A stretch of 40,406 nucleotides of DNA. Source: Lachnospiraceae bacterium. Its GTDB lineage: Bacteria > Bacillota > Clostridia > Lachnospirales > Lachnospiraceae. The stretch is from the NCBI GenBank assembly GCA_011959805.1, contig BLMC01000020.1:1-40406 (forward strand), in the 5' to 3' direction. Under the pieces are notes generated by a model. The model was not told the origin of the DNA, searched no databases, and saw only the letters and a list, made by a program, of their open reading frames with translations. Of this stretch, positions 1 to 40,406 are shown one piece after another (position 1 is the first letter of the stretch; each line of letters opens with the position of its first letter). Made by a program: the position numbers and the translations under genes.

Positions 1-148
1 AAATACCTTTTGACCCCAACATCTTATAATAGACTTAAGAAAATCTATTACAATATCAATTCTCAAAAAACTATTTTTATTATTATATCGTTAAATTTAT
101 CAAATTGCAAACGGTGATTCTTTTGGAGGTTTATGTAGAGAATATCAA

Positions 149-181
149 GATAAAAAACGCCTGTCTTTGGCGTTTTTTATC
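149..181 (-). terminator. Bidirectional intrinsic terminator after the giant surface protein gene
   Basis: A 13-bp perfect inverted repeat (149-161 with 169-181) has a 7-nt loop, a GC core (ACGCC/GGCGT) and A/T tracts on both sides, so it can terminate transcription from either strand. It lies 10 bp downstream of the stop codon at 191 and ends the MMPL/surface-protein unit. In 1-148 I see no gene: one plus-strand GGAGG is followed by ATG and an immediate TAG. Confidence 0.85.
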
Positions 182-190
182 TTGTAATTA

Positions 191-3100
191 TCATTTATTA
201 TTTTTTTCTTCTTGCTTCTGTCTTTTCTTCTTTTTGTGTGCTTTTATATTTTTAATAAGAATAAATATAAGAACTACACCTGCTGTCACTCCTGTAACAT
301 AGCAAACAATCAGTATCCTATTTGCTTTTTGTTCCACAATGCAGAAATATTCTTGTGTGCCTGTCATGTCAACTTGCAAATATTGTCCTCTACTCTTGCT
401 CTCAACCATTGTCCAAACCCCGTCCAAATCTCTATAGACAACTGCGTCTTTATAGGGATTTAAAATGCGCAGTGCAAAGAACTCTTTCTCCTGAATACCA
501 CCATTTTCCAATATTACTTCATACACAATACTCTGTTTTCCAGCCGCTTCTTCTGGTGGTGCGATATCGCTTACTTTTACATTTAGTATGGTATCTTCTG
601 TAAAAATATCTTCCACTAGCGCATAGGGCTTTTTTCGTGTGCCTTTCTGAGCATTATCATCATTACTGCTCTGTACAACAGTCACATTGTCCTTATACTC
701 TGCTTCTACCACAAATGTACCGCGCATTCTCTGGTTGGAAACATCTGGCCACGCCCCATAAAAGCCTTCCTTTGTGGGAATCTGCGGAAAATTCAATCGG
801 TCAAGCTTTTCACCATACCGCACTTCCTCCGAACCAAGATAAGTATCTTCAATCTTATAAATCACTTTAAGATGCCAAAACTGTGTTGGAAGTTGTTCCA
901 CCGTCAACAAGTCCTCATAGCAAATTGGCTCTGCTACACCAAGATAGCTAATGTCATCAATTCCATGCATATCGTCGCTCACATAATAATTTCCAACAAT
1001 TTTTGGTTCCTGCTCCTGCGCGTCGATATCCATTTCTTCATAAGCAGCGGCTTGGCCTGCAATAGCACCTGCCCTGCCATTTACCGCTTGTACCTGCGCC
1101 ATCGCATAGCAATTTTTTAGTGTTTCTGCATATCCTGCAATCCCACCCACATTTTTATTGCCATTGACAGAACACAACGCATAACAATTTTTTATAATGG
1201 TAAAGGATTCGCCACAGATACCACCTACATAGTCGCCTTCTGTGCTTTCCACGCTTCCATAACACTCAGAATTTACAATAATCCCATGATTCATATAACC
1301 ACAAATGCCGCCGGCACCATTCTTTTTTGCTGTGACATATCCCTCATTCACACTGTCTGTCACAAGACATTTCATAATAAACCGTCTACCAATCTTATAG
1401 TCTACTGTGCCCGCCGCACTATCCTCAGGGTCCTCCTCATCAATGGACATAGCACCCGCAATCCCACCTACATTAATGTCTCCCTTTACAATACCTTTAT
1501 TAATACAGGCATCCGTCCGTCCAGTCGTGATGGTATCAATCTCATTATCATCCACATCTTCATACAATTCCTCAATACTTAAATTTTCCATATCAACCAT
1601 TCGGTCTGCCAACAAGTTAAAAACAACATTAAGTTGGTCATTAACTGCTCTAAGGTCCTCATTAATCTTGTCGGAATAGCCTGCTGCATTGTCGCTTAGT
1701 GTCTTGATACTATTGGACAATCCTTTTAATTGATTATGAAAATTCTCTTTTGTTCCATCAAACGTATCGCCCAGTTGAGAAAACTGAATATCCGGTTGCG
1801 CATTCATATAATTCACAATTCCCTTGACCCCATTGTTTGCCGACCGAAGTGCATTTAGCATATCCTGAATCTGATTCGTCGCCTTCTCTAAATCGCTTTT
1901 TGCCGCTTTCGCCGCATCCGATGTGTACGGAGAAATAATATTATAAATAGTAGTTAGACTGCTTAGAATCGCAGATGCCGACGTTGACATTGTTCCTAGT
2001 GATTCCACTAGATTTAATATCTCTGTTACAATGGCTTCCTGTTCTGCGTTAGAAAGCGTCTCCCAGCTTTTGTAAGAACCATCTGGCTTTTGCACAATGC
2101 TTTTAATATGATTGATAGACTTTTGTACTTGGTTTGAAGCCTGTGTCAGCTCGTCAAGCGCACCGCTAATATCAGTCTTGGAAGTATTGACAGCTTGCTC
2201 CTTATTCTGTTTTTGGAAGGAAATATTAACTGTGCAAGGTGCCTTTATCTTAGTAATATCAAACTCATAAAGATAAGAACCACTCTGTTTTTTGGAGACA
2301 GATAATTTTTTGTTGTCTGCATCCGTAACTTTTATACTTCCAACAGTATAGGAAACACTTGGTTTTACTGTGAGTGTCACTTTTCCCTGTGCATTGCCCA
2401 AATACGTGGCATCACCGCTAACATTGGACTTTAATACAATGTCAATTGGCTCAAACAATGCAATCACTTCGGCTTCCTTGTCCGGCATTATAAAAGAATA
2501 TCGTTTTCTATCACTTTCAAGATTAGGGATCTCACCATTTACTGTTATTTGATTCAAAACATATCCATTGTTTGATATAGGTGTCACATAAACTTTATCT
2601 CCTACCTTAGCGCTTGAGGTATCAGTCGCTATCGTTCCACCAGTGCTAGATGCTGTTATAATGTTATATGTAGTGGCACTATCTGTTGCAGAATCGTTCT
2701 TTTTTACAAAGGTAACAAAAGCAACATACTTATTGGGATCTGTATCCTCGATTTTAACAACATACTTATAAGTATGGTCATTCTCTTTTTTCTGCAACGC
2801 ACTTTTAGGAATTGGATTTGATGGTATTGTATTTGCACGAGTGTTATCTTCTGTCTTAAACATGGATTCTTGTGTTTCAAGTTCCTCTACTAAAATTCCC
2901 TCTGTCTCAAAAGGTTCTATTTCACTTTCATTGCTGTCCGCATTTCCTGTCTCTAAAGTATCTGCACCGGTTTCTTCAACAGATTCGTTCTCATTTTGAT
3001 TCGCACTCTCTGTTTCTATTGTATCGCCGTCATGCACTCCGTTGGATTCTTGCTCACTTTGAGCTGTATTTTCTATTTCTGTACTTTCTATTTTTGTACT

Positions 3101-5590
3101 TTCTATTTCTGTATTTTCTATTTCTATACTTTCTATCTCTGTATTTTCTATTTCTGTATTATTTTCTTCTGTGATTTCTGGCTCCTTACTGTCTATCCTT
3201 TCTGTTTCTATGGGGTTTCTAATCGATTCGTTTTCATTGTAGTCTGTACCACTTTCATTATTTTCTTTGTCTGTGGATATTGCTTCTTGCTGATTTTTGT
3301 CTGCATTCTTATTATTTTCTACAATTTGCACCTCTGATATTGTTCCACCCGGAAGCTTCTGAAATGCCAATGCAGCCTGCTCTGAAACATCATACCCTTG
3401 CTCTGAAACAATTGTAATTGTATAGCTAACTCCATCCGATGCCTTTGTGGCAGTTACCGTTCCACCAACATTAGACTCCGCAAAAATACGTCTGTCCAAA
3501 TCATTATCATACTGATATTGAAACAACACTTCTACCTCTGCATCGCAATCCGGCATTGTAAAACTCCATTCGTTTGCATCAGAACTGCTCTGTATTGGTG
3601 TGACCTTATTCCCATTGACTCGCATTTCTTTATATTGATAATTGGGTCTTGCCGCAATGTGGACTGTAACATTCTCTCTAGCCACACCAGTATTCCCTTC
3701 TGTTACATACGCTGTTCCGCCGGTTCCCGATCGAACTGTAATCTGATGTATTGACGCAGCAGTTTTAACAAATATTGCTTCCACCACTGTCGATACATTG
3801 TCTTTAATATCTGTCTTCCTGTCAAGTGTTATCTCATGGTCAACTGTCACGGCTCCTGAATAAGGATTCCCATTTACTTGAAAAGAATGGAACTGATATC
3901 CCCCAGATGGAGACGCCTTAAAAGTTACTTGATTGCCGTTCTGCGTCGTTGTAACACGTCCGCCTGCTGTTGATTTTACCAAAAATGCTCCTTTGTATAC
4001 AAACTCAGCTTTTATCTTGATATTCGCTTTCGGCATCACAAAAGTAAACTGATTTTCCTTGTCACTCACAGTAGAAATACCAATCTTTTTGCCCTTTTTA
4101 TCTGTCACTATCAAAGAGTTTTCTTTCAACGCATACCCCTCATCTGGTTTTACAGTAATTGTCACAGTCTCATTTGCTACTGGGTTGGTACTGTCTGTTG
4201 TGATTGTTCCGCCGACTGTTGAAAGCAAGGAGATTCGACTGTAATCCATCTCATTATATGAGGAATCATCCAGTTTTCCAAGAATATCCAAATCTTTGGA
4301 CAACTGCTCTGTCGTATCATTTAGACTATTCATTGCATCTCCAGCCGCCGACACATTGTTCAAAATCTCTGGGAGCAACGCAATAATATGTTCCATACGT
4401 CCTGCTACAGAATTTATTTCCGCTACGTTGTTATCTGTAAAATCCGTAATTTGTGTGACAAGTGCATCCCCTGAGTCAATGGCGTTATCCGCATAGGATT
4501 GCATCACATCTACATCGCTTTTAATTCCGTCCCCTGCTGCATCCATATCGTCAATTGTCTTGTCAATTAAATCATGCAGCTTATTAATCGCATTTCGCAG
4601 AGATTCTGCCTCATTAATCTCAATATATGGCTCCATCTGTCCTACAATACCGCCAATATCCTTTCGTCCATAAACAGTCCCTTGATTTGTACTCAACGAT
4701 ACAATTCCTGACTGTCGTCCCGCAATACCGCCAATATTATATCCTGTGTGTTCATATCCGACAGTTCCATAGTTAGTGCAACGCGATATCACACCGTCAG
4801 AAAATCCTGTAATACCTCCTGTATCAACACCACTGTACAGTTCACTCTCCTCGTTTGTCGCAAAACTCTCAATAATGCCCATTCCAGTGCCCATCTCATC
4901 ATCCTGCGCAACCCATGCACTATTATCATTGATGCCAGCTCTGTTTGTACAATAATTTAATACCCCATGATTGATGCCTACAATTCCGCCTGTGGAGTAG
5001 TAGCCGGTAATTCTACCTTTTGCAGAGCACCCTGCAATAGTTCCAGTACGCTCATTAACACCGGCAATTCCACCTACAGTATCTCGTCCGCTAACCGTTC
5101 CTTGAAAAGTACAATTTTTAATTGTACCGTGGTTCACTCCCACAATACTGCCAATACATTCCTGTTCATTCTCTGATGTAATATCGCCTTTTAACGTTAG
5201 ATTCTGAATGACACCATCTTTTTGTACATAGCGGAACAATCCTACAACATATCCATCTCCTTGACAGTGAAACCCAGAAATTGTGTGTCCCACACCATCA
5301 AAGATACCGTTAAATACTGGAATGCAATTTATTTCTATTCCTGTAAGGTCAATATCCGCCCTTAGGCTAACATACTTATCTTTTGACCAAGAATCAATAA
5401 AACATTTTGATGCGAACTCTGCAAACTGCTCTGGTGAAGTAATATCAATCTGTTCATATTGAATTGCGTCAGAAGCATTTGCCCCCTCCTCTGTTGACTC
5501 CATAGCTTTGACATTATGTATTGGAATCATACTGATTGTCACCACTACCGCCAAAGTCAACGCTAGGATTCGCTCATACATTTTATGCAT
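191..5590 (-). CDS. Giant cell-surface protein: GLUG repeats, coiled coils, bacterial repeat domains, C-terminal membrane anchor
   Basis: About 1,800 residues. A signal peptide (basic residues, then a hydrophobic stretch ending near NVKA) is followed by GLUG-like beta-helix repeats with GGIAG/GGIVG motifs (about 60-325), a helical coiled-coil segment (about 330-445), four 'bacterial repeat' beta domains with GGT motifs (about 460-760), an acidic E/N/T-rich linker (about 780-960), two more repeat domains (about 980-1130), a second coiled coil (about 1140-1345), a second GLUG block (about 1355-1525), a beta-rich domain, one transmembrane helix (about 1757-1780) and a Lys-rich cytoplasmic tail. 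It overlaps the end of the MMPL gene, so the two are co-transcribed. The start is ambiguous: GTG at 5599, ATG at 5590 (AGAAGG 8 nt upstream, chosen) or ATG at 5581. Surface location is well supported. Adhesive or structural function is inference. Confidence 0.9.
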   Translation of the reverse strand: MHKMYERILALTLAVVVTISMIPIHNVKAMESTEEGANASDAIQYEQIDITSPEQFAEFASKCFIDSWSKDKYVSLRADIDLTGIEINCIPVFNGIFDGVGHTISGFHCQGDGYVVGLFRYVQKDGVIQNLTLKGDITSENEQECIGSIVGVNHGTIKNCTFQGTVSGRDTVGGIAGVNERTGTIAGCSAKGRITGYYSTGGIVGINHGVLNYCTNRAGINDNSAWVAQDDEMGTGMGIIESFATNEESELYSGVDTGGITGFSDGVISRCTNYGTVGYEHTGYNIGGIAGRQSGIVSLSTNQGTVYGRKDIGGIVGQMEPYIEINEAESLRNAINKLHDLIDKTIDDMDAAGDGIKSDVDVMQSYADNAIDSGDALVTQITDFTDNNVAEINSVAGRMEHIIALLPEILNNVSAAGDAMNSLNDTTEQLSKDLDILGKLDDSSYNEMDYSRISLLSTVGGTITTDSTNPVANETVTITVKPDEGYALKENSLIVTDKKGKKIGISTVSDKENQFTFVMPKANIKIKAEFVYKGAFLVKSTAGGRVTTTQNGNQVTFKASPSGGYQFHSFQVNGNPYSGAVTVDHEITLDRKTDIKDNVSTVVEAIFVKTAASIHQITVRSGTGGTAYVTEGNTGVARENVTVHIAARPNYQYKEMRVNGNKVTPIQSSSDANEWSFTMPDCDAEVEVLFQYQYDNDLDRRIFAESNVGGTVTATKASDGVSYTITIVSEQGYDVSEQAALAFQKLPGGTISEVQIVENNKNADKNQQEAISTDKENNESGTDYNENESIRNPIETERIDSKEPEITEENNTEIENTEIESIEIENTEIESTKIESTEIENTAQSEQESNGVHDGDTIETESANQNENESVEETGADTLETGNADSNESEIEPFETEGILVEELETQESMFKTEDNTRANTIPSNPIPKSALQKKENDHTYKYVVKIEDTDPNKYVAFVTFVKKNDSATDSATTYNIITASSTGGTIATDTSSAKVGDKVYVTPISNNGYVLNQITVNGEIPNLESDRKRYSFIMPDKEAEVIALFEPIDIVLKSNVSGDATYLGNAQGKVTLTVKPSVSYTVGSIKVTDADNKKLSVSKKQSGSYLYEFDITKIKAPCTVNISFQKQNKEQAVNTSKTDISGALDELTQASNQVQKSINHIKSIVQKPDGSYKSWETLSNAEQEAIVTEILNLVESLGTMSTSASAILSSLTTIYNIISPYTSDAAKAAKSDLEKATNQIQDMLNALRSANNGVKGIVNYMNAQPDIQFSQLGDTFDGTKENFHNQLKGLSNSIKTLSDNAAGYSDKINEDLRAVNDQLNVVFNLLADRMVDMENLSIEELYEDVDDNEIDTITTGRTDACINKGIVKGDINVGGIAGAMSIDEEDPEDSAAGTVDYKIGRRFIMKCLVTDSVNEGYVTAKKNGAGGICGYMNHGIIVNSECYGSVESTEGDYVGGICGESFTIIKNCYALCSVNGNKNVGGIAGYAETLKNCYAMAQVQAVNGRAGAIAGQAAAYEEMDIDAQEQEPKIVGNYYVSDDMHGIDDISYLGVAEPICYEDLLTVEQLPTQFWHLKVIYKIEDTYLGSEEVRYGEKLDRLNFPQIPTKEGFYGAWPDVSNQRMRGTFVVEAEYKDNVTVVQSSNDDNAQKGTRKKPYALVEDIFTEDTILNVKVSDIAPPEEAAGKQSIVYEVILENGGIQEKEFFALRILNPYKDAVVYRDLDGVWTMVESKSRGQYLQVDMTGTQEYFCIVEQKANRILIVCYVTGVTAGVVLIFILIKNIKAHKKKKRQKQEEKNNK
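3066..3170 (-). repeat. 15-bp minisatellite coding for an IE(N/S)TE repeat
   Basis: Six clear and one degenerate 15-bp units (plus-strand consensus GTATTTTCTATTTCT) lie head to tail inside the surface protein gene. They encode an acidic pentapeptide repeat in the linker between the two sets of repeat domains. Because 15 is a multiple of three, copy-number change would alter length and not the reading frame. Confidence 0.85.
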
Positions 5591-8054
5591 CCTTTTCACC
5601 TTCTTCCTTCTCCATCAATTCTTTCAGACTTTTCTCATTATCTTCACGCATCTCAAGTTTTCCCATATTTACAAACAGACTTGCATCTCCGCGCACAAAT
5701 CCATGCACTTCACCGATAATTGTACCATTAATTTGTCCCTGCACTCTGCCATCAACGCGCATCAAACCGCTGGCACGTTCCATTTTTAACGGAATGGACA
5801 CTGCAAAAGAAGTCCTGTCTATAATCTTCTCGCCAAGTAACAAAATCTGTGGCAACACAAACATTACTGTAAAAATCGAAAGAATGGTTCCTCTGCCTAG
5901 ACATTGACCAATCCCACAGACTGCACCATCAGAAGACATCTGTCCAATAAAAATTCCTGCCAGCGCAAGCATTGTACCTGAAGTGACAATTGTTGGAAAT
6001 GCAAAGTTCATTGTCTCAATAATCGCGTCCTTTTTTGGCATCTTATCTTTAATTTCCAAAAATCTGCCTGAAATAACAATTGCATAGTCAATATTGGCAC
6101 CCATCTGAATTGAAGAAACAATCATAGCACTTAAGAAAAACACATTTTTTTGTTCTATTGAAGGGAAAGAAAAATTTACCCAAATCACGCCCTGAATAAC
6201 TGCAATCAAGAGAACTGGCATACCTGCTGACATAAAAGTAAACAACAGTACGATTAAAACAGCCAGAATCGAAACTACATTGACCACTGTATTGTCACGC
6301 TGGAATGTCTTATACAAATCGTACTGGCTAGTTGATTCTCCCGGAACCAACACCTCTGTCTTGTCATAATATTGTCCTGCAATCTCATGCATCTCATCCC
6401 CTTCTTCGGGCAGTGTCAGATAAATCAGCATACGACTATATTGTTGTCCTTGCAACTGGTCTAGTGCAATCTGCATCTTTGTATGCGCATCTTCCAATGT
6501 CTCCATCAAATCATCATCCAAGGTAACATAGCCCTCATCAACCTCGTCATACAAAAACATAAAAATATCAATTAGCGGAACACTATAGTTTGAAAAACCA
6601 TTGACAATTTTGGCATAGTTCTCATCATTCACAGCATAAGCCATATACAATAGTTCTGCTACTTCATAGTCAAGCTCCAACAATTCCGAGAAATCCCTCG
6701 CAGTCAACTTATCAGTCAACATATAGCCATCCATCGCCTCTGTATTGGCAAGCCCCTGCGAATGGTCCACTTCTGGCCTAGCATCTAATTCCTTTAGCAA
6801 CTTTTTCTCCTTCTCATAATTTCCTGCCGGAACGACAAGCGCCACAAAATTTTCCGGGCCAAAGCTCTCCTCAATCATTTCATCTACTAGCATGGCGTCG
6901 CTTTGAACTGGTGTTTCCAACTGCGTATAACCATACACATAAGGGCAATGCGACTGAATAATATATGCGCCTACCAACACAACAACAAACAATGGTGGAA
7001 TAATATATCGTGTCTTATAAGCAAACTTGCCGACAAAAGGTATCTCTGGAATAAAGCTTTTGTGTTTTGTCTTATCCATCGCCTTTCCAAAAAGCATAAT
7101 CAATCCTGGCATCAGCAAAAACACTGCGAGTAAACTCAATAAAATTGCGCGAATCAAACAAAGTGCCATATCGCTTCCAATACCAAATTGCATAAACATC
7201 ATGGCAATTAGTCCACCCATTGTAGTCAGTGAGCTTGAAAAAATTTCTGGAATTGCTTTGCTAAGTGCTACAATATCCGCTTCTCGAATGCCAAGTGTCC
7301 GGTGTTCTTCCTTATAACGGTTGCAAAAAATAACGGCGTAATCCACTGACAAAGCAAGCTGTAATACAATTGTGACCGAATCTGACACAAAGGAAATTGT
7401 TCCCATCATAAAATTGGTTCCCTTGGTAATCAGTGCCGCTGAACAAAATGTCAAAAGCAGAACTGGCACTTCTGCCCAGGTTTGCGACGTAAGCAATAAA
7501 ACGGATACCACCACAATCGCAACTAGCACACTGATTACAGACATTTCCTTTGCCAACTGTTCAGCCGATGCATCGCCCATCGCAGTCGATACATAAATGT
7601 CATAACCTTCAAGTAACGTCCGAACCTCATCCAACGCTTCTAACGCCCTGTCATCTGTCTCCTCATAACCAAATGTAATACTGTACAGTGCTGAAAAGTT
7701 ATTGTAATGTTTCTTGGAATTATCAAAATCTAGCATAATAATGCTGTCTAACGCCTGCAATTCTTGATAAATTGTGTCTGCCTCCTCATAAGGAATATTC
7801 GTCACCATCACTTTTGCAGTGCCATAAGTAATAAATTGTTCCTCCATGCGGTCAAGTCCCTGACTTGTCTCTGTTGTCTCTGGCAAATATGCCGAAAGCG
7901 CATTCTCCACTGCCACCCAATTCATAGAAACCACGGAAAAAATCAATGCGATTCCAAATAGCAGAAAAAACAAGTTGCGTCTGTCCACGATAAAAGTAGC
8001 AATTTTAATCATAAAACTACTATCTTCACCGCTTTTTTTGGATTGTTCGTCCAT
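5583..8054 (-). CDS. MMPL/RND-superfamily membrane exporter
   Basis: 823 residues with the duplicated RND fold: a first helix (about 25-50), a large extracytoplasmic loop, a bundle of five or six helices, then the same pattern again. The proton-relay type Asp-Tyr pairs of the MmpL family are present in both halves (VDYAVIF near 238, IDYAIVI near 655). Such proteins export lipids, lipopeptides or hydrophobic compounds using the proton gradient. After the last helix comes a cytoplasmic tail with a V-x-G-x-V/I-x-G repeat (about 767-795) and then a charged helix. The start has an excellent site (AAAGGAG, 8 nt before ATG). It is first in a two-gene unit with the giant surface protein, which suggests a shared envelope function. 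The substrate is unknown. Confidence 0.92.
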   Translation of the reverse strand: MDEQSKKSGEDSSFMIKIATFIVDRRNLFFLLFGIALIFSVVSMNWVAVENALSAYLPETTETSQGLDRMEEQFITYGTAKVMVTNIPYEEADTIYQELQALDSIIMLDFDNSKKHYNNFSALYSITFGYEETDDRALEALDEVRTLLEGYDIYVSTAMGDASAEQLAKEMSVISVLVAIVVVSVLLLTSQTWAEVPVLLLTFCSAALITKGTNFMMGTISFVSDSVTIVLQLALSVDYAVIFCNRYKEEHRTLGIREADIVALSKAIPEIFSSSLTTMGGLIAMMFMQFGIGSDMALCLIRAILLSLLAVFLLMPGLIMLFGKAMDKTKHKSFIPEIPFVGKFAYKTRYIIPPLFVVVLVGAYIIQSHCPYVYGYTQLETPVQSDAMLVDEMIEESFGPENFVALVVPAGNYEKEKKLLKELDARPEVDHSQGLANTEAMDGYMLTDKLTARDFSELLELDYEVAELLYMAYAVNDENYAKIVNGFSNYSVPLIDIFMFLYDEVDEGYVTLDDDLMETLEDAHTKMQIALDQLQGQQYSRMLIYLTLPEEGDEMHEIAGQYYDKTEVLVPGESTSQYDLYKTFQRDNTVVNVVSILAVLIVLLFTFMSAGMPVLLIAVIQGVIWVNFSFPSIEQKNVFFLSAMIVSSIQMGANIDYAIVISGRFLEIKDKMPKKDAIIETMNFAFPTIVTSGTMLALAGIFIGQMSSDGAVCGIGQCLGRGTILSIFTVMFVLPQILLLGEKIIDRTSFAVSIPLKMERASGLMRVDGRVQGQINGTIIGEVHGFVRGDASLFVNMGKLEMREDNEKSLKELMEKEEGEKDA

Positions 8055-8136
8055 AACCTTTCTCTCCTTTACACAGCAAGGGCATTGTCTATTTCACCAT
8101 ACCATCACTCTCTTATAAATTAACCTTGTGCCCTAT

Positions 8137-8165
8137 AGTATAGTATATTGTCTTTGCTTTTTCAA
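8137..8165 (-). promoter_or_regulatory. Sigma-A promoter for the MMPL/surface-protein unit
   Basis: On the minus strand TTGAAA (8160-8165) and TATACT (8137-8142) are separated by exactly 17 bp. The predicted start of transcription is near 8130, about 75 nt before the MMPL start codon. Confidence 0.8.
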
Positions 8166-8166
8166 G

Positions 8167-8183
8167 AATGACTTATGGTCATT
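8167..8183. promoter_or_regulatory. Candidate operator: AATGAC-N5-GTCATT palindrome
   Basis: A perfect 6+6 bp inverted repeat with a 5-bp centre lies one base upstream of the -35 box of the MMPL promoter. The spacing suits a dimeric regulator such as a TetR-family protein, a common partner of RND exporters. No such regulator gene is in the window. The palindrome is seen; its function is inferred. Confidence 0.5.
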
Positions 8184-8260
8184 TTATTATTTTATTCTTT
8201 TTTTAGAATATTAAGTAAAAAATTTTTTCTTTCTCTACCTGCTGACTATTTTCCTTTGAA

Positions 8261-8473
8261 CACCCATGTGCAATCGAGTAGGGAAGGTTACTTCCCCTCC
8301 TCGCGCGCCGGGCACTCGTCAGCGAACCGATAAATCGGTTTGATGACAAATTTCACTTAGGTGCCCGTGTATAATCGAGTAGGGAAGGTTACTTCCCCTA
8401 CTCGCCGCGCCGGGCACCCGTCAGCGAACCGATGAATCGGTTTGATGACGAATTTCACTTGGGTGCCCGTGTG
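8261..8473. repeat. Two 101-bp tandem repeats with nested palindromes
   Basis: Units of about 101 bp (8272-8372 and 8373-8473, preceded by a partial junction at 8261-8271) are nearly identical. Each contains a GTAGGGAAG/CTTCCCCTAC-type hairpin, an AACCGAT/ATCGGTT-type hairpin and, in the second unit, a 9-bp outer stem CGGGCACCC/GGGTGCCCG (8412-8420 with 8461-8469). The DNA is much richer in G and C than its surroundings and carries no convincing gene. It lies between the terminator of the polysaccharide locus and the MMPL promoter. Confidence 0.8.
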
Positions 8474-8476
8474 CAT

Positions 8477-8503
8477 AAAAAAAGAACTCCATAGAGTCCT
8501 TTT
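8477..8503 (-). terminator. Terminator of the polysaccharide operon
   Basis: On the minus strand AAGGACTC-TATG-GAGTTCTT (8501 to 8482, one G-T pair) is followed by a run of seven T. It begins about 10 bp after the stop codon of the last glycosyltransferase gene. The plus strand also has a T run after the stem, so it may be bidirectional. Confidence 0.85.
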
Positions 8504-8511
8504 TATTCGTT

Positions 8512-9594
8512 CTATAATTGATTGAGATAGTCTTCCCATTGTTTGTTCACCTGTTCTGGCGCCAGTGTATTTGTAATTCTGTGTGCATTCTCCCGCAATT
8601 TCTGTTCAAACTCCCTGTCTTCAAAGATTCTGCGGAACGCATCCGCAAGTGCAAAGGCATCTCCAACAGGCACCAGCAACCCATTGACCCCCTGCTCAAT
8701 CAACGCTGCTGGTCCGCCGCATGGACAATCTGTAGCAATCACAGGAATCCCAAGCGCCATCGCCTCCATAATAGAATTTGGCATCCCCTCTGTATTCGAG
8801 GTCAATGTAAAAATCCTTGCCTTGCCAATCTTGTCCGCAATATCATTTACATTCCCCGGCATAGAAATTCTATCTGTCAACCCTTTCTCAGCAATTAACA
8901 TTTCCAGCTTTGTGCGAAGTTGTCCTTCTCCATAAATTATCAATTTTACGGTCGGATACTCATCCGCAATCTTACCAAACGCATGAATCAGCATTGTGTG
9001 ATTTTTATTTTCATCAAGTCTGCCCGCTGCCACTATCAGGTCCTCTCTGTCCGCGCAGACTTTTCTCTGCGTAAATTGCGGATTGAGTGGATTAGGTAAA
9101 ATAACACTTTTTCTTCTCACTACTTTTGGAAAAAATTGACCAGCCTGTTCTGTCTGAAGAATCACCCCATCTGCAAATCGAAAAACAGTTTTTGCAATAA
9201 ATTGCATTAACTTTCCTTCATACTCCATAGTCGGTTCCCCTCGCACAGAGACAGCCACTTTTATTGGCAAAAATGCTGCCGCCGCCACTGCCATTAAATT
9301 ATTTTTTCCAAGAAAAGATAAAATCACATCTGGTTTATATGTTTTCCACAAATTTCTCAGTGTGCGAAATCGAACACAAAAATTTCGGATTCGTCCGTGG
9401 CAAAGCATAGATTCATCTGGTTCTGAGTATACTCGATGTATTTTGGAAGAAATACAATACTCCTTTTCTCTTTTATATTGGGTCACAAGAATCACATCAT
9501 AATTCTGTTCCAAAAAATATTCTGCAAGATTTACCATGACCCGCTCAGATCCACCTTTTTGTAGTGAACTGATAAATAAAATAATTTTCTTCAT
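8512..9594 (-). CDS. GT4 glycosyltransferase, PglH-like
   Basis: 360 residues, GT-B fold. The N-terminal Rossmann half opens with a GGSERV motif. The C-terminal half has the nucleotide-binding E-x7-E segment EGMPNSIMEAMALG and then CGGPAALIEQGVNGLLVP. It would transfer a sugar from UDP-sugar to the growing lipid-linked oligosaccharide at the cytoplasmic face. It is the last gene of the locus, 38 bp after the AsnB-like gene. It is paralogous to the transferase at 11516-12634, sharing the GLLVPVGD segment and a WEDY C-terminus. The start ATG has only a weak site (GGGG). Donor and linkage cannot be read from sequence; PglH/WbnK-like N-acetylhexosaminyl transfer is a guess. Confidence 0.88.
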   Translation of the reverse strand: MKKIILFISSLQKGGSERVMVNLAEYFLEQNYDVILVTQYKREKEYCISSKIHRVYSEPDESMLCHGRIRNFCVRFRTLRNLWKTYKPDVILSFLGKNNLMAVAAAAFLPIKVAVSVRGEPTMEYEGKLMQFIAKTVFRFADGVILQTEQAGQFFPKVVRRKSVILPNPLNPQFTQRKVCADREDLIVAAGRLDENKNHTMLIHAFGKIADEYPTVKLIIYGEGQLRTKLEMLIAEKGLTDRISMPGNVNDIADKIGKARIFTLTSNTEGMPNSIMEAMALGIPVIATDCPCGGPAALIEQGVNGLLVPVGDAFALADAFRRIFEDREFEQKLRENAHRITNTLAPEQVNKQWEDYLNQL

Positions 9595-9632
9595 AGATAA
9601 AACCCCAGTTTAAACTTAGTGCATATAAATTC

Positions 9633-11513
9633 CTAGTGAATATAAGTCCTATACCACTGCTGAAATACAAAAAATGCCCATGCCACCTTAGAGTAATTTG
9701 CGCCGGAGGCTGGTCCTTGGTCCCCAGTTCTTAAATACTCACTGATAAACGCATGTACATACCGCGCATCAAAAATGCCCTGTCTTTTCAAGTACGCCAC
9801 ACTGCACATATCTTGTAATGCTTCCCTTAAAGGTCCCCGCATCCATTTGTCAAGCGGCACACCAAATCCTACTTTCGGCCGGTCAAGCAAGTCTCTTGGA
9901 ATATAATCATAAGCGATATCTTTCAGAATACGTTTTTTTACCCCATCTGCATATTTATAAGAATGAGGCAGACGGTAGGAATACTCCATCACATTCACGT
10001 CAAGAATAGGACACCGCGCCTCAATAGAATACTTCATAGAAGCCCTGTCCACTTTACATAGAATATCGCCCGGGAGATATGTTTCCTCATCCAACAGCAT
10101 TCTGCGCGCCTGCCAGTCATTTTCCTGATATTTTGATTCTATTGGAAATTTAAATGGCACACCACTTTCTGGAAGCATTCGCTCAATCACATTCATGTAA
10201 GTTCTTCCGCCAATCTGTGTTTTGGTCTCTGCATCATGATTTCCGGCCACAACTTGAACGCGAAATGGAAGACGTTCCAAAAGCCCCAGCGCACGAAACG
10301 GCGGAAACTGACAGACACCATAAGTCATACGTCCCAGTAAATCCAACTTTTGGGCCTGCGCCACATTGTCATAAATATTATATCCGCAGAAAAATTCATC
10401 TCCCCCATCACCAGAAAGCACAACTGTGACATCTTTTGCAGCAAGCCCTGCCACCAACATAGACGGAATCTGCGAACTGTCCGCAAACGGTTCATCATAA
10501 TATTTTGGAATACTCTCCACCATATCAAACATAGATTTCTCATCGATATAAAGCTCTGTATGTTGTGTGCCGAGATGCTTGGCGACTGCCCTTGCATATT
10601 TTGCCTCATTGTAACGGTCTTCTTCAAAACCAATAGAGTATGTTTTGACAGACTCCAAACTAACTTCCTGCGCAATCGCTGTGACCAGTGAAGAATCATA
10701 ACCTCCGCTCAAAAAAGCACCCACTGGCACATCCGCAATCATGCGCTTTTTGACACTGTCTTTTAAAATTGCCTTTAGTTCTTCTTTTGCCTGTTTATAA
10801 GAACCGACCGGCTCCTGCTTTTTTGTGTGATATACTGACGCGATATCCCAATATTTATGTTTTGAAATCTGACCGGCTTCAAACTGAACAATCTGACCAG
10901 GTTCCACTTTATACACGTGCTCAAACACTGCATTTGGCTCATTAATGCACTGTTGAAACAAATATCGTTTTATCACATCTTTGCGAATATTTTTGGGAAA
11001 CCCCGGATATTCCATAATTGGTTTTAACTCCGATGCAAAGACCAGATTGCTGCCATCTTTCCAGTAATATAATGGTTTCTTGCCAATTCTGTCACGCACA
11101 AGAAAAAGAGTTTCCATCTCCTTATCATAAAGAGCAATCGCAAACATTCCCTGAAACCGTTCAACACATGCAATTCCCCATTTTAGATAAGCAGCAAGAA
11201 TCACTTCTGTATCACACTGAGATTGAAAAGGATACGCTTTTAGTTCTTCGCGAAGTTCTTGGAAATTGTAAATTTCCCCATTATAGGCAATTACCAATCT
11301 ATCATCACAAGAATGCATTGGTTGATGACCAAGCATGGACAAATCCAAAATGGAAAGACGCCTCTGAGCCAAACCGACCTCATAGCCACCTTTTGCGGCA
11401 AAAATCTCCTCCCCGCTGTCATTCGGACCTCGGTGATACATGGTATTATTCATCTGTTTTAACTGATCGATTGTAATGCTTTTTTGGGAAATAAATCCAC
11501 ATATTCCACACAT
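9633..11513 (-). CDS. Asparagine synthase-like amidotransferase (AsnB/WbpS type)
   Basis: 626 residues. It starts MCGICGF, leaving the catalytic Cys2 of class II glutamine amidotransferases, with a full glutaminase domain (about 1-200). The synthetase domain follows, with the ATP-pyrophosphatase loop SGGYDSS near 268 and SGDGGDEFF further on. It belongs to the asparagine synthetase B family. Inside glycan loci these enzymes can amidate a sugar uronic acid, as WbpS is thought to do for GalNAcA in Pseudomonas O6. The locus also encodes a GalNAcA pathway (WbpP- and TviB-like), so amidation of GalNAcA is a reasonable proposal. A housekeeping AsnB is less likely from the context. It lies 2 bp after the preceding gene; RBS AAGG. 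Confidence 0.9.
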   Translation of the reverse strand: MCGICGFISQKSITIDQLKQMNNTMYHRGPNDSGEEIFAAKGGYEVGLAQRRLSILDLSMLGHQPMHSCDDRLVIAYNGEIYNFQELREELKAYPFQSQCDTEVILAAYLKWGIACVERFQGMFAIALYDKEMETLFLVRDRIGKKPLYYWKDGSNLVFASELKPIMEYPGFPKNIRKDVIKRYLFQQCINEPNAVFEHVYKVEPGQIVQFEAGQISKHKYWDIASVYHTKKQEPVGSYKQAKEELKAILKDSVKKRMIADVPVGAFLSGGYDSSLVTAIAQEVSLESVKTYSIGFEEDRYNEAKYARAVAKHLGTQHTELYIDEKSMFDMVESIPKYYDEPFADSSQIPSMLVAGLAAKDVTVVLSGDGGDEFFCGYNIYDNVAQAQKLDLLGRMTYGVCQFPPFRALGLLERLPFRVQVVAGNHDAETKTQIGGRTYMNVIERMLPESGVPFKFPIESKYQENDWQARRMLLDEETYLPGDILCKVDRASMKYSIEARCPILDVNVMEYSYRLPHSYKYADGVKKRILKDIAYDYIPRDLLDRPKVGFGVPLDKWMRGPLREALQDMCSVAYLKRQGIFDARYVHAFISEYLRTGDQGPASGANYSKVAWAFFVFQQWYRTYIH

Positions 11514-11515
11514 AT

Positions 11516-12634
11516 TTACCTTGTCCTTTCTCTATAGTTTCTTGTAATTTGTTTTATATAGTCTTCCCATTCTCCAAAAATATGTTCTGGAGAGGCCATC
11601 TGTCCAATCCTTACTGCATTTCTTCCAAGCTGTTCCGCCAGCTTACGGTCTTCAATTAATCTATTTATCGCTGCCGCCAAAGCATTTTTATCCCCAACAG
11701 GCACAAGCAATCCATTCTCCTCGTGCTTAATCACCATACGTGGCCCTCCCGGCGGGCAATCTGTTGACACAATCGGAAGCCCTAATGCCATCGCTTCTAA
11801 AAGCACATTCGGCATCCCTTCATAGTCAGATGCAAACGCTGCCAACGCTGCACAGCGCATATCTTTTTCTAGGGTACTGCTACTCCCCATCAATTGAACA
11901 TATTCTTCGGCGTGAAGACGACAAATCAGTTCTTCTAATTGTTGTTTTGTCCCGTCAAAAGAATCTGGACCATAGATTCTAAGTATATAATCTGGGTGAA
12001 TTTGGTGCACCATTGCAAACGCGCGAACCAACAAACACTGATTTTTAAAATCTACCAACCGCCCTGAATGCACAACGACATTTTCCCGCTTTTTTGGTAT
12101 CTCATTCCCAATAAACCTTTCATCAATAGGATTTAAAATAATTCTGGAATTTTTGCGCACATCTTTCGGAAAAAAATCTCGCTGTTGCGGTGTTTGAAAT
12201 ACACAACCTGCCGCCCGTCGAAAAAGAAGTGGTATCTGTATCTTATCCGACCAAAAGTCATAATATCCAATTGGATTGATACGTACCGATATTAACACAG
12301 GCATTTTCATACCAATTGTCGCCGTGAGCGCCCTATAATTTGCCTTGCGCGCAAAAGCAATAACAATGTCTGGTTTTACTTTTTGTAAGAAATGACGAAG
12401 ATTTATAATACGGTCCACAAATTTTAAAATGCGATTATGTTGCTCCTGCTTTTTATTAAGCCCTACATGGACACGTTTCACTTGCGGATGGATTTCATAC
12501 TCATCCTCTCCTTGCCATTCTGTAGCAATATAAACTTCATATCCATGTTCTGCAAACTGACCAGAAAGCGTAGCAACCACACGTTCTGCGCCTCCTCTTT
12601 CCAGACAATTCAAATGAAAAACAATCCGTTTCAT
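11516..12634 (-). CDS. GT4 glycosyltransferase, PglH-like
   Basis: 372 residues, GT-B fold. GGAERVV near the N-terminus and EGMPNVLLEAMALG plus PPGGPRMVI in the C-terminal half mark the GT4 family. It is the closest relative in the window of the 8512-9594 product: both carry a D-C-P-x-G-G-P segment, GLLVPVGD and WEDY. It lies 4 bp after the membrane protein gene and 2 bp before the AsnB-like gene, so it is part of a tight operon. The site AAGG lies 8 nt before ATG. The presence of two related enzymes suggests two similar linkages or acceptors. Specificity is unknown. Confidence 0.88.
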   Translation of the reverse strand: MKRIVFHLNCLERGGAERVVATLSGQFAEHGYEVYIATEWQGEDEYEIHPQVKRVHVGLNKKQEQHNRILKFVDRIINLRHFLQKVKPDIVIAFARKANYRALTATIGMKMPVLISVRINPIGYYDFWSDKIQIPLLFRRAAGCVFQTPQQRDFFPKDVRKNSRIILNPIDERFIGNEIPKKRENVVVHSGRLVDFKNQCLLVRAFAMVHQIHPDYILRIYGPDSFDGTKQQLEELICRLHAEEYVQLMGSSSTLEKDMRCAALAAFASDYEGMPNVLLEAMALGLPIVSTDCPPGGPRMVIKHEENGLLVPVGDKNALAAAINRLIEDRKLAEQLGRNAVRIGQMASPEHIFGEWEDYIKQITRNYRERTR

Positions 12635-12638
12635 ATTT

Positions 12639-14024
12639 TTAACCTTTTTGATTCTTCCAATATCTACAAATTTGCAAGAGCATAATCCACCATGCCTGAT
12701 AAAACAGCCCTGTATTATATAACATATAGCGCATCTGGCAGTAGATAGTCAATGAGGTAAAACAAACATTTACCACAATCGCCAACAACACAATCAATGC
12801 AAATTCTCCTGCCATTGTAAGACAATTTTCTGCGCTATTGTATTTGCGCGGTAACATTATTACATAAAAAACTGTTATGCCATAAAACACATACAAAAAC
12901 AATGCACCCCAGTTTAACAGATGGTGGACTTTTAACACCGTTGTAATCAATCCGTGAATCACATTGCAGACAAAAAGCCTAAGCAATTGTGGCACAGATG
13001 GCATCAAAAGGTCTCGCATCATGCTCCCTGCAATCCGATTATAATCTGTCTCTCGGTCAGCTACAGCAATACCTTGTGCCTCTTGGTGTTCTCGAATCAC
13101 TGCCATCACAATATCAAATTTAATTCGGTCATAGGCGCTGCTGTAATGGTCCTCAATTGCTTGCCACCCCTTGCCCGCATAGGCAATATTGTATTCTTTT
13201 TCCTCGGCGCGTCGCATAATTTCCAAAAAAAGTGCTCTGTTATCCACATCTTGAATATACTGTGCCATCTCTTTGTCCGCAAGATACAATTCTGTTCCAA
13301 GAATAAAACTAGAATCCCCTGTATGTGGTGCAAATTCTCCACGCACCATCCAATTGTAGCCACAATCAATAAATCTTGTACCTGCAAGCACAATCACACA
13401 AGTTAGCAATACTGAAATAGCAGCTTTTTTCCAACCTTCTTTTCTATAATAAGAAATCAAAACCACCAGAAAGAGTATCACCAGTGTAATAAGCATTTGT
13501 TTCCGAATACTAATCAATACAACAGACCAAACAATTGCACCCGCTAGACTTTTTTTGTCTCTTTGAAACCAGACCCCGAGAATACATAAAAAATAAAAAA
13601 CCCAAAGCGAATATGCAAGCCCCTCTGTCTCAATACTATTAAAATAACTGCACCTTCGCTGCGCTACAAAGCGATTTAACAGCGTTATTCCATATTGTAT
13701 CACAAGAACGCCTACACTGCCAAACCAACTGAGAGAAAACAATCGTCCAAGCGTTCTTGTAATAGCATATGCAGCCATTGCCGCAATCACACACTGGCCA
13801 ATCACCGCCGCATGAAGACCAACTTCTGCTCCAAAAATCCCACGAAACAGCCATAAGTACAAGCAATATCCTGGTTCTCTGTCACTCTGCATCTGAATAT
13901 AAGACGGCGCATCTTCTGTCATAATAATGCCATCGAACAGATACCAGAAAAGATAAAACAAAAGACTCATCAGAAACAGTATCATCCCTACTGTCCACTC
14001 TCGCCTTTTTTGCACTTCTTTCAA
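12639..14024 (-). CDS. Polytopic membrane protein with REPGY motif, possible GT-C or polymerase
   Basis: 461 residues with around ten hydrophobic helices and a soluble stretch of about 110 residues in the middle (about 230-345). The first outside loop has the acidic segment EDAPSYIQMQSDREPGY. It resembles the 476-residue product at 19027-20457: both have REPGY after the first helix, GYN before the soluble domain, a Y-x-A-D-x-E motif and RYM-x-YN before the last helix. I do not recognise a characterised family. The topology and the early acidic loop suggest a GT-C glycosyltransferase using a polyprenyl-phosphate sugar, or a polymerase. The start is TTG at 14024, supported by GGGAGG 7 nt upstream. 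Confidence 0.8.
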   Translation of the reverse strand: MKEVQKRREWTVGMILFLMSLLFYLFWYLFDGIIMTEDAPSYIQMQSDREPGYCLYLWLFRGIFGAEVGLHAAVIGQCVIAAMAAYAITRTLGRLFSLSWFGSVGVLVIQYGITLLNRFVAQRRCSYFNSIETEGLAYSLWVFYFLCILGVWFQRDKKSLAGAIVWSVVLISIRKQMLITLVILFLVVLISYYRKEGWKKAAISVLLTCVIVLAGTRFIDCGYNWMVRGEFAPHTGDSSFILGTELYLADKEMAQYIQDVDNRALFLEIMRRAEEKEYNIAYAGKGWQAIEDHYSSAYDRIKFDIVMAVIREHQEAQGIAVADRETDYNRIAGSMMRDLLMPSVPQLLRLFVCNVIHGLITTVLKVHHLLNWGALFLYVFYGITVFYVIMLPRKYNSAENCLTMAGEFALIVLLAIVVNVCFTSLTIYCQMRYMLYNTGLFYQAWWIMLLQICRYWKNQKG

Positions 14025-14060
14025 ACTCTTTCCTCCCGAATGTCCATAAATTCCTTGTGT

Positions 14061-15260
14061 CTATCGACCTATTGTTTCATCTGCCAAGTCTGTCTCTATC
14101 AGCGCTCGAATTCTGCAAAGATATCTTTCCATGCCAAACGCTTCTGCACGTTCTAATGCAGCTTGACAATACTTTTGATACTGTTGTTCATCCTTCAACA
14201 GTGCCTCTAACTCCGCTGCAAAACACCTCTCCTCGTCAGTAAATTGATGTGCATCCATATTTTTCTCTCCTAGAAAAATACCCGTAAGAATCCCATAATC
14301 CGCATAAAACGTCCGACTGTCATCCATACACTGTTCATACTGTTCATGCAAAATTTCTGCCGGACCAGTAAGACAGTTTACGCTTACACATGGGATTCCA
14401 ACGGTCATTGCTTCAATTAAGGCGTTGGGAAACCCTTCACTTTCTGATGTCAATGCATACACATCCGCCTTTTTTAACAAGGCAAATGGATTGGACTGCA
14501 CCCCTGTAAACAAAACTGCATCTTCCATACCAAGCTGTCTAGCAAGTGCTTTATAGGCACTGTACTCTCCTGCTCCTATAATCATCAATCGTGTCTCTGG
14601 CAAATGCTTTCTTATCAGAAATACCACCTTTATTAAATGCCAAAATCCTTTGACATCATGTTCTCTGCCCATCGATACAATCAATTTCCCACTCTGCGCA
14701 AAGAAAGCGTCAAACGCCTCTGGTGTCTGCTGATTGGACAACTCTCGAATTTGTTCAATATCACAGGGATTATAGACTGTAGCTGACCGTTTGGGCTGAA
14801 ATTGTCTGCTAATCTGCTGTTCCATAATGCGCGTACAACTAATTACCCTATCCGCAAGTCGACAGACAAATTTCATAGCCACTTTATTTCTTAAAGCTCC
14901 ATATCCCCGAATCCCTGCCCAAGTAAAATCTTTTTGCTTAGACAGTACATTTACAAGATTTGCGGTCGGTCCAAAACTATAACTTAACTGAATATTAAAT
15001 TGCTTTTTTAACTGTTTTACACGCTTTACTCTGCGCAGAACATTGACTGCTTTTTTTATTTTGCCATCAACCGCCCCAAGCTTTAAATCTATCATATCAA
15101 CTCCAGACACATCATAAATCATGCCTGTCGTGTTGAATACTACCAAAGAAACACAATACTCTTTTTTTAAAAGTTGTGCCGTAGTTGCGCACACACGTTC
15201 TAAGCCTCCTTGATCAAGCATAGGCACTATCAGCATAATGCGCTTTTTCTTATTTTCCAA
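14061..15260 (-). CDS. GT4 glycosyltransferase
   Basis: 399 residues, GT-B fold. GGLERV follows the first strand (LIVPMLDQGG), and the C-terminal half has EGFPNALIEAMTVG followed by CLTGPAEIL. The sequence is compatible with GalNAc- or uronic-acid-transferring enzymes such as those of capsule loci, but the donor is not readable. The most upstream start is TTG at 15260, one base after the stop of the FemAB-like gene. There is little Shine-Dalgarno sequence, so initiation probably depends on coupling to the gene before it. An ATG at 15236 is an alternative. It is one of five GT4 enzymes in the locus. Confidence 0.87.
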   Translation of the reverse strand: MENKKKRIMLIVPMLDQGGLERVCATTAQLLKKEYCVSLVVFNTTGMIYDVSGVDMIDLKLGAVDGKIKKAVNVLRRVKRVKQLKKQFNIQLSYSFGPTANLVNVLSKQKDFTWAGIRGYGALRNKVAMKFVCRLADRVISCTRIMEQQISRQFQPKRSATVYNPCDIEQIRELSNQQTPEAFDAFFAQSGKLIVSMGREHDVKGFWHLIKVVFLIRKHLPETRLMIIGAGEYSAYKALARQLGMEDAVLFTGVQSNPFALLKKADVYALTSESEGFPNALIEAMTVGIPCVSVNCLTGPAEILHEQYEQCMDDSRTFYADYGILTGIFLGEKNMDAHQFTDEERCFAAELEALLKDEQQYQKYCQAALERAEAFGMERYLCRIRALIETDLADETIGR

Positions 15261-15261
15261 A

Positions 15262-16047
15262 TCAATTCACTCTTTTCATCTTTTTCATTGCTGTAACCGC
15301 AAGCTTCCCCAATGGTGTATTCCCTGCAAAAACATTGTAATACGTAATTTTTTCTCCGCCAAACTTTAATTTGAATTCATCAATACCATTAGGATTCTCA
15401 AAATCCGAGATGCCACCCCAGTCGTAGCGAAGGATACCATTCTCCTTAAAATACTTCATATCCTCCCAGTGAAGTTTTTTGTTTGCACGCCCAATTAGAT
15501 TTTGGTCTGCACTTTCCTCGCGGAAACACGAAGCAGAGTGTAAAAGTCTTGTGTCATGCACATCATATATATAAGAATGAAATACAATCGGTTCATTCTG
15601 GTACCACACTGCAGAAAAACAAATACTGTCCGTCTCCAAATATTTCTCAATTGCTGTCAGATTTAATTTTGTATCAATCCCCTTGGACTGGTACATTTTT
15701 TCATAAATCTCCGCAAAAATGTCAAGAATTTTTCTGTCTGCCACAATCTCAGCCTTTTTGTAAAACCGAATTTCAATACCATCCCGCTCACTTCTTCTAC
15801 ATTCATATCGCACATTTTTGTTTATTTCAGCAAACATTTTCTCCTCGGACAAGGTTAAGTCATTCATACAAGTATGATACTCCTGCCAACCTCGAAACTT
15901 ACCCTTTGTCTCCTCAATGGGCACGCCGTGGACAAACAAAATATCCGCATTTCGCTTCTGTTGTAAAAGCTTTGATATGCTTAGTGCATCAGGATACCAA
16001 ATTTGATTCACTGTTAAAAATTTTTTTCGATATGAAGTATCTATCAT
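15262..16047 (-). CDS. FemAB/GNAT-like acyltransferase (CelD-type)
   Basis: 261 residues. Near residue 210 it has YDWGGIS, and about 15 residues later an EFKLKFGG segment. This is the usual C-terminal signature of the FemAB-like GNAT fold, also seen in methicillin-resistance FemX proteins. Family members add amino acids from aminoacyl-tRNA, or other acyl groups, to a wall or glycan precursor. At 261 residues it is shorter than full FemX proteins (about 340-420), and I see no coiled-coil arm. Set between glycosyltransferase genes, it may add an aminoacyl or acyl group to an amino sugar of the polysaccharide. The RBS AAGGA lies 9 nt before ATG. Confidence 0.78.
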   Translation of the reverse strand: MIDTSYRKKFLTVNQIWYPDALSISKLLQQKRNADILFVHGVPIEETKGKFRGWQEYHTCMNDLTLSEEKMFAEINKNVRYECRRSERDGIEIRFYKKAEIVADRKILDIFAEIYEKMYQSKGIDTKLNLTAIEKYLETDSICFSAVWYQNEPIVFHSYIYDVHDTRLLHSASCFREESADQNLIGRANKKLHWEDMKYFKENGILRYDWGGISDFENPNGIDEFKLKFGGEKITYYNVFAGNTPLGKLAVTAMKKMKRVN

Positions 16048-16092
16048 GTAGTCTTTTCCTTTCTTCCATAATATAGCCTTCGGATGATGTTT

Positions 16093-17232
16093 CTACCGGG
16101 TTACAACTCCCGGTGGATTTTTTCCGCTGATATAGAAGGTTTCCATTTTCCTAGCAAGCTTTTGCACATCAAAATCCTTTTCGGCAATCACGGCGCGCAT
16201 ATCCTCGCGCACCAGTGCTTTTTTACTGTTTCTCATAACCTCACTCGCCCAACTTGCTGCTGGTTCCTCAATACTCTTATAAGTAACCAAATCGGTCAGT
16301 GCTACCTCTTTTGTGACCTTATCTGACACTAGACACCGCAATCCAGAAGCCTGCGCCTCCGCCACACTGCCAGGAAGTCCTTCAAACAGTGACGGAAAAA
16401 CAAAATAGTCAAACGCCTGATAATACCGCTCCACATCAAAACGATTGCTTAGAAACTGCACTTTGTCCGCCAAACCCAACCGATTTACCTTATCTTGAAT
16501 TTCGGATTTTAACTTGCCATCTCCAATTAATACCAACGCCGCATCATCGCGTATTTTACACAACTGCGCAAAAATATCTATGAGATACTGATGATTTTTC
16601 ATAAAACCAAATCTGCCAACATGGCCTACAACAAATTTTTCATCAAGCCCTAGTTCCTTTCGCATCTGTTGTCGCACTTTGTCATTAAAAACAAAACGTT
16701 GTGTATCAATCGCATTGGGAATTGTCCAAACTTTGCCCGCTTCAATCCAGTTTTTACCGTAGACTGCCTCTGCCGCCTCTGTAGAGCAAGTAAAACAATA
16801 ATCTGTCTTGTACTTTAATCGGCCTCGCAATATTTTTGTCGCAAGTCCTTTCAATCCTTTATCCACACCAGCGCTTCGCGCATGTGCAATAGTTACAGGG
16901 ATTCCAGCCTTTTTGGCAATTGGCAAATAGATGGCGGCAGTGCTTGTCATATGTCCTTGCACAGCCACAAATTCTCTATGTTCTCCAAAAAATCTGTGAA
17001 GTGCTTTGCGATAGGACAAGATATTGAACACTCGAAAACGTGGGACATGATAAATTCTGCCGCCAAGCTGCTGTATTTCTGCATTGTATTGTCCTATTTT
17101 ATCCGTATGCACAAGAAAATCAAACTGAACCTTATTTCTATCTATTGCTTGGTACAGCTCCATTATCCTGCTCTCTGCCCCGCCAAGATTTGTTGTCCCA
17201 AGAACATTTAATACTCTTACCGGATCTGTCAT
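16093..17232 (-). CDS. GT4 glycosyltransferase (EpsF/capsular type)
   Basis: 379 residues. The N-terminus VLNVLGTTNLGGAES is typical of EpsF-like GT4 enzymes. The C-terminal half has the EGLPGSVAEAQASG nucleotide-binding segment. I chose ATG at 17232 because AGAGG lies about 7 nt upstream and the family begins at this point. A longer frame back to 17298 would run into the end of the deacetylase gene and adds a 22-residue tail without homologous character. It lies between the deacetylase (17 bp) and the FemAB-like gene (45 bp). The donor sugar is unknown. Confidence 0.88.
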   Translation of the reverse strand: MTDPVRVLNVLGTTNLGGAESRIMELYQAIDRNKVQFDFLVHTDKIGQYNAEIQQLGGRIYHVPRFRVFNILSYRKALHRFFGEHREFVAVQGHMTSTAAIYLPIAKKAGIPVTIAHARSAGVDKGLKGLATKILRGRLKYKTDYCFTCSTEAAEAVYGKNWIEAGKVWTIPNAIDTQRFVFNDKVRQQMRKELGLDEKFVVGHVGRFGFMKNHQYLIDIFAQLCKIRDDAALVLIGDGKLKSEIQDKVNRLGLADKVQFLSNRFDVERYYQAFDYFVFPSLFEGLPGSVAEAQASGLRCLVSDKVTKEVALTDLVTYKSIEEPAASWASEVMRNSKKALVREDMRAVIAEKDFDVQKLARKMETFYISGKNPPGVVTR

Positions 17233-17249
17233 ATTTCTTACCTCTAATT

Positions 17250-18035
17250 TTATCTTCTCGAAATCCCATATTTTAGTTGTTTGAAGATACTTTTCCAATT
17301 TACCAAAATATATTTTGTTAGCGCCATTGCATACTCTGCTGCCTTTCCAAGCACTCCGCGCTTTTGCACCTTAACTTCCATCAATTCTGTGTAGGAAATC
17401 AATCTGTCTTTGTACTTGTCAAACAGTTTTTCGTAGTGTTCAAAATCGTTTTCGTTCATCGTATTGGAATGTACAACAAAGGTCGTATAACCGCTGTTTT
17501 TTTTGAGGCAGCTGCTTTGCTGATAGGAGATTGGATAAAATGTCATTCCACGCCAAAGATAAGGACTTTGACCAAATCCATCTGTCATCTTGTCAAATCC
17601 AAGCTTTCGCAGTGCTTTTATAGTATTGTTATCAAACGAGTGTGCAGGTGCCATAAACATCCTTGTACAAATTCCATTTGACAAAAGAATGTCTCTTCCA
17701 CGCTTTAGTGCTGCCAGCTGATTCTCATACCCTATCCCAGCAAATTCAGATAGTCTATTTAGGGGAAAACACCCCATCTTTTTTGTAGTATAAATATGTG
17801 TTGTTCCATGTTGTGCAATACACCAGCCCTCATTCTCCAACCCTTTAATATAATTCCAAAACGTTTCTGGTTGGATTATCTTTGATGAATTGATATGAAG
17901 ATTCTCATCCTGATTGTCTGGCACCACCCCTATAAGTGGCTTAACCTGATACAAATCGCAAAGTTCCTTAAATCTTAGAAACTTTGTCCAATCCATATCA
18001 GGTGTGATATCATCCATCCTTATGCTGATTCTCAT
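17250..18035 (-). CDS. NodB-like polysaccharide deacetylase family protein (DUF2334 type), cytoplasmic
   Basis: 261 residues. The N-terminus RMDDITPD (residues 6-13) gives the Asp-Asp metal-binding motif. AQHGTTH near 75 gives the two His residues, and APAHSFD is the later active-site segment. These fit the carbohydrate esterase 4/DUF2334 fold. There is no signal peptide, so it should act in the cytoplasm on a nucleotide sugar or lipid-linked intermediate, unlike most secreted deacetylases. Its ATG overlaps the epimerase stop in an ATGA, so the two are translationally coupled. A free amine produced here could be a substrate for the neighbouring FemAB-like acyltransferase; that link is inference. 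Confidence 0.8.
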   Translation of the reverse strand: MRISIRMDDITPDMDWTKFLRFKELCDLYQVKPLIGVVPDNQDENLHINSSKIIQPETFWNYIKGLENEGWCIAQHGTTHIYTTKKMGCFPLNRLSEFAGIGYENQLAALKRGRDILLSNGICTRMFMAPAHSFDNNTIKALRKLGFDKMTDGFGQSPYLWRGMTFYPISYQQSSCLKKNSGYTTFVVHSNTMNENDFEHYEKLFDKYKDRLISYTELMEVKVQKRGVLGKAAEYAMALTKYILVNWKSIFKQLKYGISRR

Positions 18036-19006
18036 AAATTTTCCCTGTACCAGTCAATCGCAAGCGCAATTCCCCGCTCAAAATCAAACTCTGGTGCATA
18101 TCCTAGCATTTTTCTTGCCTTGGAGATATCAGCGTTGGAATGTTTGATATCCCCTGCTCGGTCTGGTCCAAACTGTGGCTCTACTTCTTTACCGAGTGCC
18201 TTGCACAAATCATAATAGATATCAATAAGATATTCCCGTCCGCCATATGCAATATTGAACGCTTCTCCTGCTACATCACTGGAGGCTAGACATGCCTTAA
18301 AATTTGCTTCTATCACATTGTCAATATAGGTAAAGTCCCGCGACTGTTTCCCATCGCCGTTGATGGTAGGCACTTCACCATCGAGTAATTGTTTAATAAA
18401 TTTGGGAATGACCGCGGCATAAGCACCATTTGGGTCTTGTCTACGACCAAACACGTTAAAATAACGAAGCCCGTAAGTATCTAAATGATAGAGCTTTTTA
18501 TAAAGTTTGCCGTACTCTTCATTTGTGCGCTTTGTAAGCGCATATGGAGAAAGCAGATTTCCTTCCTGCCCCTCTTCTTTTGGCAATACTGGATGGTCTC
18601 CATATACAGAGGAACTAGATGCATAGACAAACTTCTTTACTCCATTTTGCCTTGCCGCCTCCATCATGTTAAGTGTGCCTAGAATATTATTCTGCTCATA
18701 AAAAATAGGCATTTCAATACTTCTTGGAACAGACCCCCACGCCGCCTGATGCAGAACATAATCCACTCCTTTGCAAGCTTCCATACAAGTGTCCAGACTT
18801 TTGATATCCCCTTTTATAAAAGTATAGTTTGACCGTTCCAAAAACATTTGTACATTCTCTTCTCTTCCAGTAGAAAGGTCATCCAGAGACCGCACCTGAT
18901 ATCCCATATCCGTCAGCGCCTCACACAAATTGGAGCCAATAAATCCGGCCCCACCTGTCACAAGAAATGTGCTATTCTTCTCAAATTTCAAATCTAAATA
19001 TCCCAT
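18032..19006 (-). CDS. UDP-N-acetylglucosamine 4-epimerase, WbpP/TviC-like
   Basis: 324 residues, extended SDR. GGAGFIGS at 18-25 binds NAD, and YALTK near 153 gives the catalytic Tyr and Lys. The segment NVFGRRQDPNGAYAAVIP is characteristic of WbpP/TviC-type epimerases, which act on N-acetylated UDP-hexosamines (GlcNAc/GalNAc) and their uronic acids. With the WbpO/TviB-like dehydrogenase at 20445-21761 it would supply UDP-GalNAc and UDP-GalNAcA. The ATG has AGGAG about 13 nt upstream, a rather long spacing. It overlaps the following deacetylase gene by 4 bp. Confidence 0.88.
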   Translation of the reverse strand: MGYLDLKFEKNSTFLVTGGAGFIGSNLCEALTDMGYQVRSLDDLSTGREENVQMFLERSNYTFIKGDIKSLDTCMEACKGVDYVLHQAAWGSVPRSIEMPIFYEQNNILGTLNMMEAARQNGVKKFVYASSSSVYGDHPVLPKEEGQEGNLLSPYALTKRTNEEYGKLYKKLYHLDTYGLRYFNVFGRRQDPNGAYAAVIPKFIKQLLDGEVPTINGDGKQSRDFTYIDNVIEANFKACLASSDVAGEAFNIAYGGREYLIDIYYDLCKALGKEVEPQFGPDRAGDIKHSNADISKARKMLGYAPEFDFERGIALAIDWYRENL

Positions 19007-19026
19007 AGCGAACTTTTATTCTCCTC

Positions 19027-20457
19027 TCATTTTCGTCTTATTCCTACCAACTCTCGCAATTCTAAAAATCCAGCCATATAAAACAAAGGCAAGTTATAAA
19101 TCATGTATCGCGAGGTACATTGTATCATCAGCGCTGTCGCACATACGTTTCCTACAATTGTTAGTAAAACCACTGCCATAAAAGGCGCTGCCTGACTTTT
19201 TGTGTCACTTTTAAAAAGCTTTGCGGTCAACACTATAGCCACAAAATAGATAAAAGCGGCATACCATATCAATAAAGGGTACTCATACGAAACTGTTCGT
19301 ACAAATCCCAATGTAATTACGCTGATATAAGTGCGCAGATAACGAAAAATAACCTGTGACATCAATGCGGCGCTCAACTTCTCTGCAACTTGGTCGACCG
19401 CCGCCATCAACTCTTGATAACGTTCAACAGAAAGTCCTTGTGTCTGTTGTAAAAACTGCTTTGTTGGCTCTGCAAAGTATGTGAAATTTAGTTCATCGTG
19501 ACACTGCTCATGATGAGCTGCCCTATTTATCAGACCTGACGGTGCATATTTGTAGTTCATCCTATCCGCATCTGCACTGTCATAAATCTTATAGAAAAGT
19601 GCTCTCAAAGCATCATCTGTAATCGCTTCTCCATCTTCTCTATCTGCCACATACAACACATTTGCAAAAGACATTGCTTTTCCTGAAACAGTGTCTACAA
19701 ATAGTCCCTGCTCCAAGAAATTATATCCGCGAATCAAAACGCTTCGCGCTGAAAACGCAATGATAAGAATTGCTACAGCTGCAATCAATCCCTGACGTGC
19801 AATATTTTCCGCCAATGCAAAAGTATCTCTTTTTTTTCCTGCCCTATTGGTTTCCCAAACCGCATTTTTTACACTCTGGATATAAACTACAAAGAACCAT
19901 ACAATAAACAAAACCATCATCTGCCCGCGAATTAATGATAATAGAAAAAACAGTCCTATTGTGCGAAAGCTTTCGCGTCCAATTGGTTTTTTTGACCATA
20001 TCATATCCAAAAGACTAATAAACGCAAGCGGATACAAGGAAAACAAAATTCCCTCTGTCATTAAAGCGTTTGTCAACACAAGATGCGTACTAGAAAAAAA
20101 TGGTATCAACAGATGTGGTATCAGCAGAATCGCTGTAAAAAGAAGCGACTCTAATATTCCTAATGAAAAACGTTTGCGCATAAAAATAATAATTATGGTA
20201 TTTCCGACAATTGCCAAGAGATTCTGCAATGCGATTAATATCCAATAATGCATTTGCGGTGCTAAAAACCTTAACCCCTGAATTAGCAGCGCATATCCTG
20301 GTTCTCGCATAATCATCTGATTTTCATGCTGAAACGTATCACCCACATAAATTGGCGCTCCTGTCAAAAATAAAATCCCAAAAAATAAGATAAAGATGCC
20401 TGCAAAGATAAAATCTGTTTTCTTTTTTCTCATTCCTTTGCTGCTTACAGCCTCCAA
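19027..20457 (-). CDS. Polytopic membrane protein with REPGY motif, paralogue of the 12639-14024 product
   Basis: 476 residues with a first helix at about 15-35, an outside loop ending MREPGYALL, roughly nine further helices and a soluble middle region of about 120 residues (about 245-365). It shares its layout and several motifs with the 461-residue protein, so the two are paralogues in one locus. Function is unknown; a GT-C-like transferase or polymerase is possible. The start is unclear: TTG at 20457, inside the dehydrogenase gene (AGGA 8 nt upstream), or ATG at 20433, where the AAAGGA is too close. Confidence 0.8.
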
Positions 20458-21761
20458 TATATATATCCTGCGTCAATATACTCTTTTTTATCCAGGATTC
20501 CCTTCAAATCTGTCAATACTTTTGCCTTGCCATTCTCTGCATAGAACGCATTCATCGCTGTCATATCAAGCGATTTATAAGACTCATGTGCCACCGCAAG
20601 AATCACTGCATCACAACCACGAATGTCCGCCATCCGTGTAAATTCTATTCCATAAAGGCGTTTTGCCTCGTCGGCATCCGCATTGTCATCTGTCACCTGC
20701 GCGGTAATACCATATTCCTTTAATTCATTATAAATATCAATAATCTTAGTATTTCTCGTATCTGGACAATTTTCCTTAAAAGTAAAACCAAGAATCGCCA
20801 CCTTTGCACTCTTTACAGGAATATCTGCCCGTATTAAATTTTTTACTAAATTCTCTGCTACATATTTTCCCATGTCATCATTGATGCGACGCCCAGAAAG
20901 AATAATCTGCGAATGGTATCCAAGCTGTTCGGCCTTGTAGGTCAAATAATAAGGGTCCACCCCTATGCAATGACCACCCACAAGTCCTGGCTGGAAATTT
21001 AAGAAGTTCCACTTAGTTCCTGCTGCTGCAAGAACAGATTTTGTGTCAATCCCCATCTTATTAAAAATAATCGAAAGTTCATTCATAAAAGCAATGTTAA
21101 TATCCCGCTGACTGTTCTCAATCACTTTCGCCGCCTCTGCAACCTTGATGGACTCTGCCCGATATACTCCAGCTTCCACCACAAGTTCATACACATGTGC
21201 AATCTCATCAAGAGTTTCCTTGTCCATACCAGACACAATCTTTGTGATGGTTTCCAGACGATGAACTTTATCCCCTGGATTAATACGCTCCGGCGAGTAC
21301 CCAATTTTAAAATCTACACCGCACTTTAAGCCAGACTCTTTTTCCAAGATTGGCACACAAACATCCTCTGTAACGCCTGGATATACAGTAGACTCAAACA
21401 CAACAATAGAACCTTTGGTAAGATTTTGTCCTAAAATGCGGCTTGCTCCTTCAACAGGGGTCAAATCTGGCGTGTGATCATCATTGACAGGGGTTGGAAC
21501 TGCCACAATATGAAACTTTGCTTCCTTTAATTTGGAAGGGTCTGCAGTAAATTCTACAGTAGTGTTTTTAATCACTGCATCTCCCACCTCATTTGTAGGG
21601 TCCACACCAGATTGATAAAGATTAATCTTCGCCGCATTAAGGTCAAATCCTACTACTTTAATCTTTTTGGCAAATGCGACAGCAATTGGCATTCCCACAT
21701 AGCCAAGGCCAACCAGTGATAATTTTTCTTTTCCACTTACAATCTCTTCATATAAACTCAT
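20445..21761 (-). CDS. tviB: UDP-N-acetylhexosamine 6-dehydrogenase, WbpO/TviB-like
   Basis: 438 residues, UDP-glucose/GDP-mannose dehydrogenase family. GLGYVGMP near the N-terminus binds [15 protein letters not shown] carries the catalytic cysteine (Cys265). The C-terminal domain has the conserved [15 protein letters not shown]. The sequence fits the branch that oxidises UDP-GlcNAc or UDP-GalNAc to the uronic acid (TviB, WbpO, CapL). Adjacent genes are a PglA-like transferase upstream (TAATG junction, RBS AAAGGAG) and a WbpP/TviC-like epimerase two genes downstream. The likely product is UDP-GalNAcA or UDP-GlcNAcA. Confidence 0.9.
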
Positions 21762-22864
21762 TATAATTTATACTCCTTTCCTGCGCTCTGTATTTCTTCT
21801 ATATAAGCTTGTATAACCTTTTTTCGGTCAAATTCACGCTCCATCTTTTCTCTAGCACATCTTCCCATCTGCACACGCTCCTTGTAAGATAAATTCAAAA
21901 AGCGAACGATTGTATCATACAATGCCTCTTGATTTTTGGGCGGAAATCCAAATCCAGTCACGCCTTCCGTAAATCCTTCCCTACACCCCGGAATTTGCGT
22001 GGCCAAGACTGGTCTACCGTTTGCTGCCGCCTCAAGAATCACGTTTGACATTCCTTCGTGATAGCTAGGCATCACCACTGCGGACGCCTTTTGATAAAAT
22101 GAGGTGATATTCTTCTGATATCCAATAAGCTCTAAAACGCCTTCCGCTTGCGCGGATTCTATTTTTTGCTTATAATCATCCTCATAATTTCCTACCAATT
22201 GAAACAGTACCTTCGGATATTCTTTGTGAATGGCCTTTGCTGCATACAACAGCTCATCAATCCCTTTCTCTTTCATAATTCTACCGACATACAGAAATAT
22301 CATGTGCTCTTCTTCTAAAGGATATTCCTTAAAACAATGTCTGTCAAGATTCACCCCAGAACCTGGCACCAGTCTACTCTTTTTCCCACAAATGCGAGAC
22401 TTTGCAAAAATCCTTTGATTTTCTTTATTTTGAAAAAATACGCACGCTGCGTTCTTCAATGCAATCTGATAAAGCACAGTCACAATCTTTTGTATTATTC
22501 CGCCATTTTCAAAGGCGGAGCCAAGCCCAGTAATATTTGCGATATAAGGCACACGCTGTAATCGGCAGCAAATATTTCCATAAATATTTGGTTTAATGGT
22601 GTATGTGAGAACTATCTTTGGTTTGATATGCCAAATCAGTTTCCAATAGCTACACAAAAGTTTTAAGTCCCGCGCCGGATTGACACCGCGCCGATCAATT
22701 GCTGTATAGTACATTTTACAGCCTTCCTGTGCCAACTGTGGCACTTTCTCTCCATCTGGAAGGCTGATATGTACTTCATACCTTTTTAGCAATTCCAAAA
22801 TTAATTCATTCCTAAAATCATAAAGCCCACTTGCAGAGTTTGCCAGAATCAATATCTTGTTCAT
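21761..22864 (-). CDS. GT4 glycosyltransferase, PglA-like
   Basis: 367 residues, GT-B fold. IKPNIYGN and NITGLGSAF in the N-terminal half are shared with PglA/WbnH-type alpha-1,3-N-acetylgalactosaminyltransferases, which add the second sugar to undecaprenyl-PP-linked diNAcBac or GlcNAc. [14 protein letters not shown] is the E-x7-E motif. Its place right after the PglC- and ATP-grasp-like genes fits that step. I start at ATG 22864, with AAAAAGGAAAC about 9 nt upstream. A longer frame to 22921 is coded by the inserted mobile element and is not original. Before that insertion this ATG overlapped the previous stop as ATGA. Confidence 0.88.
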
Positions 22865-22882
22865 ATGAATGTTTCCTTTTTG

Positions 22883-23036
22883 GTAACATTTCAGCCTTCG
22901 GCTTCCTGTTACAGGCATCAAGCTATGCAGAATCGTTTCGCGATGGCTTGATGCATCTCAACCACTACGTATTCCTACGTGGCTTATATAAGCCATAATT
23001 TGCAACATAGTGCAAAGTCCTAGGCTGAACTGTTAC
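22883..23036. mobile_element. MITE-like element, copy 1 (154 bp), with 8-bp target duplication
   Basis: The ends are 14-bp imperfect inverted repeats (plus-strand left end GTAACATTTCAGCC, right end GGCTGAACTGTTAC). The element is flanked by perfect 8-bp direct repeats CCTTTTTG (22875-22882 and 23037-23044), a target-site duplication. Inside is a 9-bp stem (22915-22923 with 22946-22954) and smaller hairpins. There is no coding capacity. It matches copy 2 at 35441-35596 at both ends and in a central block with GTATTCCTACG. It supplies the last five codons and stop of the ATP-grasp gene. Confidence 0.9.
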
Positions 23037-24012
23037 CCTTTTTGGCCTCTTCTGCATCTAACACCATAATCTCACAATATTTCATCATAACCTGATTCAC
23101 TAAATAAGGGGTGGTCCTGATTGGATTAGCAATGCCCTGAAGATTTTTTTTAATCAATGTCATATGGTCAGCACCACAACTATATGCATGGGGATAACCA
23201 CCTCCAAACCGTGGATTTACCTCCGAAAAATAATACACACCATCCTGCTCAAACAAATCAATATCAATTTGCCCTGTAAATCCATTCTCTTTGGCAAACT
23301 GCACAATTTGTCTATTTAACTTTTCATCATAAAAGGATATTGCCTTGTCTGTCTCACCAGCACGCATCACTAACTTCTTTTTGGTAAAAATAGACACAAC
23401 TTCCCTGCTCACCAAATCAATATAGACATCTGCTCCAATTTCCTGTCCAGTCATATATTCTTGTATAATCATTTCTTCACCATGCGAGAATAAAAATGCT
23501 GCTGTTTCCCAATCTTGTGCTTTTGCAATTTGTATGCTGGCACTACCTTTCATTGGCTTTACAAACACTGGAAACGCAATCTCACCTTGATTCAAGGCTC
23601 GACGAAATTCCTCCAAGGATACATATGTTTTTACACAGGGATATTTATGTTCCTTCATCCAACAATACAGCTCCCATTTATTTAACGTGCGTTCACACAG
23701 TTTGTATTCGGAGCCAACTACTGTCACTCCCAGCGCTTCAAATTGGTCTTTGTGCGCTGCAATCAGCGATAATTCTGGATCAATGAGCGAGAGTACGCCT
23801 GTGATGGATTCTTTTCTACAGATGTTATAAAGAACATCCAGATATCCCGGTTCTGTAATCCGCGGCACAATATAATGCGCATCTGCCTCGTACAGCGCAG
23901 GCGCATAAGGACTGCAATCTGTACAGATAATTCTTCCTTCTCCCTCAAATGTCTTCCTAAAATATTGAACCACTTTATCTCTTGTCCCACAGCTTAAGAT
24001 TAAAAGATTCAT
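23020..24012 (-). CDS. ATP-grasp ligase (carbamoyl-phosphate-synthase-like), C-terminus altered by MITE
   Basis: 330 residues. The N-terminal Rossmann-like domain (LILSCGTRDKVVQYF) is followed by an ATP-grasp core with FPVFVKPMKGSAS and, near residue 270, FSEVNPRFGGGYP, which holds the metal-binding Glu and Asn. The family joins a carboxylic acid to an amine using ATP. In Neisseria, the PglB2 protein fuses a PglC-type transferase to an ATP-grasp domain that adds glycerate to the 4-amine. Here the same two activities are neighbouring genes overlapping by 4 bp (ATGA). The last residues GNSSA and the TAG stop come from the inserted mobile element. The reconstructed original end reads KKETFI and stops at the next gene's start. 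Confidence 0.9.
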   Translation of the reverse strand: MNLLILSCGTRDKVVQYFRKTFEGEGRIICTDCSPYAPALYEADAHYIVPRITEPGYLDVLYNICRKESITGVLSLIDPELSLIAAHKDQFEALGVTVVGSEYKLCERTLNKWELYCWMKEHKYPCVKTYVSLEEFRRALNQGEIAFPVFVKPMKGSASIQIAKAQDWETAAFLFSHGEEMIIQEYMTGQEIGADVYIDLVSREVVSIFTKKKLVMRAGETDKAISFYDEKLNRQIVQFAKENGFTGQIDIDLFEQDGVYYFSEVNPRFGGGYPHAYSCGADHMTLIKKNLQGIANPIRTTPYLVNQVMMKYCEIMVLDAEEAKKGNSSA

Positions 24013-24659
24013 GTCTCTACCTCTCTTTTTTCGGCTTCTGCCTTCTGTTTCGCCTTTCTAATTTCAGCAAAATTACCTTCTGCCTGATTGGTATCTACCA
24101 CAATATCCTCATGCACAAACACTTTTCGGATTGTTAGAAAAAATATTTTTACATCGAGTGTAAATGTCAAATTTCTTACGTATTCTACATCTGTTGCAAA
24201 CCGTGTATCCCAGTCTAACAAATTTCTACCACGAACTTGCGCAAGTCCCGTCAACCCTGGTCTGACAGTATGGCGAAGTCGCTCCTCTTCTGTATAATAT
24301 GGCAAATAGCTTACAAGAAGCGGACGCGGACCAATTAAACTCATATCTCCTTTTAAGATATTCCACAATTCAGGAAGTTCATCAAGACTTGTTGCACGCA
24401 ACATTTTTCCAAATTTTGTCAGTCTGACTGCATCTGGCAGCAGTTCTCCATTGGCATCGCGCGCATCTGTCATAGAACGAAATTTGCAGAGCTGAAATAT
24501 TTTTTCGTGATATCCTGGCCGATTTTGATGAAAAATAATTGGTGCACCAAGCTTTACGCGAACAAGTATTGCAACTACCAACAACACAGGACTAAGTAGA
24601 ATCAGCGCCGTGAGAGCGATCAGAATATCTAGCAGCCGTTTGATATATTTTCGATACAT
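24009..24659 (-). CDS. pglC: Initiating phosphoglycosyl transferase, PglC-like
   Basis: 216 residues, the short single-domain monotopic form. One hydrophobic re-entrant helix (about 10-32) is followed by CKFRSM, TSLDELPELWN with the catalytic Asp93-Glu94 pair, and RPGLTGLAQVRGRN. It transfers a sugar phosphate from a UDP-sugar to undecaprenyl phosphate at the inner face of the membrane and so starts the repeat unit. The neighbours (PglF- and PglE-like upstream) point to a 2,4-diamino-2,4,6-trideoxyhexose-1-phosphate as donor. The RBS AGGAG lies 8 nt before ATG. It overlaps the ATP-grasp gene. Confidence 0.92.
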   Translation of the reverse strand: MYRKYIKRLLDILIALTALILLSPVLLVVAILVRVKLGAPIIFHQNRPGYHEKIFQLCKFRSMTDARDANGELLPDAVRLTKFGKMLRATSLDELPELWNILKGDMSLIGPRPLLVSYLPYYTEEERLRHTVRPGLTGLAQVRGRNLLDWDTRFATDVEYVRNLTFTLDVKIFFLTIRKVFVHEDIVVDTNQAEGNFAEIRKAKQKAEAEKREVET

Positions 24660-24673
24660 ATGATCAACTCCTA

Positions 24674-25834
24674 CTAATCTTCAAACAAACGTCTCACAAT
24701 GCGAATTACTTTCTCCATATCTGCCTCTGTATTTTTAATGTCACTTGGCAGACACACGCCACGCGCAAAAATATCTTCACTGACACTGACTTTACCTTCA
24801 TTGTGGCTGAAAAAATCACAGTCCGCAAATATAGGCTGTAAATGCATCGGTTTCCAAATAGGACGCGATTCTATATTCTCTGCCTCAAGTGCATCCATTA
24901 TTTTATCCGGCGTCACATTACTACCCTCTTTTATTGTTATACAAGACAGCCAATTATTTGCCTCTCCCCGCGGATTTAACGGGTTCATCTCAATCACATC
25001 AATATCAGCAAACGCTTCCTTGTATCTAGTATAGATTGCTTTCTTTAAGCGTATATGTTCGTTAAGATGCAATAATTGTCCCCTACCAATTCCTGCTAAA
25101 ACATTGCTCATTCGATAGTTGTAACCAATTTTTGAATGCTGATAATGCCTTGCTGGGTCTCTTGCCTGTGTCGAGAGTGTCCGCACTTCCTGCACAAGTG
25201 CTTCCTCCTTAGAAACAAGCATTCCTCCCCCAGAAGTTGTAATAATTTTATTTCCATTAAAAGAATAGATCCCAATACGTCCAAAGGTTCCTGTAAGTTT
25301 TCCATCATATGTAGAGCCAAGCGACTCTGCTGCATCCTCAAGCACTGGAACATGATGCTTTTGACAAATCTGTAGGATTTCATCCATCTTAGCCGGCGTT
25401 CCATACAAATGTACGATAATAACTGCCTTAGGGGTAGGATATTTTTCAAACGCTTTTTCAAGCGCGCAAGGCGACATATTCCAAGTATCTGGTTCTGAAT
25501 CAATCAATACAGGGATTGCCTTCTCATATGAAATCGGATTGCAACTCCCTGAAAACGTCAAAGAAGAAACAAACACAGTATCTCCCTCTTCTACCCCTAA
25601 GAGTTTTAGCCCTAAATGAATGGCAGCAGTTCCTGAACTCAATGCTGCCGCATAACCACATCCCGTATACGCTGCGATTTCTGTCTCAAAGTTATTGACA
25701 TTCGGTCCCAAAGGCGCCACCCAATTTGTATCAAATGCCTCCGCAACAAAACGCTGCTCATCTCCATGCATTGTAGGACTCGCTAAATAAATTCTCTTTT
25801 TGTCATTCATTGTATTCTCTCCTGCACTACTCAT
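24674..25834 (-). CDS. pglE: PLP-dependent amino-sugar transaminase, PglE-like
   Basis: 386 residues, DegT/DnrJ/EryC1 family. IYLASPTMHGDE and NWVAPLGPNV at the N-terminus match the PglE/WlbC branch. SFNGNKI contains the PLP-binding Lys196. It would aminate the 4-keto product of the adjacent PglF-like dehydratase to give UDP-4-amino-GlcNAc. Two starts have good sites: ATG 25834 (AGGAGG, 6 nt spacing, chosen) and ATG 25810 (AGGAGA, 7 nt), the latter matching family length. It is followed 14 bp later by the PglC-like gene. I see no PglD-type hexapeptide acetyltransferase; the ATP-grasp gene takes its usual place. Confidence 0.9.
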   Translation of the reverse strand: MSSAGENTMNDKKRIYLASPTMHGDEQRFVAEAFDTNWVAPLGPNVNNFETEIAAYTGCGYAAALSSGTAAIHLGLKLLGVEEGDTVFVSSLTFSGSCNPISYEKAIPVLIDSEPDTWNMSPCALEKAFEKYPTPKAVIIVHLYGTPAKMDEILQICQKHHVPVLEDAAESLGSTYDGKLTGTFGRIGIYSFNGNKIITTSGGGMLVSKEEALVQEVRTLSTQARDPARHYQHSKIGYNYRMSNVLAGIGRGQLLHLNEHIRLKKAIYTRYKEAFADIDVIEMNPLNPRGEANNWLSCITIKEGSNVTPDKIMDALEAENIESRPIWKPMHLQPIFADCDFFSHNEGKVSVSEDIFARGVCLPSDIKNTEADMEKVIRIVRRLFED

Positions 25835-25915
25835 AATACTCCTCCTTTTCTGTTTTCTAAATTCCAAAAGGCTTTTTCCACACCAGAAAAATCAGATGTA
25901 GAAAACTCTAAGATT

Positions 25916-27805
25916 CTATTCCCCTTCTTCCAAATCCTGCGAAGTATCTATACTTTTTGGGGAATACGTCGGCACAATCTCCTGTATCAAAGATCGCACA
26001 TCATCACATTCATTCTCCACTGCACGCTTTAAATTATTGAGTTGCACATAGAATAATGTCTCATCAAACTCGATTGGTTTCCCGATATGAATTAACTTAT
26101 TTTCTGTGTCCATTAACCCTTCCTCGCGCATCAAAAGCTCCTCGTACAGTTTTTCACCGGGCCTTAATCCAGTAAATTCAATCTTAATATCTTCATCCAC
26201 TTTATATCCTGAAAGGCGAATCAAATTTTTAGCCAGGTCTAAAATTTTGACTGGCTCTCCCATATCCAAAACAAAAATCTCTCCTCCTTTTGCATATACG
26301 CCCGCCTGAAGTACAAGCGACACTGCCTCAGGAATTGTCATAAAGTAGCGAATAATATCTGGGTGTGTGACTGTGACAGGACCTCCCGCTGCAATCTGAT
26401 TCTTAAACAGCGGAATTACACTTCCATTGCTGCCCAGCACATTGCCAAAGCGAACCGCCACAAATTCTGTGTCATAATGACGATTAAACGTCTGTATGAC
26501 CATCTCACAAATACGTTTGCTTGCCCCCATAATATTTGTAGGATTCACTGCCTTGTCTGTCGAAATCAGCACAAATTTCTTCACGCCGTTTTGCACTGCT
26601 GCCTGCGCAGTCTTCCAAGTGCCAAAAACATTATTCTTAATCGCCTCATTCGGACTTTCTTCCATCAATGGCACATGTTTATGCGCCGCCGCATGATAGA
26701 TAATATCTGGGTGATACTCCTCCATAATACTATTAATTCGGTTTGTATTCCTCACAGAAGCAATCAACACCACCATGTTTAAATTTGGATATTTTTGTTT
26801 TAATTCCTGTTGTACCTCATAGGCATTATTTTCATATATATCAACAATAATCAGCCTTGCTGGTTTATGTCCTGCTATCTGACGGCAAAGCTCACTTCCA
26901 ATTGAGCCTCCTCCTCCTGTCACCATTATAGTCTGATTTCGGACATAATTTAAAATGGAATCCAAATCAACCTTAATTGGGTCCCTTCCAAGCAAATCTT
27001 CGACATCCACATCTCTTAACTTGCTGACATTGACCTCACCATTCACAAGTTGATAAATCCCTGGTAATGTCCGCAACTTACAGCTCGTTTCTTTACAAAT
27101 CTCGACAAGTGCTTTCATGGTTGCACGATTTGCAGATGGAATCGCAATAAAAATTTCGTCAATGCCATACAGCGCAGCGTACTCTACAATCCTGTCGCGC
27201 CCACCCACAATCTTGATGCCTTGAATAAACCTGCCCCATTTTCCCTCATCATCATCAATAATACACTTGATAGTCATGGTGCTGTAACTACTGTTTGTAA
27301 TTTCCTTAATCACCGTATTTCCAGCATCACCAGCACCGATTATCATCACACGTGTACCATTTTTTCGATTCTGTGCCTTATGGCGCATATTGCGCATAAT
27401 CCGATAGGAAAATCGCGTACAAGTCGTAATTCCTGTCAACACTAACGCATACGTAAAATAGTAACTTCTTGGAATCGGATACTGCATCAGCTTCATTCCC
27501 AGAAAATCAAGAATTGCACTGAGAATACATGCCGCCAGAATATTCTGCACTTCTGCTGTCCCTGCAAACGCCCACAGACTATGGTACAATTTAAAAAAAT
27601 AGAACACAATCAGGGTCATCACAACATTGGCAATCATAAAATTCCATGCGGAACTTAAATATACCTCTGGAATATCTCTATAATTTAGTTCAAAGCGAAA
27701 CCACAGCGGTGCAATGCTTGCGATACATACTGTCATAATATCTAAAATCACAAGTACGATTCTTCTTTGCAATAGCTGTACATTTATCCGATTCAACAAA
27801 TTCAT
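25916..27805 (-). CDS. pglF: Membrane-bound UDP-GlcNAc 4,6-dehydratase, PglF/CapD-like
   Basis: 629 residues. Four N-terminal membrane helices (about 12-135), then a first Rossmann domain (IGAGDAGNT near 155), then the catalytic SDR domain with VTGGGGSIGS near 294. The atypical STDKAVNPT active site (Thr-Asp-Lys near 415) and MGASKR are diagnostic of PglF, WbpM and CapD. It makes UDP-4-keto-6-deoxy-GlcNAc, the start of the bacillosamine-type pathway. RBS AGGAG lies 7 nt before ATG. It is 4 bp after the Wzy-like gene. Confidence 0.93.
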   Translation of the reverse strand: MNLLNRINVQLLQRRIVLVILDIMTVCIASIAPLWFRFELNYRDIPEVYLSSAWNFMIANVVMTLIVFYFFKLYHSLWAFAGTAEVQNILAACILSAILDFLGMKLMQYPIPRSYYFTYALVLTGITTCTRFSYRIMRNMRHKAQNRKNGTRVMIIGAGDAGNTVIKEITNSSYSTMTIKCIIDDDEGKWGRFIQGIKIVGGRDRIVEYAALYGIDEIFIAIPSANRATMKALVEICKETSCKLRTLPGIYQLVNGEVNVSKLRDVDVEDLLGRDPIKVDLDSILNYVRNQTIMVTGGGGSIGSELCRQIAGHKPARLIIVDIYENNAYEVQQELKQKYPNLNMVVLIASVRNTNRINSIMEEYHPDIIYHAAAHKHVPLMEESPNEAIKNNVFGTWKTAQAAVQNGVKKFVLISTDKAVNPTNIMGASKRICEMVIQTFNRHYDTEFVAVRFGNVLGSNGSVIPLFKNQIAAGGPVTVTHPDIIRYFMTIPEAVSLVLQAGVYAKGGEIFVLDMGEPVKILDLAKNLIRLSGYKVDEDIKIEFTGLRPGEKLYEELLMREEGLMDTENKLIHIGKPIEFDETLFYVQLNNLKRAVENECDDVRSLIQEIVPTYSPKSIDTSQDLEEGE

Positions 27806-27809
27806 AATG

Positions 27810-30545
27810 TCACTCCTGCCTCTTGGCTCTTTGATTCTGCGGTTCTTTTTCTTTTGGCACAGATATATCCTGGCAATCCCGCATCAGCACCACCTGCATG
27901 AGTATAAAACTAAATCCTGCTGGTATGCATGGATGATAAGCCCATTCTGTCAAACTTTCAAACCCAAACACCACCACAAGTGCAAACGGTACTGCAAATA
28001 TTGTATATTCTTTTCCATATTTTAAATATAGATTGATAGCTCTCCACAGTGTCAATGCACATAATATCAGAAAGATAACACCCGCTACCCAACCAAAATT
28101 ATATGCCACCTGCAAGTAAGAATTGTGTGCATGTGGATATTCTGATCCCTCCTTGTCCTCTGGTCCCATCCTTGGATGTCCACGAAACGTTATCGCTTTC
28201 AAATAATCTTCAAAAATAGCAAATCTACCATTAGAAATATCCATTTCCGATACGGTTTCGCCTTTGACATCGCTGTCCACTGACCGTCGTTCAAGCCCTG
28301 CAAGGCCAGCCCCAACAAAGGCAAGTTCTCCTGTCTCCTCCAATGCCAGTCGTTTTGTTTTGTCGTTCCTATCGACGGCTGCGCGTTGTCCCTGTGTTTG
28401 AAATCTACCAAACAGTGTATCAAAAAAGCGTCGCACAGTCATATATTTATCCGAATTAATTGGGTCTCCCTCATAAATCATAAAAGATTTATCCTGAAAT
28501 TCAATATCGTAGCGCACCGGGTCATTTACAACTGCTGGAATCATTCTTACCGCAGTAAACACCATTGGAAAACTGACAAGGCAAACTGCTGCCAAAACAC
28601 CAAACTCCGACAAAACTCTTCTAATTCCCTTGCGATAAACCACTGCACATAACACTACAACCGCAATCAGAGTCACCGTCACGGTAACAAATGCTGTTCT
28701 GGACATTGTAAGCAATATAAATCCTACAACCAAAGCTGTCATAAAATACTCTGGACAACAATGCCAAAAATAATTTTTTCTAAACTTTAACTTCCCATAT
28801 AATTTTGCCAATACCGCGCCAAACACCACTGCAAGATACATTCCAGTACAAGCAACTGTGTGGAATATGCCACCATAGCGGTATACCATCCAGTAATGAT
28901 GTGGCCGATGCATTAAGCAAAACAACGTTACCAGCGCAAAACTAATAAAAATACCATTACAAAAATTTTTTAAAAATCGGCTTAACTTTGTCGGTACATT
29001 CCGAATTAACAGATATACTATAAAAGGTAACGTCGCCGTGAAAACCCACGTTTTCTCAAATCGATAGACATACATCAAAATTGCAAACAATATCCATAAG
29101 ACAACAAACATGGTCTGTTGTTTATTCTGTGTAATTTTATTGATTATATGAACCAAATTCTTTTTTTTCAATTCCAATTTTTTTGTGGCCAGAGTTTCTA
29201 ATAAAACTGTAATTAGCAAAAGCCCCCATGTGAGCACAACACCGCACGTAAGGCGAGCGAGCAGCAATTCCTTTTCCTCTGTTCTTACGGTATTACAGTA
29301 GAAAAAAGAACCTACAATCCCTAGAATTACCCACACTGCACTAATTTTGTGTACAAACCATCTCTCATGATAATTCATCAAAAATGCAACCGCCAAAAAG
29401 ATAAGCATCCAACGTGTATTTGTATCATGATAATAATTTCGGTCCGCATTGACATATTGACATAAGGCATAAAACAGTAGGCCAAAACTTACAGACTGAA
29501 TATAATTGCGCCACACAAGACACATTTTCTTTTTTGGTGTAAGGCGAGATTCTCTCTGCCGAACGTAAAATTTAGAAGGACGAATTAAAAAGCTTCCTAA
29601 CCATAATTCCGCGACAAGAATTCCCGCCAAAAAAAAGAGCCTGTCCCACACTTCTCCGCCAAAACGATTCAATATCACCGCAAAGAGAATTAGCGCAACA
29701 GCGGCCAAAAGAGTTAGTACACCTACTCCAATCCTTATATATTTCCAAATTTGGTCTGCATGTTCTTCCAAAAAACCATCACACACCCAAACCAGTACCA
29801 ACGTCAGCAGATAAATCAGTAGCGCAGCCACTATAACTACGAATTGACGCACAATAATCCCCGCTGGCCCAAGTGGTCTTGTATAGTCAAAATCGGCAAC
29901 AAGACATACTTCATCATTGATAATTCCATCAATGTAAAGTGTGCTGTTCTCTAACTGCCCTAATGCCTCCTTGTCCGCCACAAAGAGCAGATATCTGGCA
30001 TGACTTACCTCGCTCACCAAAATCTCATAATAATAAGGCTTCTGTGTCTCCACATCCAGATTGGGAGTTGCTGTTAAAAATCCTTTCTTTTCAATTGTTC
30101 TACTGTCTACTTCCTCCTCGTAGATACACGAAAAAGATTCGTCATACAACCGAAACAAAACACTCTCTGCACCGTCAAACTTTTGTTCAACACTACAATT
30201 CAGATATAATGTAATTTGTTCGATATGGGTATTTACAAAATAAACAGTCTGAAGTTTTTTGTCTGCGGCGGTAAAAACCTCTCCTGTAGTCCCTGTTTTC
30301 TGAGAAATTTTATACGCTCCCTGCCGCGATATTGTATGGTTTTTTACAATCCCCATCGGAAAAATACGCACCAGAAAAATAAACGCAACTGTCGCAATTA
30401 CAATCTGTATTGCAGCATTTCTCTTTGCATGATTCCTGGCATGTATGCTGTCGGAAAATGTATGGTCAATAATCTCATTAATAAATGCATATAACGATGG
30501 GATTATACCGTTTTGTTTTGATTGTCTGTTACTATCCAAGCCCAC
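27810..30545 (-). CDS. Wzy/WaaL-like O-antigen polymerase or ligase with extra N-terminal extracytoplasmic domain
   Basis: 911 residues, about fourteen hydrophobic helices. A first helix (about 45-65) is followed by a beta-rich soluble domain (about 70-230). Helices then run to about 660, and a long outside loop (about 680-810) ends in PHAHNSYLQVAYNFGW near 803, the hallmark of the Wzy_C/O-antigen ligase family. The role is polymerisation of lipid-linked repeat units or their transfer to a surface acceptor. It is larger than usual (400-600) because of the N-terminal domain. The start is GTG with AAGGG 6 nt upstream. It heads the segment driven by the promoter at 30590-30618. Confidence 0.88.
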   Translation of the reverse strand: MGLDSNRQSKQNGIIPSLYAFINEIIDHTFSDSIHARNHAKRNAAIQIVIATVAFIFLVRIFPMGIVKNHTISRQGAYKISQKTGTTGEVFTAADKKLQTVYFVNTHIEQITLYLNCSVEQKFDGAESVLFRLYDESFSCIYEEEVDSRTIEKKGFLTATPNLDVETQKPYYYEILVSEVSHARYLLFVADKEALGQLENSTLYIDGIINDEVCLVADFDYTRPLGPAGIIVRQFVVIVAALLIYLLTLVLVWVCDGFLEEHADQIWKYIRIGVGVLTLLAAVALILFAVILNRFGGEVWDRLFFLAGILVAELWLGSFLIRPSKFYVRQRESRLTPKKKMCLVWRNYIQSVSFGLLFYALCQYVNADRNYYHDTNTRWMLIFLAVAFLMNYHERWFVHKISAVWVILGIVGSFFYCNTVRTEEKELLLARLTCGVVLTWGLLLITVLLETLATKKLELKKKNLVHIINKITQNKQQTMFVVLWILFAILMYVYRFEKTWVFTATLPFIVYLLIRNVPTKLSRFLKNFCNGIFISFALVTLFCLMHRPHHYWMVYRYGGIFHTVACTGMYLAVVFGAVLAKLYGKLKFRKNYFWHCCPEYFMTALVVGFILLTMSRTAFVTVTVTLIAVVVLCAVVYRKGIRRVLSEFGVLAAVCLVSFPMVFTAVRMIPAVVNDPVRYDIEFQDKSFMIYEGDPINSDKYMTVRRFFDTLFGRFQTQGQRAAVDRNDKTKRLALEETGELAFVGAGLAGLERRSVDSDVKGETVSEMDISNGRFAIFEDYLKAITFRGHPRMGPEDKEGSEYPHAHNSYLQVAYNFGWVAGVIFLILCALTLWRAINLYLKYGKEYTIFAVPFALVVVFGFESLTEWAYHPCIPAGFSFILMQVVLMRDCQDISVPKEKEPQNQRAKRQE

Positions 30546-30589
30546 AACCTGCCCTTCTAAAGATTACTGGTAACATTTTCCTTCGTTAG

Positions 30590-30618
30590 AGTATAGCACA
30601 TTACAAATCCGAATACAA
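30590..30618 (-). promoter_or_regulatory. Internal sigma-A promoter upstream of the Wzy-like gene
   Basis: On the minus strand TTGTAT (30613-30618), a 17-bp spacer and TATACT (30590-30595), with TG-C just before the -10 box (extended -10). The expected start of transcription is near 30583, about 38 nt before the GTG start codon. It would let the Wzy-to-terminator segment be made independently of upstream genes. Confidence 0.7.
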
Positions 30619-30633
30619 CAAAAGCTTTCTCTG

Positions 30634-31602
30634 TTACTTTTCACGATCTTTATTGTCATCCGAACAATAAGGTGATTCTCCATCTGTCTCTTCGCGGATT
30701 ACATACTGCGGAGAATTATTAATACTGATATAAATCCTTCCAATATACTCCCCGATTAGTCCTAACATAATCATAAGCATACCACCAATAAAAACAATTG
30801 CCGCCATTAGAGAACTAAATCCCATTGGCACTGCCGGATTTACAATTTTCTTAATAACAGTATAAATTCCATAGAGAAAACCACCACCTGCAAAAGTAAC
30901 ACCTGTAATGGTAGCAATCCTAAGTGGCAAAATCGAAAATGCTGTGAAACCATTAAACCAAAGCGCCATCAACTTTTTCATTGTGTAGCCAGAAGCACCC
31001 ACTTCTCGACTTCTGTGTCGCACAGGAACATTTGTAATATTCCTTGTAGAACGCAGCACCAAACCAATAATATAAGGATAACTATTCTCATATTCCAACA
31101 TGCTGTCAACCACAAACCGCCTTGCCGCAAAATAGCTTGTCAAATGCAAATTTTTAGGTTTTCCAAGCATTATCCTTGTCATAATATCGTTCATCCAAGT
31201 TCCAAAATTGCGAAATGCACTATGTTTTTTATTGTCATAGCTAGCATAGACTACATCACTGCCATCCTCTATCCCGCGAATCAATTTCCCAACTTCATTT
31301 GCTGGTGTCTGTCCATCGTCATCTAGGCATACCACAATATCCCCATCTGCCTTGCGAAGCCCCGCCATCAGCGCCGCATGTTGTCCAAAATTCTTTGCAA
31401 GACTGATTCCCGATATATTTTGATACCTTTTGGCAAGCGCAGTAATCACCTCGTAAGTATCATCTGGCGAACAGTCATTTACCAAAAAAATGTCATACTC
31501 ATATGCTGTCATATTTTGCATGGTATCTCTTATTTCTGCCACGACTCCCTCAAGCGTCTTTGCACTTCGGTAACAGGGAATCACAAAACTTATTTTCCTC
31601 AT
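30634..31602 (-). CDS. GT2 polyprenyl-phosphate glycosyltransferase, ArnC/DPM1-like
   Basis: 322 residues. SFVIPCYRSAKTL and LVNDCSPDDT open a GT-A fold, and CLDDDGQTP near 92 gives the metal-binding Asp motif. Two C-terminal membrane helices (about 225-250 and 262-290) are followed by GEYIGRIY, as in ArnC and GtrB. The family moves a sugar from a nucleotide to undecaprenyl phosphate for use outside the membrane. Together with the RffA-like transaminase, the GNAT enzyme and the membrane protein upstream it could form an extracytoplasmic glycan-decoration module. RBS AAGGA lies 9 nt before ATG. The 158 bp upstream hold no convincing gene or promoter. Confidence 0.9.
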   Translation of the reverse strand: MRKISFVIPCYRSAKTLEGVVAEIRDTMQNMTAYEYDIFLVNDCSPDDTYEVITALAKRYQNISGISLAKNFGQHAALMAGLRKADGDIVVCLDDDGQTPANEVGKLIRGIEDGSDVVYASYDNKKHSAFRNFGTWMNDIMTRIMLGKPKNLHLTSYFAARRFVVDSMLEYENSYPYIIGLVLRSTRNITNVPVRHRSREVGASGYTMKKLMALWFNGFTAFSILPLRIATITGVTFAGGGFLYGIYTVIKKIVNPAVPMGFSSLMAAIVFIGGMLMIMLGLIGEYIGRIYISINNSPQYVIREETDGESPYCSDDNKDREK

Positions 31603-31760
31603 CTTGATAATTCCTTTTTCCTTGTTCTACAATTATAGAAAATACAAATAATATTGCGTTTTTTTACGCCAACCACATGCAGCAAAGCGCCTAAATTTCT
31701 TATGTGTTCGCGTGTATCGATGATAGTAAGCGGCAAATATTTTCTTCGTTTACTATATCA

Positions 31761-32306
31761 TTATTTATCAAGAGGATTGATTGCACCAAAAAAGACCAAA
31801 TCCTCATATTTTCCATCAAGAAATAATTCGTCCTTAAAATATGCCTCCTGTACATACCCAGCTTTTTGATGCATGCGCAAACTTGCTTGGTTGTATGCCA
31901 GCACACGCGCCAAAACCTTATGCAATTTCAGATACTCAAACGCATAGTTTAGCATAAGTTTTGCTGCCTCTGTCCCAACACCTTTTCCATACGCCTGTTC
32001 TTCTCCAAGAAAAATTCCTTCCTCTGCTTTTTTGTTTTTCTCCTCAAAATTTTGAAGATAAACACTGCCCAATGGCATCTTATCTATGTTTCTACAAACA
32101 ACAAACTGATGTACGCATCCTTTTTGCACTTTATTGTTTAGCCAATCTAAATGTATTTCTTGGGACAGCGGAGTCCGATCGATAAAATTCTTTACTACAT
32201 TTCTGTCATTTCTCCACCGCACAACCCTTTCTGTATCCTCGACACAAATTGGTCTTAGATAAATATATGTTCCCTTTAGAATTAAATCTTTTCTCAATGG
32301 CTCCAT
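31761..32306 (-). CDS. GNAT N-acetyltransferase (RimJ/PseH/WecD-like)
   Basis: 181 residues, one GNAT domain. LRPICVEDTERVVRWRND is the typical start of the RimJ/PseH group, and AYGKGVGTEA (about 104-113) is the acetyl-CoA pyrophosphate loop. It lies between a membrane protein gene and the ArnC-like gene and two genes after an RffA-like transaminase. It therefore probably acetylates the 4-amino group of the sugar nucleotide made by that transaminase (the WecD or PseH role). RBS AGAGGAG lies about 6 nt before ATG. A ribosomal-protein RimJ/RimL role is less likely here. Confidence 0.85.
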   Translation of the reverse strand: MEPLRKDLILKGTYIYLRPICVEDTERVVRWRNDRNVVKNFIDRTPLSQEIHLDWLNNKVQKGCVHQFVVCRNIDKMPLGSVYLQNFEEKNKKAEEGIFLGEEQAYGKGVGTEAAKLMLNYAFEYLKLHKVLARVLAYNQASLRMHQKAGYVQEAYFKDELFLDGKYEDLVFFGAINPLDK

Positions 32307-32329
32307 AAACTTCTCCTCTGTCTGCTTGA

Positions 32330-34201
32330 TTATTGTTTGACCGCAATAATGTCAAATACAGGTTCACCAGAAACTATATAAACCTGGTCAACGCATTCTG
32401 TGTGCACGGTCATACCACGCTTTTGATAATATTGTGTTAGCCAGTTCAATTCTTGGTCAGGCTTCACTACAAAATATGCCTTTACTGTGTTTCTATTTTT
32501 AGGATTGTACAACGCATTTTGAATATCTTTGAATCGATGCCGTTCCAACTTACGCCTTGCGAGTGGACTTTTTGCCACCCATCCACCACAAATGTCAAAA
32601 TTCTTATAAAAATTAGCTGTTTTGGTAAATATTTTCTCCGAATAAGGAGTTCCCTGATAAGAAGTAGAAGAATATACATCTACGATATAATAATTATTTC
32701 CATTTTTTCGGCAATAATCCATCAATGCATTCCAACGTGCATCTGCTTGTGCTCTGTCTTGATATTCTCTGTGTATACTCTGGAAATTTCCCATAGACAT
32801 TGTAAGAAATCCTAAAACACACAAAACACAAAAAACATACTGCGCGATTTCCCAATTCTTCTTGCGGTGATAATCACAAACTACAAACGCAATCAGCATT
32901 ATAAACTCCAACATCAGCAAAGGTATCGTAACGCGATTCACCAACCGGTCCACCATATACAAGTATAACCACAAGATTATCCTAATGCCCAAAAGACACA
33001 TAATTTTCAACACAGAAACCACACGCTGTTTTCCTTCTGCTGGAACAATACAGACCACAAAGTAAAATAGATACAAAAATGTCACAGTAATACTAATTCC
33101 AAGCCCGGCTGGAATTTCTTGATTTGATGTTCGGCGAAAGATTATATTTTTTATGTGCAAAAAATCTTTCACAATCTGGTCTTTATACCGCCACATAGCT
33201 TGCCGCACACTGTTTTTACTGACAAAGCCAAATGTATTTTTTAACCCATTTCCATGGCTAGAGGTTTTGGCACTCTGTTCCTGATAATCGACAATTGCTT
33301 CTAGTCGCCAGGTATCAATTGATTCGTCTAAAGCAAAATTATAATTTTCAAGCAATGTATAAGATTCTTGTGATAATCCAATAGATTCATAAAATTTTTG
33401 ATTATCCTTGTAATCCGGCAAACCATAAAAATCATACAGTTTTGTCCGCGCGTCAAAAAAACTGCGAAAATTGCTCCACTCACTTCCTTGGTACGCTACC
33501 AAATCCACACAGTACACTGCTGTTATACTCAAAATTGCTGTACCGACTAGCATAAGATATTTTCTGAAATTTACTGTTGTAAATATCTGTTGTTCTCCAC
33601 ACCATTTCATAAGTCCTGCGAGCAATAGAAACGGCAAAAGCATAATACAAACTTCTGTCCGAATCAAAAAGGATAATACGACAAGCAATAATGGAATTAA
33701 ATTCCTACGGAAAAAGACAGATGGTTTGTCTGTATTTTGTGATGTAAGAAACAAAAACACTGCTCCTGCCATACAGACTCCTGATGTGACACTGTACTGA
33801 ATTACTACCATTTCTCTAAGAAATAATCCCATTATAAATGCTGCTTCCATCGCAAGTGCAAAGACTCCTGTTCGTATGCGCCGCACATAAAAAAGCAGCC
33901 TTATAGCAATCAAAAATACCACGCTAAATTGACACAGACACAAAAACAAGCCATACCACGGAACCGTTGGAATGGCCCTGTAACAAAGCGCAATACACCA
34001 TGCCAGAGGATACAGCATTTGAATACAATAACCGCTTGGCTGGCCTGTATACGCCCCTGACACAATATCTTTAATCATTGTGTCATCATTCAGATCATAA
34101 TAAAAATCAAACTGAGCAGAGAAAAGCAGCGCGAGAGAAGTTGTGAAAATTAACGCACCACACACTTTTGCTGCCTTTACTCCTGTGCGGTCATCCATCA
34201 T
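32330..34201 (-). CDS. Large polytopic membrane protein with NDD motif, possible GT-C glycosyltransferase
   Basis: 623 residues, about twelve helices and a C-terminal soluble domain of about 150 residues (about 475-623). The first outside loop begins DLNDDTMIKDIVSG and continues TGQPSGYCIQMLYPLAW. Early acidic motifs of this kind are typical of GT-C enzymes that use polyprenyl-phosphate sugars. I associate the family with Lachnospiraceae but know no characterised member. Its ATG overlaps the RffA-like stop (ATGA), with AAGGAG 11 nt upstream. Placement between the amino-sugar genes and the ArnC-like donor enzyme supports a role as the outside transferase. Confidence 0.82.
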   Translation of the reverse strand: MMDDRTGVKAAKVCGALIFTTSLALLFSAQFDFYYDLNDDTMIKDIVSGAYTGQPSGYCIQMLYPLAWCIALCYRAIPTVPWYGLFLCLCQFSVVFLIAIRLLFYVRRIRTGVFALAMEAAFIMGLFLREMVVIQYSVTSGVCMAGAVFLFLTSQNTDKPSVFFRRNLIPLLLVVLSFLIRTEVCIMLLPFLLLAGLMKWCGEQQIFTTVNFRKYLMLVGTAILSITAVYCVDLVAYQGSEWSNFRSFFDARTKLYDFYGLPDYKDNQKFYESIGLSQESYTLLENYNFALDESIDTWRLEAIVDYQEQSAKTSSHGNGLKNTFGFVSKNSVRQAMWRYKDQIVKDFLHIKNIIFRRTSNQEIPAGLGISITVTFLYLFYFVVCIVPAEGKQRVVSVLKIMCLLGIRIILWLYLYMVDRLVNRVTIPLLMLEFIMLIAFVVCDYHRKKNWEIAQYVFCVLCVLGFLTMSMGNFQSIHREYQDRAQADARWNALMDYCRKNGNNYYIVDVYSSTSYQGTPYSEKIFTKTANFYKNFDICGGWVAKSPLARRKLERHRFKDIQNALYNPKNRNTVKAYFVVKPDQELNWLTQYYQKRGMTVHTECVDQVYIVSGEPVFDIIAVKQ

Positions 34202-35328
34202 ACGTGATAGAACTCCTTCACTTTACTAACAATATAGTCCACTTCGCCTGATGTCAGTGCATAATACATTGGCAGACGCAGCAGACGTTCACTTTCCCGG
34301 GTTGTATAGATATCCTCCCCAGAAAATCGTCCAAACTTAAGCCCCGCTGGCGCTGAGTGTAGCGGAACATAGTGAAATACAGCCATAATGCCGTTTTCTT
34401 TCAAAAATGCAATCAACCGGGTGCGTTCTTCCATATCCTTTGTCTTGATATAATACATATGCCCATTGTGCACACAGCCTCCTGGTACAGTTGGTAACTC
34501 TAAAAGTCCGCGCTCCTGAAGTGGACGTAACAGCGCATCATACTGTCTCCACAACGTCAGGCGCTTTTGAGTAATTGTATCAATCTGTTCCATCTGCGCC
34601 CAGAGATAAGCTGCATTCATATCGCTTGGTAGATAAGAGGAACCATAGTTCATCCATCGATATTTGTCAATCTGACCTCTATAATATTGAGAACGATTTG
34701 TTCCTTTCTCCCGGATAATCTCCGCCTCACTAATATATTTTTCATCCTGAATCAGTAGTGCACCGCCCTCTCCCATGCTCACATTCTTGGTCTCATGAAA
34801 AGAATAACAGCCAAAGTCACCGATTGCGCCAAGCGCCTTTCCCTTGTAAGTTGCTGCAATTCCCTGCGCGGCATCTTCCACCACAAACAGATGATGCCGC
34901 CTTGCAATTTCCATAATCGCATCCATCTCACATGCCACTCCTGCATAATGAACTGGCAATATCGCCCTTGTGCGCTCTGTAATGGCCTGTTCAATTAATG
35001 TTTCATCAATATTCATGGTATCAGGACGGATATCAACAAACACTGCCTTTGCACCACGCAACACAAAGGAGTCTGCGGTTGACACAAAAGTGTAAGAAGG
35101 CAATATGACCTCATCTCCTTCTTTAATATCAATCAGTAGTGCAGCAAGCTCGTTTGCCTGTGTGCAAGAAGGGGTTAATAGACACTTTGTAGTCCCTGTC
35201 TTTTCTTCAATCCACGTACTACATTTCTTTGTAAATGGCCCATCTCCACATATTTTTTGATTTTCAATCGCTTGCCTAATATATTCTAGTTCTTTGCCTG
35301 TGAACAGTGGTACGTTAAAATTAATCAT
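34198..35328 (-). CDS. rffA: dTDP-4-amino-4,6-dideoxygalactose transaminase, RffA/WecE-like
   Basis: 376 residues, DegT family. MINFNVPLFTGKELEYI followed by GDGPFTKKC closely parallels E. coli RffA (MIPFNAP..., CGDGGFTRRC). SFHETKNVSMGEGGAL holds the PLP Lys181, at the position of the catalytic lysine in RffA. The reaction is glutamate-dependent amination of dTDP-4-keto-6-deoxyglucose to dTDP-4-amino-4,6-dideoxygalactose. I start at ATG 35328 by alignment with RffA. ATG 35340 lies too close to the GGAAAGG site, while from 35328 the spacing is long (about 13 nt). RmlA/RmlB, needed for the substrate, are not in the window. Confidence 0.9.
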   Translation of the reverse strand: MINFNVPLFTGKELEYIRQAIENQKICGDGPFTKKCSTWIEEKTGTTKCLLTPSCTQANELAALLIDIKEGDEVILPSYTFVSTADSFVLRGAKAVFVDIRPDTMNIDETLIEQAITERTRAILPVHYAGVACEMDAIMEIARRHHLFVVEDAAQGIAATYKGKALGAIGDFGCYSFHETKNVSMGEGGALLIQDEKYISEAEIIREKGTNRSQYYRGQIDKYRWMNYGSSYLPSDMNAAYLWAQMEQIDTITQKRLTLWRQYDALLRPLQERGLLELPTVPGGCVHNGHMYYIKTKDMEERTRLIAFLKENGIMAVFHYVPLHSAPAGLKFGRFSGEDIYTTRESERLLRLPMYYALTSGEVDYIVSKVKEFYHV

Positions 35329-35383
35329 TCTGATAACCATGCCTTTCCATATTTTCCGAAATCTGGTGAGTTATTCTCGCTTT

Positions 35384-35412
35384 ATTGTACTCTTTTAATA
35401 TGATTTTGGCAA
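35384..35412 (-). promoter_or_regulatory. Internal sigma-A promoter upstream of the RffA-like gene
   Basis: On the minus strand TTGCCA (35407-35412), a 17-bp spacer and TACAAT (35384-35389). The expected start of transcription is near 35378, about 50 nt before the start codon at 35328. The second MITE copy lies 28 bp upstream of the -35 box. Confidence 0.7.
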
Positions 35413-35440
35413 GGTTTTGGCATTAATATGCATTCAATTC

Positions 35441-35596
35441 ATAACAGTTCAGCCTTCGGCTTCCTGTTACGGGCATCAAGCCATGCAAAACCACTTCGTG
35501 GTGTCAAAGCCACGTACCGTGGCTTGATGCATCTCAATCACTGCGTATTCCTACGGACTTTGCAGCGTAGTGCAAAGTCCTAGGCTGAACTGTTAC
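35441..35596. mobile_element. MITE-like element, copy 2 (156 bp), with 8-bp target duplication
   Basis: The ends are inverted repeats (plus-strand left end ATAACAGTTCAGCC, right end GGCTGAACTGTTAC) with perfect 8-bp direct repeats TTCAATTC at 35433-35440 and 35597-35604. Internal stems are 11 bp (35473-35483 with 35520-35530) and 10 bp (35555-35564 with 35571-35580). There is no open reading frame of note. The insertion is one base inside the stop codon of the 35604-38477 gene, and the duplication rebuilt the TAG. Confidence 0.9.
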
Positions 35597-35603
35597 TTCA
35601 ATT

Positions 35604-38477
35604 CTAGTACAAACCATGCTCATCTCTACTTTGAACAAACACACGATACTCTTCATTTTCAAAACATTGCGTGTATCCATTTTCTCTAGCAAATTGCATT
35701 ATCAGAACATATTTTTGATAAGCCATTCCTTCCATTTCTGTTAAGTCCTCTGTTCCCGAGCGTCCAAATATTATAACAGGTGTTTCTTTTAATAAATTCT
35801 CATTCGATAATTTGCCAAGTGATTCTGCCAACAACGCTATACCATTGGAATCCAAGTCTGGCCAAGTAGTAAAAAGGGCAGGTTCCATCTCAAATAAATA
35901 TGCTAATGCTGGAATATTTCCATACAATATCACCTGTTTCTCATTTAATCCATTCTGATATAGATATGCATCTAGTTCTTCCAGTGCTGTTTTCTTCTTT
36001 GCTGTTGTTCGCAATCCTTTTCCGTTGCTGCTGCACTGTAATTCCAACGGTTGTCCATTGTTGCGCGCATCAGTATCGTGAAATACAAAACCAATTCCAA
36101 AAAAAATACTTTGAACAGTCACACACACAAATACCATTTTGAATACCAGTCGAAATGCAAAACCTGTTGTGCCTACAATCCGACCTTTTTGAACAGCCTT
36201 ACGCGCCATCAATATTGAGACTGGAAACACTAGAAAGAGATTGTTGATAATTGGATAAAGCCCATTATTGCTCCCAAGTGGCGTAATCAGTATTATAATG
36301 GGTAAAAACACTGCCCATAACCTTAAATCTTGGTTTGTTTTTTGGTTTATCAAACACCAAATACAGAAACAAAATACAATTAGCAGATAGACGGTTATCC
36401 ACTTGTACATACTAAAATATTCCGCATAGTTAAAATTGAACATTCCCCTGCCATAACAGAAACGCAAAAGCACAAGGAACAAAAATAAATAAAATATTTC
36501 AAGTACATGTGTTACTTTGGGAGATAATGTTTGATTTCTTTCAAGTTTTTGAACAAAATAAAATACAATCATACCGATTCCCATAAATACCACAAACAAT
36601 AACAGCCATCCGCTATACCGAATGTAGTCCTCAAACATCGCATTAACCATTGCGATTGGCTTATAGTCTGTTGCTTGGTCTGTCATACCAAACAAGGAAG
36701 TAACCATCTGTGGATACGCAGTGACACCATAACGTACACTGATAATTGTTAATGGCACAAAAATTCCCGCTAGATAACCACCAATACAATATAGAGTACG
36801 TACACAAAGCTGCCGAAGCCATGTATTGTTATCGCCACGTTTCCAAAAGCAATCACACCACACTGGTAAAATCAATGCCATATACGTAATATTGGGCATT
36901 CTAACAGCAACACAAAACCCTAAAATAACACCTGCAACGATAAAATTTCTCTGTTTTCCATCTTGGATTGCCGTATATAAAATAATTACTGCTATTGTCA
37001 TAGCAAGATAGCCAAGATAATGGTACAAAACTACAACTGGTGCCCAACAAAGTGATAGTGCTGTCAACTCCGCTATAAACAACATTATTCCTATCCAGCG
37101 CCGTTTTTTTCCATAACGATTCCATAAAAACAGGTACACCCACGCTGCCACACCCCCGATTAGCAGACCGCAATATACATTCATGCCAATCCAACTTCCT
37201 CCACCAGGAAGTTTTGAGAAAAATACGCCTGTCACATTTGCAAGGTAAGTTGCTAACTTCCACACAGGATTTAATACATCAAAATATCGATAATTGCCAA
37301 GTGCATAGCCTGCATCCATAACATCTAGCCCAACCGTAGCATGACGCAATGGATAGAGTAATAAAATCAATGCTGGAAGAATTGTTTTTCTGCCTTTTTG
37401 TCGAATCCGCTCTATCACTGTGCAGACCAAATATACAGTGAAAACACTAAAAACCATATGCACTAAAAATCCTATAATGGATTTTTCCACCTGCTCTTCA
37501 CAGTGTAACCATCTAGGCCATGCGTAGCGGATATTAAGATGTTCATGAATAAGATAAACACCAAATGCTGCCCCAGAAAATAACTCAATTGGTTTCCGAA
37601 ACCGCTCTAGGAAAATTGCTTCCTTTTTCTGCTCCTTTTTATTTTCTGCAAACAGCAAAAACAGTCCCACTGCACCAGTGTAACAAAATAAAAAATTATA
37701 CGTATACCCATACTGTGCCATTTTTCCAAGGCTTCCCGTTCTAAGAAAGATGAATCGAATCGACAAAAAGGAAAGAAAGATTGCTGCCACACTGACAAGA
37801 TATAATATTGCTGCCTTCCATCTTTTTTCAACCAGACATGCGCCATAACGTCTTAGATATGCTCCTGTCAGATAAAGAACGATAAACCAAAGGCTGTCAT
37901 AACCATATTTATCCCACGGAAGCTGCATAGGAATCACTGTCTTTGACACACTAAACACCAGCAAAAGCCCTAATATCAAATATTTCGTTTCCCGCTGATC
38001 CAGATAAGAAATCCCCGCATTGAGAAAAGGCATTAGCAAGCACAGAACAATATAAGACGACGCAAACCAATAATGTTCTGTCACAATCGGAAAACAATAG
38101 GAGAAAAATTTATAGAGGTCAAATTCCTGTATACCAGCGATTAACGCACCACAGCCAAAAAGCATCGAATAAAAAAACACTTGTTTCCATATTTTAATAG
38201 GCCTTCTCAACACTTCCCAAAAGGTCAATTTCTTTCCATAGATTCCACTTCCATGTACATTTACGCCAAAATATCCGCTAATCAACACATACACATTGAC
38301 CGATACAATACAGAATGCTTCCATCAGCCATGCTGTATAACCTGTTGCTGTCATATCCGTTCTTATAGGGTCGCCAAGGATACCTCCTTTGCTCAAATAA
38401 TGCAGACTTACAATCATTAACATTGCTATGATGCGCAGCAACTCATAATTTAACTGCCGCTTTTTCGCTGTTGCCAT
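35604..38477 (-). CDS. Fusion of acyltransferase-3 domain with a second polytopic membrane domain
   Basis: 957 residues. Residues about 10-365 form an acyltransferase-3 (OafA-like) domain: NYELLRIIAMLMIVSLHYLSKGG with the conserved His, SVNVYVLISGYFG, HYWFASSYIVL and VYLIHEHLNIRY. From about 370 to 790 there is another set of helices, with an outside loop GLDVMDAGYALGNYRYF, then a soluble C-terminal domain (about 800-957). The first part probably acetylates the glycan or a precursor. The second resembles GT-C-like proteins and is of unknown function. ATG 38477 has GAGGGAG close upstream; a GTG at 38501 overlapping the previous stop is the alternative. Acyltransferase-3 proteins are usually about 350-650 residues, so this fusion is unusual. 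Confidence 0.85.
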   Translation of the reverse strand: MATAKKRQLNYELLRIIAMLMIVSLHYLSKGGILGDPIRTDMTATGYTAWLMEAFCIVSVNVYVLISGYFGVNVHGSGIYGKKLTFWEVLRRPIKIWKQVFFYSMLFGCGALIAGIQEFDLYKFFSYCFPIVTEHYWFASSYIVLCLLMPFLNAGISYLDQRETKYLILGLLLVFSVSKTVIPMQLPWDKYGYDSLWFIVLYLTGAYLRRYGACLVEKRWKAAILYLVSVAAIFLSFLSIRFIFLRTGSLGKMAQYGYTYNFLFCYTGAVGLFLLFAENKKEQKKEAIFLERFRKPIELFSGAAFGVYLIHEHLNIRYAWPRWLHCEEQVEKSIIGFLVHMVFSVFTVYLVCTVIERIRQKGRKTILPALILLLYPLRHATVGLDVMDAGYALGNYRYFDVLNPVWKLATYLANVTGVFFSKLPGGGSWIGMNVYCGLLIGGVAAWVYLFLWNRYGKKRRWIGIMLFIAELTALSLCWAPVVVLYHYLGYLAMTIAVIILYTAIQDGKQRNFIVAGVILGFCVAVRMPNITYMALILPVWCDCFWKRGDNNTWLRQLCVRTLYCIGGYLAGIFVPLTIISVRYGVTAYPQMVTSLFGMTDQATDYKPIAMVNAMFEDYIRYSGWLLLFVVFMGIGMIVFYFVQKLERNQTLSPKVTHVLEIFYLFLFLVLLRFCYGRGMFNFNYAEYFSMYKWITVYLLIVFCFCIWCLINQKTNQDLRLWAVFLPIIILITPLGSNNGLYPIINNLFLVFPVSILMARKAVQKGRIVGTTGFAFRLVFKMVFVCVTVQSIFFGIGFVFHDTDARNNGQPLELQCSSNGKGLRTTAKKKTALEELDAYLYQNGLNEKQVILYGNIPALAYLFEMEPALFTTWPDLDSNGIALLAESLGKLSNENLLKETPVIIFGRSGTEDLTEMEGMAYQKYVLIMQFARENGYTQCFENEEYRVFVQSRDEHGLY

Positions 38478-38497
38478 TCTCTCCCTCACTTTCGTAG

Positions 38498-39613
38498 TCA
38501 CTGCGATAGCAGCAGTTCCCCAAGCTGTTTTGCAATACGATAGGCTCCTTTTGTATCAATCAATTCCTGTTCTTGTCTGTATAGACTCTCTCTATACTGT
38601 TTATCCTGAATACATTGTCTGAGTGCTTCAAGTACACATTCTGTTGCTTTTTCAGGTTCTTTGGCAATATTTCCTGCATTGACAATATCAGTTAGCCTCT
38701 CTAACTCCTCAGCACCTTGCCTTTGATTTTCCGCAAAATAAAAGACAATCATTGGAACGCCTAACGAACTAACTTCATAAATGGTACTTCCTGTCGCTGT
38801 GATAACCACATCACTGTGTAAAAACAAACTGCGCATATCCTTTACCTTTTCATGAATCTGAATCCGAAATGTTGATTTTTTCTCAAAGTCTTGGTATCTA
38901 CATTTCAATTCCTCTGCAAATTGATTCAAAGGACCACTAATTAAATGCAATGTGATTTCTTGTTTTGCCATGTTATAATCCCCTAACAGTGCATCGACAA
39001 GCATAGCCATGACAAAATATGGATCGCTTCCTCCTGTTGTGATTGTCACATTCGTCACACACTCTGCAACAGAGTAAACACATGGTTCTTGAAACATACT
39101 GCGAAGTGGCATATATTTTGCTCCTAACAACGTCTTTCGAGGATATTTGTCCACTGTCCGACTTGTGGTCTCCACTGGATTATATTGTTGCGTCAACTGC
39201 GGTGCATAGAGATTATAATTGATTAACAAGTCAACTGGATACACTTGCCCCATATCCTCAAAACACGCTGTCCTTGCAATTCTGCCAAGAGCAAGATAAT
39301 ATGCAATTTCTGCCTGATAGCTGTCCACCAACACAATATTTTGTTGCTTCTTCTCATTGCTTTTAAATATTGGTTTCCCTTGGAAAATAGTATCCAACAA
39401 TGTAAGCTCACACATCATATCTCGATAGTCTGTATGCAGAACAATGACCTGAAATCCTCTCTCCTCTATTAATGAACGACATTCTTCGTCCGCCAAAATA
39501 AAAATAGGCGGAGGCAAGCAGTCTATCCCTGCTGCTGCCTCCGCAACTGACAAGCAACGCATCACATGCCCTATACCAATCTTTGTATTCCCATCTACAC
39601 GAATATAAAACAT
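38498..39613 (-). CDS. pseG: PseG/SpsG-like nucleotide-sugar hydrolase
   Basis: 371 residues, GT-B-like fold. The N-terminus YIRVDGNTKIGIGHVMRCLSVA matches PseG, with the catalytic His (here His16). TTGGSDPYF and TATGSTIYEVSSLGVP form the nucleotide-binding C-terminal half. PseG cleaves UDP from 2,4-diacetamido-2,4,6-trideoxy-L-altrose in the pseudaminic acid pathway. It is somewhat longer than typical PseG (about 270-350). PseB, PseC, PseI and PseF are not in the window, so it may belong to a pathway continuing past the right edge, or be a relative with another substrate. The ATG follows the PIG-L TAG directly, and AGGAGG lies 12 nt upstream. Confidence 0.82.
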   Translation of the reverse strand: MFYIRVDGNTKIGIGHVMRCLSVAEAAAGIDCLPPPIFILADEECRSLIEERGFQVIVLHTDYRDMMCELTLLDTIFQGKPIFKSNEKKQQNIVLVDSYQAEIAYYLALGRIARTACFEDMGQVYPVDLLINYNLYAPQLTQQYNPVETTSRTVDKYPRKTLLGAKYMPLRSMFQEPCVYSVAECVTNVTITTGGSDPYFVMAMLVDALLGDYNMAKQEITLHLISGPLNQFAEELKCRYQDFEKKSTFRIQIHEKVKDMRSLFLHSDVVITATGSTIYEVSSLGVPMIVFYFAENQRQGAEELERLTDIVNAGNIAKEPEKATECVLEALRQCIQDKQYRESLYRQEQELIDTKGAYRIAKQLGELLLSQ

Positions 39614-40312
39614 CTAACCCAAACGCCTCCTCACACTCCGCACCAGCATAAACGCCTCTGCCCGCTTCATGCCCGCTGTCATACCGCGTGTTTTTGACAG
39701 AGAATCCATGCCCACAAGACTTCTTGGGTGTGGAAAATCGCAAAGTTCTGACACATAACAGTTCATTGCTTGTTCCTTTTTGTAATAATAATCTGTAATA
39801 TCCACAAATACATTGGGACAAAACGCAGGCTGCGCGCTATAATCAAAATTCCATTCTGACGAGGAGAGCGTCTCAAAAGCATAAATTTCTGCAACACAGT
39901 AATCTCCGATTGGTCTTGATGCCGTAAGCACTGCACGCGCCGTATACTGATGATCCACATTCAAATCTCCGCTGTAATGTGTATAGACAATCTCTGGGCG
40001 CAACTTTCCAATCATTTGTTCGACTACTTTTACAATATCAAGTAAATCCACATGGTCAAAACGATTATCGGGAAAGTCCGCAAAAAATACTTCCTGATAG
40101 CCAACTGCCTTGGCGCTATCCAACGTATTTTTATGTAACGCTTCCACCACCTTTTGATCGATATCCTCTCTGTGTCTGCCGCGGGAAGTCTGTCCTTCCC
40201 CTAAGATTAAAGCATAAACCTCATCGCCTTCCGCCACGTGTCTTGCAACGGTACCGCCAACACCAAGAACTTCATCATCAGGATGCGCTGCCACAATTAA
40301 TACCTTTTTCAT
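39614..40312 (-). CDS. PIG-L family zinc deacetylase
   Basis: 232 residues. AAHPDDEVLGVGGT (His10, Asp12, Asp13) and HYSGDLNVDHQ provide the zinc ligands of the PIG-L/LmbE family, which removes N-acetyl groups from amino sugars. There is no signal peptide, so it is cytoplasmic. I start at ATG 40312, with GGGGGAT about 6 nt upstream; the 11 residues further upstream lie in a hairpin region. It directly precedes the PseG-like gene, suggesting both act on one amino-sugar intermediate. It is the first complete gene visible in the locus, but the operon may start further right. Confidence 0.9.
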   Translation of the reverse strand: MKKVLIVAAHPDDEVLGVGGTVARHVAEGDEVYALILGEGQTSRGRHREDIDQKVVEALHKNTLDSAKAVGYQEVFFADFPDNRFDHVDLLDIVKVVEQMIGKLRPEIVYTHYSGDLNVDHQYTARAVLTASRPIGDYCVAEIYAFETLSSSEWNFDYSAQPAFCPNVFVDITDYYYKKEQAMNCYVSELCDFPHPRSLVGMDSLSKTRGMTAGMKRAEAFMLVRSVRRRLG

Positions 40313-40325
40313 ATTAATCCCCCAT

Positions 40326-40341
40326 GCCGCCTTTTGGCGGC
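40326..40341 (-). promoter_or_regulatory. Hairpin next to the PIG-L ribosome binding site
   Basis: GCCGCC-4 nt-GGCGGC is a perfect six-pair GC stem whose base ends a few bases upstream of the GGGGGAT binding site. It could tune access of ribosomes to the PIG-L start. The effect is inference. Confidence 0.4.
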
Positions 40342-40354
40342 TCAAATAGAAATG

Positions 40355-40378
40355 AAAAACGCTGTCCTTTGCGTTTTT
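40355..40378 (-). terminator. Possible terminator at the right edge
   Basis: On the minus strand AAAAACGC, an 8-nt loop and GCGTTTTT, followed by CATTTC. It lies about 43 bp before the PIG-L start and may end an upstream gene or attenuate read-through into the locus. The T run is short and partly in the stem. Confidence 0.45.
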
Positions 40379-40406
40379 CCTGTGTGAAACTTAATCGTTC
40401 TTAGGC

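Follow-up and report, generated by a model that had tools for sequence, protein, structure and literature searches.

An IS66-type MITE in the stop/start overlap between an ATP-grasp gene and a glycosyltransferase gene of a gut Lachnospiraceae bacterium

The window, by which we mean the whole stretch of 40,406 nucleotides that was analysed, comes from a gut bacterium and carries two sugar-pathway genes that flank a short element and are both whole. The upstream gene (23020..24012, minus strand) encodes an ATP-grasp protein of 330 aa (PylC-like_N and ATP-grasp_3), and its last five codons and TAG stop codon lie in the element or straddle its border. The downstream gene (21761..22864, minus strand) encodes a GT4 glycosyltransferase, whose ATG at 22862-22864 overlapped the stop codon of the ATP-grasp gene before the insertion. 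An earlier note on this DNA, made from the letters of the window, had called this second gene PglA-like; the support for this name goes only as far as a GT4 glycosyltransferase, all NCBIfam scores being far below their cut-offs. The glycosyltransferase frame is open upstream as far as a TTG at 22921, within the element; the glycosyltransferases of the relatives align from the ATG at 22864.

The element itself is 154 bp long (22883..23036, minus strand). It reads GTAACA...TGTTAC on the minus strand, with ends GTAACAGTTCAGCC and GGCTGAAATGTTAC of 14 bp each that differ by one mismatch, and is bounded by two perfect 8-bp repeats CAAAAAGG. The upstream copy of this target duplication (23037..23044, minus strand) falls within the final ATP-grasp codons, and the downstream copy (22875..22882, minus strand) provides the AAGG of the glycosyltransferase Shine-Dalgarno sequence AAAAAGGAAAC. 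A 9-bp repeat CCTTTTTGG is also present at the borders, and was not preferred because its ninth base fits neither the symmetrical element nor the 8-bp duplications of other copies. There is no ORF of 80 aa within the 154 bp, and a short, non-coding sequence with 14-bp terminal inverted repeats is what is expected of a MITE. As single-stranded DNA the region has a fold of -35 kcal/mol, with z = -5.9 relative to shuffles, and the predicted fold of the element as RNA is -57.4 kcal/mol. A known structured RNA was rejected as its identity, as the window has no Rfam match at the gathering threshold. A plasmid- or phage-borne copy was also rejected, since neither collection has a match at E 1e-5. The element was likewise not taken to carry an intrinsic terminator or a promoter, as a scan of 22600-23300 gave four sites and all of them are outside it.

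The ATP-grasp protein now ends with ...EEAKK-GNSSA before the TAG, and the distance from this stop to the next start is 155 nt. The first added codon, GGT, straddles the repeat and the element. When the element and one repeat are taken out, the minus strand reads GCC AAA AAG GAA ACA TTC ATA TGA with the next ATG inside, and the rebuilt empty allele encodes EAKKETFI. A search of 144 genomes, that of the window included, gave two relatives, G016 and G037, as the nearest (85% protein identity), and both are without the element at this junction: the two flank matches overlap by 14 bp, and would be about 150 bp apart if the element were present. Their junction is GAG CCA AAG AAG GAA ACG CCA ATA TGA, which gives the C-terminus EPKKETPI and an ATGA overlap (-4), in the same frame and length as the rebuilt allele of the window. 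The ATP-grasp protein is identical in G016 and G037, so the two are close to one witness of the empty site. The collinearity of G037 with the window extends from about 0.2 to 38.5 kb; the main blocks are 78-85% identical and the element is missing. Such agreement across about 38 kb disfavours a misassembled junction in the window.

The earlier note had described a MITE inserted exactly in an ATGA stop/start overlap, and its coordinates are exact to the base, with empty sites in G016 and G037. Its expected KKETFI-type end with ATGA has its counterpart in the EPKKETPI and ATGA of the relatives; the GNSSA and TAG supplied by the element, the 155 nt between the genes and the ribosome-binding site saved by the downstream repeat can all be read in the window. 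The note had also proposed to look at the syntenic junctions of relatives, which gave uninterrupted alleles with the overlap as reconstructed, and neither of the two outcomes that it had named as contrary was seen, that is, a different junction in the relatives or the element in all of them.

The element belongs to a repeat family. Its own genome (4.25 Mb assembled in 431 contigs, 86.5% complete) has 26 family matches, some of which are pieces of one copy, and matches are found in 24 of 38 genus genomes, its own included. Our set of copies, drawn from a selection of loci and so not exhaustive, has 80 distinct members of 90-180 bp in which both ends can be recognised; most are 133-175 bp long. 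The flanking octamers agree at 8/8 positions in 40 copies, at 7/8 in 17 and at fewer in 23, and these 23 reflect age or mis-set ends. In 2000 trials with shuffled octamer pairing, copies with 7-8/8 averaged 0.9 with a maximum of 7, against 57 observed. Target duplications of constant length (8/8 at the window junction, 7-8/8 in 57/80 copies), many copies at different sites and empty sites in relatives were all found, as in a MITE. The loci L098 and L113 are one insertion present in two genomes, and L099 and L153 are probably also a single insertion across two genomes, as they look like one gene in G016 and G037. A sharp target consensus was rejected, as the octamers of 50 copies are mainly A/T-enriched. 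The copy nearest to the element of the window is in G032 (92%).

The window has a second family copy of 156 bp (35441..35596, minus strand) with the perfect 8-bp duplication TTCAATTC at 35433-35440 and 35597-35604. It sits seven bases past the stop codon of the gene 35604-38501, and no family match is found opposite it in 39 kb of G037 covering that place. Other repeats were observed in the region. In the same gene cluster of G037 (L150 and L151, C78:121000-160000) there is a different palindromic repeat of the type GTTACTATTCACGG ... CCGTGAAAAGTAAC; the window has opposite these (16076-16093, 30630-30680, 35440-35600) either none or a short end-like stretch GTTACTTTTCACGA near 30634. At about 8240-8470 the window contains two near-identical stretches CAATCGAGTAGGGAAGGTTACTTCCCCT ... 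GGTGCCCGTGT in tandem, another small repeat family; a single place in L150 (984-1038), far from the collinear position, has matches to parts of the two.

The genes of IS66 are tnpA, tnpB and tnpC, and the 154-bp element is not an IS66 insertion sequence proper, as it encodes no IS66 genes and no transposase. No IS66 transposase (PF03050) was found in its own genome, which is 86.5% complete, and PF03050 is present in 18 of 38 genus genomes. Among the weakest PF03050 matches is L083 of G033 (483-923), a piece of 441 bp bounded by GTAACAGTTCAGTC and GGCTGAACTGTTAC, with the C-terminus of an IS66 transposase encoded on its reverse strand. It has no matching target duplication; it is an IS66 deletion derivative with MITE-type ends, and possibly a step between IS66 and MITE. 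When this remnant was used as query against 397 genomes of the bacterial family, 26 had matches. At the best four loci (L118, L119, L120 and L144; G458 twice, G393 and G406, from three other genera), with 74-79% identity to the remnant, the exact 14-bp end lies a few tens of bases past the transposase stop codon; of the 30 loci scanned, the remaining 26 have no exact copy of this end. An autonomous element flanked by both ends was not found, each of six loci examined having a single end, and MITEs and IS66 loci have little in common beyond 14-17 terminal bases.

According to passages of PMC11946415, IS66 ends begin with GTAAGCG and make 8-bp repeats, and 8-bp repeats are also given for two Paracoccus IS66 elements in passages of PMC3281130. 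By the standard in PMC11946415 the present element, with its GTAA ends and 8-bp duplication, is IS66-derived; it shares these two features with IS66 insertion sequences and differs from them in having no transposase or coding sequence, only the terminal bases being common to both. Because the 14-bp end adjoins IS66-type transposase genes and the published ends and duplications match, we call it an IS66-type MITE, and we infer that it was mobilised in trans by an IS66-type transposase.

What the insertion did to expression is less direct. As read from the sequence, it replaced ETFI by GNSSA at the end of the upstream protein, turned a 4-nt overlap into a strongly folded gap of 155 nt, and kept the glycosyltransferase Shine-Dalgarno sequence only because 8 bp were doubled. 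Reinitiation-type coupling would then be lost and the second gene would now be initiated independently. Reinitiation assays in Haloferax and E. coli, as given in PMC10666635, found that a gap of about 20 nt is enough to abolish coupling almost completely, so that loss of translational coupling at the window junction is likely; the introduction of that paper cites opposite results, with coupling over gaps of 150-850 nt. A changed product ratio of the two genes is plausible.

The insertion may instead be neutral for expression, any spacing being tolerated and only the last residues changed. In 16 same-genus genomes with both genes side by side the gaps, measured to the start aligning with the ATG of the window, are -4 (2 genomes), -1 (2), +1 (6), and +7, +16, +24, +31, +59 and +103 nt (1 each). 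Judged by this spread of -4 to +103 nt, coupling at the junction is not conserved in the genus, which suggests that uncoupled forms are tolerated. The ribosome-binding site of the glycosyltransferase is also intact: before its start, the best anti-Shine-Dalgarno pairing is -5.8 kcal/mol with and without the element. Nor is the site less accessible in the predicted fold, where it is unpaired at 0.76 with the element, against 0.63 when the empty site is rebuilt and 0.47 for G037. Against neutrality, 10 of the 16 genomes keep -4, -1 or +1, and the assays above point to a loss of coupling, opposite results being cited for 150-850 nt. The matter is nearly balanced, and we lean slightly towards an effect. 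In the genome with the 103-nt gap (L041, G036:C161) the junction is widened by TTTGAGCTTCTG-like units that are repeated imperfectly in tandem, which is a different route to a wide gap.

The position of the family at gene ends was analysed with the 57 copies that have good duplications, for which empty alleles were rebuilt and ORFs of at least 100 codons were taken by a simple rule. Fifteen of the 57 sites are inside an ORF, and 13 of these (12 independent) are 1-44 nt before the ORF end; the two away from ORF ends are L110 and L163. Around sites outside ORFs, 14 of the 32 3' ends that face the site lie within 16 nt of it against 1,556/14,648 control positions (10.6%; nominal Fisher p 2e-6), and 1 of the 50 starts that face the site does so against 1,726/20,903 controls (nominal Fisher p 0.12), where the control positions are neighbours and not independent. 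Selection against harmful insertions would produce a similar clustering at gene 3' ends, and a target preference is one reading only. A strong orientation bias was rejected: with 11/80 copies not orientable, facing gene ends within 60 nt run the same way as the element in 31 cases and opposite in 18. Genes running into the element do so in one frame in 11/17 cases (nominal p = 0.008, found after the fact), in a set of 18 rows from which L113 was dropped as the same insertion as L098, and which includes poor duplications as well as L099 and L153, likely one gene. This frame bias is only a lead. By reading, the TAA of the end GTAA is used as stop codon in 7 of the 11 genes of the favoured frame.

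A second overlap was hit in G032. There the family copy at L174 (1069-1238, G032:C73) lies between genes that we label VWA-like and AAA-ATPase-like from reading of their translations and not from a family search. The duplicated target TTTGGAGG contains a Shine-Dalgarno-like GGAGG. Both flanks are found in many genus genomes. Five of these junctions were read, and the element is absent from all five: in two, the end ...AAC AAG TGA contains a GTG, which makes a stop/start overlap of the GTGA type, and the others have gaps or a different insert. The G032 site rebuilt without the copy has a GTGA overlap too, so that insertion in a stop/start overlap has arisen at least twice.

To study the hairpin, 50 copies were aligned; left out of the 80 were those outside 130-160 bp, those that could not be oriented, and another four loci and five rows. 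Both sides have changed in 11 of the 31 pairs of the consensus fold. Compensatory cells number 52, where shuffles give 16.3 +/- 2.9 and sliding the partners gives 2-8, though relatedness alone can exceed shuffles. The tip of the hairpin alternates between CCAC/GTGG, TCGC/GCGA and CCGC/GCGG. These changes support a hairpin that is maintained, as RNA or as DNA, and it may also act on mRNA processing.

One may then ask if selection keeps the repeat chiefly as a functional RNA or a module of gene 3' ends (a processing site, an mRNA stabiliser or a transcription terminator), with mobility secondary. The covariation and the crowding of copies at gene 3' ends speak for it, but DNA hairpins can also yield compensatory changes, and the purging of harmful insertions can also yield such clustering. 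The window is without an Rfam match, the element has no terminator-like or promoter-like site, and the orientation bias of 31 to 18 is weak. We consider this account improbable as the main explanation.

The time of the insertion was placed with a tree of 21 ATP-grasp rows (L054, L064, L065 and loci repeating contigs already included were omitted), where the window groups with G016 and G037 with support 100/99. Therefore the insertion is placed on the window's own branch, and the event that the earlier note had called dated is dated only in relative terms, after the split from G016/G037. In 16 genus genomes the search placed the two genes next to each other, and none of these has the element at the junction. 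That the element was ancestral there and lost precisely in the relatives is hardly credible: precise excision is possible in principle and even the closest relatives found are about 15% different in protein, but several independent precise losses would be required by the 16/16 junctions without element and the place of the window beside G016/G037, and the perfect repeats match a young insertion. We hold with high confidence that an IS66-family transposase acting in trans would have put the 154-bp MITE into the last ATP-grasp codons, 11 bases before the stop, duplicating 8 bp on the branch to the source species after the G016/G037 split.

MITEs in operons and at gene ends are already known, and what is unusual here is the clean and recurrent insertion context. 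Chunjie, a MITE of Geobacter uraniireducens described in a review (PMC10969869), is also inserted in an operon, by the title of its paper without disturbing the structure; it is 178-235 bp long against 154 bp here. QMITE1 and QMITE2 of Coxiella are similar in lying at gene 3' ends and in overlapping or extending C-termini, and the functional genes hit by QMITEs bear them at their 3' ends. QMITE2 has repeats of 7-11 nt, and the sequences are unlike the present family, with no link to IS66 in the passages of the source (PMC5896051). ERIC and NEMIS/Correia are also short hairpin-forming mobile repeats found in transcripts, for which effects on mRNA processing or stability are reported (PMC2229807); their ends and hosts differ from those of the present family. 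MITECca01 of Cardinium is an IS-derived MITE that occurs with a decayed copy of its parent in which, as in L083, the 3' part of the transposase gene is preserved; the parent is of the IS982 family and, unlike here, intact parental copies are in the same genome (passages of PMC9769881). No IS66-type MITE family was found in the part of the literature that was searched, and the word IS66 is absent from the MITE review PMC10969869.

The junction offers a natural experiment: one overlapping gene pair exists with and without the insertion, its surroundings are largely collinear over 38 kb, and the ribosome-binding site is kept only via the duplication. The gene-end clustering and the covarying hairpins can be tested genus-wide, as 24/38 genomes have matches. 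A wider and rather doubtful idea is that the family forms a mobile gene-end module: IS66-type MITEs would prefer stop codons, often supply the stop, add a conserved multi-hairpin 3' tail, and in 4-nt stop/start overlaps split a coupled unit into two independently translated ones through the 8-bp duplication, with neither gene lost. If it is true, the recurrent landings in the window and at the GTGA junction of G032 would represent a repeated route of operon uncoupling via transposition.
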